From NCBI GenBank assembly GCA_017962605.1, contig JAGCUY010000188.1, forward strand, positions 1 through 64,000: DNA of 64,000 bases, read 5' to 3'. This document shows positions 1 through 64,000 of the stretch, one piece after another (within the stretch, counting starts at the first letter, position 1; every line of letters begins with the position of its first letter). The notes under the pieces are model-generated. The model was given only the letters and a program-made list of their open reading frames with translations. It was not told the origin of the DNA and ran no database searches. This DNA is from Kiritimatiellia bacterium (GTDB lineage Bacteria; Verrucomicrobiota; Kiritimatiellia; RFP12; JAAYLN01). Position numbers and translations under genes: made by a program.

Positions 1-13
1 CATCGCCCAAAAC

Positions 14-43
14 CCAAAGGCCAATGTAGCCAAGGCCCTTTGG
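14..43 (-). terminator. Probable terminator of the sigma/LamG ORF
   Basis: Arms CCAAAGGCC (14-22) and GGCCCTTTGG (34-43) pair with one bulged base. The hairpin lies just past the stop codon of the minus-strand ORF ending at 77, and on the minus strand it is followed by GTTTTG. The T tract is short, so termination strength is uncertain. Nothing else was recognised in bases 1-76. Confidence 0.45.
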
Positions 44-76
44 CGCTGACAACTCCGCTCCGGCAAGCCCGCCGCC

Positions 77-2785
77 TCAATGCCGCGACTTCCGCTCCCC
101 ATTCATGGGAAGGCTCGCCCACGAATCACTAACCCAATACGGACGCAACGGCTCGATTGCAATCATGTCGGGCGTCACCCAGTCGTTCTTGCCATCGGTG
201 CGGGTTGGTGGCAGGAAGTCGAGGACTATCGTGTTTTCGCCATCGTGGAAAAGGCCTTCCTCCGGCTCAATTATGAAAGACACAAAACTGTTTGTGACCT
301 CCGTATTCTCATGCGCGACAGTGTCGTTCACCGTCGTCACGAGCGTGTTGGTGAGCGGCGTCTCCCCTTTGTAGAGGATTTTGTAGCTCATCTGCATTCC
401 GAACTTCCCCGCCGCGCCGTCAGGCAGATTCCAGACAATGGTCTTCGGGCGGTGCAGCGTCCCGCTCCTGTTGCGCCCGACGTAGCGGACGAACTCCTTG
501 AGGTTGTGCGAATCGGGATACCAGATGTCCGAAGCGTATTTCACGGGTTTCCCATTTTCGAGATAAGTCTGGTTCATGGTAGAGTCGGAGGTCGCGTCCG
601 AAATGTCGCTGTCAACGATGCCGGCGCTCCATGCGCCGCCGAGTTCGATGACATCAAATGTCACGCTGCCTGATCCGCCGTCGGTGCGGGTGAGGGTGAG
701 GACATGGTCGCCGATGGTGAACTTCTCGCCGGGAACCCAGATGTAGGCATTGCGGCCGGAGGAGACGGAAAGCGGATCTAGGGCGGCGCCGTCGAGGGCG
801 ACGGCGAGCGTTCCGGAGGCAGAGCTTGTCTGCGCCTTGAAGCGCACCCAGTGCGCGGCGTTCGCCGCATACTTATCAACGGAGAAGGGGATGCGGAAGG
901 TCGCGCCGGGCGTGAGCGTCGTCGGGAAGGCGCGCTTGTCGGAGGCGAGCGGATCGAGCGTCACGGTTGCGCCTGAGGCTGGTGCCGCGCCGCCGAACAT
1001 CTCGACTGTGCAATTCTCCTCGCCGATGCGGAAGAGGTTCGGCGCGCCGCCGCCGAAGGCCTCGCAGACCTCGCGGTCGGAAAGGCACCGATTCCACATG
1101 GCGAACATTTGGATATCACCGCGGAAATTGTCATTGCCATTTTGGCTCCCATAGTAGCGCGGGCCACCGATCCAGATGCTTTTGGGATAGAAGTTTGTCG
1201 TGTGGCTTGAATGGCTGTAGGGCACTTCAAAGTCACGATACCAGCGGGCATTGCCAGGTCGGGCAAGTGATGCGCGAATGGCATGCGCTTCGGCGCGGCC
1301 GTCCACGACGACGGCCACTTCGAGCCATTCGTTTGTCTCGACATAAAGGTCAGTGAGCGTGGATTGGCCATTTCCGAAGATGACCTTGACATAATTGTTC
1401 GTCGTATCCGATGTATTGTTGTTGTTCCGTCCGAAGCCGAAACGGATTTCCTTTTCCGCTCCGCCCTTCGACGTGTCGGTCTTCGTGCACCAGAGCCAGG
1501 AGTTGTTTCCGACGGTACAGAAATCGTCAATGCGGCAACGGAACAGGACGGTCCACTGATTGCCCGTAATCAGCTGCCCCCCTTCCAAGCTCCAGCGCTG
1601 GGAATAGACGTATTGGCCACCGCTTGGGGTCTGCGGGAGATACAGGCATGGCCACGCGACGGTCTTGTTGCCCCATGCCGTGAAGTGGACGTCGTTCGTG
1701 CGGATTAGGAAGCCGGACTGCTGGTAAACAGTCGCGGAACCAGTCGAGTAGTTCAGCTTCTGCGAATTGGACGAGGCAAGGGCGCCGTGGCGGGCGTCAG
1801 GCATCTCGCAGGAGGCGCCGCCTGTGCCGTCGCATTTGCGGGGGACGGAGACGCCGGAGTCAGTGGCGGAGACGTTGCCAGTCCACTTGCCGTCGTTGTT
1901 GGCATCGACGGGGCCGTTGAACCAGAGTATGGCGTCCTGCCAGACGCTGCCCGCCGTAGCGGAAGTCGCGGGAATTGCCGCCTGAATGGCAAGTGCTGAC
2001 GCAAGGGCGGCTGTGGTTCTTGTGGTTATACTTAGGTTCATAGTTTCTCCTTGAGAGTTATCGGTTGAAAAGTTGAAAGGTTGAAAGGTTGAAAGGTTGG
2101 AAGTCTCCGCTTGTCGCGAGTCGCTTGTCTCCTGTCCGGAAGTCTCCGTTGCGGCGGGCGACGACACGCGACTTGCGACACGCGACACGCCGGCTATCCC
2201 CGCGCCAAGCGCGGTAAGGCCGAATAGCAACAGCGCCAGCATCACCGCCTTGCCGCCGGGTTTTCTCGCCGCCACGCCAAGCTTGGCGGCAAGCGCCTTG
2301 CGCGCGTAGTGGAGGCGGCTTTTTACCGTTCCCGTTGGAACGGTCAGGATTTGCGCCATTTTCTTTATCGGCACATCCATGAAGTAGTGGAGCAGTAGCA
2401 CTTCCCTGTCTTCCGGCTCCAGCTTGCCAAGCGCCTCTCGGACTAGCGAACGGTCAAGGCTGTTGTAGATTTCCTCCTGCGCGGCTTCGTCAATGATGTC
2501 TGGAATCTCACCAGTGCAGATTTCATTCCTGTTCGACTTGCGGCGCTGGTCCAGGGAATGGATGTTTTTCAGAATCTGGCACATCCAGCCAAAGAAAGCC
2601 GATTGCTCAAGATAGTCGTCTATGCCCTCCACCACTGCGGCGAAGGTGCGGTTGACCAGCTCTTCGGCGTCGGACGGGCTGTCGCAAAAGCGCATGGCAA
2701 GGGTCATCAGCCCGGCTTTGTATTCGCTTTCAAGCCTTTTCGCGCCGCTTTCGCGGTTTGTCCTAAGTTCTTCTACAATGTCCAT
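77..2785 (-). CDS. ECF sigma factor with membrane anchor, joined in frame to an exported LamG-type protein
   Basis: The frame is 902 codons long and holds two proteins. Residues 1-170 are an ECF sigma-70 factor: region 2 near 30-85 (AEELVNRTF, WMCQIL, then basic DQRRK) and region 4 near 110-165 with a helix-turn-helix ending TGTVKSRLHYAR. A membrane helix lies at about 178-200. It is followed by a linker encoded by repeat DNA (about 205-246, including LSTFQPFNFST). Residue 249 is a Met with its own Shine-Dalgarno, and it opens a signal peptide and a secreted part with a LamG/concanavalin A-like region (about 385-570). The C-terminal third is unassigned. I infer two products from one frame, a tethered sigma factor and an exported binding protein, but a true fusion cannot be excluded. 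A paralogue with the same layout lies at 38799-41597. The start is MDIVEEL, shared with the paralogue; no strong SD is visible before it. Confidence 0.8.
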   Translation of the reverse strand: MDIVEELRTNRESGAKRLESEYKAGLMTLAMRFCDSPSDAEELVNRTFAAVVEGIDDYLEQSAFFGWMCQILKNIHSLDQRRKSNRNEICTGEIPDIIDEAAQEEIYNSLDRSLVREALGKLEPEDREVLLLHYFMDVPIKKMAQILTVPTGTVKSRLHYARKALAAKLGVAARKPGGKAVMLALLLFGLTALGAGIAGVSRVASRVSSPAATETSGQETSDSRQAETSNLSTFQPFNFSTDNSQGETMNLSITTRTTAALASALAIQAAIPATSATAGSVWQDAILWFNGPVDANNDGKWTGNVSATDSGVSVPRKCDGTGGASCEMPDARHGALASSNSQKLNYSTGSATVYQQSGFLIRTNDVHFTAWGNKTVAWPCLYLPQTPSGGQYVYSQRWSLEGGQLITGNQWTVLFRCRIDDFCTVGNNSWLWCTKTDTSKGGAEKEIRFGFGRNNNNTSDTTNNYVKVIFGNGQSTLTDLYVETNEWLEVAVVVDGRAEAHAIRASLARPGNARWYRDFEVPYSHSSHTTNFYPKSIWIGGPRYYGSQNGNDNFRGDIQMFAMWNRCLSDREVCEAFGGGAPNLFRIGEENCTVEMFGGAAPASGATVTLDPLASDKRAFPTTLTPGATFRIPFSVDKYAANAAHWVRFKAQTSSASGTLAVALDGAALDPLSVSSGRNAYIWVPGEKFTIGDHVLTLTRTDGGSGSVTFDVIELGGAWSAGIVDSDISDATSDSTMNQTYLENGKPVKYASDIWYPDSHNLKEFVRYVGRNRSGTLHRPKTIVWNLPDGAAGKFGMQMSYKILYKGETPLTNTLVTTVNDTVAHENTEVTNSFVSFIIEPEEGLFHDGENTIVLDFLPPTRTDGKNDWVTPDMIAIEPLRPYWVSDSWASLPMNGERKSRH
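2039..2052 (-). promoter_or_regulatory. Internal ribosome-binding site and start codon for the LamG protein
   Basis: On the minus strand AAGGAG (2052-2047) is followed after five bases by ATG (2041-2039), inside the long sigma/LamG frame. A signal-peptide-like sequence (MNLSITTRTTAALASALA) begins at that ATG. The same SD, spacing and MN- start recur at 40812-40825 in the paralogue, which supports real internal initiation. Confidence 0.7.
2063..2100 (-). repeat. Octamer array (CTTTCAAC type) within the sigma/LamG frame
   Basis: About 4.5 tandem copies of an 8-base unit, TTGAAARG on the plus strand and CYTTTCAA in the coding direction. Since 8 is not a multiple of 3, three units give an eight-residue period, seen as LSTFQPFN. 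It sits directly before the internal RBS. Confidence 0.85.
2101..2192 (-). repeat. Degenerate GTCGC(A/T)-type short repeats in the sigma linker
   Basis: Short 7-8 base units built on GTCGC and CGCGAC recur here, for example GCGACTTGCGACACGCGACA. They encode the Ser/Ala/Arg/Thr-rich linker after the membrane helix. The paralogue carries the same type of repeat at the same place (about 40877-40965), with different exact units. Confidence 0.6.
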
Positions 2786-2850
2786 TGCAGATATAAAATA
2801 TAAATTCTCCCAATAAAAGGATAACTTATCTGGGCAAAAAGGTTCAAATA

Positions 2851-2884
2851 ATAATTGCCGCCCGATGATTCGGGCGGCAATTAT
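2851..2884. terminator. Strong 14-bp inverted repeat in the divergent gap
   Basis: ATAATTGCCGCCCG (2851-2864) and CGGGCGGCAATTAT (2871-2884) pair perfectly around a six-base loop. It lies between two divergent genes, upstream of both, so it need not be a terminator; an attenuator or protein-binding site is equally possible. From about 2960 to 3030 the gap also has AATCTGA/GAAATCT-type short repeats. Confidence 0.5.
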
Positions 2885-3052
2885 CGCCTGTCTCCGTTAG
2901 CGGAGACTAAACTTAAGCGATGAAGCCGTTGTCGGAGGCGGGAGATTGCGCCGCATTTGGTATAATCTGAGAGAACAAGTTTGAATCTGATTTTGAAAGT
3001 CGAAATCTGAAATCTCAGATTTGGAGTTTGAAACATTGTTTTGTGATCAGTC

Positions 3053-4465
3053 ATGGACACTAAAAAGGCTTTCCAGGCCGTCGAGGCCGCCCGCTCGCAG
3101 ATTCTGGCTGCGGAGCGCCACATCTGGCAGAACCCGGAAACGGGCTACCGCGAATGGAAGACCCACGCCTTCTTGAAGGCGCAGTTCGAGGCGCTGGGTC
3201 TGACGCCCCACACCTTCGACCGCATCCCCGCCTCCATCGCCGTCCAGAGCGCGAAGGATGGACAGGACCGCGTCTTCAAGCCAATCCCCGGCTTCTGGGT
3301 TGATTTCGACACAGGCCGCCCCGGTCCGCGCCTCGCCATCTTCGGCGAACTCGACTCCCTCCTCATCCCCACCCATCCCGAATGCGACAAGGAGACCGGG
3401 GCCGTCCACGCCTGCGGCCACCCCGCACAATGCGCGGCGCTGCTCGGCGTCGCGGCGGGGCTGTCCGCCCCTGGCGCGCTGGACGGGCTTTCCGGCTCGA
3501 TCCGCCTCATCGCCGTCCCCGCCGAGGAGGTCATCGAACGCGACTTCCGCAAGGGCCTGCGGCAAGAGGGCGTCATTCGCTACATCGGCGGGAAACAGGA
3601 GCTCCTGTGGCGCGGCATCCTCGATGACGTCGATCTCGCCTTCCTTGTCCATACCACCACCGGCAACGCCCGGCTTGCGACGGCGCCTGGCTCCAATGGC
3701 TTCATCGCCACCCAGCACATTTTCCTCGGGAAGGCCGCGCATGCCGGGTCGAAGCCCTATGAAGGCGTCAACGCCCTCTATGCCGCGAACCTCGCCATGA
3801 ACGCCGCCAACGCCCTGCGCGAGACCTTCCGCGACAACCAGCACGTCCGCTTCCACCCCATCATCACGTCGGGCGGAACCTCCTGCAACTCGATTCCGGA
3901 GCGGGTCGTCGTCGAGAGTTCCGTGCGCGCCGCCTCCATGGAAACCGCCATCGAGGTGAACCACCAGATCAACCGCGCCTTCGCGGGCGCCGCCGCCGCG
4001 ATGGGCTGCCGTCTTGAAGTCCACGACCTCAACGGCTACGCGCCGCGCCTCAACGATGCCTCGCTAAACGATCTTTTCCACGAGGTCGCCATCGACCTCT
4101 TTGGCGCCGATTGCAAGCACACCCGCGCCGAATGGAGTTCGGGGTGCAGCGACATGGGCGACATCTCCTGCGTCATGCCGGCAACAAACGCCTACGCCGG
4201 CGGCGCCAGCGGGCGCGGCCACGGCTCCGACTACCGCATCGCCGACCCAGAAATCGCCTGCGTGGGCTCCGCCCAGCTGCAGGTGGGCGCCGCCATGCGG
4301 CTTCTCGCGAACGACGCCGCACTCGCGCGCAATATCGTCGCGGAGAGCAAGCCGCCATGCGCCACGATCGCCGACTATCTCCGACTCGCCGACTCAATCA
4401 CCTTCGACGGAGAGGTTGTCTCCTACGGAGAGGACGGGCGCATCGTCCTCTCCCCCGGCTGCTAG
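3053..4465 (+). CDS. M20-family amidohydrolase/peptidase
   Basis: A cytosolic zinc-dependent amidohydrolase of 470 residues, the usual size for the M20D/AbgB-like group that removes acyl or aminobenzoyl groups from amino acids. Candidate metal ligands are visible in order: GELDSL near 108, ACGHPAQ near 122, PAEEV near 160, and a C-terminal GRGHGSDYR near 385. The middle third (about 205-330) is the lid/dimerisation domain with GKAAHAGSKP. The ATG at 3053 starts the first conserved segment (RHIWQNPETGYREW); the SD is weak. It stands alone between genes on the other strand. The exact substrate cannot be read from the sequence. Confidence 0.85.
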   Translation: MDTKKAFQAVEAARSQILAAERHIWQNPETGYREWKTHAFLKAQFEALGLTPHTFDRIPASIAVQSAKDGQDRVFKPIPGFWVDFDTGRPGPRLAIFGELDSLLIPTHPECDKETGAVHACGHPAQCAALLGVAAGLSAPGALDGLSGSIRLIAVPAEEVIERDFRKGLRQEGVIRYIGGKQELLWRGILDDVDLAFLVHTTTGNARLATAPGSNGFIATQHIFLGKAAHAGSKPYEGVNALYAANLAMNAANALRETFRDNQHVRFHPIITSGGTSCNSIPERVVVESSVRAASMETAIEVNHQINRAFAGAAAAMGCRLEVHDLNGYAPRLNDASLNDLFHEVAIDLFGADCKHTRAEWSSGCSDMGDISCVMPATNAYAGGASGRGHGSDYRIADPEIACVGSAQLQVGAAMRLLANDAALARNIVAESKPPCATIADYLRLADSITFDGEVVSYGEDGRIVLSPGC

Positions 4466-4495
4466 AACGGCAAGCGTGGCGAGAAAAAACCTATT

Positions 4496-6892
4496 TCATG
4501 ATTTCCTGTCCACGAAACCATTGTCCGAAGCGTCGGCGACGCGGGCGTCCAGGTCCTTGAAGAGCCGGATGCCGTCGCGGATGCCGCCCCACATGAACCA
4601 GACCGTCGAGACGCACCCGACTATGATCGGGACAATGAGGCTCGTGATGAAGTAGTAGGTGCCCCACCACGGCTTCGGCCACGGCGAGACGAAGTTCCAG
4701 AAGAGGACGCCGAGGAAGACTACGCCGAAGCCGTAGCCGATCGAATAGATGAAGACCGACCAGGCGATGATGCGGTCGCCGCGTGTGTATTCGCCGTCGA
4801 TGCCGACGATGCGCTCCAGGAGGGAAACCTTGACGGAGGCGGCCTTGGCCATGCGCTCCTTCTCGGCCTCGTCGGCGTATTCGCCGCGGTGGAGGAGCTT
4901 GTCGAGGTTGAAGGGCTTGCACCAGCCGGCCTTGAGGGCGATCCACGAGCCGAGGCAGTAAGCAATAAGCGACAGGACCATCGAGATTCCGTAAATTTCT
5001 GTCGAGTTCATGAAGAACTTTTCGCGGAAGAGTTGGATGGCCTGCTCCAAGGTGCTTTCGCCGGAGTTGAAACCGAACGACCAGTCCACATACGGGTTGA
5101 GCGGTTCGGCCACCTTCGCGAAGAAGCGGAAGACACCCTCCGTCCAGCCGTGGCGGGCGAGGACGGGCACCACGCTGGCGCTCCAGACGCGTTGGAGGAT
5201 GAGTCCGGCAAGCGAGAAGCCGCAGCCGAAGAAAATCGAGCACCAGGCGCCGACGATGTTGCCGAAGCGGCTGTAGAGGCCGAACACCATCACCGTGCCG
5301 CCGCCGCCAAGCCAGATGGCGCACATGATCTGCGTGAACATGTTGATGTAGTCGAGCTGGCTGAAGAAGACCGCAACAACGAAGAAGAAGACGGCGACGG
5401 CCACCGACGACCAGCGCAGCAGGGCGATGTGCTGCCGGCTCGTGGGCGGCTTCTTCATGAAGGGGAGAATGACGTCCTGCGCCCATGTCGAGGAGGCGTT
5501 GAAGATGCGCGAGTCATCGGTGGAGACGAGCAGCATGATCATGAGGAGGGCGAAGAGTCCGATGACGCCGGTGGGGAGTATTTGCCGCAGCGTGGCGGGG
5601 AGCATCATCTGGCCGTAGAGGGTGCGGACCTTCTGGGCCTGCAAGGCGTTGGCGCCCTGGATGGCGGCGAGTTCGGGAGAGGGGGCTCGCTCGCCGGCGG
5701 CGACGGCGGCGGCCTCGGCGCGTAGGGCGTCGGGGATGTTGCCGTTGATCATGTCGCGGGCCGTGTCGATGTAGATGGTGTCGTTGTTCTTGAGCTGCGA
5801 GAGTGGCTCGTCGAGAAGGCGCGGCGGGAGGGCGTCGAGGGCATCGGCGATGCGCCCGCGCACGGCGGCGTCTGGCACGGCCTCGGCGGCTACCTTGTTC
5901 AGGAGGGCCTTGCGCGTTTCGTGCGACGAGAACTTTCCATGGGCGCCTGGGAGGACGAACGCCTTGTGGTTCATCACCGTGATGACGAGGAGGGTCGTGA
6001 GGCCGACCATCGTGAAGGCGAAGCCGTTGCGCCAGGTGCCGAGGATGCCGGCCATCTTCTGCTCGTGCGGTGTGCGGGCCGAGTTGGTGGTGTCGTTGCC
6101 ATACCAGGAGGCGCGCTGGATGATTGTCGCCATGACTGTGACTCCGAGGGCGAACATGTTGAAGTCACGGAGCTTGGAGATGTCGAATGGGTTTAGGAAG
6201 CTCTCGCCGGGCACGCGGTTGAGCATCACCGGCTCCATGGTCGTGTGCCAGTTGAAGTTGAGGAAGATGTAGCCGGCGACGATGACGAAAATCGGGTAGG
6301 AGAGAAGGGACTGGACGGTGTCGGTGATGAGGAGCGAGATGCGCCCTGCGGGCCAGATGGCGAGGGTCGCGAGTACAAGGCTGACGCCGACGAGGATGGC
6401 GAAGCACGGGAGGTTGACGCCGAGGACGTGGATCTTGTGCGGAAGGCCGAGGAAGTAGATGAAGAAGTTCGCGGCGATGGCGGGGCCGATCGCGTTGGTG
6501 ACCATTTCCGCGATGTTGCGGAGCACCGCGCAGAAGACGCGGAAGGAGCGGTTGTAGCGCATCTCCACGAACTGGCCGAAGGAGAGGGCGCGCGAGGCGC
6601 GCCAGCGGTAGGTGCAGTATCCGGTGAGTGCGAGGAACATCCCCAGCGGCATCGTGATGGTGTTCCAGAACCCCATCGCCGAACCAACCTTGTAGGTGGC
6701 CTCGCAGCTGGCGACGATGTTGATTACGCTCAAGCCCGCCGCCAGGTCGCCAACGCAGATGACGTAGCGGCTGGCGACGCGGCCCGCCGCGAGGAAGTCC
6801 ACCGCGTCGCGGGCGTATTTGCGCGCATGGATCGCGAAGCCGAGGACGGCTGCGAGTGGAACGAGCATGATGAGCCAGTCGAGAGGATGCAT
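4496..6892 (-). CDS. Sodium:solute symporter (SSS/SSF family)
   Basis: A 798-residue polytopic inner-membrane protein expected to import a solute with sodium. The N-terminus opens with a hydrophobic helix (LIMLVPLAAVLGF) and the family feature DFLAAGR near 35; about 12-14 membrane helices are spread along the length. Extra length over a typical 500-600 residue SSF member comes from a hydrophilic segment near 320-420 rich in Ala, Glu and Arg, and from a long tail. The start is MHPLDW, directly after an octamer array in the leader rather than a clear SD. The substrate is not identifiable; neighbours suggest nothing specific beyond sugars or organic acids. Confidence 0.85.
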   Translation of the reverse strand: MHPLDWLIMLVPLAAVLGFAIHARKYARDAVDFLAAGRVASRYVICVGDLAAGLSVINIVASCEATYKVGSAMGFWNTITMPLGMFLALTGYCTYRWRASRALSFGQFVEMRYNRSFRVFCAVLRNIAEMVTNAIGPAIAANFFIYFLGLPHKIHVLGVNLPCFAILVGVSLVLATLAIWPAGRISLLITDTVQSLLSYPIFVIVAGYIFLNFNWHTTMEPVMLNRVPGESFLNPFDISKLRDFNMFALGVTVMATIIQRASWYGNDTTNSARTPHEQKMAGILGTWRNGFAFTMVGLTTLLVITVMNHKAFVLPGAHGKFSSHETRKALLNKVAAEAVPDAAVRGRIADALDALPPRLLDEPLSQLKNNDTIYIDTARDMINGNIPDALRAEAAAVAAGERAPSPELAAIQGANALQAQKVRTLYGQMMLPATLRQILPTGVIGLFALLMIMLLVSTDDSRIFNASSTWAQDVILPFMKKPPTSRQHIALLRWSSVAVAVFFFVVAVFFSQLDYINMFTQIMCAIWLGGGGTVMVFGLYSRFGNIVGAWCSIFFGCGFSLAGLILQRVWSASVVPVLARHGWTEGVFRFFAKVAEPLNPYVDWSFGFNSGESTLEQAIQLFREKFFMNSTEIYGISMVLSLIAYCLGSWIALKAGWCKPFNLDKLLHRGEYADEAEKERMAKAASVKVSLLERIVGIDGEYTRGDRIIAWSVFIYSIGYGFGVVFLGVLFWNFVSPWPKPWWGTYYFITSLIVPIIVGCVSTVWFMWGGIRDGIRLFKDLDARVADASDNGFVDRKS

Positions 6893-6901
6893 GGGAGAGA
6901 G

Positions 6902-6951
6902 GGTTGAAAAGTTGAAGGGTTGAAAGGTTGAAAAGTTGAAAAGTTGAAAGG
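6902..6951 (-). repeat. Octamer array before the symporter start codon
   Basis: Six tandem 8-base units, CTTTTCAA/CCTTTCAA in the sense of the symporter gene, ending about ten bases before its ATG. The unit and the sense orientation match the arrays near 2063, 31545, 32489, 33280, 40836 and 61769. Confidence 0.9.
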
Positions 6952-6958
6952 CAGACAG

Positions 6959-7020
6959 TCGATTGCTGTCGATTGCTATCGAGTGCTATCGAGTGCTGTC
7001 GATTACTATCGATTACCGTC
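6959..7020. repeat. Decamer tandem array
   Basis: Six consecutive 10-base units of the pattern TCGAKTRCTR, for example TCGATTGCTG, TCGATTGCTA and TCGAGTGCTA, with two variable positions. The stop codon of the DUF4832 remnant (7006-7008) falls inside the array. Confidence 0.9.
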
Positions 7021-7386
7021 AAGAGAAATTATACCAATTTTGTAGCGGCGATGGCCGTCGTCTTCTCCAAGGGGCAGTTCGTAGATCGGAGTGCCGTCCG
7101 CCTCACCTACGGAGAGGAAGACGTCAAAGGTGCCTTCGGGAAGCTTGGGCGCGTCGAAGCGTCCTAGGCGGAACTTGGCCGTGTGCGCAGCCGGGGCGTC
7201 CGGCAGCATTCCCTTCAGGCTGAAGCCGTCATCCGCCAGCACGGCGAGGATGCGCCCTTTGTCATCCTTGACGGTCAGGCACGGGTAGGCGTCGCGGTAG
7301 CACGACGCAACGCCGGCGGCCTTCATCACCTGGATGTATTGCCTGGAAAAGACATCGAGGTAGAGGATTGTCGGCTTTTGCACCAT
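7006..7386 (-). pseudogene. C-terminal fragment of a DUF4832-like protein
   Basis: Only 126 residues from the ATG at 7386. The end (LPEGTFDVFLSVGEADGTP, then DDGHRRYKIG) resembles the C-terminal beta-sandwich of DUF4832 proteins, which are normally several hundred residues long and linked to polysaccharide use. No upstream catalytic part is present, so I read it as a 5'-truncated relic that may still be expressed: TATAAT lies seven bases before the ATG. The longer frame to 7614 overlaps truA and lacks support. The stop codon falls in the decamer array, which may have replaced the original end. Confidence 0.55.
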
Positions 7387-7393
7387 ATAATCC

Positions 7394-7422
7394 ATTATAC
7401 CATTTTGAAAAAATGATATAAT
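7394..7422. promoter_or_regulatory. Divergent -10 boxes for truA and the DUF4832 remnant
   Basis: Plus strand: TATAAT at 7417-7422, six bases before the truA ATG (7429). Minus strand: TATAAT at 7399-7394, seven bases before the ATG at 7386. In both cases transcription would start at or next to the start codon, so both mRNAs should be leaderless or nearly so. Good -35 hexamers are not evident. Confidence 0.6.
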
Positions 7423-7428
7423 CTTAAA

Positions 7429-8166
7429 ATGCGTTTTAAGCTGACAATCGCATACGATGGCACTAACTATTCCGGATGGCAGGTCCAACCCGGAAAAAAT
7501 ACCATTCAAGGTGAAATAGAGGCCGCAATCGAGGCTACGACCAGTCAAAAGGTGAAGCTTCACGGCTCTGGCCGAACCGACAGGGGTGTCCACGCCGCAG
7601 GGCAAGTCGCCCATTTCGACATTGAAACGCGCATGACACCTCGCTCGATGCTGTTCGCCCTCAATTCGCGCCTTCCGACAGACATCAGAATTTTATCGGC
7701 AACCCGCGCTAAAAATGACTTCCACGCCCGTCGGACAGCCCATTCTAAAGAATACAGATATGTATTATTCAACGGCGGAATATTGCCCCCTTGCGAGCGT
7801 CTCTACGCCGTTCAGGTGCATCGTCCTCTCGACATGGAACTTATGCGCAAAGGCGCGGAACGTTTTGTTGGAGAACACGATTTTTGCGCCTTTATGGCAA
7901 ACCCGCAGCGAATAGTGGAATCAACCGTTCGTGAAATCACCTCTTTCACCATCTCTAAACGCGGATCTTTCATAACTTTTAGAGTCCGGGGAAACGGTTT
8001 TCTATACAAACAGGTGAGGAGCATGGTCGGGATGCTGATTCGCGTTGGACACGGCCAGGAAAAACCGGAACGAATCACGGAATTGCTTGACTGCAAGGCG
8101 GAACGGACAGCTCGCGTTCCATCCGCGCCTCCGCAAGGCTTGACACTATGGAAGGTATGGTATTGA
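7429..8166 (+). CDS. truA: tRNA pseudouridine synthase A
   Basis: Makes pseudouridine at positions 38-40 of the tRNA anticodon stem-loop. At 245 residues it matches the family length. The N-terminus has YDGTNYSGWQ, and the catalytic aspartate is in GRTDRGVHA near residue 52. Later family blocks include NDFHARR near 100 and a C-terminal RVRGNGFLYKQVRSMVG. No SD precedes the ATG, but a TATAAT box ends six bases upstream, consistent with a leaderless transcript. The next gene starts one base after the stop, so the two are probably co-transcribed. Confidence 0.95.
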   Translation: MRFKLTIAYDGTNYSGWQVQPGKNTIQGEIEAAIEATTSQKVKLHGSGRTDRGVHAAGQVAHFDIETRMTPRSMLFALNSRLPTDIRILSATRAKNDFHARRTAHSKEYRYVLFNGGILPPCERLYAVQVHRPLDMELMRKGAERFVGEHDFCAFMANPQRIVESTVREITSFTISKRGSFITFRVRGNGFLYKQVRSMVGMLIRVGHGQEKPERITELLDCKAERTARVPSAPPQGLTLWKVWY

Positions 8167-8167
8167 A

Positions 8168-8851
8168 ATGCCAGGGGAAAGACTTAATCTAGAACAGGCC
8201 GCAGCATTTCTTGGAATGGAACCGTTGGAACTCTCCAAGCGCGTCAGGCAAGGAGAGGCGCCATTTTCAGGAAATGTCGATAATCCGATTTTTGAAAAGG
8301 ACGAAATCGACGCATGGGCATCGTCGCGCATCCTTGAGATGAACGAACGCCGCCTAAGCAAATACGAGCAAGGCGCAGTTGGAAAAAAGGAGAATGAAGG
8401 CCCGTTTCGGCTTGAAAGGCTTGTTTCGCCTGAAAGGGTGTTTCTGCAAGTAGATGCCCGCACCAAGTCTTCAATGCTTGCGGAACTGGTCAACTGCGCA
8501 GATTCGCTTGGCCTTCTCTACGATCCGCACGATCTGCTGGAGAGCCTACGCGCAAGGGAGGATCTTTGCTCGACTGCGCTGCCGGGAGGCTTCGCCATCC
8601 CACACCCGCGACATCATGACCCATATCTTGCACAAGAGTCTTTCCTCATCGTGGCGCTCCCAACTGTTCCAATCCACTTCGGCGCTCAAGACGGCAAGCC
8701 TTCGGACTTATTCTTCCTGCTAGTCTGCCAGGAAGACCGTCAGCACCTGCGCGCTCTGGCGCGGCTTTGTTCAATGCTTCTCAATCCCAACCTCGCCGCA
8801 GCCCTACGCGCCGCCGAGGACCCATCGGCCATTTGTTCCCTGCTGATATAG
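8168..8851 (+). CDS. Excisionase-type HTH fused to a PTS EIIA (type 2, PtsN-like) domain
   Basis: Residues 5-50 resemble a MerR/excisionase-type helix-turn-helix (LEQAAAFLGMEPLELSKRV, then a wing ending DEIDAW). Residues 80-225 resemble the fructose/nitrogen EIIA domain, with the phosphorylatable histidine in GFAIPHPR near 140. No EIIB or EIIC is nearby, so a regulatory rather than sugar-transport role is likely, perhaps phosphorylation-dependent DNA binding (inference). It begins one base after truA stops (TGAAATG) and shares its transcript. The following 216 bases (8852-9067) show no gene; TTGACA at about 8871 has no matching -10 box. Confidence 0.8.
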   Translation: MPGERLNLEQAAAFLGMEPLELSKRVRQGEAPFSGNVDNPIFEKDEIDAWASSRILEMNERRLSKYEQGAVGKKENEGPFRLERLVSPERVFLQVDARTKSSMLAELVNCADSLGLLYDPHDLLESLRAREDLCSTALPGGFAIPHPRHHDPYLAQESFLIVALPTVPIHFGAQDGKPSDLFFLLVCQEDRQHLRALARLCSMLLNPNLAAALRAAEDPSAICSLLI

Positions 8852-9067
8852 ATGATTAAATTAAAATTTTATTGACATTATTAAAGGTGTAAACAGAGTC
8901 AATATCATCACTACTTGTCGCATCCAAGGCATTCTCACCTGTCAACAATTATTTGACGCCTCTTTCAGCAACTCCGGCCTTCCTTACAGCCTCATGAATG
9001 GCCTGTCAGCAACCCCAAAGTTGTTTCAAGGTTATTGACAAGAATATTACAAGAATGAGGCACTTAT

Positions 9068-9868
9068 TTAAAGGTTATTAACAGACAGGTCTATCAATGG
9101 AGTCGGCCCTTCCTGGCCAGTTTTGACAATCAGGAAGTCAAACTTCTTTTCAAGTGACAGAATTGCTGCCTTGACACAGCTGAGATCGTTGCAATCCTCA
9201 CTCATGTGAGCGGGAAAAAGGTATTTTAGGCCACTGGCGTCAATTGTATCCAGAAATTCTGCAGCCTGGTCATTTGAAAGATGACCTAATTTGCTTGCAA
9301 TTCTGATTTTTAGCATTTCAGGGCGGTCAGAGTCCTTTAGCATCCTCATGTCATGGTTCATCTCTAGGACAAGGGCGTCGCAACCCTGGAGGTGATACCT
9401 AACCGAATTGGTGATGCATCCGAGGTCTGTCGCTATGCCGATTTTCTCCCCATTTTCCTCAATTATGTATGCCACTGCGCCGTTTGCGTCATGCGGAACT
9501 TCAAAAGGAGTTATTAACAGATGGTTGAAAGTAAATTGGCTTCCCGGTGAAAAATAGTTCCAGTCTATGTTCAGTGTGCCTTTTTTAATGCATTCGCATA
9601 GGCAAAGCTCGATTGAAGTAGCGGTTTCCTCCGAGGCAAAGACGGGAATGCTTTTTTTCTTTAAAATGGCCTCCAGCCCCTTGAAATGGTCAATGTGAGC
9701 ATGGGTGATTAGGATGGCTGAAATGTCGTCTAGTGAAAGCCCGAATATGGCAAGATGCTTCTCTATTTTTGATTTTGTTATGCCGGCGTCAACTAGGATG
9801 TTGGTTTCGCCGTCCGAAACGAGTGTTGAGTTTCCCTTGCTACCGCTTGCCAGGACTGATATTTTCAT
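9068..9868 (-). CDS. WalJ/YycJ-like MBL-fold metallohydrolase
   Basis: A cytosolic metallo-beta-lactamase-fold protein of 266 residues from the ATG at 9868, where the conserved MKISVLASGSKGNSTLV starts. The metal-binding motif THAHIDHFKG is near residue 58, and further ligands are in TDLG near 146 and PAHMSED near 220. The family acts as a phosphodiesterase or nuclease; a DNA-repair role has been proposed for the Bacillus member. An extra 17 residues are possible by reading back to 9919, but that segment is not conserved-looking and overlaps the rpsT terminator side. Confidence 0.85.
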   Translation of the reverse strand: MKISVLASGSKGNSTLVSDGETNILVDAGITKSKIEKHLAIFGLSLDDISAILITHAHIDHFKGLEAILKKKSIPVFASEETATSIELCLCECIKKGTLNIDWNYFSPGSQFTFNHLLITPFEVPHDANGAVAYIIEENGEKIGIATDLGCITNSVRYHLQGCDALVLEMNHDMRMLKDSDRPEMLKIRIASKLGHLSNDQAAEFLDTIDASGLKYLFPAHMSEDCNDLSCVKAAILSLEKKFDFLIVKTGQEGPTPLIDLSVNNL

Positions 9869-9922
9869 AAGCACATTGTTTCCGCGAACATATAATCTAG
9901 TTTGGCTTTCAAGACACAAAAG

Positions 9923-9946
9923 GCCGTTGGTCGTAAAACCAACGGC
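9923..9946 (-). terminator. rpsT intrinsic terminator
   Basis: GCCGTTGGT (9923-9931) pairs with ACCAACGGC (9938-9946) around a six-base loop. On the minus strand it is followed by CTTTTGTG, 28 bases past the rpsT stop codon. Ribosomal-protein context and stem quality make this the clearest terminator in the window. Confidence 0.8.
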
Positions 9947-9973
9947 TCTTTCTGTGCGAATTATGCTGAATCG

Positions 9974-10231
9974 CTACTTCATTGCCGCGAGGCGCTTCGC
10001 CGCGCGAGACTTCCTGCGATCAGCCGTGTTCTTCTTGATGACGCCCTGCTTGACGGCCTTGTCAAGCGTGGAAGCGTAGTCGGAGACGGCCTTCTTCATG
10101 GCTTCCTTGTCGAGAGACCCCTCGATGATGGGGCGGCGCGCAGTGTTGATCTTGCTCTTCACTGAGCGGTTTTTCTCACGGCTCTTCTCGGACTGTCTGA
10201 CGCGCTTCTCTGCACTTTTGATGTTGGGCAT
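9974..10231 (-). CDS. rpsT: 30S ribosomal protein S20
   Basis: A primary 16S rRNA-binding protein of the small subunit. The 85 residues are Lys/Arg/Ala-rich and match the family length; MPNIKSAEKRVRQSEK is the typical N-terminus, and KQGVIKKNTADRRKSRAAKR is the typical end. AGGAGA stands six bases before the ATG. It is a single gene with its own terminator, just downstream of a tRNA gene on the same strand, and may share that promoter. Confidence 0.96.
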   Translation of the reverse strand: MPNIKSAEKRVRQSEKSREKNRSVKSKINTARRPIIEGSLDKEAMKKAVSDYASTLDKAVKQGVIKKNTADRRKSRAAKRLAAMK

Positions 10232-10262
10232 AGCTTCTCCTGATGGGTAAAACCTAAGGTAA

Positions 10263-10347
10263 TGGTGCGCTCGGAGGGACTTGAACCCCCACTCCTCGCG
10301 GAATAAGAACCTGAATCTTACGTGTCTGCCAATTCCACCACGAGCGC
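10263..10347 (-). tRNA. tRNA-Leu (anticodon CAG)
   Basis: On the minus strand the acceptor arms GCGCTCG and CGAGCGC pair, followed by discriminator A and an encoded CCA end. The D arm contains GGTGGAATTGGCAGACACG. The anticodon stem TAAGA/TCTTA holds the loop TTCAGGT, giving anticodon CAG. A long variable arm (class II, as expected for Leu) and the T loop GTTCAAGTCCC follow. Confidence 0.95.
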
Positions 10348-10362
10348 AAAATCAAGACTAAT

Positions 10363-10391
10363 ATACTATCACAAAATTAAAATATTTGCAA
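10363..10391 (-). promoter_or_regulatory. Promoter of tRNA-Leu
   Basis: Minus strand: TTGCAA (10391-10386), a 17-base spacer, then TAGTAT (10368-10363). Transcription would start near 10356, nine bases before the mature tRNA 5' end. This is a good sigma-70 match in A/T-rich DNA. Confidence 0.65.
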
Positions 10392-10438
10392 TTATTTTTT
10401 GAAGGATGGCGAGGCGCATTTGAAGTTTTTATGATGAT

Positions 10439-10467
10439 TTGACTTTTAGATGGCGATAGTATATCAT
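10439..10467 (+). promoter_or_regulatory. Probable promoter of the RNA ligase gene
   Basis: TTGACT (10439-10444), a 17-base spacer, then TATCAT (10462-10467). The ATG at 10485 follows with GGGAG placed as an SD, giving a short 5' leader. Confidence 0.5.
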
Positions 10468-10484
10468 TGATTGGGAGAGTCGAT

Positions 10485-11594
10485 ATGGCTAGAAAACTGG
10501 CATCTGTTGTAAAAATCGCAAGTGTGTCATCTATTCCCGATGCCGACAGGTTGGAGGTAATCGAAATGGATGGCAAGGGGTGGCGCGTCGTCACCTCCAA
10601 GGGAGAATTCCAGCCCGGCGACCTTGCCGTATATTTTGAAATCGACTCCTTCCTCCCTTCCGATGACGAGCGCTATGCCTTCCTGCGTGAGCGCTGCCTA
10701 CGGAAATTCTGCTCCAAGGGCGGAAGTGTCCTGCGCGAAGGTCTTCGAATCAAGACGGCAAAACTTCGCGGCGTAATCTCCCAAGGTCTGGTGATGCCTA
10801 TCGCGAAGTTCCCAGAACTGGTTGGCCCGGATGGCGCACCACCCGAAATTGGCTCAGACGCCACTGCCGCCCTCAACGTCGAGCACTACGATGAAGTGGC
10901 GGAGGCGATGCGTCCCGCACAAGGCGGAATCGGCGCCAGCGATGTAATGGGGTCTTTCCCCGGATTCATTCCAAAGACAGACGAGGAGCGCATCCAGAAC
11001 CTCTCCGAGTATTTCACCACAATGCGCGGCCGCCTCTTTGAGGTGACGGAGAAAAACGACGGCACTTCTATTACGATGTTTCTCTCGCCGTCAATGGACG
11101 CCGAGAACCCCTTTGGCGTCTGCACCCGCAACCAGCGCATCAAGCCGCCGGAGGAAGGCGCAGAGCCAACGCTACCTTGGCGCATGGCCTACAAGTATTC
11201 GGTCGAAGCGGCTATCCGCGCGGCCAACGAGGCGACTGGCGCCGAGCTTGCCTTCCAGGGAGAGCTTGTCGGCCCTGGCGTCAATGCCAACCGCGACTTC
11301 TACCGTGACTGGGAGTGGCACGTTTTTCGCATCTGGAACATCACCGCCGGTTCTTTCGTTTCCCCGCCTGAGGCCCGCGCCCTCTGCGCCCGCATTGGCC
11401 TCCAGTATGTGCCGGTGATCGCCGAGAGCATGGATGTATTCAATCAATTTGCCGACACCGACGCACTGCTCGCCTTCGCCGAGGGCAAGACCGTGCGCGG
11501 CAACGAGCGCGAGGGCCTGGTCTTCAAGTCGGTCGATGCGCCATACGTCTCATTCAAGGCCGTCTCGAACCGCTACCTGCTGAAGAACGGCTGA
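10485..11594 (+). CDS. RNA ligase, DRB0094 (DraRnl) type
   Basis: An ATP-dependent RNA end-joining enzyme of 369 residues. The first 110 residues look like the OB-fold domain that precedes the ligase domain in Deinococcus DraRnl (SIPDADRLEVIEMDGKGW, then GDLAVYFEIDS). The nucleotidyltransferase motif I lysine is in EKNDGTS near 195. Later motifs are FQGELVGPG near 258, EGLVFKS near 345, and motif V SFKAVSNRYLL at the end. I chose ATG 10485 (GGGAG eight bases upstream) over TTG 10467. It appears monocistronic between tRNA-Leu and pgi; no phage genes or archease lie nearby. A role in RNA repair is inference. Confidence 0.85.
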   Translation: MARKLASVVKIASVSSIPDADRLEVIEMDGKGWRVVTSKGEFQPGDLAVYFEIDSFLPSDDERYAFLRERCLRKFCSKGGSVLREGLRIKTAKLRGVISQGLVMPIAKFPELVGPDGAPPEIGSDATAALNVEHYDEVAEAMRPAQGGIGASDVMGSFPGFIPKTDEERIQNLSEYFTTMRGRLFEVTEKNDGTSITMFLSPSMDAENPFGVCTRNQRIKPPEEGAEPTLPWRMAYKYSVEAAIRAANEATGAELAFQGELVGPGVNANRDFYRDWEWHVFRIWNITAGSFVSPPEARALCARIGLQYVPVIAESMDVFNQFADTDALLAFAEGKTVRGNEREGLVFKSVDAPYVSFKAVSNRYLLKNG

Positions 11595-11658
11595 TGCCGT
11601 GGAGCCACAAAGGCCTTTTTTTGGTAGTATGGAATTGCTTTTGAAAGGTTGAACTGAA

Positions 11659-13272
11659 ATGAACGAACAAGCATGGAAGATCGTCGAACAGGAAATCCAA
11701 CGGACACGCGGCTCGCATCTGCGCGAGCTTTTCGCAGCTGACCCGAAGCGGGCGAAGAAGTTCACCGCCTCCGCTGCCGGCTGGACTCTTGACTACTCTA
11801 AGAACCGCATTGACGCGCGCCTGATGAAAGCTCTGGTGGCGCTTGCCGAAGACAGCGGCCTCCGCGCCGGCATTGAGGCGATGTTCACGGGCGAGCACAT
11901 CAACGCCACCGAAGACCGCGCCGTCCTCCACACCGTCCTCCGCAATTTCTCAGGCAAGCCCGTTTTCGACAAGGGCCGCGACGTGATGCCCGACGTCCTT
12001 GAGGTGCGCAGACGCATGGCCGATTTCGCGAATCGCGTCCGCACCGGCGAATGGCGCGGCTTCACAGGCAAGCGCATCAAATACGTGGTCAACATCGGCA
12101 TCGGCGGATCCGACCTCGGCCCTGCGATGGCCTACCAGGCGCTTCTTCCCTACTCCAAGCGCTCGCTGAAGTGCTTCTTCGTCTCCAACATCGACGCCAC
12201 CCACTTGGCAGAAGTCTTGCGCGAAGTCAAGGCCGATCAGACGCTCTTCATCGTAGCATCCAAGACCTTCACGACGCTTGAGACCCTCACCAACGCTGTC
12301 TCAGCGCGCGCATGGCTCATCGGCAAGCTCGGCAGCGACGCGGCCGTGGCGAAGCACTTCGTGGCCGTCTCAACGAACGCCGCTGAGGTTGCGAAGTTCG
12401 GCATCGATACCGCGAACATGTTTGGCTTCTGGGATTGGGTCGGCGGCCGCTACTCGCTGCCGTCCGCCATCGGCCTCTCGCTGATGCTGGCCATTGGCCC
12501 CGCCAATTTCGAGCGCATGCTCAAGGGCTACTACGAGATGGACTGCCACTTCCGCACTGCGCCCTTCGAGCGCAACCTGCCTGTGCTGCTTGGCCTTCTC
12601 GGCATCCTCTACCACAATGGCTACGGCTGCGAGAGCATCGCCGTCCTGCCCTACGACCAGTATCTGGCGCGGCTGCCCGCATACCTGCAACAGCTGGACA
12701 TGGAGTCAAACGGCAAATCCGTTGACAAGGACGGCAATCCGGTTGCCTGCACCACAGGCCCGATCGTCTGGGGTGAGCCTGGCACCAACGGCCAGCATGC
12801 CTTCTACCAGCTCATCCACCAGGGAACGCGCATGATTCCATGCGACTTCATTGGCTTCTGCAAGTCGCACAACCCGATTGGCGACCACCACGCAAAGCTC
12901 TTTGCTAATTTCGTGGCGCAGACCGAGGCCCTGGCCTTTGGCAAGACGGCCGACGAGTGCCGCGCCGAAGGCGTCCCGGAGGCGCTGGTGCCGCACAAGA
13001 CCTTTGCCGGCAACAGGCCGTCGAACACGCTGCTGGCCGACGAGCTTACGCCGAAGACCTTTGGCGCGCTCATCGCGCTCTACGAGCACAAGGTCTTCAC
13101 GCAGGGCTTCCTCTGGAATGTCTTCAGCTTCGACCAGTGGGGCGTGCAGTTAGGCAAGGTGCTTGCCGGAAAGGTGCTGAAGGAACTCACCGCCGACGCA
13201 ACCCCCGCCCTCGCCCACGACTCCTCCACCAACGCCCTCATCGAGCGCTTCCGGAAGGCCTATTCCAAGTAG
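11659..13272 (+). CDS. pgi: Glucose-6-phosphate isomerase
   Basis: Interconverts glucose-6-phosphate and fructose-6-phosphate in glycolysis and gluconeogenesis. At 537 residues it is a long-form enzyme. Family signatures seen are [15 protein letters not shown] near 150, the block [18 protein letters not shown] near 262, and the C-terminal signature [15 protein letters not shown]-type block ([19 protein letters not shown]) near 490. The leader contains two TTGAA-type octamers (TTGAAAGGTTGAACTG) and no clear SD. Its last 13 bases overlap the convergent ATPase gene. Confidence 0.95.
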
Positions 13273-14600
13273 CCGCGAATGGCAGTGCCAATCGCATAGA
13301 GTGGAATATCGTCGGTGAACTTGCCGATGGAATATTCCGCCAAGGAAGTTCGAAGGCATTTTGGTGGCGAAAAGCGTTCGCGATATGACTTCAGGCTTTT
13401 AGCCTGAAGATTCGTTTCGGCTTTAACCTCGAGTGGATAGATGCCTTCTGCTCCTTGCACTATAAACTCCACTTCCGCCATGCCTTCATCCGTGGACCAA
13501 TAGTAAGGCGATACACCGGATGCCACTAATTCCTGGAGAACAAACTGCTCCGTGAGGGCACCTTTGAAGTGGGTGAAAAGATTATGTCCTTCAATTAGCA
13601 TTTGTGCTTTAATCCCGCACATTGCGCCCAGCAGACCCACATCATGTGCATAGAGTTTGAATGCGGAGAAATCCTCGTATGCTTTCAGTGGAATGCCGGG
13701 TCGAGACACGCGATGGACTTGCCGGATCATGCCGGCATCATCTAGCCACTGAAGCGCCGTTTCGTATTCGCGAGCACGCGCACCGGGCCGAAGCGCAGTA
13801 TAGATTAGCTTCTTGTTCTCCTTTGCCAACTGCCCCGGAATGGAGTTCCACAGAAGTCTGATTTTTGGTAGAAGTTTTGGTTGGGCATGCTTCGCGAAAT
13901 CCTTGTCGTATGCCTTGAGAAGTTCCATTTGGATTTTTCGGACATCTTTGAAATCGCGATTTTCGGCATAATTCGCCACGGCTTCTGGCATGCCGCCAAC
14001 AAAATAGTATTTCTTGAGCAAGTTCGCGAAAGTTTCGTGAAAGGCCGAGATTGTTGACCAAGCCTCTTCTTTCAAACGCACTCGCTTTTCCTCCTCCCCC
14101 ATAGCATCCAAAAACTCGCCAAAGGACATAGGGAGAACCTCAAGAAAACTTACCTTCCCGACAGGGAACGACACCTTCGCCGATACCTCCTTGCTACGCC
14201 GTTCTTCTCGATTGAGGGCGAGGCCTAGAAGGGAGCCAGCCGCCATAATTGCGAGATTGGGCATCTTCTCATGGAAATACTTTAGGCTTGTCAAAGTCCG
14301 TGGGGACTCCTGTATTTCGTCAAGCACAAGAAGCGTCCGGCCTGGAACGTTTTTTCTGCCCGTAGCCGTCGCGATAAGTTCAAGAATTCCCACTGCGTCG
14401 GTTGTGCCCTCTTCAATGGCGTTGCGCAAGGGCTCGTTATCGTGTAAATCGACAAACACAGTGTCATCAGAATAACGCTTTTGGGAGAATGCGCGAAGAA
14501 GCCAGGTTTTTCCCGTTTGGCGTGCCCCCATAAGAATCAAAGGCTTGCGTTGGGTTGAGAAATTCCACCTATCAATTTTGTCTAAGATGTCGCGATTCAC
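13260..14600 (-). CDS. AAA_14/DUF4143 ATPase
   Basis: A 446-residue ATPase of a family widespread in anaerobes and often multi-copy. Walker A is GARQTGKTW near residue 25, and Walker B is [10 protein letters not shown] near 90. The C-terminal DUF4143 half (about 210-440) includes [18 protein letters not shown], which resembles a PD-(D/E)XK nuclease-like core. The start is GTG at 14600 with AAGGAG nine bases upstream; a strong promoter lies at 14637-14665. The function of the family is not established, with defence or mobile-element links suggested. It converges on and slightly overlaps pgi. Confidence 0.85.
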
Positions 14601-14636
14601 AGGAAAACACTCCTTTTGCCTTAATTAGACAATACC

Positions 14637-14665
14637 ATAATAGCAGGTTCTGCCATTTTTGGCAA
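14637..14665 (-). promoter_or_regulatory. Promoter of the AAA_14/DUF4143 gene
   Basis: Minus strand: TTGCCA (14665-14660), an exact 17-base spacer, then TATTAT (14642-14637). The GTG start codon is 37 bases downstream with a good SD between. Confidence 0.7.
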
Positions 14666-14682
14666 GGAGTTTTTTATATGGC

Positions 14683-14740
14683 TTGCACATTTTCCTAATG
14701 AGTTTTGACATAACTTTGCACATTTTCCTAATGAGTTTTG
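14683..14740. repeat. Two identical 25-bp direct repeats
   Basis: A 25-base unit beginning TTGCACATTTTCCTAATGAG occurs at 14683-14707 and again at 14716-14740, period 33. A partial third ACACATTTTGG is near 14750. They lie upstream of the ATPase promoter and could be protein-binding sites or one more short-period array. With only two full units, this is not a CRISPR. Confidence 0.75.
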
Positions 14741-15889
14741 TTCTAACCTCACACATTTTGGCAACCACTTTGCTCAATGTGGTAGCACGACACTCACATT
14801 GAAAAAGATTTCCGCACCGTAGTCTTGTAGCTGACTATCGCGACTTTTTGGCTCTTCAAAGAAAATTGTAGGAAATGCGTAGTCACGAATCTACCCAGGG
14901 CGCTACCGCTCCGAGCTTTGAAAACTGCCGGAAATGCGCATGCGCATTCTGCGGCGTGTCTGACGCCGCACCGAAGCAAGCTTCATGCGCCGCCAGCCCT
15001 GCCGCGCGGCCGTGGCCGCTCCCCGGCAGATTGGGAAGGCCGCTCTGCGGCATGGGAAAGCCAGGAAAGTCGGAAGTCGAAGGTCGGGAGGGACGCGCTT
15101 CGTCGCGTCCGCAGTGGCCCGGACGAAGCCAGGCCCTCCCTTCCAAGAACTTCCCAACCCGCCGGAGGCGGTTTCCCAATCTGATGCGCCGTGGCGAAGT
15201 CGCAAGGTCTGGGTGCAGGCGCATGATGCTTGCATCAATGCGACGGCATCCGGGCCGCTGGCTCGCACAGCGAGACGGCGCACCAGTTTCCTAACTTCTG
15301 CGCGGTAGCGCCATGAATACTCACAGCGGAGACTGCCAATGCTTCCACAAAAAACTTGGAAGAACCGACTTTTTTGATTTCCGTACCGTAGTCTTGCGGA
15401 CTAACGCCAGCGGCTTTTGACGGCTTGGCCGCGCCCATGTCTGCGTCAAACCGCCTAACGGCGTTCGCGATATAGTTTCCATTCCATGCTTTGAAATGGA
15501 ATAGTCCGAACCATTCCATAGAGCATCATGGAATGGTTTGACTTCTTGAATGTGGTTTGATAGATGCCAAAATGGTATTTGCGGGACTGGTCGCGCATAC
15601 GCGACCCAGGGAAAAGGCATGAAACGATGCTTTCACAGTTGCCATAGGCTCTTTCATCCGCAAATGGAACTGCGCCAAATAGCCTAAAGCCCTTGACGGT
15701 CACTTCCTTCAAGGTTGGCCAAAAAGATTTCCGCACCGTAGTCTTGTGGATGGTTCTCGCGACTTTTGAGATTTCCGCACCGTAGTCTTGCGGCAACCCC
15801 AACAACCATTCCGCGCCGTAGTCTTGCGACTCGACACCCTCATTTCCGCCGGATTCGTCGGCGGGAGGGTGGACGTCCCCGTCCGCTGC
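14741..15889. other. Repeat-rich island without a convincing gene
   Basis: About 1.1 kb lacking any frame with family-like protein features. It holds a 24-base family (consensus GATTTCCGCACCGTAGTCTT) at 14807-14827, 15376-15399, 15726-15749, 15770-15793 and 15807-15830. It also holds a copy of a dispersed element (about 14852-14937), a GGACGCG/CGCGTCC hairpin near 15091-15110, and two adjacent CATTCCAT-type inverted repeats (15481-15502, 15511-15536). On the minus strand the 24-base family keeps reading QDYG(A/T)EI or KTTVRKS, so decayed coding repeats are possible. Confidence 0.6.
14852..14937. repeat. Dispersed element, copy 1
   Basis: About 85 bases (CTTCAAAGAAAATTGTAGGA to AACTGCCGG) matching 41672-41754 with scattered substitutions. 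Downstream at 15076-15112 a further segment (GTCGAAGGTCGGGAGGG and a GGACGCG hairpin) matches 41757-41792. The minus strand reads TTHFLQFSLK here and STHFPQFSLK in copy 2. Confidence 0.75.
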
Positions 15890-16129
15890 TTACGGAATCT
15901 CCACGGAAACATTGAAGAAGCGGTGCGTGGCGTTTGTCGGGGTAGTCCATCCGCTCGCATCCGTCAGCGATTCGCGCCCGTAGATCGTGTAGGTACGCTT
16001 CGCGGCTTCTTCTGGTTCTAATTTCGGCTCCCACGAGATTTCAGGCATCTCGTCATTACACGAGATTACGGTGTGGAACGCAGCCGCCGCATTCGTCGGG
16101 CAGAGTCCCGCGAACCCTCGCCTATTCAA
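15890..16129 (-). pseudogene. C-terminal remnant of a surface protein
   Basis: A 79-residue frame whose last 45 residues (PEISWEPKLEPEEA, TYTIYGRESLTD, THRFFNVSVEIP) look like the end of a large exported repeat protein of this bacterial group. That is family knowledge from general resemblance, not a search. The N-terminal part lacks a signal peptide or SD, so it is probably a decayed 3' end left by deletion or recombination with the adjoining repeat island. Confidence 0.45.
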
Positions 16130-16156
16130 TAAGGAAACTACACAGTATTTGATTTG

Positions 16157-17563
16157 CTACTGAACCGCCTCAAATTCTACCGTGAGGACGCCGTCTTCGA
16201 ACGACTCGTCCAGGCTGCGGTAAGTTGCGCCTTCAGGCGGGGCGTTCCACACCTCAATGTTGACATTCTTTTCAGAAATAATTGCTGAAATGTTCTCGCG
16301 CGCCCATCGCTTCGCATTTTCAGCTGGCATCTCGCCAACGATGCGAAGCCGCACCCAGCCGCGCCTAGTGTCCTTGTCGTAAGACCATCCATCCTTTACA
16401 GGCCGCACAGAAAACGCCCAACCCGTGAAAACCAAGAATCGACCATCGCTTTCAGTCTCGTATTGAAGGGATTCCCTGACATCCTGCACCGGTATTTCGG
16501 GATTCTTTGACTGGAAGTCCTCGCGAACCAAGCGGCGAACATCAGGCTGTATTATCCGTAGCGCGATGTTTAGTGTCTGCGATTGATCTAGAACTTCGAC
16601 GCGAACGAAGTAGCGCCCTCTTTCGTCTGGTTTGATGTCGCGGATGTTGTAGAGGCGCTGCGAAGTCGCGGCCACGCTGGTCGGCTCTGGAGCTGGCTGA
16701 GACCAGGCTTGCGTCTTTGCGGGCGCGGGAGACGGCGCCGGGGCATGCAGAGTGATGTCGAAGGATTGTGTCTTGGCGGAGGCCATGGCAAGCGCTTTTT
16801 GTACGGTGGGGTTTTCGTTCAGCGACGGCTGGAAAGAAACATAGGCGCGGACTGTCTGATCCCAAGATACGGATGGTAGCCGGAACGTCGTCTTACCATC
16901 ACGACCAGACTGCATTGGCGCTGGCCTATGGTTGAGGTCCGGTATCGAGAACTCAACGTCAAACGGGCCCGGGACGGCAACGGCGTTCCTGGCACGAATT
17001 TTTGGCTCCGCAACGACTGTTGGCCCCAGAACAGGTCCTTCGCGTACTTCTGTTGTGTATTTGTGGAATCCGACAAGGCTCAATTGAGATGATGCTAGAT
17101 ATAAGTAATCGTCATTATCGTAAGATTCAAAAGGAAGTTCAAAGAAAAGCGAGGACACTGTTGGGATACCAAAAGCAACATTTCCTACCAAGACCAAGAA
17201 ACATTCCAATGGAACCGGAAGATCCGCAAAAGCCCCTTCTACGCCATCACGATGTTCGGCTAAGCCAGGGAATAGACCGAAGGCTAGACGTTTTTGTTTC
17301 GTGATCGTCGTCGTTTCAGTATGAAAGGTTCTTGCGGTTTCCTCTCGCAAGTTGGCCTCCAGCCAGATTGTCACAGATTCGCTTCCGTTGGCACGATGCA
17401 TTAAGCGTGTGGCGACGACGTCGGTTTTCGTCGGCGCCGTAGCCTCATCGTATATTGTATGCACCTCCTGCTTTACCTCCGGCTTCGGCTCGCCGACATT
17501 GAAGGAAACGCATCCGGCGAGCAGAAGCGCCGGCGCTAGCGGGGATATGGCTCTGATTGTCAT
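16157..17563 (-). CDS. Putative outer-membrane lipoprotein, function unknown
   Basis: 468 residues. The lipobox LLLAGC near residue 17 gives a mature lipidated N-terminus CVSFNVGEPKP. The middle (about 185-260) is beta-rich and includes an extended Pro/Ala segment near 290-315 (APAPSPAPAKTQAWSQPAP) that separates two parts. The C-terminal 150 residues include RYFVRVEVLDQSQTLNIALR and repeated short beta strands. I do not recognise a family. The ATG overlaps the stop codon of the upstream lipoprotein gene (ATGA), so the two are translationally coupled. Confidence 0.75.
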   Translation of the reverse strand: MTIRAISPLAPALLLAGCVSFNVGEPKPEVKQEVHTIYDEATAPTKTDVVATRLMHRANGSESVTIWLEANLREETARTFHTETTTITKQKRLAFGLFPGLAEHRDGVEGAFADLPVPLECFLVLVGNVAFGIPTVSSLFFELPFESYDNDDYLYLASSQLSLVGFHKYTTEVREGPVLGPTVVAEPKIRARNAVAVPGPFDVEFSIPDLNHRPAPMQSGRDGKTTFRLPSVSWDQTVRAYVSFQPSLNENPTVQKALAMASAKTQSFDITLHAPAPSPAPAKTQAWSQPAPEPTSVAATSQRLYNIRDIKPDERGRYFVRVEVLDQSQTLNIALRIIQPDVRRLVREDFQSKNPEIPVQDVRESLQYETESDGRFLVFTGWAFSVRPVKDGWSYDKDTRRGWVRLRIVGEMPAENAKRWARENISAIISEKNVNIEVWNAPPEGATYRSLDESFEDGVLTVEFEAVQ

Positions 17564-18459
17564 TTTATCCAGGAATGGTCGTAAGGGTTCGCTGGCTCAA
17601 GGCCGTCCCACTGTTCCGAGGTTAGTTTGAAAAGTGCTGCAGCGGTTGCTTCATACGGGGAAAGCCACCCTCGTTCGGCCGGGAACAGCTTGCCATCGTT
17701 GTAATACTCATTGCCAACAAGATTTGCGTGTTCTGGTAGTCCGATAAGCCACGCTTCGCTTATTGCTTTCATCGGTGGCTTTTCATCGCGATTACACGCC
17801 ATCACAAGGAGAACATCAAGAGGAAAAGCCGATTCCTCTGTAGAGAACAAGTGCGGGTATAGCGCCTCCAACGCCATATTTAAATCTTGAATGTTGTGCC
17901 TCAATTTAATAAAATCGCACCTATCTACTTTCCAAGACCGTCCTTCTCTTCCAAGGCTATAAGTCATTCCATCTCTTCGTGTTCTATTCTTAAAATGATG
18001 CAAATAATCGTAATAAGCATCTATCAATTGATTAGGAGAATCAAGATACGATTTAACTACTGCTTCATCGTATTTCATAGCCGCCTTAGCGTTACCCCTA
18101 AAAGCCTGCAGCAAGCTTCCTTCGCTATGATAATTTGACGCATTCTGTTCGCGAAGCCCCATGTATGACAGGGCGAATCCAGCGGCAGCATGCTCAATTA
18201 CCTGTTTTGCCATTTCTAGATTCTTGCATTGCTTGCATATTACACGAATATATGCTATGCGGAACTTGCGCCCTTGCGGATCGGAGGGAGCATAGATGCT
18301 GAAATCCGTGCTTTCACCAGGATAGTAGTCGGAAATTGGCGGAGTGACATAGTATTGGGAAAGCCAATTCGAATCGTAATTGTTGGAAAGCGATTCGTTT
18401 CGCGTAACGCAGCCAATCATTGTTGTTAGCGCGATTGCGAATAGTGGTGTTGTCCTCAT
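17560..18459 (-). CDS. Putative lipoprotein, function unknown
   Basis: 299 residues with signal peptide and lipobox (ALTTMIGC, cysteine near 17). The body is largely helical, with Tyr/Asn-rich stretches such as SNNYDSNWLSQYYVTPP near 25 and ICKQCKNLEMAKQVIEHAA near 75. No family recognised. Its stop overlaps the start of the next lipoprotein gene by four bases. It is lower in GC than its neighbours in the stretch 17880-18260, which may reflect separate ancestry. Confidence 0.75.
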   Translation of the reverse strand: MRTTPLFAIALTTMIGCVTRNESLSNNYDSNWLSQYYVTPPISDYYPGESTDFSIYAPSDPQGRKFRIAYIRVICKQCKNLEMAKQVIEHAAAGFALSYMGLREQNASNYHSEGSLLQAFRGNAKAAMKYDEAVVKSYLDSPNQLIDAYYDYLHHFKNRTRRDGMTYSLGREGRSWKVDRCDFIKLRHNIQDLNMALEALYPHLFSTEESAFPLDVLLVMACNRDEKPPMKAISEAWLIGLPEHANLVGNEYYNDGKLFPAERGWLSPYEATAAALFKLTSEQWDGLEPANPYDHSWIK

Positions 18460-18506
18460 GTTTTATCTAATCCTTGTTTCAGTATTGTTGAAAAGGAGAA
18501 TATGCA

Positions 18507-18650
18507 TTATTCCTTCTCGATTTCGGCGAGGTCGCTCCAGACCTGCTCGCCGGTCGCGAAGTCAATAATCTGGAGCGTGAGTTCGTAGGTGTAGCGGTCG
18601 CCGCCTTGGAACTTGCGGCAGCGACCGTAAAATATGAATCGTATCGTCAT
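18507..18650 (-). pseudogene. Truncated LpoB-like C-terminus (duplicate relic)
   Basis: Reading from 18650, 47 residues end RYTYELTLQIIDFATGEQVW then SDLAEIEKE. This nearly repeats the last 35 residues of the intact LpoB-like gene at 19581-20189 (RYTYELTLQLIDIATGKQIW, SDLAEVAKE). DNA identity is high over about 130 bases. No signal peptide or upstream domain remains, so it is a 3' fragment of a duplicated gene. Confidence 0.8.
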
Positions 18651-18726
18651 TTAAACTAGGAGTGGTCGCCGGGGTTCGCCGACACCAGTGTAATAGCCCG
18701 TTCTGGGGCTGGGGCTATGTTGTTTT

Positions 18727-19521
18727 CTACCGCACCAGTCGGAATCCGATTTCCGGGCTTCTGTAGTCTGGCTCCTTGATTGGGCTTATGAAACTTCCGC
18801 GACCGTCAAATAAGCGGCAATCGATAATAGGATTGTCGAAACCTCCGCCCCGGATGGAACGATATGCACCATTGGCAACTTCAAATCGGGCCCTATGGAA
18901 TCGAGAACCTGTCCACTCCCAGACATTGCCTAGCATATCGTAGAGACCGAAGGCATTTGGCTGTTTTTGTCCAACTGGATGAGATGTCCGATTGGAGTTC
19001 TCTCGAACCCATGCGACCTTGCCAATCGATTTCAGCGATGTCCGCGATATTTCGCTTCCGTCTTCAAGACGGCAATAATATCTGTCCGCCCCCACACGTC
19101 TGTCCGCCCCCGCACGACAGGCATACACCCATTCACTATCCGTTGGAAGCCGGAATGGTTTGCCTGTCGCGACAACTTCCGGAAGCGCATTCAGTTTCTC
19201 GATAAATTCATTGCAATCAAGCCAACTGACATATTCGACCGGCTTATCGGGATGTTTTGACATGGCAGGGTTCTTTCCCATAATGGAGAACCAAAGAGCT
19301 TGGGAAACCTCATATTTGCACATTTCAAAACCTGCTCCCGGTATTTCAACCATGTCCTCAAGCAGCTTTTTGACAAGCTCCTCCTGTGGAGCGGGAATAG
19401 TGCCGTCCCCATATGGGTCATCAGGACCGTAATCTATTGGCACGGAGCCTGTTGGCACAGGGCCTGTAACGCACCCACAACCAAGAAGTGCGATGATGAT
19501 TGATGTTGTTGCTGTTTTCAC
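18727..19521 (-). CDS. FGE-sulfatase (SUMF1)-domain lipoprotein
   Basis: 264 residues from a GTG at 19521 that has GGAGGA ideally placed; longer readings to 19581 run past the SD. The signal peptide ends with the lipobox ALLGC. Residues 70-262 are an FGE-sulfatase fold: MVEIPGAGFEM, KYEVSQALW, PVEYVSWLDC, FRLPTDSEWVYACRAG, LYDMLGNVWEWTG, IGFRLVR. The paired catalytic cysteines of true formylglycine-generating enzymes are not evident, so a structural or binding role is more likely. An 18-base tandem duplication (19081-19116) doubles a GADR segment in the domain. Confidence 0.85.
   Translation of the reverse strand: MKTATTSIIIALLGCGCVTGPVPTGSVPIDYGPDDPYGDGTIPAPQEELVKKLLEDMVEIPGAGFEMCKYEVSQALWFSIMGKNPAMSKHPDKPVEYVSWLDCNEFIEKLNALPEVVATGKPFRLPTDSEWVYACRAGADRRVGADRYYCRLEDGSEISRTSLKSIGKVAWVRENSNRTSHPVGQKQPNAFGLYDMLGNVWEWTGSRFHRARFEVANGAYRSIRGGGFDNPIIDCRLFDGRGSFISPIKEPDYRSPEIGFRLVR
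19081..19116. repeat. 18-bp tandem duplication inside the FGE-domain gene
   Basis: Two 18-base units starting TCTGTCCGCCCCC differ at one base. In the protein this duplicates six residues (AGADRRVGADRYY). It is in frame and close to the middle of the FGE fold, probably in a loop. Confidence 0.8.
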
Positions 19522-19580
19522 GTTTGTCCTCCTTATTTGTATTGTTGTTAAAATCCTTCCACACGGAAGGAGAAAATGCA

Positions 19581-20189
19581 TTATTCCTTCGCGACTTCGG
19601 CGAGGTCGCTCCAGATCTGCTTGCCCGTCGCGATGTCAATAAGCTGGAGCGTGAGTTCGTAGGTATAGCGCTCCCCATCCCTGAAGGAACGATAGCGCCC
19701 GTAAATCTGGTAGTCGGCGGAGACATGGGTTCCAAAACGCTGGAGATTCGCGCCATCGTTGAGGCCGACATTCGCATTCTTCGTGATTGAACCGGCAAGC
19801 GTCTCGGAGACCGATTCCGCTGAATCCGCGTCGTCAGTGATGTCAAAGAGTCGCGTCTTGCGGAGGGCGATTTCAAGCCGCCGCCTCGCCGATTCGAGTT
19901 TCTGGGTGACGCGGTCCTGCGTGTAGTTTTCAATGTTGCCTATTTGAAGAACAGGCAATGAGCCTTTCTTCGCGGCCAGGAGTTCGTAATGTTCCTGGAA
20001 GCCCTCGTCGTCCTGCATCTTTGCTACAAGGTCGGCGACTGCTGCCTTCATATCGTAAATTGTCGCCGTCTCCGGCTTGCCGAAGTGGACAGACTCCGGG
20101 TTCACATAGCCGTGGCGGCAGCCGACAACTAGATGCAACGCTGCGATGGCCGTTATTGCGACAAACGATTTGCAAATGCTTTTATTCAT
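19581..20189 (-). CDS. Penicillin-binding-protein activator LpoB-like lipoprotein
   Basis: 202 residues; signal peptide with lipobox LVVGC near 24. The body matches the LpoB family seen in E. coli, an outer-membrane lipoprotein that stimulates PBP1B: LPVLQIGNIENYTQDRV near 78, helical LESARRRLEIALRKTRLFDI near 98, and a C-terminal strand pattern TYELTLQLIDIATGKQIWSD. It sits downstream of a DUF1425/YcfL-like gene, mirroring the ycfL-lpoB neighbourhood of enterobacteria, with two extra exported proteins inserted between. No mrcB-type PBP gene is in the window. A 3' duplicate survives at 18507-18650. Confidence 0.8.
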   Translation of the reverse strand: MNKSICKSFVAITAIAALHLVVGCRHGYVNPESVHFGKPETATIYDMKAAVADLVAKMQDDEGFQEHYELLAAKKGSLPVLQIGNIENYTQDRVTQKLESARRRLEIALRKTRLFDITDDADSAESVSETLAGSITKNANVGLNDGANLQRFGTHVSADYQIYGRYRSFRDGERYTYELTLQLIDIATGKQIWSDLAEVAKE

Positions 20190-20215
20190 GGTTTTTGCAC
20201 CTTGTTTACAGTGTG

Positions 20216-21364
20216 TTACTTAAAAAACGAGCCACTAGGCTTGCCGTAAAATTCTTTTGACGTTACTGGAGCGTGTCGAACAGATCCGCCACTTCCCACA
20301 GACGGATTCCTGTAGAGTACAGGTCCTTCTACTGCATCGGGGAGGTAAACATCCGTTCCTTCTCCGTCAGCACTATACTTTTCCCTAATATCTTCCTCAA
20401 ATTTTTTTTCAGCCAAGGCAAATCCGCCATCTTCAGTCCTGGCTATGGACATGACATCGCCAGGTTTTTCATCGGTATTCGACAGGCGTAGCACCTCTCC
20501 CGAATCCGAAAGGTACGAAGGGATTCCCGCTTTTACAAAACTGTCATAATCTGTTCCTGAAAAGCCAGCTGTGTCATTACCCTGTGGATGGGAATGCCAT
20601 CTTCCTACAATAGAAAGGACATTTTCGTATTCTTCGGTTCTCGATTCCAGCGGTTTTCCTTTTGGCACAAATTGACATTCGATTGTTGTGTTCAAGGTCC
20701 ATAATGTTCCGTCCTTGTCGGTGAAAACCTGCAACGACTTCGGGTAGGATACCACTGAGCGATCCTGCGTTCCTTTTATCAAAGATGTCCTGTAGAAAAA
20801 GTAGCCCCGATTCAAAATCAACCCCCCATACTCGACAACTTTTGCATCGGGAAGTTTACGAACAGCCTCATCGAACGACAATACAGCATGTTCCATAGTG
20901 CTGAAAGCCCCGGCTGAACTTTCCAACGTTAAATTCAACGGTTTGTCCTTCCCCCTGGTTGTTGTGGCGCAAATTTTCCCCACATACTGGAACTTGGGAA
21001 AGGATTTACGCTGGGCTTCAGTCGTCGGACTAAAAACTTTTCCGGACGATGGTTCAACGAAACATATTCCATCGTCACATGAAGTACTCGTTGCGCAAAC
21101 ATTGCGTTTGCTGATGTAAAATGGGGAAGGTGTTCCGACTTTGACATACACGCCCCAATGGTCAGAACTTTCACCTTTTGTCGTTTGCACAAACACTTTC
21201 AGGCAGTCATTGATTTCCCGATACGGATTCGATATATCAATAGTTAAAAGAACCTTTTGAACTTGAGTATTTCCTTTTTGAGATATTACTGGTGCTGCGC
21301 CAAATTTTAGGGCAAAAGACCACTGCGCAACCAGACATAGGACAATAACGGCTGTCCTCTTCAT
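20216..21364 (-). CDS. Exported JAMM/DUF4329-like protein
   Basis: 382 residues with an N-terminal signal peptide (IVLCLVAQWSFA). The C-terminal half holds a JAMM-type arrangement: EYGGLILNRGYFFY near 178, then WHSHPQGNDTAGFSGTDYD near 250, fitting H-x-H-P...S-x-x-D. This resembles DUF4329/JAB metallopeptidase domains usually found in toxins or deubiquitinase-like enzymes. Here it is periplasmic or extracellular, within an LpoB/YcfL operon. The N-terminal 130 residues are beta-rich with two CATT/CATS segments and are unassigned. A peptidoglycan or protein-processing role is speculation. Its ATG overlaps the upstream stop (ATGA). Confidence 0.65.
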   Translation of the reverse strand: MKRTAVIVLCLVAQWSFALKFGAAPVISQKGNTQVQKVLLTIDISNPYREINDCLKVFVQTTKGESSDHWGVYVKVGTPSPFYISKRNVCATSTSCDDGICFVEPSSGKVFSPTTEAQRKSFPKFQYVGKICATTTRGKDKPLNLTLESSAGAFSTMEHAVLSFDEAVRKLPDAKVVEYGGLILNRGYFFYRTSLIKGTQDRSVVSYPKSLQVFTDKDGTLWTLNTTIECQFVPKGKPLESRTEEYENVLSIVGRWHSHPQGNDTAGFSGTDYDSFVKAGIPSYLSDSGEVLRLSNTDEKPGDVMSIARTEDGGFALAEKKFEEDIREKYSADGEGTDVYLPDAVEGPVLYRNPSVGSGGSVRHAPVTSKEFYGKPSGSFFK

Positions 21365-22470
21365 TTCAGAATCTCCCCAATGTCCTTGATGCCTTGAATG
21401 ATGTCCTTGCCGGTATCGACACCATCCTCCTCCTTGTCTGGGTTGAGGCCGAAGTCTGGCATCTCGCAGTCGCGCATTGAGAGAACTTGCGGCATCCCCT
21501 CGATGCGCGTGTAACTGCTCTCAAGATATTTGCCATAACCCCGTGCACGGAGAAGGCGCACCTCGTCATCCGTCGCTCCGGACTTATTGATGCGGTCAAT
21601 CAGCGCGGCGAAATGGGCATCTTCCTTGCGAATGCGGCGCCCCTCCTCGTTTTCTCGCAGAACGACAATGAAGGTGGTCCCTTCCTGAAACTGGGCGCGA
21701 ACCTCGAACGTCTCCGTGTAGGGATAAGAGATTTTCAAGTTGTGAAGGCCCTCGGACACTTTGATTTTAAGCGGCGGCTGGCCAATGGTGCCGGCCGTTC
21801 CATAGCTCACGCCGTCAATGGATACGTCGGCCCCTGGGAAGTTGCAGCCAAACCCGACCTCGACAAGCTTCAGCACGACATCGCGCCACCGCACCTTCTC
21901 GCTCTTGGCCAGAAACGCATCAGCAGCTTTTGCGACGAGTTGCCCGACAAGTTCCGAATAAACGGCCTCGGCATTTTGCGACAGCTGGTCTGGCGTCATC
22001 TTGCGCGAGGTTTCAGTGACTGTGACGGCGGCGACGTTTGCCCCCTTTGGAATCCGCTTCGCGGAAAGGGTCAGCGTCATCCTGACGGCCTGGACGCGTG
22101 CTGGAACGCCAAATCCCACAACGGAGGTCTCGCCGACTGCGGCCGTAATTAGTGCTTGGGCGTCGAGATTCTCGGCAAGGCGCGTTGCCGAGGATGGCGG
22201 CAGCTTTTCGCCCCACGGGACATGGTTGAGGTCTTCGCCAATGACATCATTGGGGTCAATGATGTTGAAGAGATCGCCGGAAAGCCGCTCGGAGAGCCTG
22301 TCGCCTAGGTTAGACAGTGGCTTTTGGAACTCGTCGGAAGCGTGGTTCTGCACAACTAGCAGCGCATTTACAGGCTCGCGTTCCATTTCCGCCGTTTCCG
22401 CGGCCAATACGGCATAGGCCGCGAATAACGCTACGGGGATAAGCATGGCAATTTGCTTCTTCATGTTCAT
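21361..22470 (-). CDS. Exported protein of unknown function in the LpoB/YcfL cluster
   Basis: 369 residues from the ATG at 22470 (AAGGAGA six bases upstream). The signal peptide is followed by a segment around 30-190 that resembles the alpha/beta fold of LpoB/CsgG-type secretion lipoproteins (VNALLVVQNHASDEFQ, LSERLSGDLFNIIDP, ENLDAQALITAAVG). Around 205-270 it has a PEGA-like beta domain (GADVSIDGVSYGTAG, EGLHNLKISYPYTETF). The family is not certain. It is translationally coupled to the JAMM/DUF4329-like gene downstream. Confidence 0.65.
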   Translation of the reverse strand: MNMKKQIAMLIPVALFAAYAVLAAETAEMEREPVNALLVVQNHASDEFQKPLSNLGDRLSERLSGDLFNIIDPNDVIGEDLNHVPWGEKLPPSSATRLAENLDAQALITAAVGETSVVGFGVPARVQAVRMTLTLSAKRIPKGANVAAVTVTETSRKMTPDQLSQNAEAVYSELVGQLVAKAADAFLAKSEKVRWRDVVLKLVEVGFGCNFPGADVSIDGVSYGTAGTIGQPPLKIKVSEGLHNLKISYPYTETFEVRAQFQEGTTFIVVLRENEEGRRIRKEDAHFAALIDRINKSGATDDEVRLLRARGYGKYLESSYTRIEGMPQVLSMRDCEMPDFGLNPDKEEDGVDTGKDIIQGIKDIGEILK

Positions 22471-22498
22471 TGTAGTCTCCTTGTGCAACGCTCAATGG

Positions 22499-22897
22499 CT
22501 ACTTGTTCTTAAATGGCCGTAGGACAAGGCGGTAGTCCGCAGCGTGCGGAACAGGGCAAATTCCCTGCAGAACGGCCTCTTCGCGCCCGTGGAGCATGAG
22601 CGGCGTCCAAAGGGTTTCCGCGCCTTTGAGGGTTAAGCCGTCCTTGTCCTTCCATGTAAAGCAGTACTGGCAGTCAAAGTCGCGCTTTTCGGTATTGCGG
22701 AGCGTTACCTGCGCTTTCATGAAGCCGTTGTCGCCAATGGTTGTCTGATCCTGGACAACCTCGATGTGCGATGCAAAGCGTCTGTCTTCCACGTGCAGGA
22801 CGCCCTTCTCGGCGGAGAAACCCGCAGATGTTGACGAGAGGCACCCGGCGGCAAAGATGAGGGCCGAAGCCGAAAATGTGTGAACGAGAAACTTCAT
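22499..22897 (-). CDS. DUF1425/YcfL-like lipoprotein
   Basis: 132 residues from ATG 22897, with AGGAGG ten bases upstream. Lipobox ALIFAAGC near 19. The mature part is a small immunoglobulin-like beta sandwich with family features (MKAQVTLRNTEKRDFDCQYC and FTWKDKDGL). In E. coli the homologue ycfL lies beside lpoB. It is the first gene of the likely operon 22897 to 19581. Confidence 0.75.
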   Translation of the reverse strand: MKFLVHTFSASALIFAAGCLSSTSAGFSAEKGVLHVEDRRFASHIEVVQDQTTIGDNGFMKAQVTLRNTEKRDFDCQYCFTWKDKDGLTLKGAETLWTPLMLHGREEAVLQGICPVPHAADYRLVLRPFKNK

Positions 22898-22920
22898 AGT
22901 CGTCAAGCCTCCTAGACTTT

Positions 22921-23598
22921 TTAAAAAGCGAAATTGATGACAGGGAAAAATGGAATTGTAGAGTCGCTGATGATGTTGATGACACCTATTTGCAGTCCTT
23001 CAAGGGAGCGTGCGGAATTGATGACACCTATTTGCAGCCCCGATCCGCAGTCGATGTTGTTATAGAGTCCGACTTGGAGGCCGGAAAGGCTGGCGGCGCG
23101 GTTGACGAACGATATCTGAAGACCCTCGCACAATCCATCGGCAACGTTGACGAGACCGGCTGCCTGAAGGCCGTAGAAGTTCACTTCGCAACGGTTGAGA
23201 ACTCCTGCTATTTGCACTGCGCCATCGGAATTGCCGATGCTGTTCCAAAGTCCTGCGACCTGCACACCATCGAATTCTTCAGATGTAATGTTGCCAAGTA
23301 ATCCAATGTCGAAGCCGGCAATGTCGCGGTGGCGCCCGGCGAGGAGATTGACGCGCAAACCATAGACCGACCACATCCCGCCCGGAGCCTCCAGCGCGGG
23401 CAGCAGCGAAATCGCGACAGGCGTGACTCCTTCAGATGGCTCGACCCGCTCGCCAATCTCGCGCGTCATGACCTCCCGACCAAATGCGGCGGACACCTCC
23501 CCGAAGACGCGCGTCCTCGCGCCGTCGGCGAATGCCGCAAAGGCCGACGCCACAAGCGTGGTTGCGGCGATGGCGGCTATTTCTCGTTGTGTCTTCAT
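22921..23598 (-). CDS. LA_2272-type surface repeat protein
   Basis: 225 residues from ATG 23598 (AAGGAAA upstream), with signal peptide. Residues 85-225 repeat a roughly 16-residue unit built on GLQIGVINxA: examples are FDGVQVAGLWNSIG, EGLQISFVNRA, SGLQVGLYNNID and EGLQIGVINII. Such repeats form outer-membrane or surface beta structures in Leptospira LA_2272-like proteins (family inference). It is 23 bases upstream of the YcfL-like gene and may be co-transcribed. Confidence 0.7.
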   Translation of the reverse strand: MKTQREIAAIAATTLVASAFAAFADGARTRVFGEVSAAFGREVMTREIGERVEPSEGVTPVAISLLPALEAPGGMWSVYGLRVNLLAGRHRDIAGFDIGLLGNITSEEFDGVQVAGLWNSIGNSDGAVQIAGVLNRCEVNFYGLQAAGLVNVADGLCEGLQISFVNRAASLSGLQVGLYNNIDCGSGLQIGVINSARSLEGLQIGVINIISDSTIPFFPVINFAF

Positions 23599-23936
23599 GG
23601 GGTCGTTTCCTTGCTGGTTGGACTTCCGGCATTGGAAGCGACTCCACATAAAAATGCGGCCTCTTCCCGTGTTCTGATTTCAGGCTCCTGGAAATGGCCT
23701 TGCTGAAAACACGAAAAGAGACGCGCAATCACGCGCTCCGTTGCATCGTGCCGTTCAGCGAATTTTTCCAGGATTCGAAATCAACGACTGCTATGCAGAA
23801 AGCGAAATTAGATTGTTAGGTTAAGTCGTTAGTGGCTAGTGGTTAGTCCTTGGTGTTTGTTTTCCGGCGCACCCGCGCCGAAAGTTAATTGTGAGAATAG
23901 AATAGCAAAGAGAAGGACGGATGTCAAAAAGGAAGT
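23599..23936. other. Intergenic region with hairpin and heptamer repeats
   Basis: 338 bases without a supported gene. TTAGTGGCTAGTGGTTAGTC (about 23829-23848) is another short-period array. CGGCGC-ACCC-GCGCCG (23865-23880) is a perfect hairpin downstream of the prepilin-like gene and may terminate the parB transcript, although no T tract follows on the minus strand. Confidence 0.5.
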
Positions 23937-24194
23937 TTAGGGGTTTGGCGCAAGCGCCTTTTCCGCGGCGGCTTCTGCGGCCTGGCGGGCGGAGGCGTCG
24001 CCTTCCTCAAGTGTCTGGCGGGTGAGGGAGCGGAGCGCTTCCGCAGAACGGCGGTTGGCGCCGGTCGCCCGCATCAGCGGAACCAGCGCCAGCGCAAGCA
24101 GCGCACAGGCAAGCAAGACCTCAACTAGCGAGAAGCCGCCGCGCCTGTCAGTCGGCAGAAATGCCGAGAAGTTCGAGGATGCGCGAGAGGTCAT
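23937..24194 (-). CDS. Short prepilin-type N-terminal protein
   Basis: 85 residues with a class III signal: RRGGFSLVEVLLACALLALA, where cleavage would fall after the Gly before FSLVE. Such N-termini are processed by PilD-type peptidase for type IV pili or type II secretion pseudopilins. The rest is only 45 residues, Ala/Glu-rich and helical, so it may be a minor pseudopilin or a truncated one. Its first 47 bases overlap the 3' end of parB in another frame. Start choice is uncertain; no other pilus gene is present. Confidence 0.6.
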   Translation of the reverse strand: MTSRASSNFSAFLPTDRRGGFSLVEVLLACALLALALVPLMRATGANRRSAEALRSLTRQTLEEGDASARQAAEAAAEKALAPNP

Positions 24195-25428
24195 CGTTGT
24201 CGAGGAAGTCGATTTCGATTGTGCCGCGCGCCTTGCGTCCGTTGGCGAACGTTACGCTTGGCCGCAGCCGCACCGGCGCTCCAAAGAAGCCGTGGAGACG
24301 GTCTAGCAGGAAACGCGCGTGGCTTTCCGGAATGTCGGACTTGCGCGTGCTTTCAGTTGCCTTTTCCTCGTCCCGCCGCGCAATCATGCGTTCAAGCGCC
24401 CTGACGGACTGTCCGGAGAGGACGCACTTTCGCGCCAGGAGCGTCTGCTCGGTTTCGTCGGAGAGCGATAGCAGCACCTTGGCGTGGCCGACGGAGAGCT
24501 GCCCTGCCGAGACAAGCTGCTTGACTTCGTCAGGAAGCTCCAGCAGACGCAGTGCATGCGCAACGCTGGCGCGGCCCTTGCCCACGCGGTCCGCCACTTC
24601 CTGCTGGGTGAGGTGGAACTCCTCGACCAGGGTGTGGTAGCCTTCGGCCTCCTCGATGGCGTTTAGATCATCGCGCTGGACGTTTTCGATGACGGCCATT
24701 TCGGCGGCCTCGCGGTCGGATACCTTGACCACGCGGACGGGAACTTCCTCCAGTCCAACCTCAATTGCGGCGCGCAGACGGCGTTCGCCCGAGATCAGCT
24801 CGAAGCCGCCGCCCTTCGACGCGGGGATTCGGCGGCAGGTGAGCGCCTGGATTAGGCCGTGGACCTTGATGGTTTCGGCGAGTTCCTTCAGGGATTCGGG
24901 GTTGAAGGTGCCGCGCGGCTGCCAGGGCGAGCGGTGGATGAGCGAGGTCTTTACCTGGAGGAACTCATCGCCCGATGGCAGGACCTGAGGGGCTGCCGTA
25001 GCCGCCACTGGCGCCGCACCAGCGGCCTTGGCGGCAGATGCCGCGCCCTTGATGGAGGAGACGATTTCCTCGCGGGCGGCCTGGATGCTGTGCTGCGCCG
25101 TGGCTTCGGCCTTGGCGGAAATCAGGGCGTCGAGCCCGCGGCCCAAGCCGGCGCGACGCGGCTGCACCGCTGCCGGACGCGGCTGGAGAGGCGCAGGGAT
25201 AGGCTTCGCCGGCGCAGGTGCGCGGGGTGCGGGTTTGGGAGCGGCCTTTGCGCCCGCGCTCTTTGCAGGCGCGGGCTTGACGGCAGGAGCGGCCTTTTTG
25301 GGCGCGGGTTGAGAACCCGCGCCGACCGGACGAGTGACCGACTTGGCCTTTGGCTGAGGCGCTGGCTTGGAGGCGGGTTTTGCCGCAACCTTTGCCGGCG
25401 CCTTCTTCGGGACTGGTTTATTCTTCAT
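24148..25428 (-). CDS. parB: Chromosome partitioning protein ParB
   Basis: A centromere-binding CTPase of chromosome segregation. The 426 residues include an unusual first 130 residues dominated by Lys, Pro and Ala (blocks such as KKAPAKVAAKPASKPAPQP). The ParB/Srx domain follows with LISGERRLRAA (CTP-binding motif) near 215, then VIENVQRDDLNAIEEAEGY near 245. The HTH is near 270-300 (LTQQEVADRVGKGRASVAHAL). The C-terminal dimerisation part ends LGISAD. The start has GGAGG upstream. parA is not in the window, and no parS site was identified by eye. Confidence 0.93.
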   Translation of the reverse strand: MKNKPVPKKAPAKVAAKPASKPAPQPKAKSVTRPVGAGSQPAPKKAAPAVKPAPAKSAGAKAAPKPAPRAPAPAKPIPAPLQPRPAAVQPRRAGLGRGLDALISAKAEATAQHSIQAAREEIVSSIKGAASAAKAAGAAPVAATAAPQVLPSGDEFLQVKTSLIHRSPWQPRGTFNPESLKELAETIKVHGLIQALTCRRIPASKGGGFELISGERRLRAAIEVGLEEVPVRVVKVSDREAAEMAVIENVQRDDLNAIEEAEGYHTLVEEFHLTQQEVADRVGKGRASVAHALRLLELPDEVKQLVSAGQLSVGHAKVLLSLSDETEQTLLARKCVLSGQSVRALERMIARRDEEKATESTRKSDIPESHARFLLDRLHGFFGAPVRLRPSVTFANGRKARGTIEIDFLDNDDLSRILELLGISAD

Positions 25429-25453
25429 GGGCTGCTCCCTCCACCCTTGCGCA

Positions 25454-26869
25454 CTACATCAGCGTATACTTGGCGATGAAGATAATCGTCAGCACGGTCA
25501 TCAGCCAGTGCACCTTCTTGCACTTGCCGGTGAGGAGGTTGATGAGCGTGTAGGAGATTATGCCGAACATGATGCCGTCGCTGATCGAGTAGGTGAAGGG
25601 CATCCAGGCAATCGTGATGAAGGCGGGGAGGCTCTCGCCGACGTCGTTCCAGTCGATGTCAACGACAGAGGTGAGCATCATGTAGCCAACGACCACGAGG
25701 GCCGGCGTGGTGGCAAAGCCGGGGATGGCGAGGAAAATCGGGGCGAAGAGAATCGCCAGCGCGAAGAGGATGGCCGAAGTGACGGCGGTGAGGCCGGTCT
25801 TACCGCCGGCCGCGACGCCGGATGCCGACTCGACATAGGTCGTGGTCGTGGAGGTGCCGAAGACGGCGCCCACGGATGTGGCGATTGCGTCGGCGCAGAG
25901 GGCGCCGGAGATGCGCGGCAGGCGCCCTTCCTTGTCAAGGAAGCCGCCCTTCATCGATACGCCGATGAGGGTGCCGAGGGTGTCGAAGAGATCGACGAAG
26001 AAGAAGGCGAACATCACGACGAAGAAGTCAAGCGACTTGATGAGGCTCCAGCCGGACGCGATTGTCTCGCCGTTCTTGACATGTGTCCAAGCGTCGGCGT
26101 GGAAGAGACCGCCAAAGGTCTGGCCGAATTCCTTGAAGGAGTCGGCAACGCCTGCGAAGGTGAAGGCCGGGTAGAGCGAGAAGTAGCCGGCGGCTGGATC
26201 GGGAACGTAAATCCCGGTGGCCTGCGCGACCATCCCGAGCACCCAGGTGAAGAGGATGCCGAAGAGGATGGCGCCTTTGATGCGCCAGGCCAGCATGACG
26301 CCCGTGAAGATCGTGCCGACAAGCGCGAGTATGGCGCAGATGCCCTGCGTGTGCAGCGGGACGTCATGGAAGCTGATGCAATCGACGAGCGTCGCGCCGT
26401 TGTCAACGACGACCTTGGAGGTCTGGAGGGCGATGAAGCAGATGAAGAGGCCAATGCCGGCGGCGACGGCCTTCTTCAGCGAGAGGGGTATCGCGTTGAA
26501 GATGCCTTCGCGGATGGGGGTCAGTGAAAGCGCCAGGAAGACAAGGCCCTCGACGAAGACGGCCAGTAGCGCGAACTGCCAGCTGTAGCCCATGCCCACC
26601 ACGACGCCGAAGGTAAGGAAGGCGTTGAGGCCCATGCCGGGGGCGAGGACGAAGGGGTAGTTGGAGAGGAACGCCATAAGGAGCGTGCCGACAATTGCCG
26701 CGAGCGCCGTGGCGATGAACACGCCTCCGCGCGGGATTCCCGCAATTGAAAGAATATTGGGGTTGACGGCCAGAATGTAGGCCATTGTCATGAAGGTCGT
26801 GAGGCCCGCGACAAGTTCGGTGCGGACGTTTGTTTCGGCCTTTGAGAGTTTGAACAGTTTTTCTAGCAT
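25454..26869 (-). CDS. NCS2/AzgA-type purine permease
   Basis: An inner-membrane proton-coupled purine importer, 471 residues. Family features are ELVAGLTTFMTMAYILAVNP near 20, FVLAPGMGLNAFLTF near 73, and SASGVAAGGKTGLTAV near 325; about 13 membrane helices. The AzgA/PbuG branch carries adenine, guanine or hypoxanthine, but the base cannot be fixed from sequence. AGGAGC precedes the ATG. It lies between tyrS and parB on the same strand. Confidence 0.9.
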   Translation of the reverse strand: MLEKLFKLSKAETNVRTELVAGLTTFMTMAYILAVNPNILSIAGIPRGGVFIATALAAIVGTLLMAFLSNYPFVLAPGMGLNAFLTFGVVVGMGYSWQFALLAVFVEGLVFLALSLTPIREGIFNAIPLSLKKAVAAGIGLFICFIALQTSKVVVDNGATLVDCISFHDVPLHTQGICAILALVGTIFTGVMLAWRIKGAILFGILFTWVLGMVAQATGIYVPDPAAGYFSLYPAFTFAGVADSFKEFGQTFGGLFHADAWTHVKNGETIASGWSLIKSLDFFVVMFAFFFVDLFDTLGTLIGVSMKGGFLDKEGRLPRISGALCADAIATSVGAVFGTSTTTTYVESASGVAAGGKTGLTAVTSAILFALAILFAPIFLAIPGFATTPALVVVGYMMLTSVVDIDWNDVGESLPAFITIAWMPFTYSISDGIMFGIISYTLINLLTGKCKKVHWLMTVLTIIFIAKYTLM

Positions 26870-26915
26870 TTTTGGCTCCTAGTTGGGTTTGCTCCTGATT
26901 AATTGATGACATCCC

Positions 26916-28181
26916 CTACTGCGCCCGCAGCAGGAACTGGTTTTTCTTGCCGGCGCGTAGCACGGCCACGCGGCCCTCGACGAGGTCGCCCTCGCCAAAG
27001 ACGCGGTCGAGCGGCGCCTTTTCGCCGTTGAGGGAGAGTCCGCCCTGCTGCGCGAGGCGCCTAGCCTCGCCCTTTGAGGCGGTCATGCCCGCTGCTGCGG
27101 CCACTTCGAAGACAGGCTTCCCGACGATTTCCGCGCGCGGCAGCGCGCCGGACTTCACGTTGCGGAAGATGCCTTCGAGTTCGTCGGCGGAAAGACCTTC
27201 GATTGAGCCGCCGAAGAGGACCTCGGTGGCTCGCTGCGCCTGGCGCAGTCCGGCCTCTCCGTGGACGGCGCGCGTGACCTCCTCGGCCAGCACGCGCTGC
27301 GCCTCGCGCTTCTCGGGCGCCTCGACAACGGCGCGTTCGAGTTCGACGATGCGCTCCTCCGGCAGGAAGGTGAAGATGCGCAGGTAGCGGCCCACGTCGG
27401 CGTCCATCGAGCGGAGGAAGAACTGGTAGAAGTCGTAGCAGGAGGTCTTGCGCGAGTCCAGGAAGACCGCGTTGCCCTCGCTCTTGCCGAACTTCACGCC
27501 GTTCGCGTCGCAGACGAGCGGGAAGGTGAGGCCGTATGCCTCGACCCCGCGCATGCGGTGGATGAGGTCGGTGCCGGCGGTGATGTTGCCCCACTGGTCG
27601 CTTCCGCCCACCTCCATCGTGCAGCCGTAGGTGTCGTGGAGGTGGAGGAAGTCGTTGCCCTGGAGAATCTGGTAGCTGAACTCCGTGAAGGTCATGCCGC
27701 CGTCGGTCGCCTCAAGGCGCTTCTTGACGCTCTCCTTGGCGAGCATCTGCGGGACTCGGAAGTTCACGCAGATGTCGCGGAGGAAGTCGATCGCGTTCAC
27801 GCCGCTGTACCAGTCGTAGTTGTTGACCAGGATCGCGGGGTTGACGGGGTCGTCGAACTTCAGGAAGCGCGAGAGGTTCTCCTTAATGCCCTCCAGGTTG
27901 TGGCGCACCTGCTCGACCGTCAGCATCTTGCGCTCGACGGACTTGCCGGACGGGTCGCCGATAAGGCCGGTGGCGCCGCCGACAAGGGCGATGACGCGAT
28001 GTCCGGCGCGCTGGAGGTGCGCCAGCATCATGATGGTGACGTAGTTGCCGGCCTGCAGGCTGTCGGCCGAAGGGTCGAAGCCCGCATAGACCGTGAGCGG
28101 CTTTTCAAGCGCCGCCTCCACGTCGGGGCTGGTGACAGCCTCGACGAGGTGGCGTGACTTGAGGTATTGGAGGAGCGACAT
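26916..28181 (-). CDS. tyrS: Tyrosyl-tRNA synthetase
   Basis: Charges tRNA-Tyr. 421 residues: the class I catalytic core has YAGFDPSADSLQAGNYV near 32-48, and KFGKSEGNA near 235 serves as the KMSKS loop. SDQWGNITAG lies near 195, and a C-terminal S4 domain (about 350-415) has SKGEARRLAQQGGLSLNG. The HIGH-equivalent reads QAGN, so the first His is replaced by Gln. The ATG immediately follows the rpsA stop codon (TAAATG), implying co-translation with rpsA. Confidence 0.94.
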   Translation of the reverse strand: MSLLQYLKSRHLVEAVTSPDVEAALEKPLTVYAGFDPSADSLQAGNYVTIMMLAHLQRAGHRVIALVGGATGLIGDPSGKSVERKMLTVEQVRHNLEGIKENLSRFLKFDDPVNPAILVNNYDWYSGVNAIDFLRDICVNFRVPQMLAKESVKKRLEATDGGMTFTEFSYQILQGNDFLHLHDTYGCTMEVGGSDQWGNITAGTDLIHRMRGVEAYGLTFPLVCDANGVKFGKSEGNAVFLDSRKTSCYDFYQFFLRSMDADVGRYLRIFTFLPEERIVELERAVVEAPEKREAQRVLAEEVTRAVHGEAGLRQAQRATEVLFGGSIEGLSADELEGIFRNVKSGALPRAEIVGKPVFEVAAAAGMTASKGEARRLAQQGGLSLNGEKAPLDRVFGEGDLVEGRVAVLRAGKKNQFLLRAQ

Positions 28182-29924
28182 TTACTTCTCCGAAGGCGTC
28201 CACTCTTCGCTCTGCGCGAAGGCGGCGTCGAAGGCGGATGCAAGGCCGACCATGTTCTCGCCCGGCTTGATCGTCGCCTCTTCGGCGCCGATTTCCTTGG
28301 TGAGGGCCTCGATTTCGTCTTCGGACATGTCGACGGCCTTGATCGAGAGGCCGATGCGGCGGTCGCCGCCATCCACGCGCACGATGCGCGCCTCGACCTC
28401 CTGGCCGACCTTGAGCGCGTCCTTGACCTTCTCGACGTGGTCGTTCGAGATCTGGGAGATGTGGACGAGTCCGTCCACGCCGTCCTCGAGCTCGATGAAG
28501 GCGCCGAACGAGGCGATCTTCGAGACCTTGCCCTTGACGATCTGGCCAATGGAGTAGCGGGTCGCGATGGAGGACCAGGGATCCTCGCTCGCCTGCTTGA
28601 GGCCCAGCGAAATGCGCTGCTGCTCGACGTCGATCTCCAGAACGACCGCCTCGACCTCCTGCCCCTTCTGGAGCATTTCGCTCGGGTGGTTGATCTTCCG
28701 CGTCCAACTCATGTCGGACACGTGGATCATGCCGTCGATGCCGTCTTCGATCTCCACGAACGCGCCGTAGGAGGTGAAGTTGCGGACCTTGCCCTTCACG
28801 CGGCTGCCAATCGGGTAGCGCTTCTGGACGGTGTCCCAGGGGTTTTCTTCGGTCTGGCGGATGCCAAGAGCGATCTTCTGGTTGACGGTGTCGATCGAGA
28901 GGATGGCCACATCGACTTCGTCGCCGACCTTGAGGACGTCGGACGCCTTCGCGACGCGCTTCGTCCAGGAGAACTCGGAAATGTGGACGAGGCCTTCGAT
29001 GCCGGGCTCGAGTTCGACGAATGCGCCGTAGGGAGCCAGGTTGACGACCTTGCCGTGGAACTTGGCGCCAATCGGGTAGCGCTCTTCGATGCCGTCCCAG
29101 GGGTTCTTCTGCGTCTGCTTGAGACCCAGCGAGACGCGCTCGCGGTCGAGGTCCACATCGAGGACGACCACTTCGAGTTCGTCGCCGACCTTGAGGACTT
29201 CGCTTGGGTGCTTGACGCGGCCCCAGGACATGTCGGTGATGTGGAGCAGGCCGTCGAGCCCGTTGAGGTCGATGAACGCGCCGAAGTCGGTGATGTTCTT
29301 GACCTTGCCGGTGCGGTGCTGGCCGATTTGGATCGAGGCCAGGAGTTCGCGCTTCTGCTCGGCGACGCGCTCTTCGATGAGCTCGCGGCGGGAAAGGATG
29401 AGGTTGCGGCGCTCGTTGTTGATCTTGAGCAGCTTGAGTTCGAGCGTCTTGCCGACGTATTCGTCCATGTCGTGGATCGGCTCGACGTCGATCTGCGAAC
29501 CCGGGAGGAAGGCGGTGATGCCATCGACCTCGATGGTGAGGCCGCCGCGCACCTTGCCGGTGACAAGGCCGTTGATGGTGCAGCCTTCGGTGTACTTGTT
29601 GAGCAGGGCTTCCCAGCGGAGCTTCTCGTCTGCCTTGGACTTGCTGAGGTCAACCATGCCGCTGCGCGTCTCAAGCGAGCAGATCAGCACGTCGCAGGTG
29701 CCGCCGATCTTGATTTCTTCGTCCTTGAAGTCGCTTACGGGAACGCTTCCTTCGGCCTTGTAGCCGATGTCAATGAGCACGTCGTTGCCGCTGATGGCTA
29801 GGATGGTGCCCTTCACGATTTCGCCTGCCTTGAGCTTGTTCGTCGTGTTGTTCAGCATCGAGGCCAGGAGGTCATAGTCGCCGCCGGTCTTCGGGGCGAA
29901 TCTTACGGGGGAATGTTTTCCCAT
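28182..29924 (-). CDS. rpsA: 30S ribosomal protein S1
   Basis: An mRNA-binding ribosomal protein. 580 residues with six S1 motifs at about 35-102, 118-183, 202-270, 288-358, 375-445 and 462-530. The last four are near-identical in pattern (WDGIEERYPIGAKFHGKVVN and FGAFIELEDGVDGLVHIS types). Motifs 1-2 are the ribosome-binding pair. Only a weak GGAAAA precedes the ATG. It is followed directly by tyrS. Confidence 0.95.
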   Translation of the reverse strand: MGKHSPVRFAPKTGGDYDLLASMLNNTTNKLKAGEIVKGTILAISGNDVLIDIGYKAEGSVPVSDFKDEEIKIGGTCDVLICSLETRSGMVDLSKSKADEKLRWEALLNKYTEGCTINGLVTGKVRGGLTIEVDGITAFLPGSQIDVEPIHDMDEYVGKTLELKLLKINNERRNLILSRRELIEERVAEQKRELLASIQIGQHRTGKVKNITDFGAFIDLNGLDGLLHITDMSWGRVKHPSEVLKVGDELEVVVLDVDLDRERVSLGLKQTQKNPWDGIEERYPIGAKFHGKVVNLAPYGAFVELEPGIEGLVHISEFSWTKRVAKASDVLKVGDEVDVAILSIDTVNQKIALGIRQTEENPWDTVQKRYPIGSRVKGKVRNFTSYGAFVEIEDGIDGMIHVSDMSWTRKINHPSEMLQKGQEVEAVVLEIDVEQQRISLGLKQASEDPWSSIATRYSIGQIVKGKVSKIASFGAFIELEDGVDGLVHISQISNDHVEKVKDALKVGQEVEARIVRVDGGDRRIGLSIKAVDMSEDEIEALTKEIGAEEATIKPGENMVGLASAFDAAFAQSEEWTPSEK

Positions 29925-30062
29925 TTTGTCTTTTTCCGGGAATGGTTCAGGGGTTGCCGGCGTGAATCTGAACCGTTCCCGAAGGAAGAATCCAGCCGTC
30001 CCTGCGTGAAAAACACAAGTGGTAAGATTCTATCAAAAAGCGAAGGAAAAAGCAAAATCTGC

Positions 30063-30068
30063 TATAAT
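30063..30068 (+). promoter_or_regulatory. -10 box for the WPF-repeat lipoprotein gene
   Basis: TATAAT at 30063-30068 is nine bases before the GTG at 30078. There is no SD, so the transcript is likely leaderless or has a leader of one to three bases. No convincing -35 was seen. Confidence 0.5.
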
Positions 30069-30077
30069 ATGTAGTCT

Positions 30078-31529
30078 GTGAAACGCCATCTCCAAAGAGC
30101 CCTCTGCGCGATTGCGCTTGCCGCGCTAGCCGGATGCCGGACGCCCATGCCGCCCGGCGAGGCCACGCACGGCCTGCGACTCGGCCCGTTCTTCGAGACG
30201 GCCCGCGCCGCCGATGGCTCCCGCCTCTTCGCCCTCCGCCCCTTCTACAGTTGGGAAGCAACCTCACCCAATCCTGATGTCCAAACTGCGTTTGACCAGA
30301 GAGAGCCTGGGGCCGCGGAGGCCCCAGCTGCAGCGCCGCAAGCCGCGCGCTCCGAGCACGACATCCTCTGGCCCCTCGCCATTCGCTCGCAGCGCGACGA
30401 TCACTACTACTGGCGCGCCCTCCTCGCCTACGGCACCGGCACAATCGACGACCCCACCTCCCCCAGCGACCCCTGGCGCTTCCGCCTCTTCCCCATCTTC
30501 TTCACGGGCCGCACCCAGGAAGGCGAGGACTACACTGCCCTCTTCCCCATTTTTGGCACGGTGCGCGACTTCCTCGTCTTCCACGACAACTCCTTCGTCC
30601 TTTTCCCCATCTACGCCTCCGGCCGCTCTTCCAACGGCACCGAGATGCGCACCGTCCTCTGGCCTTTCTACCTCACTCGCCACGGCGAGCGCACCGACCA
30701 GTTCCGTCTCTGGCCCTTTTACGGCACCGCCGAACGCCGCAACGCCGCGACAACGCGCCGCTCGCGCTTCGTAGCCTGGCCCTTCTGGAGCGATGCCTCC
30801 GCAACCGGCCAGGTCGAAGGCTCCGGATTCATTCTCTTTCCCATCTACGGCCACTCGCGCTACGAGCGCCAGCACCGAGGCACCGAGGAGAGCTGGAGCG
30901 TCATCCCGCCGCTCTTCCATTATGCGCGCGGCGACGACGGCTACCGCAAACTCCTCGCCCCCTGGCCCTTCGTGCGCATCCTTGACACCGACACCCGCCA
31001 TGAGCGCCACATCTGGCCGCTATGGGGCAGCACAGAGAGCTTTGACGGCGCCAATTGGCGCAATCGGAATCGCGGGCTCAGTCCCGCATATTCTCGCCAG
31101 TATTTCCTCTGGCCATTCATCAGCTCCACGCGGAGCGAGCGCGGCGGCGCGTCCGAGCGCGTGCTCCACCTGCCAATGCCCTTCTACTTCCACCGGGAGA
31201 CGCAGCATGGCGGGCCGCGCCAGCAGGACGCCGCGCCGGCTCCGAGGGCCTCCTACTCCCGCCTCTGGCCCCTCTTCTCCTACCGCCGCGTCACCTCTTC
31301 CCCCGCAGGCGATGCCGCCGAAACCAGCGTCCGCGTTCCTGAACTTTCGCTCTGGAGCAAGAGCGAGCAGGTCGAGCGCAACTGGGCGCCGCTCTGGTCG
31401 CTCTACACCTATCGCCGCAAGCCTGATGGCGCCTACTGCAACGACCTCCTCTGGGGCTTCCTCTCCTGGGGCCGCAACTCCTCCGGCGGCCGCATCCTCT
31501 CCCTCCTCTGGCTCCCCCTCCTCAAATAG
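30078..31529 (+). CDS. Lipoprotein with WPF/FPI repeats
   Basis: 483 residues starting at GTG, with lipobox ALAALAGC near 20. The mature protein carries about a dozen short repeats with an aromatic-Pro core: LWPLAIRS, LFPIFFTG, LFPIFGTV, LFPIYASG, LWPFYLTR, LWPFYGTA, AWPFWSD, LFPIYGHS, LWPLWGS and LWPFISS, spaced about 20-30 residues. This pattern suggests a closed or beta-propeller-like surface protein, but I do not know a named family. It precedes mlaE-mlaF-mlaD on the same strand, so a role in envelope lipid traffic is possible (context only). Confidence 0.75.
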   Translation: MKRHLQRALCAIALAALAGCRTPMPPGEATHGLRLGPFFETARAADGSRLFALRPFYSWEATSPNPDVQTAFDQREPGAAEAPAAAPQAARSEHDILWPLAIRSQRDDHYYWRALLAYGTGTIDDPTSPSDPWRFRLFPIFFTGRTQEGEDYTALFPIFGTVRDFLVFHDNSFVLFPIYASGRSSNGTEMRTVLWPFYLTRHGERTDQFRLWPFYGTAERRNAATTRRSRFVAWPFWSDASATGQVEGSGFILFPIYGHSRYERQHRGTEESWSVIPPLFHYARGDDGYRKLLAPWPFVRILDTDTRHERHIWPLWGSTESFDGANWRNRNRGLSPAYSRQYFLWPFISSTRSERGGASERVLHLPMPFYFHRETQHGGPRQQDAAPAPRASYSRLWPLFSYRRVTSSPAGDAAETSVRVPELSLWSKSEQVERNWAPLWSLYTYRRKPDGAYCNDLLWGFLSWGRNSSGGRILSLLWLPLLK

Positions 31530-31544
31530 TCACCCATCCCCCTC

Positions 31545-31640
31545 CCAACTTCCCAACTTCTCAACTTTTCAACCTCTAAACATTCAGGGCGCTTGCGCCC
31601 AACCTTTCAACCTTTCAACTTTTCAACTTCCCAACTTCCC
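31545..31640 (+). repeat. Octamer array with embedded hairpin before mlaE
   Basis: About nine CTTTTCAA/CCTTTCAA/CTTCCCAA-type units in the gene's sense, ending nine bases before the mlaE ATG. The array is interrupted by GGGCGC-TT-GCGCCC (31587-31600), the same hairpin core found in the REP-like palindromes at 45501-45673. Confidence 0.85.
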
Positions 31641-31648
31641 TTCTCCTC

Positions 31649-32467
31649 ATGATCACCCGCGAACCCATCTTCCTGCCGCCGCCGCGAGGCCGCTTTGAGG
31701 CCGCCGGCCGGAAATGCCTCGCCGACCTGCGCGAGACGGGCGTCTGCACCAAATACCTCGCTTCAGCCCTCTGGGCCCTTCGCCTCCTCCCCGCCTCGCG
31801 CCGGATGCGCAAGGAGTCCGTCGCCCAGATGTTCGTCGCCGGCATCAAGAGTCTGCCCGTCATCACCTTCGTCGCCATCTTCACCGGCATGATCCTGGCC
31901 CTCCAGCTTGGACTCGAACTCCAGCGCTACAGCCAGGAGCTCTACATCGGTTCCGCTGTCATGGTTTCCCTCCTTCGCGAAATGGGGCCATTCATGACGG
32001 GCCTCATCCTCGCCGCATGCGTCGGCTCCTCGATGGCCGCCCAGATCGGAACAATGTCGGTGAACGACGAAATCGCCGCCCTTGAAATCATGTCCATCGA
32101 CCCCGTCCGCTTCCTCATGGCGCCACGCCTTGCAGCGATGATCGTCATCACGCCGGTGATGTCCTTCTACACCTGCATGATGGGCGTCCTCGGCGGGGGC
32201 GTCGTCGGCATGACGCAGCTGAACATCAACTGGAACCAGTATGTCCAGAACGCCCTTGAGTTCGCCGACCTGCGCGACCTCTACGTGGGGCTCTTCAAGG
32301 CGCTCCTCTTCGGCATGATCATCGCCACCACCGCATGCTACGAAGGGTTCTCCACCCGCAACGGCGCGGTAGGCGTGGGTCAGGCCACCCGCCGCTCCGT
32401 AATATCCGCCTTCCTCCTCATCCTCGTCGTCGGCTACTTCGTCACCCGCCTCTTCTACAATGGATAG
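31649..32467 (+). CDS. mlaE: MlaE-family ABC permease
   Basis: An inner-membrane permease of the Mla system that moves phospholipids between the inner and outer membranes. 272 residues; five or six membrane helices. Family blocks are SLPVITFVAIFTGMILALQ near 70, LLREMGPFMTGLILAACVGS near 107, and the EIMSIDPVRFLMAPRL segment near 148. No SD is visible: the leader is an octamer array. It is followed by mlaF and mlaD in the usual order. Confidence 0.92.
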   Translation: MITREPIFLPPPRGRFEAAGRKCLADLRETGVCTKYLASALWALRLLPASRRMRKESVAQMFVAGIKSLPVITFVAIFTGMILALQLGLELQRYSQELYIGSAVMVSLLREMGPFMTGLILAACVGSSMAAQIGTMSVNDEIAALEIMSIDPVRFLMAPRLAAMIVITPVMSFYTCMMGVLGGGVVGMTQLNINWNQYVQNALEFADLRDLYVGLFKALLFGMIIATTACYEGFSTRNGAVGVGQATRRSVISAFLLILVVGYFVTRLFYNG

Positions 32468-32488
32468 CCGCTTATTCGCTTGATTCTT

Positions 32489-32531
32489 CCAAACTTTTCA
32501 ACCTCTCAACTTTTCAACTTCCAATCCAACC
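32489..32531 (+). repeat. Octamer array between mlaE and mlaF
   Basis: About five CTTTTCAA/CCTCTCAA units in the gene's sense, running up to the GTG start of mlaF with no SD. Confidence 0.85.
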
Positions 32532-33269
32532 GTGATTCGCTTTGAACATGTCACAAAGCGCTTTGGCGCAAAAACCGTCCTCGACGATGTCTCCTACGAG
32601 GTGCGGAAGGGGGAGGTGTTCTTCATCGTCGGCCCCTCCGGCACCGGCAAGAGCGTCTCGCTGAAGCACATGGTCCGCCTCCTCCAGCCCGACGAAGGCC
32701 GCGTCGTCGTCGCCGGCGAGGACATCTCCCACGCGCCCGACTCCGCCCTGGAGCGGATGCGCGAGCGCTTCGGCTATCTCTTCCAAGGCGGCGCCCTCCT
32801 TGCATGGCTGTCCGTGGCCGACAATGTCGCCCTCCCGCTTCGCGAAAAGACCAAGATGTCCGAGGAGGAGATACACGACAAGGTCATGCGCACCCTGGCC
32901 CTTGTGGAACTTGAGAACGACGCCGACAAGATGCCCTCGGAAATCTCTGGCGGCATGCAGAAACGCGCTGGTCTTGCACGGGCCATTGTCCGCGACCCCG
33001 AGATCGTCCTCTACGATGAGCCAACCTCCGGCCTCGACCCCGTGATGTCGCGCCACATCGACCGCCTTATCGCCGACCTCAACAACAAGCTTGGCGTGAC
33101 CTCCATCGTCGTCACCCATGACCTCAACAGCGCCCTTTCCATCGGCCACCGCATAGCGATGCTAAAAGGCGGCCACATCGTAGAACTCTCAACCCCGGAG
33201 GCCTTCCGCGCCTCCACCAACCCCGATGTCCGTGAATTCATGGACGCCCAGTTTAAAATACAATCCTAA
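32532..33269 (+). CDS. mlaF: MlaF-family ABC ATPase
   Basis: The cytosolic ATPase of the Mla complex. 245 residues: Walker A GPSGTGKS near 36, Q-loop YLFQGGALLAWLSV near 83, signature SGGMQKR near 138, Walker B IVLYDEPTSGLDP near 158, switch His VVTHD near 195. The start is GTG. The gene is flanked by octamer arrays on both sides, and its order between mlaE and mlaD is conserved. Confidence 0.93.
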   Translation: MIRFEHVTKRFGAKTVLDDVSYEVRKGEVFFIVGPSGTGKSVSLKHMVRLLQPDEGRVVVAGEDISHAPDSALERMRERFGYLFQGGALLAWLSVADNVALPLREKTKMSEEEIHDKVMRTLALVELENDADKMPSEISGGMQKRAGLARAIVRDPEIVLYDEPTSGLDPVMSRHIDRLIADLNNKLGVTSIVVTHDLNSALSIGHRIAMLKGGHIVELSTPEAFRASTNPDVREFMDAQFKIQS

Positions 33270-33279
33270 AACTCCTTCC

Positions 33280-33340
33280 TCTCAACTTTTCAACTTTTCA
33301 ACTTTTCACCTTTTCAACCTCTCAACTTCCCACCTTCCCT
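33280..33340 (+). repeat. Octamer array between mlaF and mlaD
   Basis: About six CTTTTCAA-type units plus degenerate CCACCTTC ends, again in the gene's sense and with no SD before the mlaD coding region. Confidence 0.85.
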
Positions 33341-33398
33341 GACTACATCATCCCGCAAAGGCTCGCCAATCTCCAACGACACCATCGTCGGACTCTTC

Positions 33399-34454
33399 GT
33401 GTTCCTCGTATTCCTGGGACTCGCCCTCTTCACCATCGTCCTTTCGGGAATGTCCCTCATCGGCGAGGGAGGCTCGACGCTTTATGTGAAATTCGACCGC
33501 GTAGGCGGACTGAAGCGCCACGACTCCGTAATCGTGCGCGGCATGCCCGTCGGCCAAGTCAAGGCGCTCGCCCTCAAGGAAGACGGCGTCGTGGTGACCC
33601 TGGCGCTCAATCAGCCGGTGAATGTCCGCGAAGGCTACCACGTCCGCGCCGAAAGCACCTCGCTTCTCGGCGGCATGCAGCTCGTCCTCGAGACCGGAGA
33701 AGGCTCGCCCGTCTCCTGCTCCTTCTCGCGTCCGCTTGTCGGCATGCCGCCAGAGAATGTCATGGACAGCGCCAACAGCCTAATCGACGATATCCGCACA
33801 TCCCTCAACGAAGGCGGAATACGCACCAACCTTGAGGCCATCGTCGAGGACATCCGCGTCGTCACGGGCAACATCCGCTCCGGACAGGGCACCATCGGCC
33901 ACCTCCTCTCCACCAACGATGTTTTTTACTCTGACCTCGCCTCAACCGTCTCCAACATCGCCGCCATCGCCGCCCGCGTGGAACGTGGCGAAGGCACTGT
34001 CGGCCGGTTGCTCTCCTCGGACGAAACCCCATACAACCAGCTCACCAACTTCGTGAACTCGCTCTACCTCATTGGGGAGCGCGTGGAGCGCGGCGAAGGC
34101 ATGATTGGCCGGCTGCTCTCATCGGATGAAACCTCCTACAACCAGCTCACCAACTTCGTCGCCAGCCTCGATTCCATCGGTACGAGGCTGAAGGAAGGGG
34201 AAGGCGCGATTGGCCGCCTGCTGTCGCCGGACGACCCGCTGGCCACCGATCTGGCCGACACCGTCCACAACCTCAAGGTCATCACCGATCGTCTTGAGCG
34301 CGGCGAAGGTCTGCTAGGCCAGCTCATGACCGATGATGGAGAAGTCGGCAAGGAAGTCAACGGCATCCTAAAAGACGGCCGCGACCTCATCGACGACTAT
34401 CGTGAAACCTCGCCGGTCTCGACCTTCTCCTCGATCTTCTTCGGCGCGTTCTAG
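33399..34454 (+). CDS. mlaD: MlaD-family substrate-binding protein
   Basis: A periplasmic, membrane-anchored lipid-binding subunit. The anchor is VFLVFLGLALFTIVLSG, and the MCE domain spans about 25-110 (LYVKFDRVGGLKRHDSVIVR). From about 145 to 325 there are four tandem repeats of some 35 residues, each with IGRLLSSD-type and ERGEG motifs, probably an extended helical stalk. The first usable codon I can find is GTG 33399, but the helix seems to begin earlier (DTIVGLF). A CTG at 33339, in frame after the octamer array, would give a full anchor. The last 23 codons lie in a 120-bp repeat duplicated at 35874. Confidence 0.85.
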   Translation: MFLVFLGLALFTIVLSGMSLIGEGGSTLYVKFDRVGGLKRHDSVIVRGMPVGQVKALALKEDGVVVTLALNQPVNVREGYHVRAESTSLLGGMQLVLETGEGSPVSCSFSRPLVGMPPENVMDSANSLIDDIRTSLNEGGIRTNLEAIVEDIRVVTGNIRSGQGTIGHLLSTNDVFYSDLASTVSNIAAIAARVERGEGTVGRLLSSDETPYNQLTNFVNSLYLIGERVERGEGMIGRLLSSDETSYNQLTNFVASLDSIGTRLKEGEGAIGRLLSPDDPLATDLADTVHNLKVITDRLERGEGLLGQLMTDDGEVGKEVNGILKDGRDLIDDYRETSPVSTFSSIFFGAF

Positions 34455-34504
34455 CCCCGTGGCGACATCAACGCATCAAGGGGGGACAGATTCTAGTCAG
34501 CGAT
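34385..34504 (+). repeat. 120-bp direct repeat, left copy (mlaD 3' end)
   Basis: Bases 34385-34504 are identical to 35874-35993. This copy holds the genuine 3' end of mlaD, its stop codon (34452-34454) and 50 downstream bases. The two copies bracket a 1.37-kb segment with an Rpn nuclease gene. Confidence 0.95.
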
Positions 34505-34681
34505 GTATCAAGCACGGCGGAACTCCTTGCGCTGGCTGAAGGGGAGAGTTTCAAGTGAGGGAAAACCAGTGCAATAGCAAGACCTTCTCGTTCTCGTGAA
34601 TCTTGCCTTTCCAATTGTCTGTCTAGTTGTCGCTTGCAAAGCTATACCGCACCCACGGCGCATCAGCTGTGGAACAGTCCC

Positions 34682-35518
34682 TCAAAGCATTGCGCGGAGT
34701 GCGCGCTGCTGCGCCTTGGTCAGGTTCAGAGTCTTTGCCACCTGGTCAAGCGAGGCGAGACCGTCCTCGACCATTTTCTTCGCCGCCGCCAGTAGCCCCT
34801 TTACCCTGCCTTTTGCCTCGCCGCGGGCTTCGCCGCGGGCCTCGCCGCGGGCTTCTGCCTCGTTGCGCATTTCTTCAAGCATCTTGCACATGGTTCCAAC
34901 TCCCTTCTCTGTTTCCTTCAATTCCCTTGTCCGCTCCTTCAAAACAGAAGATTTCATTTTCTTCGGGTCGGAGCAGAAAAAGTCCCGCATCAGGCGGCCG
35001 ACGGCATCTTTGCCGCGCCATGCGCCATTCACGTAAACGATGTGCGACCCGTCGCCGAACGCATTTCCGTCTTCAACCGCCATGCGCTCGAAATGCGTCA
35101 CCGGGAAACCCTTGCCGAGCACGTCGTTTTCGGTGATGAACAGGACGTATGATTCCGGCAGCGCCTCGTAGGATTCGCCCTTGCCAAGAAGCCCGAAATC
35201 CAGCGCCGCGCTGTAAAATCGCGCACGGCGGCTTCCCGCGCCACGGTCGCTTCGCTGTATCTCAATGTCGTAGGCTTTTCCCTCGGCATCGACGGCGAGG
35301 ACGTCGAATATCACGCTGTGGCCGCGAAGGCCGGTCCGCTGCGAAGGAACGGTCAAGCGGCGCACTTTCAGGGTCGGCTTGTCCAGCACGGTCCTAAGTA
35401 CAAACTCCACGCATTCTGGCGAACCGGCGAAGCAGACTTTCATAAAGTCGTCGTCGATTAGCCGGAAGGCGCGGATGCGCGCCAGGTCTTCCTCTGGCCA
35501 TTTGCGGTTTGTTGTCAT
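34682..35518 (-). CDS. Rpn-family recombination-promoting nuclease/putative transposase
   Basis: 278 residues from ATG 35518. The N-terminal PD-(D/E)XK nuclease fold (PDDEXK_2) has FDVLAVDAEGKAYDIEIQRS near 85-105, with the D...ExQ active-site pattern. The C-terminal region (about 205-235) is EARGEARGEARGEAKGR, the four-residue repeat typical of Rpn proteins, followed by a helical tail (LTKAQQRALRAML). In E. coli, Rpn proteins increase RecA-independent recombination. The promoter TTGACC-17-TAGAAT ends eight bases before the ATG. The gene is bracketed by identical 120-bp repeats. The gap 34505-34681 holds nothing recognised. Confidence 0.85.
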   Translation of the reverse strand: MTTNRKWPEEDLARIRAFRLIDDDFMKVCFAGSPECVEFVLRTVLDKPTLKVRRLTVPSQRTGLRGHSVIFDVLAVDAEGKAYDIEIQRSDRGAGSRRARFYSAALDFGLLGKGESYEALPESYVLFITENDVLGKGFPVTHFERMAVEDGNAFGDGSHIVYVNGAWRGKDAVGRLMRDFFCSDPKKMKSSVLKERTRELKETEKGVGTMCKMLEEMRNEAEARGEARGEARGEAKGRVKGLLAAAKKMVEDGLASLDQVAKTLNLTKAQQRALRAML

Positions 35519-35526
35519 TACTTCTA

Positions 35527-35555
35527 ATTCTACCACTTACCATTGAATTGGTCAA
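35527..35555 (-). promoter_or_regulatory. Promoter of the Rpn gene
   Basis: Minus strand: TTGACC (35555-35550), a 17-base spacer, TAGAAT (35532-35527), then eight bases to the ATG at 35518. This is the best complete example of the close-spaced promoter/start arrangement in the window. Confidence 0.7.
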
Positions 35556-35721
35556 CATCGCCCTCTCATCCTTTGACACCATCCATCATGCCACGCCGCC
35601 GTGCGGGGCGCAACAATAGGGCGCGTTATGGATGGAGAGGCTGACGAAATCCAATAGTCTTTTTCTGCGCTGTCGAATCCACGGAACGATTCCCGCAACG
35701 TGTGCAGTGAAGGAAAAAACG

Positions 35722-35943
35722 ATGCGACATAGGCGGTTCTTATCGGAATTCAAGGAGAAGCGCCTCGCCGGAGAAGAGGCCTGGGCAGACGATCTGCTCG
35801 GTCGTTGGCGTGAGGCGCTCACGCCAAAAGCCGTGGTTGTGGTCGGCGAGGACGGCCCGGAGGAGCGGCTGGGCCTCATCGACGACTATCGTGAAACCTC
35901 GCCGGTCTCGACCTTCTCCTCGATCTTCTTCGGCGCGTTCTAG
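35722..35943 (+). pseudogene. Chimeric ORF ending in the duplicated mlaD tail
   Basis: 73 residues from ATG 35722 (AAGGAAAA upstream). Residues 1-51 (MRHRRFLSEFKEKRLAGEE onward) have no recognised domain; the basic start is loosely like an IS3-type OrfA N-terminus, too weak to claim. The last 22 residues (LIDDYRETSPVSTFSSIFF...) are the MlaD C-terminus supplied by the right 120-bp repeat. The join occurs exactly at the repeat boundary, so the ORF is a recombination product. Confidence 0.55.
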
Positions 35944-35993
35944 CCCCGTGGCGACATCAACGCATCAAGGGGGGACAGATTCTAGTCAGCGAT
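35874..35993 (+). repeat. 120-bp direct repeat, right copy
   Basis: Identical over 120 bases to 34385-34504. It is fused upstream to an unrelated frame, so this copy is the duplicated one and the left copy is native. Identity with no differences implies a recent event or continuing conversion. Confidence 0.95.
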
Positions 35994-35994
35994 A

Positions 35995-37275
35995 CTAAAT
36001 CGCCACGACGGCGAATGGCTCCTCCGCTTTGCAGGCGAATGGCTTTACGCCTTTGAGTCCGGTCGCCCTTATTTCGACCGCAGGACCGTAATTGCGCAGG
36101 ATGCTGCCGTCAACGCCTTCGACCTCGACATCAGAGAGGTCAATGTTCAGGTTTGCCCCGCGAACAAGCTCGTTTTGGCCCTTGGCGAACGAAAGGCGGC
36201 AGTTCCTCAGCGCGAGCGACAGCGGAACCGCTGCGTCTCCGTAGGCGCAGAGGGGAAACTTCAGCCCGGTTGCCGTGACGTTCTCGAACGTGATGCCGTC
36301 CATGGGGACGCCTGTTGACCAAACCTCGTTCCCGGAATAGTTGTACTGCAGGAACCTGTCGGCGCCGGAAACGCGGATGTTCCGCAGCACGATGTCGCCG
36401 GCGTTCTCCTTGAGCCCATATCCGCTCATCGAGAAATAGGTGAAAAGCGAGAGCATGTTGCGGCGGCCCGCCCCAGGCTCCCCGTCGCCGCCGGACTTCT
36501 TCACGGCGTCGGGCAGAGAGCCGCGGAACGGGAAGTCGCAGGGGCCGTGCACGACGCAGTTCTCCGCAAGGACGTGCCTGCCGCCGAAGCGGAACGCGCT
36601 GCACGCCGACGAGATGTCGCAGTCGCACACGTGGACGTTCGAATTTCCGAAGCCCGCTACGGCGTCGTCGCCGGTACGAAACCGGCACTTTGAGATTTCA
36701 ACCGAGTCGCACTGCCGCAAATGGATTCCATCGTGGCCCGCATCGATAGCCAGGTCTTCGAACCGAAGGTTCCGCCCCATCCTGAAATGGTGCGCCCAGT
36801 TGCCCGCGCGGCGCATGGCATATCCGCGGAAAACGCAGTTCGTCGCGAACATCGCCGTGATGCCGTGCGCGCCACGATACCCCTCCTCGCCCTGAGGGTC
36901 GAAGGTGTTGCAGCCGTCTATCACGCTTCCCGGCTCGCCTATGATCGCCGCGTTTGTTGCGCGATGCAGCCTGATTACGGCGCGGTACCAGTTCCGCATG
37001 TAGTCGTTGGGGTCACCTGGCTTCGGACGTTCCACCGGCTCAAGCGCGTCATTCGCCCAGCCGTCGTAGTCCGCCAGATTGCGCGACGCCTGAAGCACCG
37101 CGCCGGAACGAAGGAGAAGCGTGACATTGGAACGAAGGCGTATGGAGCCGATCCCGTGGACGCCGGACTCGACCTCCACGATTCCTCCGCCTCTGCGCCA
37201 TGCATCGTCTATGCGATCCTGGAGGGTGGCGGTCTCAAGCTCCGCCGCCTCAAGGACGGGCGAATCCCTTTTCAC
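35995..37275 (-). CDS. GH28-like right-handed beta-helix protein
   Basis: 426 residues from GTG 37275 (GGGAGG seven bases upstream), which overlaps the GH5 stop as GTGA. The fold is a parallel beta-helix resembling polygalacturonases: GGGIVEVESGVHGIGSIRL near 28, GHDGIHLRQC near 205, and FRTGDDAVAG near 220, where the aspartates correspond to the GH28 GDD motif. The NTD and GHG motifs are not clear, so activity on pectin is uncertain. No signal peptide is seen at this start. It probably acts with the coupled GH5. Confidence 0.7.
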   Translation of the reverse strand: MKRDSPVLEAAELETATLQDRIDDAWRRGGGIVEVESGVHGIGSIRLRSNVTLLLRSGAVLQASRNLADYDGWANDALEPVERPKPGDPNDYMRNWYRAVIRLHRATNAAIIGEPGSVIDGCNTFDPQGEEGYRGAHGITAMFATNCVFRGYAMRRAGNWAHHFRMGRNLRFEDLAIDAGHDGIHLRQCDSVEISKCRFRTGDDAVAGFGNSNVHVCDCDISSACSAFRFGGRHVLAENCVVHGPCDFPFRGSLPDAVKKSGGDGEPGAGRRNMLSLFTYFSMSGYGLKENAGDIVLRNIRVSGADRFLQYNYSGNEVWSTGVPMDGITFENVTATGLKFPLCAYGDAAVPLSLALRNCRLSFAKGQNELVRGANLNIDLSDVEVEGVDGSILRNYGPAVEIRATGLKGVKPFACKAEEPFAVVAI

Positions 37276-38786
37276 GGCAAAGCCTCCCTTCGGCGCGTCA
37301 AGCCGTCGAGGAGTGCGCGTTTGCGGGGGTTGTCGGCGGAAGGGCGCATGTGGCCGATGTCGTCGCCTTCGAGTTCGACGCTCCAGCCAGGCCATTCGCG
37401 GAAGGCGTGGTAGGTCCAGTCCCATCCGTATTCGTCGAAGATGTCGATGCAGTCGCGCAGGTATTCGGCGGCGCCTGGCGCCCAGGCGACGGCGCTGAAC
37501 TCGCCGATGTAGATGCGGACGCCGTGCCGCAGCTGGAACTCGCGCAGCGGGCGCAGCCGTTCACGCAGCCATTCCTTGCCGAGCCCCTTCGCCGGATCGG
37601 GATAGACCAGGCCGCGCTCGTTTTCCTGTATTCCCTGGTGCGTGTAGAGCAGCGGAAGATACATGTGCGCCTCGTAAATGACATTGTCGAACGGGAGCGG
37701 CTCCATGTTCGCGTATGTCTCCGGCGAATCCCATTCGTTCGACTCTGCGATGATCGTCGCGTCCGGGTCGATTTCGCGGATCGCCGCGGCGGCGCGGCAT
37801 TGCAGCGTCCAATACGTCTCCGGCGATTCGCGCACCTGGAAGGGCTCGTTGCAGAGATCGTAGCCGTAGATGCCGGGGATGCCGCGCAGCCTTGTGGCGA
37901 TGCGCCGCCAGGCCTCGACGAAGGCATCGGCGAACTCAGGCTCGAAGAACATGTTCGCCTCGGCGTCCCGGTTCGCGCCGCCTGGCGCCGTGTGCAGATC
38001 GACCGCCACGCGGATTCCGCGAGCTGCGGCGCGAGGCAGGATTTCGCGCTCTATGCGATCCAGGTTCAAGTCCAGCCAGCGGAAATACGCCGCCATGTCT
38101 CGGATGTTGAAGGTGGCGGAGTCGTCCTTGACGATCTGGAAGCGGACGAGAGACACGCCCCATTCCGCAAGCGTGTCGAACGCTTTTTCGGAAATTGGCT
38201 GCGGCGGCAGCATCACGCCGCGAAGGGGGATGCCGCCAGCGCCGCGGCATGGCGACCGCAAATCGACGACGCGGAACGACGCAAGGTCGAAGACATGGCG
38301 CCCGGAAGGGTTTTCAACGCCGACGGCGACGGTCATCGTCTCCTCGAGTTCGCCCAGCTTCAGGCACCAGACCCGCGTGGCGAGCGCGTTGGCCGGGACG
38401 GCGTTCGTGGCGGTCGCGGCTTTCGCCCACTTCGTGGGGCGGACGTGCGTCGCGCCGCCGCGCTCCTTCACGGTCGCGCCGAAGCGGACGCGGCACGGCG
38501 GCTCATTGGTCGCGCGTTCCTCCGGCTCGCGCTCGCGCCGGAATCCGACGGTCATCCAGAAGTCGCGGAGACCGCGCATCGGCACTTCCGCCGTCGCGCC
38601 TGAGAACCCCTCGCGGCGCTCCCCCGGCGGCACGTCAATGACGAGAATGCCATTGCGGATTTCCGCGCTTCCCGTAGGGGTCCAGTCCGGCTGGGGGGAC
38701 TGGGTTTCGTCTGTCGCGGCCAGGCCCGTCGCGCATGACAACCCCACCGCCGCCAGAATGGTAGCGGCTGCTGCAATGCGTTTCAT
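37272..38786 (-). CDS. Exported GH5-type (cellulase family) glycoside hydrolase
   Basis: 504 residues; signal peptide at 1-24. An N-terminal beta domain (about 30-185) precedes a TIM barrel (about 195-495). The acid/base glutamate is in YGYDLCNEPFQ near 305 and the nucleophile glutamate in IYIGEFSAVAW near 430, matching GH5. The product is expected to cleave a beta-linked glucan or mannan. AGGAGAGG precedes the ATG. It starts 12 bases after the sigma/beta-helix ORF ends and is coupled to the GH28-like gene. A paralogue lies at 41918-43555. Confidence 0.88.
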   Translation of the reverse strand: MKRIAAAATILAAVGLSCATGLAATDETQSPQPDWTPTGSAEIRNGILVIDVPPGERREGFSGATAEVPMRGLRDFWMTVGFRREREPEERATNEPPCRVRFGATVKERGGATHVRPTKWAKAATATNAVPANALATRVWCLKLGELEETMTVAVGVENPSGRHVFDLASFRVVDLRSPCRGAGGIPLRGVMLPPQPISEKAFDTLAEWGVSLVRFQIVKDDSATFNIRDMAAYFRWLDLNLDRIEREILPRAAARGIRVAVDLHTAPGGANRDAEANMFFEPEFADAFVEAWRRIATRLRGIPGIYGYDLCNEPFQVRESPETYWTLQCRAAAAIREIDPDATIIAESNEWDSPETYANMEPLPFDNVIYEAHMYLPLLYTHQGIQENERGLVYPDPAKGLGKEWLRERLRPLREFQLRHGVRIYIGEFSAVAWAPGAAEYLRDCIDIFDEYGWDWTYHAFREWPGWSVELEGDDIGHMRPSADNPRKRALLDGLTRRREALP

Positions 38787-38798
38787 GCTGCGCCTCTC

Positions 38799-41597
38799 CT
38801 ACCGAAGCGAGATGACCGTCGCCAGCACGGGCGACAGATAGATGCCGTTGTTCTCGTAGCGCACCTGCCAGTTGCCGGGAAGGTTAGTCCCTGCGAACTG
38901 TGTGCCTGAATATCCGCTTGGCGCATCGACAATCTTGTAGAAGCCGCGTGGATTGTTCTTCGAGAACAGCGAAATGTCCTCAACCTTCAGCGAAAGCGAG
39001 GCGATGCTCTGCCCTGCGGCAGCGAACTTGACGCATCCGCAGCCGCTTGCGTCGCCCTTGATTTCGAGATCGCCGGAGAGCGAACACGGCTTGTTGAGCG
39101 TCAGAGTCCCGTAGGTGTCGTCGAAGACCGGCGCGACCGCGCCCGCAACCGTCAGGTTGGAATTGTTCGCGACGGTCCCACTGCCTTCGAGCCGCGCGAC
39201 CGTCTGCGCCATGTCGGTCGGCGTCGCGGTCTGGCTGCTGAAATCGGCCGTCGTGCCGGGACCGACCTGGAGCGTGGTTCCGGCGGGCAGGACGTTCGCC
39301 GTGCGGCACTGGAGCGTCCCGTTCGACCCTTCAAGGCGCGTCGGGCCGTTGTAGGTCGAGCCGGCGGCGGTCAGCACGACGAGGTTGCCTCCGGATAGAA
39401 TGCACGTGAGGCCGCCGTCGGTTTCGCCATCGGCGACGCCGGACGAGAGCGCCTTCGGGAAGGAGATGCTCTTCCCGTTGGAGGTGTCAAGCACGGCTCC
39501 GCCTGCCTCGACGAGGAACGATATGCCGTTCCAGGTCGTACTTGATGCGTTTGCGATGGCGTCGCCGTCACTCGATGTCCTCTGGAGCCGGCCTCCGTTG
39601 AAGTGAATCGCCCCGGCGCTGCCGGAGGTTCCTATCTGGTTGACGCGCAGGACGCCGTTCGTGCAGAGAAAGAGTTCTCCGCCCGTCCCCGTGCCGGTCT
39701 GGCTCAGGCGGAACGTGCCGCAGTGCAGAAGTCCTCCGTCGCGCACCGTTACCTTTCCGGGGCTGCCGTATGCATTGAGGAAAAGGACGTTTGTCGCAAT
39801 CACTGATCCGCCGGCCACGTCGAGCTGACCGTAACTCTGCGTTTCAAAGTATCGGGTGTCGCTCTGGCTGTTGACGAGTTCTCCGCCCGAGACGAGCATA
39901 CGGCCGACGCGCGTCTTGTATGCGCTTCCGTTGCCGACAATGTAGATCGGGGCGTTCTCGTTGTCCGCTGCCGTCCCCCTTGCCACGCTCGTCCGTCCGC
40001 CGGCGATTTCCAGCTGGCTTATCACTTTAATCCGTCCGACGCTGTTTGTGCCGGACAGTTTCGCCAAACCAGTCCAGGTGGTGGCGTCCCGCCCGACTTG
40101 AAGCCTGGTTCCGGACGGCAGACCGTATGTGGCGTTGACGTCCCCGACGATGTCGCCCTTGATTTCGATGGTGTCGCCAGTCGCAATCCAGAACGTCGCG
40201 CCGTCAACAACCCGAATCGTCCGGTTCGCGTGAAGCGTTTTCGCGCCATTCTCCGCGTAGAGCGCGACGTTTCCGCCCTGCCAGACGATGTTCGTCTGCT
40301 TCTCGACCGGCACCGCGCCAAACGCCCTGTCGCCAATATTCTTGAGAGCGAAGGCATAGAGGCTGGAACTTGATCCTTTTACCCATGTCCCGCCCGTATG
40401 GGTGTTCGCGACAGTGAAGTATAGGGACCCCTTGGCGTCGAAGCGCAGGCCGCCGCCGTTGTCCGTGAGCGGAACGTTGAAGGATGTTTCGCCCGTCCGC
40501 GAGAACCAGTCCGTCCACGACATCGTTCCCGTGCCGTTGAAGGTGTATTTCCGCTTGCCCGTGACATTGCCGGCGATGCGGTTCCCGGAAACGGCAATCG
40601 TATGGTCGGCTGCCTCGTCGTCGGAGAAGACCGCGTCGCTGCCGTCCTGCCAGGGCCTTGGAGTCGATGAGGCGGAATTGGTCCAGCATTCCGTGGAGTC
40701 GTCCCACGTGCCGGATGTCCCGCCAGCCCAGTAAAGCGTGTCGGCCGCCGCGCCGGTCGCGAGGGTTGCCGCAGCCAGCATGGCGGCGGTGCGTGAGGTT
40801 TTGCTTATGTTCATGTTTTCTCCTTGTGAGTTATCGGTTGAAAAGTTGAAAGGTTGAAAGGTTGAAAAGTTGGAAGCCTCCGTTTGTCGCTTGTCGCGTG
40901 TCGCTGGCCCTGAGGCCTTTGCTTCAGAAGACGACATGCGACTTGCGACAAGCGACATGCCAGTATCGGCTTGGTTCTGCGCCTCGCCGGAGGCGGCGAG
41001 GTTCCATACCGCCGCGCCGAGCGCGGTGAGGCCGCAGAGCAGCAGCGCAAGCAGCACGGCCTTGCCGCCGGGTTTCTTAACCGCTACGCCCATCTTCGCC
41101 GCAAGGACGCTCCGGGCATAATGCAGGCGGCTTTTCACCGTTCCCGCAGGTACGGCCAGTATCTTGGCGAGCTTCGGTATCGGAATCTCCATAAAGTAGT
41201 GGAGCAAAAGGAGTTCCCGCATTTCCGTGGGCATTTCGGCGATGGCGTCGCGCAAAAGCGAGTAGTCGAGGTTCCGGTAAATCGCCTCCTGCGCGTCGTC
41301 ATCGACCATTTCGGGAACCACGCCCGGATAGACCACGGTCTTGTTCGACTTGCGCTTGTTGTCGCGCTTGCGGAGGTTCACCAGTATCTGGCACATCCAG
41401 GCGAAGAAGGCCGACTGCTCAAGATAGTCGTCAATGCCATTGATGACTTCGGCGAAGGTGCGGTTCACAAGTTCCTCGGCATCGCCTTCGTCATTGCAGA
41501 AGCGGCGGGCGAGGGTCATCAGCCCCGCCTTGTATTCGGTTTCCAGCCGCTTGGCACCGCTTTCGCGATCCCGTCTAAGTTCTTCGACAATGTCCAT
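38799..41597 (-). CDS. ECF sigma factor with membrane anchor, joined in frame to an exported beta-helix (autotransporter-repeat) protein
   Basis: 932 residues from MDIVEEL; reading back to 41627 adds ten residues through a hairpin and lacks support. Residues 1-170 are an ECF sigma factor about 70% like that at 77-2785 (same AEELVNRTFAEV, WMCQIL and TGTVKSRLHYAR blocks). A membrane helix is near 178-200, and a repeat-encoded linker runs to about 258. Met262 has its own SD and opens a signal peptide. The remaining 640 residues are a beta-helix with autotransporter-associated repeats (TYNGPTRLEGSNGTL, LTLNKPCSLSGDLEIKG). It is followed 12 bases later by GH5, then GH28, as one likely operon. Confidence 0.8.
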   Translation of the reverse strand: MDIVEELRRDRESGAKRLETEYKAGLMTLARRFCNDEGDAEELVNRTFAEVINGIDDYLEQSAFFAWMCQILVNLRKRDNKRKSNKTVVYPGVVPEMVDDDAQEAIYRNLDYSLLRDAIAEMPTEMRELLLLHYFMEIPIPKLAKILAVPAGTVKSRLHYARSVLAAKMGVAVKKPGGKAVLLALLLCGLTALGAAVWNLAASGEAQNQADTGMSLVASRMSSSEAKASGPATRDKRQTEASNFSTFQPFNFSTDNSQGENMNISKTSRTAAMLAAATLATGAAADTLYWAGGTSGTWDDSTECWTNSASSTPRPWQDGSDAVFSDDEAADHTIAVSGNRIAGNVTGKRKYTFNGTGTMSWTDWFSRTGETSFNVPLTDNGGGLRFDAKGSLYFTVANTHTGGTWVKGSSSSLYAFALKNIGDRAFGAVPVEKQTNIVWQGGNVALYAENGAKTLHANRTIRVVDGATFWIATGDTIEIKGDIVGDVNATYGLPSGTRLQVGRDATTWTGLAKLSGTNSVGRIKVISQLEIAGGRTSVARGTAADNENAPIYIVGNGSAYKTRVGRMLVSGGELVNSQSDTRYFETQSYGQLDVAGGSVIATNVLFLNAYGSPGKVTVRDGGLLHCGTFRLSQTGTGTGGELFLCTNGVLRVNQIGTSGSAGAIHFNGGRLQRTSSDGDAIANASSTTWNGISFLVEAGGAVLDTSNGKSISFPKALSSGVADGETDGGLTCILSGGNLVVLTAAGSTYNGPTRLEGSNGTLQCRTANVLPAGTTLQVGPGTTADFSSQTATPTDMAQTVARLEGSGTVANNSNLTVAGAVAPVFDDTYGTLTLNKPCSLSGDLEIKGDASGCGCVKFAAAGQSIASLSLKVEDISLFSKNNPRGFYKIVDAPSGYSGTQFAGTNLPGNWQVRYENNGIYLSPVLATVISLR
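40812..40825 (-). promoter_or_regulatory. Internal ribosome-binding site and start codon for the beta-helix protein
   Basis: Minus strand: AAGGAG (40825-40820), five bases, then ATG (40814-40812). The spacing is identical to that at 2039-2052. The flanking sequence CGATAACTC(T/A)CAAGGAGAAA is shared by both ORFs. Confidence 0.7.
40836..40876 (-). repeat. Octamer array within the second sigma ORF
   Basis: Five units of CTTTTCAA/CCTTTCAA in the coding sense, encoding NFSTFQPFNFST. A degenerate GTCGC-type array follows upstream in the gene (about 40877-40965), the same order of two arrays as in the first sigma ORF. Confidence 0.88.
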
Positions 41598-41600
41598 CAT

Positions 41601-41632
41601 TATATGGAAGCGTAAAAACGCCCCCATATAAT
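41601..41632. repeat. Hairpin at the 5' end of the second sigma gene
   Basis: TTATATGG (41601-41608) pairs with CCATATAA (41625-41632), with an inner GCGT/ACGC stem. It sits two bases upstream of the sigma start codon and could hide the start or bind a regulator. The first sigma gene also has a strong inverted repeat upstream (2851-2884), but of different sequence and position. Confidence 0.6.
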
Positions 41633-41671
41633 AATCGCCAATCGGGCATCATCGGTTCGATAAAAAATTAG

Positions 41672-41792
41672 GCCCTTCAAAGAAAATTGTGGGAAATGCG
41701 TGGACATGAATCTACTCAAGGCGCTACTGCGCCGAACTTTGAAAACTGCCGGGAAAGTCGAAGGTCGGGAGGGTCGCGCTTTGTCGCGTCCG
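41672..41792. repeat. Dispersed element, copy 2
   Basis: CTTCAAAGAAAATTGTGGGA to AACTGCCGGG (41672-41754) and GTCGAAGGTCGGGAGGG (41757-41792) match 14852-14937 and 15076-15112. Here the two parts are adjacent, whereas in copy 1 about 138 bases separate them. Next to it, 41820-41855 is a CCCCTAG heptamer array and 41860-41905 an ACATTTTC-type array. Confidence 0.75.
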
Positions 41793-41917
41793 CGCCGCAA
41801 GGCGCTGCGGCAGGAACGGAAGCCGCCCCTAGCCCCTAGTCCCTAGCCCCTAGCCCCCATTTTCACATTGGTTATTGGCAACATTTCCACATTTTCACAT
41901 TTTCTTCTCCCCATTCC

Positions 41918-43555
41918 CTATTCCTCGCTACCAGCAGCGAGGCCATCCAGCAGCGCGCGCTTGCGGGGGTTGTCGGCGGACGGGGCGAGATGTCGTCCAT
42001 CGGGGCCTGCGTGCTCCACGCTCCAGCATGGACTTTCGCGGAAGGCGTGGTAGGTCCAGTCCCAGCCGAACTCGTTGAAGAGGTCGGTGCAGTCGCGCAG
42101 GTATTCGCCTGCCCCGGGTGCCCATGCGGCGGCGCTGAACTCGCCCACGTATATTTTCGCCCCGTGCCGCGCCTCAAAGGCCCGGACGGGAATCAGAATT
42201 CGCCGCAGGTAGTCCTTGTTCCATCCACTGCCCCCGGAGGGGTAGGGAACAGGTTCGTCAACCGGCCTGAATATCCCCTGGTGCGTGTATTGGAAGGGGT
42301 TGTAAACGTGGACCTCGTAGATGACGTTCGTGAGCGCCAGAGGCGAGAGGGCGCTGAAGTTCGACGGGACATCCCAGTTGTTCGCCTCGACAATGATTGG
42401 CGTCTCGGGGTCGATTTCGCGGATGGCTTCGGCGGCGCGGCGCTGGAGGCTCCAGTAGTCGCACTCCGGCAGCGCCTCGTTGTGCTGAACCGGCTCGTTG
42501 CAGAGGTCGTAGCCGTAGATGACGTCGGCGTTGCCCCGGAAGCGCTCCGCCATGCGCCGCCACTTGTCCACGAAGTAGTCGGCGTATTCGCGCTCGAAGA
42601 ACATGTTGAACTCGCCGCCGGCGCGTCGGCCGCCGGGTGTGACGTGAAGGTCGAGGACGACGCGGATGCCGTATTTGCGGCACATGGGAAGGACGACGGA
42701 TTCAAAGTGGTCGAGGCGGCCGTCAAGCCACTGATTGAACTCTGCGAGGTCGCGGTTGGCGTTCGTCTTGCCCCAGTCGCGGCACATCTGGTAGCGCAGA
42801 AGTGTCGCGCCCCAGTCGCGCAGGGTGGCGAAATCGTCCTCAACCATGTCGCGGCCCGGCGACATGACGCCCTTGTGAGGCGCGAGATGCCGCGATGAGA
42901 CGAGAGACGATTGACGAGAGACAAGAGAGGAGACGTTAGACGCAAGATTCGTTGTGGCGTCTCTTGTCTTCATGTCTTCGCACGTCTCATGTCTCATGTC
43001 TCTTGTCTCTCCTTTTACGAGATTCGGCAATGCCGTGTATTCGCAGCGGTGCGTTTCATTTGTAATAGGCCAGTAGGGCTTGCCTTCGCGGATGCGGAGG
43101 GTGGAGAGGTCGAAGACGACCTTGCCGCTGGTGTCCTGGAGGCCGAGGATGAGCCTGGCATTGCGTTTCGCGGTGCAGAGGGAGTCGCGGACATGGAGTG
43201 TCTGACGCGGGAAATCGCCAAGGCGGGACGCGGTGTTCGGATACTGCGTCTCGCCAGAATCGGGATCGACGTATTCGAATTGGAACTTAAGGCCGTTCCA
43301 GGCATCGCGCGGCTTGGCGATGCGTTCGCCCTGCGCCTCGATATCCGCCTCCAGGGGAACGCCGTCGTAGGCGGAGAGGTCGATTTCTGCCGAGGCGCGG
43401 CAGCCTTTCCTGGCGGCCTCCTCCGGCACGTCGATAGTTAGGATGTTCCCTTCCAGCGTGGCGTAGGGCGGCAGATTCCAGTCAAGCGCGAAGGGCTCGA
43501 CCGCGTTCGCCGCAAAAGATACAAGAAGCGCTAGGAGTATTGCTGTCGTTTTCAT
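41918..43555 (-). CDS. Exported GH5-type glycoside hydrolase with repeat-encoded insertion
   Basis: 545 residues from ATG 43555, one base after the GH127 stop. Signal peptide ALLVSFAANA. The N-terminal beta domain is about 20-175, and the TIM barrel starts near 225. Acid/base Glu in YGYDLCNEPVQ and nucleophile Glu in IYVGEFSAAAW match the paralogue at 37272-38786. Between the domains lie about 45 residues encoded by a short-period array (42893-43012: GETRDMRHETCEDM, VSSLVSRQSSLVSS) that the paralogue lacks. The C-terminal SADNPRKRALLDGL is shared and also survives as a relic at 53638-53700. Confidence 0.87.
   Translation of the reverse strand: MKTTAILLALLVSFAANAVEPFALDWNLPPYATLEGNILTIDVPEEAARKGCRASAEIDLSAYDGVPLEADIEAQGERIAKPRDAWNGLKFQFEYVDPDSGETQYPNTASRLGDFPRQTLHVRDSLCTAKRNARLILGLQDTSGKVVFDLSTLRIREGKPYWPITNETHRCEYTALPNLVKGETRDMRHETCEDMKTRDATTNLASNVSSLVSRQSSLVSSRHLAPHKGVMSPGRDMVEDDFATLRDWGATLLRYQMCRDWGKTNANRDLAEFNQWLDGRLDHFESVVLPMCRKYGIRVVLDLHVTPGGRRAGGEFNMFFEREYADYFVDKWRRMAERFRGNADVIYGYDLCNEPVQHNEALPECDYWSLQRRAAEAIREIDPETPIIVEANNWDVPSNFSALSPLALTNVIYEVHVYNPFQYTHQGIFRPVDEPVPYPSGGSGWNKDYLRRILIPVRAFEARHGAKIYVGEFSAAAWAPGAGEYLRDCTDLFNEFGWDWTYHAFRESPCWSVEHAGPDGRHLAPSADNPRKRALLDGLAAGSEE
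42893..43012. repeat. AGACATG/GAGACAAG short-period array inside GH5
   Basis: Roughly 7-8 base units such as GAGACAAGAGACATGAGACA run through about 120 bases of coding sequence. The reading frame is preserved, giving a polar Ser/Arg/Glu/Thr-rich interdomain linker. Confidence 0.75.
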
Positions 43556-43556
43556 G

Positions 43557-45584
43557 TCATTTTGCCGTCGGGAAGCAGGTGGTGCGGAGGGTCGTTGCGC
43601 CGAAGGGAACGAGCGCCACATCTTGCGGCTTCGCGCCTGGGTTGGGAGCGACTACGCCTGCGGCGGGAACTGGCGTGTGCGGCCCGCCACGGCTCTCCGG
43701 TGGGTAGGCTGCTTCGGCGCGCACCATCGGCACGACGAGGCGCACCGGCGGCTTCTGCCACGGGTGTAGTGGGTTGCCATCGGCAGCGCGTTCCACGCGA
43801 ATGATGGCGGAGTCGAGGTCATTCGGCAATGCCAGCGGCTCCGGTTCGCGGACTGGTTCGACATCGAACCACGGCCATTCCGCTGGCTGGGGCGGCGAAT
43901 GGTCCTCGCCCCAGGTCGGCGCCGGACGCGGCACCGGCGTCCAACGCTCTTCGATGGGCTGCGAAAAGACGAGTGCGCCCCATTCGACGATCTTGAGCGG
44001 TGTGTCTGTCGGGAAGTCGCGGTCGCGCACGGCCTTCACGACGGGCTTCCATGCAAAGGCGACCTCTATCGTCTCCTCAGCGCCCCATGGGCCGGAAATG
44101 GTGATGATGGCGTCGTCGCGGTTGCTGATGACGGCAACAATCTCGCCATTGCGTGTCACCGTGACGCCGCTCGCCCAGGCGGGACGACGGAGGCGCAGCG
44201 CGCCGCACCAGCCATTGGCGCGGACGCGGAGCGTCACGCGCCCGTCAAAGGGATATTCCGTGTCTATGTCTAATTCGACCTTGGCGCCGTTGATTTCGGT
44301 TTTGACCGCCATTGGTCCGTAGTTTGAGACGCGGAGGTTGTCGCCCTCGCGCATCACTGCGCCGAGGATGTAGAGCGGGTAGAGGCGGATGGAGTTGGCT
44401 GGGCAGCAGGCGGCGTTCATGTTCGGCGCGTAGGCACCGTAAAAGGGTTCCGGCCCGTGGAGCGAGGAACGTAGCGTCGCATACCACTGATTCGGCGAAG
44501 TCATGTAGCCGATGGTTCGCTCGTCCTTGGCGCGGGCGCCCTGCGCCGCGTTGAAGACGATGCGCTCGATGGCGTCGGCCCAGGCGGGGTCGCCGGTGAG
44601 GGCGGCGAGGCGCTGGAAGAGTTCAAGGCAGTAAACGTGGTCGCAATATTCCGACTCGCCCACGCACGAAGGGGCGGCCGTCCATTCGCCGTCGGCGCAG
44701 GGCGTGTAGGAGCATTGCCAGCCGAGGCCGTCGCGCCAGGAGTAAAGCATCTTCAAGGCGGCGGCGAGCCAGTCGGGGCGGTCGAGGCCGTCGGCTAGGG
44801 CGACGGGGACTTGCAGTCGCGCCGCGAGTCCCGCGACGTGGTAGGCGTGGGTTTCAAGCGGGAAGGTCGCGAGCGTCGCGCCATTTTGTCGGCCCGGCTG
44901 GTCGAGCCAGGCGGCGTAGTCCTCGCAGAAGGCGCGGAGGCGTGCGTCGCCGGTCAGGCGGAAGACCTCGGCGGCTGGGATGAGGATCGTGGGGCCGGCG
45001 TAGTCGGTCTTGCGGTCGCCTGCCCACTTTTCCGCGAACCAGAGCAGCCCGCGATGCACGGCGTCGAGGATGGCCTTGTCGCCCGTGCGGGCGTATTCGA
45101 GGAGCATCAACCGGTAGAAGATGTGGCTGCCCCAGCCGTTGAAGTCCTCTTGGCGGTCATCGCAGGGACGGTAGGCTCCCAGATAGCCGTCGGGCTCTTG
45201 CAGTGCCATCGCCGCGCGGACCCGCCACTCGGTTTTGGCGAGAAGCGTCTTCTCGCCGAGGGCATAGGCCATCGTCGCCTGGCCGAGGGGGAACTCCGCG
45301 CCCATTTCGGCGCACCAGGCCACGAGGCCGCGTGCGCCGTTTGCGGGGTCGAAGTCGCGTGAAACGTAGGGCTTCTCCATCTGGTCGGGCTCGATTTCGC
45401 CCAGATGGCCGCCCAGGCCGCGCAGGGAGAGTTCCAGCTGCGCGCGCAGCCACCCGCGCGCCGTGATTTCGCCGGGACGGAGGCGGTGGCAAATGGCCGC
45501 GAGGGCGGGGGCCAGCCCCCACACCCCCGCATTGGGCGCACCGCGCCCAATGTCAGAATTTAAACTTTTAGTGGATTTAGCCAT
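43557..45584 (-). CDS. GH127-type beta-L-arabinofuranosidase
   Basis: 675 residues from ATG 45584 (GGGAG eight bases upstream). The (alpha/alpha) barrel includes GEITARGWLRAQLELSLRGL near 38 and DPANGARGLVAWC near 78. The family's cysteine/zinc motif reads NMNAACCPANSIRLYPLY near 410, with the likely partner in CVGESEYCDHVYC near 320. Such enzymes release beta-arabinofuranose from plant arabinan or extensin side chains. No signal peptide is visible. Residues 10-27 (RGAPNAGVWGLAPALAA) are encoded by the left REP-like palindrome. It is coupled to the GH5 downstream (TGACATG) and overlaps the transposase stop. Confidence 0.88.
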   Translation of the reverse strand: MAKSTKSLNSDIGRGAPNAGVWGLAPALAAICHRLRPGEITARGWLRAQLELSLRGLGGHLGEIEPDQMEKPYVSRDFDPANGARGLVAWCAEMGAEFPLGQATMAYALGEKTLLAKTEWRVRAAMALQEPDGYLGAYRPCDDRQEDFNGWGSHIFYRLMLLEYARTGDKAILDAVHRGLLWFAEKWAGDRKTDYAGPTILIPAAEVFRLTGDARLRAFCEDYAAWLDQPGRQNGATLATFPLETHAYHVAGLAARLQVPVALADGLDRPDWLAAALKMLYSWRDGLGWQCSYTPCADGEWTAAPSCVGESEYCDHVYCLELFQRLAALTGDPAWADAIERIVFNAAQGARAKDERTIGYMTSPNQWYATLRSSLHGPEPFYGAYAPNMNAACCPANSIRLYPLYILGAVMREGDNLRVSNYGPMAVKTEINGAKVELDIDTEYPFDGRVTLRVRANGWCGALRLRRPAWASGVTVTRNGEIVAVISNRDDAIITISGPWGAEETIEVAFAWKPVVKAVRDRDFPTDTPLKIVEWGALVFSQPIEERWTPVPRPAPTWGEDHSPPQPAEWPWFDVEPVREPEPLALPNDLDSAIIRVERAADGNPLHPWQKPPVRLVVPMVRAEAAYPPESRGGPHTPVPAAGVVAPNPGAKPQDVALVPFGATTLRTTCFPTAK
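45501..45565. repeat. REP-like palindromic element, left copy
   Basis: 65 bases with two hairpins: GGGGGC-CA-GCCCCC, and CATTGGGCGC-ACC-GCGCCCAATG (45530-45552, ten-base stem). It is 80% identical to the inverse complement of 45609-45673. It covers the N-terminal codons of GH127. Confidence 0.9.
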
Positions 45585-46614
45585 TAACATTTCTCCCTTG
45601 TTGTGTCCGTTTAAGTTCTGATTGAGGGCGCGGTGCGCCCTCAACAGGGGTGCGGGGGCTGGCCCCCTGCCTCAAAAACTCGAATCTCCCGCCCTCGCGC
45701 ACATACACGGAGGCGCCGCCGGAGGCGAGCGCCATCTGCGCTATGGCATCGTTGAGGGCGAGGCAGTCGGGACGCAGCACTTTACGCTCGTCGGTCTGCC
45801 GCCCAAGCACCAGCAGCCGATTCGCCGCGAAGAGCGGCGTTTCGTGGATGTCGGGCCGGTAAACCACCGGTATCGCCGTGCCTTTGATGTGCACGAACTC
45901 CGCGCCCGCCTCCGCGAGCATTCCGTAGAGCGCCCGCTCCCCCGGCGAGAGGAACGTGGAAACAATGCAGTAGCCCTTCTCAAGTGCCTTGCGTAGCCTC
46001 GCCAGCACCTCCGGGAAGAGCTTCGCCTCGACACGCCGCGAAATGCGCACCGAGCAGAGCTTCCGCGAGCCATCCAGCAGATCGCAGCGTCCAATGCCCT
46101 TCCAGTAGGTGCCATCGGGAAGCCAAGCGCAGTCGAGAGGTTCCCTGATTGGGATGAGACCCTTCTGCGTGTGCATCAGCTCCCACTTCAGGGGGTTGTA
46201 GTCGATGTAGAGCTTGACGCCCTCGATGAAGTCGCGGTCGAGGCAGATGCGGTCGTGGTAGCCCTCCTGCCAGAGCGGGCTGGAGTGCCCCAGTTCCTTC
46301 CAGCGCTGGCGGACGGCCCGCTTGAAGCCTCCCACGAAACGCGAGAGGAGAGAAAGCCCATCATCATTCCCCGGCGTTAGCCAGAGAAGCAGATGCACAT
46401 GGTCTGGCATCAGGGCATAGCGCGACAGCTTCACTTCCGGGACGCGCTCCGCCGTGACCGCAAGCTCATGCAGCGCAATGCGCCCGAACTCGGTGGGAAT
46501 GGCCTTGCCGCCTTCGATATGCGAGAATACGCGCTGGCGAGGCTCCGTGGAGGTGGTGGCGAAAACCACAGCCCCGCGAGCATAGTCGTAGCCATGGTAG
46601 CGGCAGTAGTGCAT
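45577..46614 (-). CDS. REP-associated tyrosine transposase (RAYT, Y1/TnpA_REP)
   Basis: 345 residues from ATG 46614, seven bases after a TATAAT box. The HUH single-strand endonuclease domain (1-150) has ALMPDHVHLLLWL near 68-80 and the catalytic tyrosine in WQEGYHDR near 119. The family processes REP/BIME palindromes. Residues about 150-345 form an extra domain; GYCIVSTFLSPGERALYGML and HIKGTAIPVVYRP recall a SLOG/DprA-like nucleotide-binding fold (weak inference). The last 25 residues are encoded by the right REP-like palindrome, and the stop overlaps the GH127 start by eight bases. Confidence 0.88.
   Translation of the reverse strand: MHYCRYHGYDYARGAVVFATTSTEPRQRVFSHIEGGKAIPTEFGRIALHELAVTAERVPEVKLSRYALMPDHVHLLLWLTPGNDDGLSLLSRFVGGFKRAVRQRWKELGHSSPLWQEGYHDRICLDRDFIEGVKLYIDYNPLKWELMHTQKGLIPIREPLDCAWLPDGTYWKGIGRCDLLDGSRKLCSVRISRRVEAKLFPEVLARLRKALEKGYCIVSTFLSPGERALYGMLAEAGAEFVHIKGTAIPVVYRPDIHETPLFAANRLLVLGRQTDERKVLRPDCLALNDAIAQMALASGGASVYVREGGRFEFLRQGASPRTPVEGAPRPQSELKRTQQGRNVNG
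45609..45673. repeat. REP-like palindromic element, right copy (inverted)
   Basis: Inverse of the left copy. Its long stem is TTGAGGGCGC-GGT-GCGCCCTCAA (45622-45644), and its short stem GGGGGC/GCCCCC is identical. The four outer base pairs of the long stem differ from the left copy on both sides, keeping pairing. It covers the C-terminal codons of the transposase. Confidence 0.9.
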
Positions 46615-46621
46615 GGCTTGC

Positions 46622-46627
46622 ATTATA
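46622..46627 (-). promoter_or_regulatory. -10 box of the RAYT gene overlapping the PHP stop codon
   Basis: TATAAT on the minus strand (46627-46622) contains the TAA stop of the PHP gene and stands seven bases before the RAYT ATG at 46614, so the RAYT mRNA is probably leaderless. Confidence 0.5.
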
Positions 46628-47966
46628 CCAGATGGGGCGCATCGCGCCAGGCCCCCGCCCTACAGCCCGCATAGGGCTGCGTCCAGGCCATCGCTGTTTT
46701 CGGGTGCATGGGGCCTTTGTTTCCGGCGGCGTAGTAGGGCGCAATCTCATCGCTCTCGATGCGGGCGCGGACGTAGAGGTCGTCGTCAGCCAGCGTGTAT
46801 TCCGCCTCGACAGCTTCGCCCTTCGCGCCCTCCACCAGACTGACCGTTGCGCCGATCTCCTGCGAATAGACGGGGATCGTGCGCGCGGGGCGGCCGCCTT
46901 TGTCGGGCTGGCCAATCGACGGCACCGAGACTGTATGCACCACGCAGAGATTGGCATTGCGCTTTGTCGTGATGAAGCGCACCTTGAAGGCGACGCCATC
47001 CTTGGTCTGCACGGAGACGTGGAGCGTCCGGCCGTCGAATTGCACATCGTCCAGGATTGCGCCACAGCTGGCGTAGCAGTCGCCGCGCCCCATCGCAGCG
47101 AAGAGGGCATCTGGCGTCAGCGCATCGGCGCGGACCATCGTGAACGCCTCGCCAAGGCACATGGGATGGGACGTTCTGGTGCTGGGGTAGAAGTGGCAGT
47201 CGTCGTTGGCGACGGCGTAGAGGAGCGGTTGGCCGACGGAGGCGCGGTGGGCGTTCACTGCGTCCCAGAGGCGGTCGTTGTAGAGGCCGTCGTCGGGGAG
47301 CAGCCCCACCGGCGGGAAGTCGGACCCGTTGTTGCATACCTCGAAGAAACGGACATCGGGGTTGTCGATGAAATCCTGCGCCACCATGTCGTAGTAGCGC
47401 CAGTGCGGGTGGCACACAAAGGAGAGGTGCGGCGGATTGCCCAGCGACGTGGCGAGTTCCGCAACCTCGCGGTGGGCCTCGGCGATCTGGCGCGAGGAGT
47501 CCCAGCCGCACGGCATTCCCTGCACGAGGCCGGGCTTCTCGCTGGCTGGGAGGGTGCTGGCGAGATTTATGTAGCAGAGGTGCATGTGGCGCTGGTAGTT
47601 GGCGTCGCAACGGGTGATCTCGCATCCTGGCATCACCAGAAAGCGCCCCGGCTCATTGTAGCGCCCGATCAGCTCGGCGGGGGTCTGAAGGCGAACCTCC
47701 GTTGCGCCATCGCGCTCGCGCCACTCCGCATGCGGGAACTCGGCGCGGTAGAGGTCGAAGTTGGCGCGGCCCACGGTCGGTGGCCAGCCAGTCTCCTCGG
47801 CCTCGACCTTGCGCCACACGTCGCAATCCGCCTCCAGGCGGTTGTGGTCGGTGATGGCGCAGAAGTCGAAGCCGGCGTCGCGGTAGTCGCAGATGGCCTG
47901 GTCGGGGAATGCCCGGCCGTCGGACCAATACGAATGGCAATGCAGATTGCCTTTGAACCAGTGCAT
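46623..47966 (-). CDS. PHP/CehA-type metallohydrolase
   Basis: 447 residues from ATG 47966; a GTG at 47978 overlapping the upstream stop is an alternative. The PHP metal site is seen in NLHCHSYWSDG near 8-18, AITDHNRLE near 38, CEITRCD near 115, FVCHPHW near 185 and NDDCHFY near 275. The CehA/McbA branch acts on phospho- or carboxylic esters, and many members of this type sit in carbohydrate loci. The C-terminal 120 residues are a beta domain. No signal peptide. The gene follows the LamG gene and precedes the transposase. Confidence 0.85.
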   Translation of the reverse strand: MHWFKGNLHCHSYWSDGRAFPDQAICDYRDAGFDFCAITDHNRLEADCDVWRKVEAEETGWPPTVGRANFDLYRAEFPHAEWRERDGATEVRLQTPAELIGRYNEPGRFLVMPGCEITRCDANYQRHMHLCYINLASTLPASEKPGLVQGMPCGWDSSRQIAEAHREVAELATSLGNPPHLSFVCHPHWRYYDMVAQDFIDNPDVRFFEVCNNGSDFPPVGLLPDDGLYNDRLWDAVNAHRASVGQPLLYAVANDDCHFYPSTRTSHPMCLGEAFTMVRADALTPDALFAAMGRGDCYASCGAILDDVQFDGRTLHVSVQTKDGVAFKVRFITTKRNANLCVVHTVSVPSIGQPDKGGRPARTIPVYSQEIGATVSLVEGAKGEAVEAEYTLADDDLYVRARIESDEIAPYYAAGNKGPMHPKTAMAWTQPYAGCRAGAWRDAPHLV

Positions 47967-47977
47967 GGCGCAGCGCA

Positions 47978-50620
47978 CTACCGCACCGTTATCACAAAGG
48001 CGTCAGGAACTTCGGTGCGGTCGGGGGCCTGCATGAACTGCGCAGGTGCGAGCGCGTCAGCTGTGATGCGCACGTCGTCGATGAGGCCGGTGAAGCCCGT
48101 GCCGATGCCGAACGTCGCCGAGAGCGCCGGCAACGAGGCGCCCGACGCCAGTGCGCCGGAGGCCGCCTGGACGCCATCAACGTAGAGGCGGGCTTGGTCT
48201 GCGCCGGTGGCGTCGGCGTCGATGACGAGCGCGTAGTGGTGCCAGTCACCGTCGGTGCCGCCGAGTGCAGTCGCGTCGGAGTTGAGCGCGTCGGCGTAGG
48301 GGACGTAGCGCGAGGCCGCGCCGCCGGTGGCGGCGATGGAGGCGGAGAACGATCCGGCATAAGTGCCGTTGCCGAAGGAGAAGAGTGCCATGTCCGCTGC
48401 GGCGGAATTGGCCTTCGCGAAGCACTCCACCGTGACGGAGCGGCAGCCGGAGAGGTCAAGGGCCGCCGTCGTCGCGAGGGTTGCGCCTGAGGCGAACTGC
48501 GCCGCGCCATTCTTCTTGGACAGCCCGGTTGCCGTGAGAGCGTGCCCGTTGCCGGACTTGTCGCTCCAGCCGCTTCCGGAGAAGTCCCAGTAGGCGATGA
48601 TGTTGGCGACAGGAGGCTCGCGCGTGAGCTTGAATGCCCCGGGCGCAAGCGCCAGCGGCGTGACGATGATTTCGGAAATCTTGCCGTCGAAGGTCGTTGC
48701 CTGATTGGAGCCGTATGACGAACCGCCGCCGATGCAGAGTTTTTGGTTGAGCAGGGCGGAGAGCGTGGCCGTGTTGTTCATGGATTGGTTCTGCTTCACG
48801 CCGTCGATGTAAAGGATGCTCTCCTTCTCGTTCGCCTGCGTTACGTCAACGACATAGGCGATATGGTGCCAACCGGCGGACGCATAGGGGGATGAGGACG
48901 TCAGACCCGTAATGCCGTCCTGCTGCCAGCTGGTGGTTGTTCCGAACTGCGAGTAGATGGCTTTCCCGTTTTTGTACACGACGAAGCTTCCGGGCGTATT
49001 TCCAGCCGTGTTTTCCAACGCGAACAGCACACCGAACTTGTCGAGGGAGTTCATCTGATAGCGGCACTCGATGGTCGCGCGACGGTATGCGGAGAGATCC
49101 AGCGTGGATGCCGTCTTGAGCGTCGCGCCGGAGCCGTTGAAGACCGCCGCACCGCCGGCGAAAGTCACGTTGCTATTCACGAGGTCGTTGCCGTTGCCCG
49201 TGACATCGACAAGCGGCGTCTCGGAATCGAATTTCCAGTGCGCGACCGGCGCGTTCACGGAGGGTGCCTTCAGAAATTCTGATGGCGACAGCGCGTAGGG
49301 CATGATGCGAACGTCATCGAACTCCGCCGTCGCCCAGAGTATGTAGTTGGCACGTGCTCCTACGAAGAAGGAGGCGTCGCAAAGCAGTGAAAGCGTCGAT
49401 TTCGTGTCTGTTCCGTTGACGGGGAGTTTGACGCCATCGAGGTATGTGACCAGTAGATCCTCGCCGGTCTTTGCGGGATCGTAAACCATTGCCACATGGC
49501 GCCAGCGTCCGTCGTTGGCGGCGGGCGTTCCCGTGGACTTGTCCACATTGTAGCCGTCCTCAGTGCGAAGACCGCTCAAAAGGGTCGTGCAGTTGTCGCG
49601 CAGCGACAAGTGGAACGCACCGATGTTGCCGGTATAGTTGCCGGAGGTTTCCAAGAGTATGCGCGCGTCATCCGCCGTCGATGTCGTGCGGAAGAAGCAT
49701 TCGAACGTGAGGCCGCTCTTGGTGAACTGCGAGAATGGGAATTTAGACGTGGAACCAATGTTGCACGAACCGTTCAGTGACAGTGTGCCGTCGAGATACG
49801 ACGGCGAGGACGACTGCGTAGTGGGCCACGCCAGGTCGTTTCCGTTGCCGGAGACGTCGCTCGGGCCGCTTGCACCGAAGGGATAATAGGCGAAGGCCGG
49901 ATTGGCGGGGGTCATGGCGTCGCCGACCGTCGGGAACTTCAGGAACTGCGAGGGTTCAAGGGCGCCATCGGTGATGCGGATGTCGTCGATGAGTCCCTTG
50001 AAGCCGTTGTCCGGCGAACCGTTGTTGCCGTGTGCGCCAATGTATAGTTTGCGGCTACCGAAGCCAGTGGAGAAGTCGCCGGATGTTTTGAGGGACGAAT
50101 TGGGAATCGGCGTCCCGTCAAGATAGAGCTTCGCCTGATCTGCGCCGGATTTCGAGGCATCCACCACATAGGCTATGTGATGCGGATACGCCGTACTGCC
50201 GGTAAGGTCTTGGACTTCCTGCTGCCAGGTCGATGGCGCAACACGGAATTGTCCATAGAATTTACTATTTTGCTGATACACCACAAACGCGCCTTTTTCG
50301 CTCGCGTCCGATGGTGCGAAGATGTATCCGAAGTTGTTGTTGGCATCAAACCGCACCCAGCACTCGATCGTGAACGACTTGGTCGTGGCGCCGAGGGTGA
50401 CGGGGGCGGTCGTAACAAGATACGACGAACCGTCAAAGAGCGCCGCGCCGTTGGTGAAAGTCACGCCGTGGTTCTCCAGCGTGATGGCGTTGTTGCCCGT
50501 TATGTCCGTGAGGCCGTTGGCGCCAAACGTCCAGTGGGCGACCGTCTGCTGCGCGGTGGCCAGATTTGATGCGGCCAGCGTGACTGCGGCAGCCGCGCCG
50601 ATGGTGAACAGTTTATTCAT
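47978..50620 (-). CDS. Exported protein with four LamG/concanavalin A-like domains
   Basis: 880 residues; signal peptide (MNKLFTIGAAAAVTLAASNL, cleavage near 24). Four tandem LamG-type domains begin near residues 25, 237, 445 and 655, each opening with a strand such as VAHWTFGANGLTDITGN or IAYWDFSGSGWSDKSGN. Each ends with a FDDVRI/IDDIRI strand, followed by a linker like LAPAQFMQAP. AAGGAG precedes the ATG. It is likely a surface glycan-binding protein serving the neighbouring hydrolases. It is followed directly by the PHP gene. Confidence 0.88.
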   Translation of the reverse strand: MNKLFTIGAAAAVTLAASNLATAQQTVAHWTFGANGLTDITGNNAITLENHGVTFTNGAALFDGSSYLVTTAPVTLGATTKSFTIECWVRFDANNNFGYIFAPSDASEKGAFVVYQQNSKFYGQFRVAPSTWQQEVQDLTGSTAYPHHIAYVVDASKSGADQAKLYLDGTPIPNSSLKTSGDFSTGFGSRKLYIGAHGNNGSPDNGFKGLIDDIRITDGALEPSQFLKFPTVGDAMTPANPAFAYYPFGASGPSDVSGNGNDLAWPTTQSSSPSYLDGTLSLNGSCNIGSTSKFPFSQFTKSGLTFECFFRTTSTADDARILLETSGNYTGNIGAFHLSLRDNCTTLLSGLRTEDGYNVDKSTGTPAANDGRWRHVAMVYDPAKTGEDLLVTYLDGVKLPVNGTDTKSTLSLLCDASFFVGARANYILWATAEFDDVRIMPYALSPSEFLKAPSVNAPVAHWKFDSETPLVDVTGNGNDLVNSNVTFAGGAAVFNGSGATLKTASTLDLSAYRRATIECRYQMNSLDKFGVLFALENTAGNTPGSFVVYKNGKAIYSQFGTTTSWQQDGITGLTSSSPYASAGWHHIAYVVDVTQANEKESILYIDGVKQNQSMNNTATLSALLNQKLCIGGGSSYGSNQATTFDGKISEIIVTPLALAPGAFKLTREPPVANIIAYWDFSGSGWSDKSGNGHALTATGLSKKNGAAQFASGATLATTAALDLSGCRSVTVECFAKANSAAADMALFSFGNGTYAGSFSASIAATGGAASRYVPYADALNSDATALGGTDGDWHHYALVIDADATGADQARLYVDGVQAASGALASGASLPALSATFGIGTGFTGLIDDVRITADALAPAQFMQAPDRTEVPDAFVITVR

Positions 50621-50767
50621 TGCAGGACTCCTTGGTGTTGGTGTTTAGTTCTGCGGACGGCGCGAGACGCCGCCCGCAACGATGCATACAATAATACACC
50701 ATAATCCTGCCAAAGAGTGGCAGTTTTGGATAATATTTTTTTGCGGAGCGAAAAAAGCGGAGGGCGT

Positions 50768-51631
50768 TCAGGGGGCGAGTCGCTCCACCAGGGAAACAAA
50801 GAAGTCAGGGGTCCAAAGGTCAATGGAGGGGCGGTCGGCGTCTGGAACGAATGGAAGAATATCGTGTCGGGCTTCGTCCCAGTTGATGCGCCTGATGGTT
50901 TCAAGAAGCCGCGCCTTCACCCAGCCGTCATTCGTTGCGATGCCTTCTCCCGCCCAGGGGCCCTGCTGGTCAATGGCGGATGAAAGAAGCGCGTGGTTGA
51001 TTTTCACACCTGCGGAAACATACCAGATGAGGTCGAACCAATCTCGGCCTTTGACGTATGTCCGGCACAGCAGCGCATGCAACTTCCCGGCGAAGGCGCT
51101 TGCTCGGTCGAAGTTGCGGATGGAGACGGGAAATGGAAAATGCAGTTGAGCCGCAGAATATGTCGCCCCCATCGGCGGGTCGGTGTCAACCTCCATTTTG
51201 ATGAGAATCTTCGGCGGTTGTCCTGGACTCCCCTTTCGTCCAACATGGCGCAGTTGGAGAATCCTGACAAGCGAATCGTTTTTGAGAAAACCCTTTTTGA
51301 CGACACTGTCGGCCTTGGATTTATCCCGCACCTCCATCTCCACTCCCATTGAGGCCAGTTCTGTCGCGACTCCTTCCAGGTACGGCGAAAGCGCGAACGC
51401 GGAATCCGGCGCCACAAGCGCGAAGTCAAGGTCTTCCGAAAAACGCCGGACACCCTCGAAAATCCTCAGTTGCGTTCCGCCGTGGAACGCGGCCTTGGCG
51501 AAAAAGCCTGTCCGCGCCAGTCCGGCGAGAATTACCTCCTGGAGGATTTCGCGCAATGCGTTGTATTCCTCGTCCACGCCGGAGCAGTGGTAGCCGTCAA
51601 GGCGGCCCTGAAGTAGTGCGACATTGTTCAT
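50768..51631 (-). CDS. AbiEii-type nucleotidyltransferase toxin
   Basis: 287 residues. The nucleotidyltransferase motif is FHGGTQLRIFEGVRRFSEDL near 47-66, with the metal-binding DLDFA next, as in AbiEii/AbiGii toxins of type IV toxin-antitoxin systems used in phage defence. A later family block is AFAGKLHALLCRTYVKGRDW near 180. Its ATG overlaps the antitoxin stop by four bases, the usual AbiE arrangement. The gap 50621-50767 holds no gene. Confidence 0.88.
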   Translation of the reverse strand: MNNVALLQGRLDGYHCSGVDEEYNALREILQEVILAGLARTGFFAKAAFHGGTQLRIFEGVRRFSEDLDFALVAPDSAFALSPYLEGVATELASMGVEMEVRDKSKADSVVKKGFLKNDSLVRILQLRHVGRKGSPGQPPKILIKMEVDTDPPMGATYSAAQLHFPFPVSIRNFDRASAFAGKLHALLCRTYVKGRDWFDLIWYVSAGVKINHALLSSAIDQQGPWAGEGIATNDGWVKARLLETIRRINWDEARHDILPFVPDADRPSIDLWTPDFFVSLVERLAP

Positions 51632-52272
51632 TTCCCCAATTCCTTTCTCAAGCCTTCCAAAAAGCGCCGCGCCCTGCGCGACTTGTAAACGCCTTCAAGT
51701 TCGTCGAAGTCGCCGGATTGTAGCGATTCGAGGTCTTCCCGCTCAATGCGGAGGCTTCCCTCAAGCGGCTTGGAACCCGTCCAGTCCAGCCCCCGCGACG
51801 CAATGAGGTCTGCAACCGCCTTGAGCGGTTTCGCGATGAGGAAGGTCTGCGGGGAAAGGTCGTCCCCGAGGCTCTCCACGCCGGCCATCAGCGGGAATTG
51901 CTTCAATTGTACGTATGAGAAAAGACCAACTGGGGTTTTTAAAGACCTCTTTCGCCCATACGACACGGACGTGACCAAATGAACGGCCTCGGGAATCCAA
52001 CCGTGAAAGGACAGGGCCGTCTCCATGCTGACGTAGCTGGGGCCATAGGCGAGGTTGGCAAGCAAGAAGCGGTTGATTCCCGCCCGGTTGTATTTCGGCG
52101 CAAGGCAATAGAGGCCGCGCCGGATGTGCAGCACTTCGCCGGACGCAATCGCCCGTTTGACAAGACCGCGGACGGAATTGCGGTTCTTGTCGCCAAGCCA
52201 GACGAGAACATCGCTATAAGAGAAAATTCCCGATTTTGAAAATACAAAAGCCTTGTCCGTCAAAAAATTCAT
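51628..52272 (-). CDS. AbiEi-type antitoxin
   Basis: 214 residues; the N-terminal winged helix (about 15-60: FSYSDVLVWLGDKNRNSVRG and VLHIRRGLYCLAP) binds DNA in AbiEi proteins, giving autoregulation. The C-terminal half is the antitoxin domain (YVSMETALSFHGWIPEAVH). TATTAT ends six bases before the ATG, with no SD. It is translationally coupled to the toxin. Confidence 0.85.
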   Translation of the reverse strand: MNFLTDKAFVFSKSGIFSYSDVLVWLGDKNRNSVRGLVKRAIASGEVLHIRRGLYCLAPKYNRAGINRFLLANLAYGPSYVSMETALSFHGWIPEAVHLVTSVSYGRKRSLKTPVGLFSYVQLKQFPLMAGVESLGDDLSPQTFLIAKPLKAVADLIASRGLDWTGSKPLEGSLRIEREDLESLQSGDFDELEGVYKSRRARRFLEGLRKELGK

Positions 52273-52278
52273 GTATAG

Positions 52279-52284
52279 ATAATA
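52279..52284 (-). promoter_or_regulatory. -10 box of the AbiE operon
   Basis: TATTAT on the minus strand (52284-52279) is six bases upstream of the AbiEi ATG, again implying a leaderless mRNA. No clear -35 was seen. Confidence 0.45.
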
Positions 52285-52329
52285 TCAAAAAATGACACTA
52301 TCGTGCAATGTTTTGCAATTCTTCGCGCC

Positions 52330-53559
52330 TCATCGGCGCGCCTGGCGCCATTCGCGCATGGAAGTCCCGGTACGCGCGCGGAAGAGGCTGCGCAGTTCGC
52401 GGTCGGAATCAAAGCCGCAGAAGTCGGCGATGGCGCCGATGGGGAAGTCTGGGCGGGTCAGGAGATCAAAGACACGGGTCATCCGCACATGGAGAATTTC
52501 ATTTAGGACGGAGTGCCCGACGGCCTCGCGGAAACGAAGCTCAAAAAGCTTTCGTGAAACTGGAAAGCGACTGGCCAGTTTCGCGGCGGTTAGCCCCTCG
52601 CACGCCTCGCGTCGGATTATCTCAACCGCTTTCATAATTGAAGGCTCGCGGCGGCCATGGCCGCGCGTGGAGTTGCGCCGCTCCACGAGAAGCGGACCGT
52701 AGGTGGACAATGTATTACTCTGTGCCTCTGCGCCTCTGTGTGAGTTTTTGTCTGCGATTATCTTCGCCGCGAGGTAGCCGGAGTGCTCATAGTCTATCCT
52801 GACGGAGGAGAGGTCCGGGGTGTGGCGGGCATCGCCGGGGATGGAGGCTGCATCTGCACCGACTAGTGTGGCAGTGAGCGGCGGGGGGCGCCCAATGGCG
52901 GAGAGAGCGCTGGCGACGAGTTTGGCGGCGGGATCGTTCACGGCGAAAATGGCGCAATGGATCGGTAGCGCGGCGACCCAGCGTTCTGTGCGCCTCAGGC
53001 GCGCGTCATCGTCCTCGCGATTGAGTTCTGGGAAGACATGGCAGACTTTGCCGGCCTTTTCGCAGCATGCGCGAAAGGCGGCGACGCGCTCGCGCGCCCA
53101 CGGGGCACGGCGTGTCGGGTCTTTGGCCACCACTGCGTAGCAAGGTGGCAATCCGGCCGACAGTTCGCGAAAGGCGGTCTCCGCGACGGCGGCCTCGTCG
53201 CAGGCGACAGCCGCCGCCTCGCGCCACGCGCGGCGTTCTGGCGGGTTGAAATAAACGACGGGTATTGCGCCAAAGAAGGCCGGTGGCAGGTCGTGGCTCG
53301 CATACCAGCACTCCACAATGCAGCCTACGGGGCGTAGTTGTTTGATGGTCTTGCGCACAGTAGCCGGATCGGACTCAAGTGCAGCGAGGGTTGCGACTTC
53401 CCAGCCATGCGACTTGGCGCACCTGAGAATGCCGTCCAGTCTTCGACGACGCAACGGCACATGCGCCTCATACCCTACATAGAGGATGACGGGCCTTTGG
53501 TGCGGCGTAACCGGCATCGCTGTCTTTGTCGAGTTTTGCTTTTTGCTTTCCCGCATCAT
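52330..53559 (-). CDS. XylR-type regulator: LacI-like sensor plus AraC HTH
   Basis: 409 residues. The first 275 look like a periplasmic-binding-protein/LacI-type sugar sensor (VILYVGYEAHVPLRRRRLDG, GCIVECWYASHDLPPAFFGA, VRIDYEHSGYLAAKIIADK). The last 105 are an AraC helix-turn-helix pair (LTAAKLASRFPVSRKLFELR and IGAIADFCGFDSDRELRSLF). This is the XylR design: sugar-responsive activation of hydrolase genes. A palindrome lies in the upstream gap (53593-53607). A related regulator is at 55224-56381. Either of two adjacent ATGs could start it. Confidence 0.87.
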   Translation of the reverse strand: MMRESKKQNSTKTAMPVTPHQRPVILYVGYEAHVPLRRRRLDGILRCAKSHGWEVATLAALESDPATVRKTIKQLRPVGCIVECWYASHDLPPAFFGAIPVVYFNPPERRAWREAAAVACDEAAVAETAFRELSAGLPPCYAVVAKDPTRRAPWARERVAAFRACCEKAGKVCHVFPELNREDDDARLRRTERWVAALPIHCAIFAVNDPAAKLVASALSAIGRPPPLTATLVGADAASIPGDARHTPDLSSVRIDYEHSGYLAAKIIADKNSHRGAEAQSNTLSTYGPLLVERRNSTRGHGRREPSIMKAVEIIRREACEGLTAAKLASRFPVSRKLFELRFREAVGHSVLNEILHVRMTRVFDLLTRPDFPIGAIADFCGFDSDRELRSLFRARTGTSMREWRQARR

Positions 53560-53584
53560 CTGCTACGCCGTTTGCCCTTATAAA

Positions 53585-53639
53585 AAGAGGTGTTGCCCAT
53601 GGGGCAAGTATAGCACATTTGCCCCGGGCGCACCTCTTT
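53585..53639. promoter_or_regulatory. Palindromic operator candidate upstream of the XylR-type gene
   Basis: TTGCCC-ATG-GGGCAA (53593-53607) is a perfect palindrome; a similar half with GGGGCAAA lies inverted at about 53617-53632. The pair is flanked by AAAGAGGTG and CACCTCTTT. A TATACT -10 candidate (minus, 53612-53607) touches the palindrome, so binding there could repress or activate the regulator gene. Confidence 0.55.
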
Positions 53640-53700
53640 ATTTCAGGCCATCCAGCAGCGCGCGCTTGCGAGGGGTGTCGGCGGCGGGCCGAAGCGCGGA
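53638..53700 (-). pseudogene. 3' relic of a GH5 gene
   Basis: The minus strand reads LRPAADTPRKRALLDGLK and stop, matching the common C-terminus of both GH5 genes (SADNPRKRALLDGL). Only about 60 bases remain, between GH30 and the XylR-type gene, so a third GH5 was probably lost here or its tail was copied. Confidence 0.65.
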
Positions 53701-53752
53701 TGGAGAAGGCGCGGCGGCGTTGCGGGGGCGAATTGGCGAATTTTGCTTCGCG

Positions 53753-55129
53753 TCATTTGAAGACGAGCGTTGAGACGGACCACTGCCCACCGGGCAGCGG
53801 CAAGGTCTTGTAGAGTCCCTTGTACTTTATCACGAGGCGGCGGCGCTGGATGTCGCGCACAAGCGTCCCGTCGCAGGCGACGACGAGGATGTATTCGCCG
53901 TCCGGATTGCGGAAGAGGATGAGCCGCGTCCCGTCCCGCGAACCCGACACCTCCATGACGCGCGCCCCGCGCTTCACGAAGGGGCCGATATGGCGGAAGA
54001 GCCGGTACTGCGGCGAGAAGGTGACCTCGGCAGTGTCGGAATCGACGACCACGAAACCGCCGCAGAGGTGCGCCCCCGTCGCCGGGGTGCCAAGCTCGTC
54101 GAGGCAGAGGTTCCAGCTGGTGAAGAGTTCGCACCCGTTCTGAAGCATCCCGAAGACCTTGGCCGCCCACCACCATTCGGTGCGGTCGGCGAGCACGACG
54201 TGCGGGCCGTTCTCCGTGTGGACGAAGCGCAACTGCGGGTGCTTGGCCTTGAGCGGGGCCATGTTCGCCGCCTCCTCGGGCGGCCCGTAGCAGTGCCACG
54301 CTATGCCGCCAATGGACTTCTCGACGCCGGGCATGGCGAGGAGGTCGCCCACGCGCGCGACACCCTCGGCGTCCGGGTTGTGGTCGTGGACCCAGATTTC
54401 CGCGTCGATGCCCGCCTTGCGGAAGGCCGGCGCGAGGTGGTCGCGAACCAATGCCCCTTCCTGCTCCGGGGAATAGACGCAGCAGGGATACTGCCCTTCG
54501 GTGTCGCACATCGTCTCGTTCTGCGGCGAGACGGCAGCGACCGCGATGCCGCGCTCGGCGCAGCCCTGGACGTATTTGAGAAGATACCGGGCGAAGGCCG
54601 GCCGGCAGTCGTCCCTGAGCGTCCCGCCAATCATCAGGCCCGACGTCTTCATCCAGCCCGGCGGGCTCCATGGCGAGGCGAAGAAGAAGAGGCCGGGGTG
54701 GAGGTCCGCCGCCGCGCGGGCCATCGGGAAGAGGTGTTCGTCGTCGCGGGCGAGCGAGAAGCGCTCCATGGCGGTGTCGCCGGGCGTATCGTCGTAGCTG
54801 TAGAGCGCCGTAGAGTAGTCGCTCGCCCCGATGTTCAGGCGGATCGCGCCGAGGTTGCAGCCCTCGGCGGTGAAGAGCTGGCGCAGGAGTCGCGCGCGCT
54901 TCTCCGTGGGCATGTGGGCGAGAATCCAGGCCGAGGCGTCAGTGAGCGAGGCGCCGAGGCCGAGGAACGGGTGTTTCGCCACTGCCGCGTCGATGTCGAG
55001 CGCCTCGACCGCCGGATACGGGTGAGGCGCGAAGCCGGGGGTCGCGATCTCGCGGAAGTCCCGCAGCTCCGTGGTTTGGAAGAGTCGTAGCGTCTCGCCG
55101 CCTTCTGCGGCGACGTAAGATCCTGTCAT
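53753..55129 (-). CDS. GH30-type glycoside hydrolase
   Basis: 458 residues from ATG 55129 (AAGGAAA upstream). The TIM barrel has the N-terminal GLGASLTDASAW near 55, acid/base Glu in VAAVSPQNETMCDTEG near 200, and nucleophile Glu in LRFVHTENGPHVV near 295. The C-terminal side beta domain ends at 458. GH30 members include beta-glucosidases, beta-xylosidases and endo-xylanases or 1,6-glucanases; the subfamily is not determined. No signal peptide. An 8-bp inverted repeat at 55163-55186 may control it together with the adjacent XylR-type gene. Confidence 0.88.
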   Translation of the reverse strand: MTGSYVAAEGGETLRLFQTTELRDFREIATPGFAPHPYPAVEALDIDAAVAKHPFLGLGASLTDASAWILAHMPTEKRARLLRQLFTAEGCNLGAIRLNIGASDYSTALYSYDDTPGDTAMERFSLARDDEHLFPMARAAADLHPGLFFFASPWSPPGWMKTSGLMIGGTLRDDCRPAFARYLLKYVQGCAERGIAVAAVSPQNETMCDTEGQYPCCVYSPEQEGALVRDHLAPAFRKAGIDAEIWVHDHNPDAEGVARVGDLLAMPGVEKSIGGIAWHCYGPPEEAANMAPLKAKHPQLRFVHTENGPHVVLADRTEWWWAAKVFGMLQNGCELFTSWNLCLDELGTPATGAHLCGGFVVVDSDTAEVTFSPQYRLFRHIGPFVKRGARVMEVSGSRDGTRLILFRNPDGEYILVVACDGTLVRDIQRRRLVIKYKGLYKTLPLPGGQWSVSTLVFK

Positions 55130-55162
55130 GGCGTGTTTCCTTTTTTTACGAATGCCCAGGCG

Positions 55163-55186
55163 CTGGAAATATGATAGCATTTCCAG
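55163..55186. promoter_or_regulatory. Operator candidate before GH30
   Basis: CTGGAAAT (55163-55170) and ATTTCCAG (55179-55186) are perfect arms with an eight-base spacer holding a minus-strand TATCAT (55176-55171), a possible -10 for GH30. This arrangement fits an AraC/XylR-family site. Confidence 0.55.
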
Positions 55187-55223
55187 ACAAACAGGCAATC
55201 TTCCGTTTCAAGTTGCATGGAGG

Positions 55224-56381
55224 CTATCTTCCAAAGTGCAGGCGCCTCCAGCGCAGGGGCGTAAGCCCGGTCTCCTGGACGAAGGCCCGGCGGAAGGCGT
55301 GTTCGTCGCACCAGCCGCATTCGACGAAGACCGAAACCGGGTCGCGGCGAGGCTCGGACAGCAGGGCCATCGCCCGCGCCACCCGCGCCGCCAGGATGGC
55401 ATCGCGGATCGACTTGCCGGTCGCGTTTTTGAACCGTATCTCCGCCGAGCGCGTCGCCAGACCCATCGTCTTCACGACATCCGGAGGCGCAAGGCCCTCG
55501 CACGCCTTGCGGCGTATCAGCTCCTGGGCGCGGGCGATCTTCGGGTCGCGCCGCACGGTGCGGTCGGTCGATTGCCGCCGCACAAGCGGCGCGCACCCGA
55601 ACTCAAGCGTCTCCGGCGGCAGGGCCGGGTCATCCAGCCGACGCTTCAGCAGCGTCGCGGCCAGCCGCCCCGATTGGATGAATGCCGACGCCACGCTTGT
55701 CAGCGTGGGGCGGGTTGTTTCGCAGATGTCGGTGTCGTTGCCGATTCCCGCGACGGCGAGATCCCATGGTACCGAAAGCCCGCAGCGGGCTGCGGCGAGC
55801 AGCACGAGCGATGCGGTCTCGTCGTTGGCGGCCAGCACGCCGCAGGGCGTCGGTAGCGTGGACAGGAATGCGCACAGACTTTCCATAAGTGCCCGCATGT
55901 CGCGCATCCCGCGTTTCGCCGGGGGCCGGAAGACGTGCGCATCGACACCTGCGGCCGCCGTCTCCTCGCGGAAAACATCTTCACGCCTTGCCGACCAGTC
56001 GAACAACTGCCACTGATGGACGTAGGCATATCGTGGAAGTCCCAGCGACAGGAGTTCCGACATCGCGAGGCGCGCGGCCTCCCCCGAATCGTGGGTGACG
56101 GCGAAGCGCGGCTTGGGCGAGATTTCCTCCTCCGCGTCGCAGAACACGGCCGGGACGCCGGCCTCGTCGAACAAGGCCTCGCTCCAGCCAGGACGGCGCA
56201 GGACGAACCCCTCTACGATGGCGCCGTCGGGCTTCCAGTAGGCGAGGAGCCGCTTCGCCGATATCGCGTCGATATCGACGGCGGCGACGAACCACGACTC
56301 CGCCGCGGCGACTTCGCGGATGCCGGCAAGGCGTCGCCTCGCCACGTATTTCATTCCGGAAAGATAGAGAATGGTTTTCAT
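55224..56381 (-). CDS. Second XylR-type regulator: LacI-like sensor plus AraC HTH
   Basis: 385 residues. The sensor domain spans 1-270 (MKTILYLSGMKYVARRRLAG, GVLAANDETASLVLLAAARC, GIGNDTDICETTRPTLTSVA, the last typical of LacI/XylR). The AraC HTH spans 285-385 (LAPPDVVKTMGLATRSAEIR, VFVECGWCDEHAFRRAFVQE). It lies 18 bases downstream of the large hydrolase gene and 94 bases upstream of GH30, whose gap carries a perfect inverted repeat. Probably it senses a sugar released by these enzymes. Confidence 0.87.
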   Translation of the reverse strand: MKTILYLSGMKYVARRRLAGIREVAAAESWFVAAVDIDAISAKRLLAYWKPDGAIVEGFVLRRPGWSEALFDEAGVPAVFCDAEEEISPKPRFAVTHDSGEAARLAMSELLSLGLPRYAYVHQWQLFDWSARREDVFREETAAAGVDAHVFRPPAKRGMRDMRALMESLCAFLSTLPTPCGVLAANDETASLVLLAAARCGLSVPWDLAVAGIGNDTDICETTRPTLTSVASAFIQSGRLAATLLKRRLDDPALPPETLEFGCAPLVRRQSTDRTVRRDPKIARAQELIRRKACEGLAPPDVVKTMGLATRSAEIRFKNATGKSIRDAILAARVARAMALLSEPRRDPVSVFVECGWCDEHAFRRAFVQETGLTPLRWRRLHFGR

Positions 56382-56399
56382 GTTCCATGCTCGAATGGA

Positions 56400-59198
56400 C
56401 TACGGCTCGGAATCGGAGTCGCGCCTTGCGACCTCGTAGAGCATCCTCGCGCCGTTCGGGCCTTCCACGGTCGCCGTGAACGAGAGTTTTCCATCGATGA
56501 CGGCGGAGGGTATCTCACCGCGCCGCCGGCCTGTTGTGTCGAGTTCCCACACGGAAAAGGCGGAGGGGTCGGCAAGCGCGAGTTCGATTCTGGCGGAGCC
56601 GTTGCGGACGAGTGGCGGATACGCGCCCCACTTCACGAGTATCTTCCGTTCGCGGTCCGCATAGACGTTGCCGTCGGCCTGGGCGTCGGTGAGATGGGAG
56701 ACGAGAATGCGCGAAGAACGCGGGAGCGGCTCGCCATCGAGCGACGACGCCCACACCGTTGCCGGAGCAACGGCGCCGCAAATCTCGAAACGCAGCGGGC
56801 CGGCGTCGAGCGAACCGGACGGGACGAACCCGCCGGCTGTGCGCGGCGTGACGATGCGCATGCTCCCGCGCTCCGCATCAAAGGAGAACGCCTCGTTCGG
56901 CGGTGGATCGAATGGCGGCGTTTCCGAGTCACGCACTTCGGCCAGGTCAAACGTCCGCATGCCCTGCGGCGGCTCTTTCCCGGCCGCGAGGGCCACACGG
57001 ACGCGCCATGCGGCGCTGCTCCATTTCGGCGTGATTCCTGCCGCGGCGGTTTTCGCGTCCTTGGCCGCGTCGGGCGGGACTGAGAGCGCGAACGAGGATT
57101 CGGGCGGCGCGAGGTCGCCACGAAGGAAGAGGCAGATGCTGGCCCTGTCCGACGCCTGTCCGAGGGGGTCTGTCCCAACGTCGAAATAGCCGGGGTAGCC
57201 CGTCCTGTCCTTCACGACGTTGGTCCCGTGCGCGTATGCGAAGCGCCAAAGCCCGTCCCAGTCCTGCAACGCACCCATCGCGCCGGTCATGATGCCGCCG
57301 ACTCCGCGATACATTCCGGGGCCGGAGAAATTCCACTCCGTGATGCAGAACGGCTTGGATGCGTGGCGGGCGAAGGCGCTCCACGCCATCGGAAGGAAGC
57401 CCGTCTTCAGCGGATTGGCGTTCGGCAGCGTCGATGGCTGCTCCCACTTCCTTGCGGGGAATCGCGGATGGTCAACGTAGAAGTGGTCGTCGGCGTAGTC
57501 GTAGAGCTCCTCCCCCGCCAGCTCCATCCCGCAGTTGTAGGGGCCGCAGTTCTGGTTCGTGAAAAGCGCCTTGACGCCCAGTCCGCGCAGGAACTCCTTT
57601 TGCCTGGCGACAAGGGAGCGCTCCATGTCCGCCATGAACATGATCCGCTCGTCGCCGGAGAAGGCCGACGGGTCGTCTGGGCAGCCTTTGGCGAAATCGG
57701 GGTCTTCCGCCCGCCTCCGTGCCAACCATTCGCGCCACGCGGTCTTGGCCGGTTCGAGCTTGCGGAGTTCGTCCCAGCACCAGAGAGGCTGCGCCTCGTT
57801 GATGAGCGAAATGAGCGGCATCGCCGGTTCGTCGGCGTAGCGGCGTCCGGTGTAGGGGTTGACGTGTTCGAGGAAGTTCCGCGCGAAGGCGGCCCAGTTC
57901 TCGAACGCCGGTTCGTAAACGGCGACTAGGTTCTTGTAGAGCCGGCCGTCGATTCTGCCGTCGCGGTCGATGCCGATGTCGCGCCATAGGACGGGACGGC
58001 TTGTGTAGAGGTCGGTCGTCGCGTAGATACCGCGCTGGAATGCGCGGTAGAGGAGATAGTCCAATCTGTCGATGTCGTCGCTGACGACATCGACAGAGGT
58101 TGAAAAGTTGAAAGGTTGAAGGGTTGAAAGGTCAGAATCCGATTGCTGCGGGACTTTTTGACTTTTCAACTTTTCAACCTTTCGACTGGCGTGGGCGTTA
58201 GCCCACGCCCCGTCGTAGTGGTGGATTCGCACGGAGTTGTAGCAAAGGCGGGCGAGGCGGTCAACCAGTTCGTCGGCGGTTTTCTCGTCGAGGAAGTTCG
58301 CACCAAAGCAGAGGTTAACCCCGTAGAAGCGCTGCGGGACGCCGGGGCGCCCCTCGAACTCGAAATGGCCGTCCTCCGAAACCTTCAGCCATCCGTGCCT
58401 CCCCGCCGGTGCGTCAAGCATCCCCATGCAGGAGAAGTCGAGGGCGCTTCCGGGTTCGATATCCTTTGCGTAGTCGAGCGGAATCCATTCCTTGCCGGCG
58501 CGTATGATGTTTGGCCGCGCAAACGAGACGCCAACGCCGCCGCTGGCCGACACGGAGCAGGCGAAGTCGCGCCGCGCCCCATTCGGGAACTCCGCTCCGG
58601 CGTCCGGCGGCGTGATGCGGAGGCTGAAGGTGTCCGACCACTTCCTGTTGTCCTGGATGTAGAGCGACATATCGCCGTCGAACGACAAGGTGAAGGATTC
58701 GCCGCCGTCGGGCGAGGAGAACGTCACTCCGTTCGTCTTGGTTCGGCAGAGGGCCTCATCGCCGAAGGTCTCTGGGAACACGCCCTTCTTTCCATCCGTG
58801 AACTCCCACGTCCAATCGCCGTATGCGGAACGCGGCAGGGAGAGCGAGAGCGCGATTGCAGAAGGTTTCTGGTCCGCTTCGGAAACGAGCGAAACTTCAT
58901 ACGCCGCACCTCCGCCTTCAAGCGGGCGAAGCGAAGACGTGCCGCTGGCGACAACTTCGCCGGATCGGAAGACCTTGAAGGGCGCGATGCCAACGGGCGC
59001 GTCATCGGACGCGACGTCCTCGCGGACGCCTTCCGAAGACCCCGCCCAGTTTTCGTGGTGGATCACGGCGCACAGCCTTGCGCCAGACTCGCCGAAGCGA
59101 ACGCCGCCGAAATACTCAAGTTCCAGATCAAGCCCCGCCGCAGCGCAGAAAAGCGGCTGCGCCGCAGCGGCAATCAGACATACCGCGACACGTTTCAT
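56400..59198 (-). CDS. Large exported GH-A-clan (GH5-like) glycoside hydrolase
   Basis: 932 residues from ATG 59198; signal peptide MKRVAVCLIAAAAQPLFC. The N-terminal beta domains (about 20-270) precede a TIM-barrel region near 280-700: GVPQRFYGVNLCFGAN near 288, acid/base candidate PLISLINEAQPLWCWDEL near 445, nucleophile candidate FCITEWNFSGPG near 615. C-terminal beta domains end at 932. Family assignment within clan GH-A is uncertain. About 40 residues near 335-375 (SRKVEKLKSQKVPQQ, LSTLQPFNFST) are encoded by two inverted octamer arrays (58098-58185) inserted in frame in the barrel. Confidence 0.75.
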   Translation of the reverse strand: MKRVAVCLIAAAAQPLFCAAAGLDLELEYFGGVRFGESGARLCAVIHHENWAGSSEGVREDVASDDAPVGIAPFKVFRSGEVVASGTSSLRPLEGGGAAYEVSLVSEADQKPSAIALSLSLPRSAYGDWTWEFTDGKKGVFPETFGDEALCRTKTNGVTFSSPDGGESFTLSFDGDMSLYIQDNRKWSDTFSLRITPPDAGAEFPNGARRDFACSVSASGGVGVSFARPNIIRAGKEWIPLDYAKDIEPGSALDFSCMGMLDAPAGRHGWLKVSEDGHFEFEGRPGVPQRFYGVNLCFGANFLDEKTADELVDRLARLCYNSVRIHHYDGAWANAHASRKVEKLKSQKVPQQSDSDLSTLQPFNFSTSVDVVSDDIDRLDYLLYRAFQRGIYATTDLYTSRPVLWRDIGIDRDGRIDGRLYKNLVAVYEPAFENWAAFARNFLEHVNPYTGRRYADEPAMPLISLINEAQPLWCWDELRKLEPAKTAWREWLARRRAEDPDFAKGCPDDPSAFSGDERIMFMADMERSLVARQKEFLRGLGVKALFTNQNCGPYNCGMELAGEELYDYADDHFYVDHPRFPARKWEQPSTLPNANPLKTGFLPMAWSAFARHASKPFCITEWNFSGPGMYRGVGGIMTGAMGALQDWDGLWRFAYAHGTNVVKDRTGYPGYFDVGTDPLGQASDRASICLFLRGDLAPPESSFALSVPPDAAKDAKTAAAGITPKWSSAAWRVRVALAAGKEPPQGMRTFDLAEVRDSETPPFDPPPNEAFSFDAERGSMRIVTPRTAGGFVPSGSLDAGPLRFEICGAVAPATVWASSLDGEPLPRSSRILVSHLTDAQADGNVYADRERKILVKWGAYPPLVRNGSARIELALADPSAFSVWELDTTGRRRGEIPSAVIDGKLSFTATVEGPNGARMLYEVARRDSDSEP
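58098..58207. repeat. Inverted pair of octamer arrays plus hairpin inside the large hydrolase gene
   Basis: TTGAAAAG/TTGAAAGG/TTGAAGGG units (58099-58132) are followed by the opposite strand form CTTTTCAAC (58160-58185), so the arrays can pair. A perfect nine-base hairpin GGCGTGGGC-GTTA-GCCCACGCC (58186-58207) follows. The frame stays open across all three. Confidence 0.85.
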
Positions 59199-59229
59199 CG
59201 AAGGCGACCCCCGCAGCAGAAGCGACACG

Positions 59230-60570
59230 CTACTCTATTTCAAGGCAAAGCCGGTAGCCGTAGTGCCTGAAGGAGACCGCCTTGTCGGTGTCGTTTTCGG
59301 CCTGGCGCCGCGTCGCCAGGCGGCAGTTCGCGGCGTTGCCGCCGCGTTTCCCGTCGTAATAGCCCCAGCACCCGCCGCGCGCCACGTATTTGGTGTAGGA
59401 TGAGTCGCCGCCGACGGGATCGGCCTGAACGGTCTCCATGTCGCCCGCGTATTCCGCATACCTGTCAAGGCAGACGTCGTGCACGTTCCCGTGGATGTCG
59501 TATATCCCCCAGCGGTTCGGGAGGTAGATGCCGACTTTCGACGTGCCGGTCGAATCGTCGTTGGCGCGTATGGCGGCGTCCGTCGAGGCGGTGTCGGCCA
59601 AGCCGCAGTTCTTCTGGTATCGTCCAAGGACGTCCAGCTGGGGGTCGGCGTCCTTTTGGTTCAAGTCCTTGCCGGTGGTCAGCGCCGTCCCGGCGCCGGC
59701 GCGTGCGGCGTATTCCCACTGGGCCTCCGTCGGAAGGTCAAAAGGAAGGCCTCCAACCCTGGCGCGGAACTTCGCGATGTAGGTGCCGCTGGCGACCGCA
59801 TGCCCGCTGTCGGGCCACGACACCGTGGAACTTGAGCGGACGCTCTTCACGCCAATTCCCTGCATGGGGCGGGTAAGGTGGCTTGCGATGTTCGTGAAAA
59901 AGCAGCTTGAAGGCGCATAGTCGGTGTTGTTGTCCGTGAAGCGCTTGTGCTGCCCCATGGTGACCGGGTAGATGCCAAACCAGTAGTCCTTGGTGAGAGT
60001 GACGAGATGCGGAGTTTCGTCGGAAGTTCCGCCGGTCTTGGTACGGCCAAGTTCATTCGTCGGCGAACCCATTCGCCATGTGACGCCGCGCGCCGGGATC
60101 TTGCGGAAAACCATGCGGTCGGTGCGATAGACATCGTTGGCAAGCCCGCCGTCGGGGAGGCAGTTCGTGGAGGTGTAGTAGGTCATTGCCCCGTCGATGA
60201 GATCGACGACCATGTAGTTCGGCGGCGCGTTCGTCGCCCAGGCCGTGACGAGGGCCGTGGCGGCATCCGTCCTGTTGCTGGGCCACGCCTCTTCGGGGTA
60301 CCAGTGGATTGTGCGGGCGTTGCCCGTCTGCACCACGCGGTTCACGTCGCCCGCGAAATGCGTCAGGTTCGCGTCGCCGATGGACACGCCGTTCGTCAAG
60401 ATATCGACGGTAACGATGCCGGGTTCCTGCGAAAGCGAATAGGTGATCGTCACCTTGCGCGTGGATTGGTCCTGCGCCAGCGTGACGTTTGACACGACGG
60501 GTTCAGCCGTCATCATGGATGCCGACATTGCGGCGAAAGAGAGGATGATTGACGTCTTGCGGAAGTTCAT
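59230..60570 (-). CDS. Exported FGE-sulfatase-domain protein (cassette A)
   Basis: 446 residues from ATG 60570 (AAGGAGA upstream). Signal peptide ends near 22. An N-terminal beta domain (about 25-115: PVVSNVTLAQDQSTRKVTIT, WATNAPPNYMVVDL) precedes an FGE-sulfatase fold (about 150-445: TKDYWFGIYPVTMGQ, FDLPTEAQWEYAARAG, IYDIHGNVHDVCLDRYAEY, HYGYRLCLEIE). It is a paralogue of 61829-63181 throughout. True FGE catalytic cysteines are not evident. It follows the small exported gene 60622-60897 and precedes the large hydrolase. Confidence 0.85.
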   Translation of the reverse strand: MNFRKTSIILSFAAMSASMMTAEPVVSNVTLAQDQSTRKVTITYSLSQEPGIVTVDILTNGVSIGDANLTHFAGDVNRVVQTGNARTIHWYPEEAWPSNRTDAATALVTAWATNAPPNYMVVDLIDGAMTYYTSTNCLPDGGLANDVYRTDRMVFRKIPARGVTWRMGSPTNELGRTKTGGTSDETPHLVTLTKDYWFGIYPVTMGQHKRFTDNNTDYAPSSCFFTNIASHLTRPMQGIGVKSVRSSSTVSWPDSGHAVASGTYIAKFRARVGGLPFDLPTEAQWEYAARAGAGTALTTGKDLNQKDADPQLDVLGRYQKNCGLADTASTDAAIRANDDSTGTSKVGIYLPNRWGIYDIHGNVHDVCLDRYAEYAGDMETVQADPVGGDSSYTKYVARGGCWGYYDGKRGGNAANCRLATRRQAENDTDKAVSFRHYGYRLCLEIE

Positions 60571-60621
60571 TGGGTTCTCCTTTGTGTGAATGGGTTGCTG
60601 TGATGCCACCTTTGTTATTTG

Positions 60622-60897
60622 TTAGCGGAAAATGATCGCAAGACCTACCGCAGGGTATGAGCTGATCAGGCGCGGTTCCGACTCCGACATGGTGCGCGAC
60701 CATCCGTCCAGCGGGACGGCTGAATCGGATGCGCACACCGAAACAGGAACTGCGGCGCGGCCCGTTGTGTTCCAGTAGCCATTGTTCTCCCCGGTTTGCG
60801 GGCCGAGGTCGTTGTATGTGTCCGCCAGCGCCAGCGCGGCGGACAATGCGTCGGCGGCAAGCGTCGCCGCGCAGATCGTTGCAGTTAGTTTTTCCAT
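60622..60897 (-). CDS. Small exported protein (cassette A)
   Basis: 91 residues from ATG 60897, with an Ala-rich signal-peptide-like N-terminus (TATICAATLAADALSAALAL). The mature part is about 65 residues, with YWNTTGRAAVPVSV and the C-terminus YPAVGLAIIFR. No known family. The protein at 61466-61765 is similar in size, has a similar hydrophobic -I-F-R end, and also precedes an FGE-domain gene. The two probably are diverged paralogues. Calling it a partner, such as a substrate or chaperone of the FGE-domain protein, is inference. Confidence 0.6.
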   Translation of the reverse strand: MEKLTATICAATLAADALSAALALADTYNDLGPQTGENNGYWNTTGRAAVPVSVCASDSAVPLDGWSRTMSESEPRLISSYPAVGLAIIFR

Positions 60898-61465
60898 GCT
60901 TACCGTTTTCCAGATTCGGCCGTTGGGATTGGCCGACAAGGTTTGAGGAAGATTCCGCACACGCGGGAAACGGTAAACATTATCTCAAACATCCCTCGCA
61001 AAATGTGGACGCGAAGCGAATAATTTTTTGGCAGCGGAACGAAGAATCAAAGAATCGGCAAGGTCAGTCCGGCGAGGATCAGCACCGCTCAGGCCACTTT
61101 CGGTGCCGTAAGGCCGTTTCGACCCCTGTGTGCGCCATGTCTTCGACATTGCCGAGACGTAGAAGTCGCCTGTTCGCGCGGGGAGAGCATGTTGAAGCGC
61201 GCGGAGAAGCCGCAGACCTTGACCATGAGGCTCTGGTGCCGTTCGGGGTGCGCCGATGACCGTTGTCGCCCCGTCCTTGCACCGGTTTTCGATTAGACTC
61301 CCTCGTGCAGGAGGGTTTTGCCGGTATTGCGCAAATTGAGGGGTAATTGTTTTTCGTATTTACTGGGTTGTGTTTGCGGTATTTAGTGTGCTACAATTGT
61401 TGTATCGTTTTCACTGGGCGTTCGCCCTCATTCCTTGGAACAACGGTCTAACAGAAAGGCACATA
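60898..61465. other. Divergent intergenic region between the two FGE cassettes
   Basis: 568 bases without a supported gene; the longer open frames have no protein-like features. On the plus side TTGTGT-18-TACAAT (61368-61397) is a reasonable promoter. On the minus side GATAAT (60985-60980) is a possible -10 for the other cassette. A CCCTCGTGCAGGAGGG hairpin lies near 61302-61317. Confidence 0.5.
61368..61397 (+). promoter_or_regulatory. Promoter of cassette B
   Basis: TTGTGT (61368-61373), 18-base spacer, TACAAT (61392-61397). This gives a leader of about 60 bases before the ATG at 61466. Confidence 0.5.
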
Positions 61466-61765
61466 ATGAAATACTTGCGACAACATCAAGCGTTCGGCGG
61501 CCTTCTTGCCGCCATCGCGTTCGGCGCCGCTTCCGCCGTCGCCGACAGTTCGCTCTTCCCAAACGGAGAGCCCAACTGGTCCGCCCTGCGCACCGCCAAT
61601 AGCCACAGCGTTGCGTCGGCCGCTTCATCGCTTGACGCGGCCTATCCCGCCTCGGTCATTTCGCCCGCCTCTCCACTTGAGGCGCGATCTGGCACCTCTT
61701 GCGCGTCGGTGGGCATCGGCATGCGCTCCGACAAGTTCGATTTCATGATCATGATTTTCCGATAG
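61466..61765 (+). CDS. Small exported protein (cassette B)
   Basis: 99 residues from ATG 61466; reading back to 61370 adds an unsupported hydrophobic stretch. Signal peptide GLLAAIAFGAASAVA, cleavage near 27. The mature part has DSSLFPNGEPNWSALRTAN and a C-terminal DKFDFMIMIFR. Unknown family. The position before an FGE-domain gene, the size and the end resemble 60622-60897. Confidence 0.6.
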   Translation: MKYLRQHQAFGGLLAAIAFGAASAVADSSLFPNGEPNWSALRTANSHSVASAASSLDAAYPASVISPASPLEARSGTSCASVGIGMRSDKFDFMIMIFR

Positions 61766-61768
61766 GGC

Positions 61769-61817
61769 ATTCAACTTTTCAACCTTTCAACCTTTCAACT
61801 TTTCAACCTTTCAACTC
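61769..61817 (+). repeat. Octamer array before the cassette B FGE gene
   Basis: Six units of CTTTTCAA/CCTTTCAA in the gene's sense, ending about 12 bases before the ATG at 61829, with no SD between. Confidence 0.9.
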
Positions 61818-61828
61818 TTCACTCGACC

Positions 61829-63181
61829 ATGAACACTACCAAAACCATTCTCGCGGCAATTGCGACCGCCTCCTGCACTTCCTTCGCCACCACGCCCGTC
61901 GTGAGCAACGTCACGATGGCGCAGAGCGCCTCCAGCCGTCTGGTCACCATCAACTATGAGCTCGATTCGGAGGCTGTCGTAACGCTCGACATCCAGACCA
62001 ACAACACGCAGGGCGCCTGGGTTTCCATCGGCGGCGCCGCCATCTCTGGCACCCAAACCGGAAAGATCTCCGGACCGGCGCAGGGCGACGTGTGGAAGGT
62101 GGTCTCCGCCGGCAACGGCACAATCACCTGGCGCCCTGACTACATGTGGCCCGACCACGTTATCGGCGACGGCGGCGCCCGCGCTGTCGTCACCGCCTGG
62201 GCGCTCGACAATCCCCCGGACTACATGGTGGCCGACCTGGCCGACGCCACCGTGCGCTACTACCCCGGTGCCGACTTCCTCCCGGGCGGCCTCCTCGACA
62301 ACGAGGACTACCGCAAGACGAAGCTCGTCCTGCGCAAGATCATGGCCAAGGACATCGAGTGGACCAAGGGCGGAAACTCGACCGAACCCGGCTACGCCGA
62401 CAACTCGACGATCGGCGGCGAGCCAATGTACACCGTCCAAATCGACAACAACTACTACATCGGCGTCTTCGAGGTCACACAGACGCAATGGAACATGATG
62501 GGTATCGCCAACACCTTTGCTTTTCAGAACGCGGATGTCGCAGCAATGCGTCCGGCAGATCAAGTGAGCTTCAACGAGGCGCGCGGTTCCGAATATCCCT
62601 CCGCCCCCACTGACTCCTCATTCCTCGGCAAGCTGCGCGCAAAGTTCAGCGACGCCTACGCATTCGACCTCCCCAGCGAGGCGCAGTGGGAATTCGCATG
62701 CCGCGCCGGCCATGGGCTTGGCCTCTGGAACGACGGGTCGCGCATGACATTTACGACTGCCACCTACGCAGATGAAAATCTTCCGCGCATGGCCCGCTAC
62801 AAGCAAAACAACGGCTGGATCAAGGACGGCTCGACTTACACGCAGTTGTCAAACTCCCAGATTGCCTCCTGCACGGATGAAAACGGCCCGGCGATCTGCG
62901 GCTCCTACGAGCCCAACGACTGGGGTCTCTACGACATGGAAGGCAACTTGCTCGAATGGTGCCTCGACTGGTTCACCAAGAACGAAACGACCCTTAGGAC
63001 TTTGGCGGGCAAAGTGAACACTACCAAGGACACCGCGTATGTCAACGGCGCAGGCGGGCACGTGACAAAGGGCGGATCTTGGTTTGAAGATGCCAGTCGT
63101 TGCCGTCCAGGCTGGCGTTGGTGCGGTGGTGCGGCCAATGGGTACAACAACAACGGTTTCCGCGTGACGCTCGGGCTGTAG
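61829..63181 (+). CDS. Exported FGE-sulfatase-domain protein (cassette B)
   Basis: 450 residues; signal peptide ILAAIATASCTSFA. The domain order is the same as in cassette A: a beta domain (PVVSNVTMAQSASSRLVTIN, WALDNPPDYMVADL), then an FGE-sulfatase fold (DNNYYIGVFEVTQTQWNMMG near 210, FDLPSEAQWEFACRAGHGLG near 278, LYDMEGNLLEWCLDWF near 370, NNNGFRVTLGL at the end). Late cysteines (ASRCRPGWRWCGG) lie roughly where FGE has its active cysteines, but the spacing differs. No SD; an octamer array forms the leader. Confidence 0.85.
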   Translation: MNTTKTILAAIATASCTSFATTPVVSNVTMAQSASSRLVTINYELDSEAVVTLDIQTNNTQGAWVSIGGAAISGTQTGKISGPAQGDVWKVVSAGNGTITWRPDYMWPDHVIGDGGARAVVTAWALDNPPDYMVADLADATVRYYPGADFLPGGLLDNEDYRKTKLVLRKIMAKDIEWTKGGNSTEPGYADNSTIGGEPMYTVQIDNNYYIGVFEVTQTQWNMMGIANTFAFQNADVAAMRPADQVSFNEARGSEYPSAPTDSSFLGKLRAKFSDAYAFDLPSEAQWEFACRAGHGLGLWNDGSRMTFTTATYADENLPRMARYKQNNGWIKDGSTYTQLSNSQIASCTDENGPAICGSYEPNDWGLYDMEGNLLEWCLDWFTKNETTLRTLAGKVNTTKDTAYVNGAGGHVTKGGSWFEDASRCRPGWRWCGGAANGYNNNGFRVTLGL

Positions 63182-63217
63182 TGACACCCTGACGCGGCCG
63201 AAACGACGCGAGCGCGA

Positions 63218-64000
63218 ATGTCCTCAGCTTCGTTTTCCAAAGATTTCGCCGTGCGCGACTTCGGCGTGCGCGGCGATGGCGTCATCAAGGACACTGCCGC
63301 CATCCAGGCCGCCAGCGACGCGTGCGCGGCGGCGGGGGGCGGGCGCGGCGTTTTCGGTGCGGGCGTCTATCTCACAGGATCGCTCCTCCTGCGCAGCGGC
63401 GTCGAGCTGCATCTCGTGAAGGGCGCGCGCCTTCTCGGCTCGCCCGACTGCGCCGACTGGAAGGACCGGCCCGACGCCCGCCACATCGACGGAGCGATGT
63501 GCCCGCGCAGGCGCTCCGCCGCGCTGCTTTTCGCCGACGAGGCGGAAAACGTCGCCCTCACGGGCGAGGGCGTGATCGACGGCAACGGCTACGCCTTCGT
63601 GGAACCAGATCCCGAAAGCCCCAGCCGACAGCTGCGCCGTAGGTTCGATCTCTCCGTCTCACCGCCGCGACTTGTCTTCTTTGCCGGCTGCCGGGACGTA
63701 CGCGTGGAGGGCGTGACCGTCGTCAACCCGCCGGCCGGGTGGAGCTTCTGGGTCCACGACTGCGACCGCGTGCAGTTCGCCGACATGGCGGTCGAGTCGG
63801 ACGTGAACTTCCCGAACAACGACGGCATCCACGTCAACTGCTCGCGCGACGTCGAAATCGTCCGCTGCCGCATCGAGACGGGCGACGACTCGATCGTCGT
63901 GCGCGCCAACAGCGCCTCACTCCGCGAAAACCGCCCGTGCGAGCGGGTGCGCGTCGCGGACTGCAAGTTGCGGTCGTATTCGTGCGGCGTCCGCATCGGC
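63218..64000 (+). CDS. GH28-type polygalacturonase-like hydrolase (cut by the window end)
   Basis: 261 residues to the window edge with no stop, so 3' partial. Starts FAVRDFGVRGDGVIKDTAAI, the usual GH28 opening. GAGVYLTGSLLLRSGVELHL follows, then NNDGIHVNCSRDVEIVRC near 203 and IETGDDSIVVRANS near 222, where the two aspartates of GDD are catalytic in the family. No signal peptide at this ATG. The next motifs (GHG, RIK) would lie beyond 64000. Expected to act on galacturonan or rhamnogalacturonan. Confidence 0.85.
   Translation, partial: MSSASFSKDFAVRDFGVRGDGVIKDTAAIQAASDACAAAGGGRGVFGAGVYLTGSLLLRSGVELHLVKGARLLGSPDCADWKDRPDARHIDGAMCPRRRSAALLFADEAENVALTGEGVIDGNGYAFVEPDPESPSRQLRRRFDLSVSPPRLVFFAGCRDVRVEGVTVVNPPAGWSFWVHDCDRVQFADMAVESDVNFPNNDGIHVNCSRDVEIVRCRIETGDDSIVVRANSASLRENRPCERVRVADCKLRSYSCGVRIG

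Follow-up and report, generated by a model that had tools for sequence, protein, structure and literature searches.

ECF sigma factors in frame with exported surface proteins: candidate one-gene signalling units in Kiritimatiellae

RsgI-type anti-sigma factors use an extracellular polysaccharide-binding ectodomain to control the sigma factor for glycoside hydrolase genes; RsgI is a separate anti-sigma factor for SigI, a sigma factor of a different type from the ECF group. In the ECF52/ECF53 proteins, such as SCO4117 of Streptomyces, a single polypeptide contains the sigma factor, one or more transmembrane (TM) helices, a low-complexity exported linker and a carbohydrate-binding or glycosyl-hydrolase domain (PMC5826349, PMC8999054, PMC10766802). 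These proteins bear a zinc-finger anti-sigma domain, and for them proteolytic release has been proposed and autoregulation suggested (PMC5826349, PMC8999054, PMC10766802). ECF52 has been reported only from Actinobacteria, and S. coelicolor has one copy of it (PMC5826349, PMC8999054, PMC10766802). IutY (ECF243) of Pseudomonas putida, a sigma/anti-sigma fusion in iron cell-surface signalling, also joins a sigma factor and a membrane segment in one polypeptide and is activated by Prc and RseP proteolysis (PMC8999054). Our literature search, which was confined to open-licence papers, returned no paper on ECF fusions in Kiritimatiellae.

We analysed a window of 64,000 nucleotides from a Kiritimatiellia bacterium (positions 1 to 64,000 of contig JAGCUY010000188.1, assembly GCA_017962605.1). 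A sequence-only reading of this window had proposed that two paralogous open reading frames (ORFs) each run without a stop from an ECF sigma factor through a membrane helix and a repeat-made linker into a signal-peptide protein. We confirmed this layout in both ORFs (Table 1), as well as the identical spacing of their internal Shine-Dalgarno (SD) sequence and start codon (AAGGAG-N5-ATG, 5 nt).

Table 1. Positions of the features of the two ORFs and of the repeats in the window
Feature	Position	Strand	Basis or remark
First ORF	77-2785	-	902 aa; sigma, TM, linker and surface cargo in one frame
-35 element TGAACCTTT, candidate own promoter of first ORF	2838..2846	-	Gibbs motif, 75 upstream regions
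-10 element GTTATCCTTT, first ORF, 12-nt gap	2816..2825	-	Gibbs motif
ECF sigma domain (regions 2 and 4), aa 1-170, first ORF	2276..2785	-	profile matches
Predicted single TM anchor, about aa 180-200, first ORF	2186..2248	-	sequence and KD19
Repeat-made linker (VSRVASRVSS... STFQPFNFSTDNSQGET), first ORF	2042..2185	-	open and K/R-poor in the used frame only
Internal SD AAGGAG, first ORF	2047..2052	-	
Internal ATG (2041-2039), signal peptide MNLSITTRTTAALASALAIQAAIPATSATA and LamG-like surface cargo, first ORF	80..2041	-	
Second ORF	38799-41597	-	932 aa; further in-frame ATG upstream at 41627
-35 element CGAACCGAT, second locus	41651..41659	-	Gibbs motif
-10 element GCGATTATTA, second locus	41629..41638	-	Gibbs motif
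ECF sigma domain, second ORF	41088..41597	-	profile matches
Predicted single TM anchor, about aa 180-200, second ORF	40998..41060	-	sequence and KD19
Repeat-made linker, second ORF	40815..40997	-	AF2: without structure, very low pLDDT
Internal SD AAGGAG, second ORF	40820..40825	-	
Internal ATG (40814-40812), signal peptide and all-beta, probably beta-helical cargo, second ORF	38802..40814	-	
C-terminal tail ATVISLR, second ORF	38802..38822	-	common to most family cargoes
Exported GH5 enzyme, downstream in the same operon as second ORF	37272..38786	-	PF00150, 3.9e-26
TTTCAACC repeats	2064-2102, 6911-6949, 31605-31627, 32496-32510, 33288-33326, 40837-40867, 58099-58186, 61777-61815		

Architecture, extent and linker frame of the family

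Sigma-70 regions 2 and 4 were clear in both window ORFs (Pfam PF04542, PF04545 and PF08281 over cut-off), and both regions scored above the curated cut-offs, as expected of ECF (group IV) sigma factors. The NCBIfam sigma70-ECF E-values were 4.5e-21 for the first ORF and 6.8e-17 for the second, and the TIGR02937 scores were 75.2 and 61.6 bits against a cut-off of 42.9. In both ORFs a strong TM segment (KPGGKAVxLALLLxGLTALGA) comes no more than about 10 residues after the sigma domain, and the repeat-made linker comes next. An AF2 model of the second ORF placed a helix at residues 178-201, in a low-confidence part; the sigma part of the model was also of low confidence, the alignment being shallow, and the model was left out of the sigma analysis. 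The exported parts had been read as LamG in the first ORF and beta-helix in the second. The former proved to be a weak match under the cut-off (PF13385, 25.6 bits; cut-off 27.6), and the latter is modelled as all-beta, its best Foldseek matches being beta-helical autotransporter passengers with low TM-scores.

The two ORFs had been suggested to represent a modular device of sigma factor and cargo. This suggestion was borne out on a larger scale, with 18 family members in the genome rather than the two noted. The sigma part had 18 strong paralogues, 17 of them with long open frames, and none contained a stop within the match; one short full-length sigma match and an additional 46-aa fragment both run up to the end of a contig. 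The fused family accounted for 18 of the 21 Sigma70_r4_2 (ECF-type) matches in this genome, and among gut Kiritimatiellae, where related genomes contain many further members, the fused gene occurs in up to 18 copies per genome. A sigma match was present in 78 of 162 genomes of the order, many of these being unfused relatives, and in a phylum sample of 388 genomes the strong matches were confined to the same order. Named relatives were Kiritimatiellae or Verrucomicrobia metagenome-assembled genomes, many of them from ruminant gut.

What follows the sigma part was tabulated for 72 loci from 10 genomes, each with a full sigma part, a TM segment and a readable linker. At 71 of the 72 loci the sequence was in frame from the sigma part via the TM and linker to the Met of the internal signal peptide, even though the cargoes were unrelated and the linkers genus-specific (STFQPFN, GTGGTGE, STASTVST and NAKSTENTEG). 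Thus the finding that was to have counted against the sequence-only reading, a stop between the sigma and surface parts in most homologues, did not emerge. At the sole exception (G050_C1) the stop overlaps the internal ATG (ATGA), so that a coupled two-gene form exists. KD19 of the first TM segment exceeded 1.6 in 71 of 71 loci, predicting a membrane helix; the internal signal peptide was weaker (median 1.36 versus 2.24).

Over 5191 linker codons there were no stops in the used frame compared with 59 and 106 in the other two, and K plus R made up 4.1% of residues in the used frame versus 23.2% and 24.5% (p about 2e-13); these statistics are descriptive rather than exact probabilities, as the loci were chosen to have an in-frame Met and are related by descent, so that counts are not fully independent. 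A K/R-poor used frame is what the positive-inside rule leads one to expect of an exported segment. The linkers of the closest pairs differed by indels of 18, 15, 18/3/42, 45 and 9/78 nt, mostly multiples of 3; several alignments also showed runs of indels that were not, mostly in repeat tracts or diverged pairs in which gap placement was uncertain. In this genome the linkers contain a dispersed repeat, TTTCAACC, with 25 matches in the window versus 0.01 expected. Its unit is 8 nt in the linkers and wherever else arrays were measured, so free gain or loss of units would break the linker frame, and the repeats lying in linkers preserve it. Selection on the linker frame is thus well supported by stops, K plus R content and indels. 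From these sequence patterns we conclude that the linker is translated, with a composition that fits export. The 18 paralogues, together with the stop counts and K plus R content per frame, rule out an open frame arising by chance.

Candidate promoters and their covariation with the sigma factor

A Gibbs motif search of the regions upstream of 75 sigma starts, carried out without protein information, yielded a bipartite motif consisting of [TC][GC]AAC..., a gap of 12 at most loci, and G[GC]TA... (13.0 bits versus 8.6-9.2 in shuffles). A candidate ECF-type bipartite promoter, identified by motif and covariation, precedes the family sigma genes.

Covariation between sigma factor and promoter was determined for 45 non-redundant loci. 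The -35 bases covaried with sigma region 4, most strongly with residues 156, 135 and 152, and the -10 bases covaried with region 2, most strongly with residue 79, with little cross-coupling of -35 with region 2 or of -10 with region 4. Partial Mantel tests gave r = 0.47 (p = 0.0005) for -35 with region 4 given region 2 and r = -0.14 (not significant) with region 2 given region 4; for -10 the values were r = 0.43 (p = 0.0005) with region 2 given region 4 and r = 0.07 (p = 0.075) with region 4 given region 2. Pairs of loci that share region 2 and differ in region 4 tend to have the same -10 and different -35 elements. This covariation supports self-recognition, and each sigma factor most likely reads its own promoter. 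A housekeeping promoter is unlikely, since the promoter halves track the sigma factor's own regions 4 and 2. The -35 elements in one genome (G037) also count against it: those of a divergent sigma clade were mostly CTCACC- or CACACC-like, whereas those of the main clade were TGAACC or CTATCG.

Inspection by eye of the leaders between -10 and ATG (for example, window positions 2786-2815 and 41598-41628) revealed a seeming short inverted repeat and no SD at many loci. The sigma start codon of the first ORF lacks a strong SD.

Internal start, surface cargo and proposed mechanism

The sequence-only reading had left open whether the product is a fusion or the cargo is made by re-initiation. Each now has independent support, the former from selection on the frame and the latter from selection on the internal SD, and the two are not mutually exclusive. 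Median anti-SD energies were -6.4 for the internal ATG, -3.0 for the sigma start and -2.2 for other in-frame Mets (p = 3e-23). The codon phase of the internal SD core varies between loci, the internal segments mostly retain a charged n-region and an AxA motif, and a start of this kind is also seen at cargo genes that stand alone (L239 and L243). Selection on the internal SD-ATG is thus well supported, and the strong SD, its varying codon phase and the stand-alone genes indicate that a second, free exported cargo product is probably made from the internal start.

Cargo domains vary and include LamG-like, glycine-rich, phosphodiesterase, LRR and beta-helix types; when checked for carbohydrate-binding modules, some cargoes were LamG-like and others were of the remaining types. 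Most cargoes end in [GAP][FT]-hydrophobic-[RK], the last residue being K or R in 54 of 67. The first window cargo lacks this tail and ends in NGERKSRH, and unfused exported proteins can bear it. At most loci the product of the downstream gene begins with a signal peptide, and GH5, GH39, amylase-like and GDPD enzymes are among these products; the GH5 gene in the window begins 12 nt past the stop of the second ORF.

The window also contains an unfused exported protein (47978-50620, minus strand) with seemingly several LamG domains and the C-terminal tail of the family (DAFVITVR), and no sigma gene was found adjoining it. Upstream of this LamG-like gene, two overlapping ORFs (50768-52272, minus strand) resemble by eye an AbiE-type toxin-antitoxin pair. 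In three family members (L097, L101 and L071) the cargo, apart from the tail, is only about 85 aa long; downstream come a separate exported protein and a gene whose end resembles the window GH5.

Several unfused sigma relatives adjoin short anti-sigma-like membrane proteins, a label that is our reading of the sequence rather than a profile match. On contig C187 a separate sigma gene overlaps a gene for an anti-sigma-like TM protein that has the same linker, SD-ATG, signal peptide and tail; this fusion of the surface module to an anti-sigma-like protein supports a signalling role. Many genomes of the order also encode relatives of about 600 aa consisting of sigma, TM and a cyclase-like domain. 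These arrangements suggest a path from a sigma/anti-sigma pair to the fusion, the surface module going along with the part that controls sigma. At one further locus (G000:C119:1188-1346, L212) a different sigma factor is directly followed by a Ser/Thr protein kinase-like gene.

Our preferred reading, which we consider probable, is that each ORF constitutes a one-piece self-regulating surface-signalling unit that makes tethered and free copies of its cargo. In such a unit the ECF sigma factor, in which no anti-sigma domain was recognised, would be anchored in the inner membrane through the TM helix at its own C-terminal end, beyond which an exported, flexible, K/R-poor linker would lead to the surface protein. 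The sigma factor would read the promoter of its own operon, in which an enzyme for export is also encoded, in many cases a glycoside hydrolase (GH5, GH39 or amylase-like). From the same mRNA, the strong internal SD-ATG and signal peptide would yield the surface protein a second time, now as a free exported copy. The tethered copy would most likely act as the sensor: in response to a bound ligand, or to the state of the surface protein, the sigma domain would be set free by proteolysis and would then amplify its own operon. The architecture, linker-frame selection, internal SD selection and specificity of sigma for its own promoter are well supported at the level of sequence, whereas production of both products, the signal, proteolysis and surface location are what we infer. 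M50 and S41 protease genes are present in the genome; as both are widespread, including in controls, they are weak evidence for proteolytic release.

Insertion of the TM helix with its N terminus inside would mean that the later signal peptide meets a chain already exported, which makes the topology of the full-length cargo uncertain. This awkward topology is one argument for an alternative that we regard as unlikely, namely that sigma and cargo are made only as separate proteins by internal initiation or translational coupling, the fusion being rare or degraded and the frame merely keeping ribosomes moving. The strong internal SD with its signal peptide, the unfused cargo genes with the same start and the ATGA overlap in G050_C1 also fit such an arrangement. 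However, coupling does not need a shared frame, yet one is present at 71 of 72 loci, and K/R depletion in the used frame only implies a translated, exported linker. Moreover, the surface module also occurs in frame with an anti-sigma-like protein. Conversely, the internal SD-ATG could be left over from an ancestor in which the cargo had a gene of its own, with only the tethered full-length protein being of importance. Selection on frame, indels and charge and the relatives of about 600 aa agree with this account, but we consider it improbable, since the SD is still strong across genera and in differing codon phases and most internal segments keep the charged n-region and AxA motif. That the shared frame is a by-product of stop-less intergenic repeats copied along with the genes draws on the dispersed repeats shared by the linkers and the rest of the window, but this idea is already contradicted and scarcely tenable, as these linkers have stops and are K/R-rich in their other two frames, a change in the number of 8-nt units would break the frame, and different repeats in other genera give the same result.

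An extension of the one-piece signalling unit, which we offer tentatively, is that a cell could contain up to 18 private, mutually insulated units. In each, one frame would give a tethered sensor and a free working copy under its own sigma/promoter pair, with cargo and promoter specificity reshuffled by recombining regions 2 and 4 with the matching promoter half. Judged from the sequence, each copy has the look of a sense-and-respond unit complete in itself and placed ahead of exported, often sugar-degrading, enzymes. If true, little-studied gut bacteria would make widespread use of one-gene cell-surface signalling in place of a sigma/anti-sigma/receptor trio. With the 45 non-redundant natural sigma/promoter pairs, the choice of -10 and -35 sequences by regions 2 and 4 can be tested directly, and the pairs could serve as a source of insulated switches. 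The layout of frame and internal start allows the idea of a sensor copy and an effector copy of the same protein to be tested with one mRNA. This one-gene layout was described in no paper that we found in the open-licence literature, to which the search was confined, and the candidate self-read promoter and sequence-level sigma/promoter covariation of this family are new here. The sequence-only reading had noted neither this promoter nor the common C-terminal tail, the exported enzymes encoded downstream or the anti-sigma-like form of the surface module.

Comparison with known systems

As in canonical pairs of an ECF sigma factor and a membrane anti-sigma factor, which are a candidate for the ancestral state, the sigma factor appears to be under membrane control. 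In canonical pairs, however, the anti-sigma factor is a separate gene, whereas the Kiritimatiellae sigma factor has its own anchor and bears the surface protein. The mode of working proposed here resembles that of RsgI, the two being compared by description only.

Like ECF52/ECF53, the family has a predicted TM helix and exported C-terminal part, as judged by KD19 and the K/R-poor linker. Unlike these proteins, the fused ORFs had no zinc-finger or other anti-sigma Pfam match between sigma and TM, and the family, in which cargo is exchangeable, runs to as many as 18 paralogues and has an internal SD, an internal signal peptide and a common C-terminal tail. The lack of an anti-sigma match also distinguishes the fused ORFs from IutY, as do their downstream genes, which encode mostly exported enzymes and do not form an iron context. 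Neither a large surface cargo nor an internal cargo start is described for IutY in the review PMC8999054; the Kiritimatiellae family has both. Because it has no recognised anti-sigma domain, we keep this family apart from ECF52/53 and IutY rather than filing it under them. These two are nonetheless the nearest described kinds, and by analogy the Kiritimatiellae family probably works like them.
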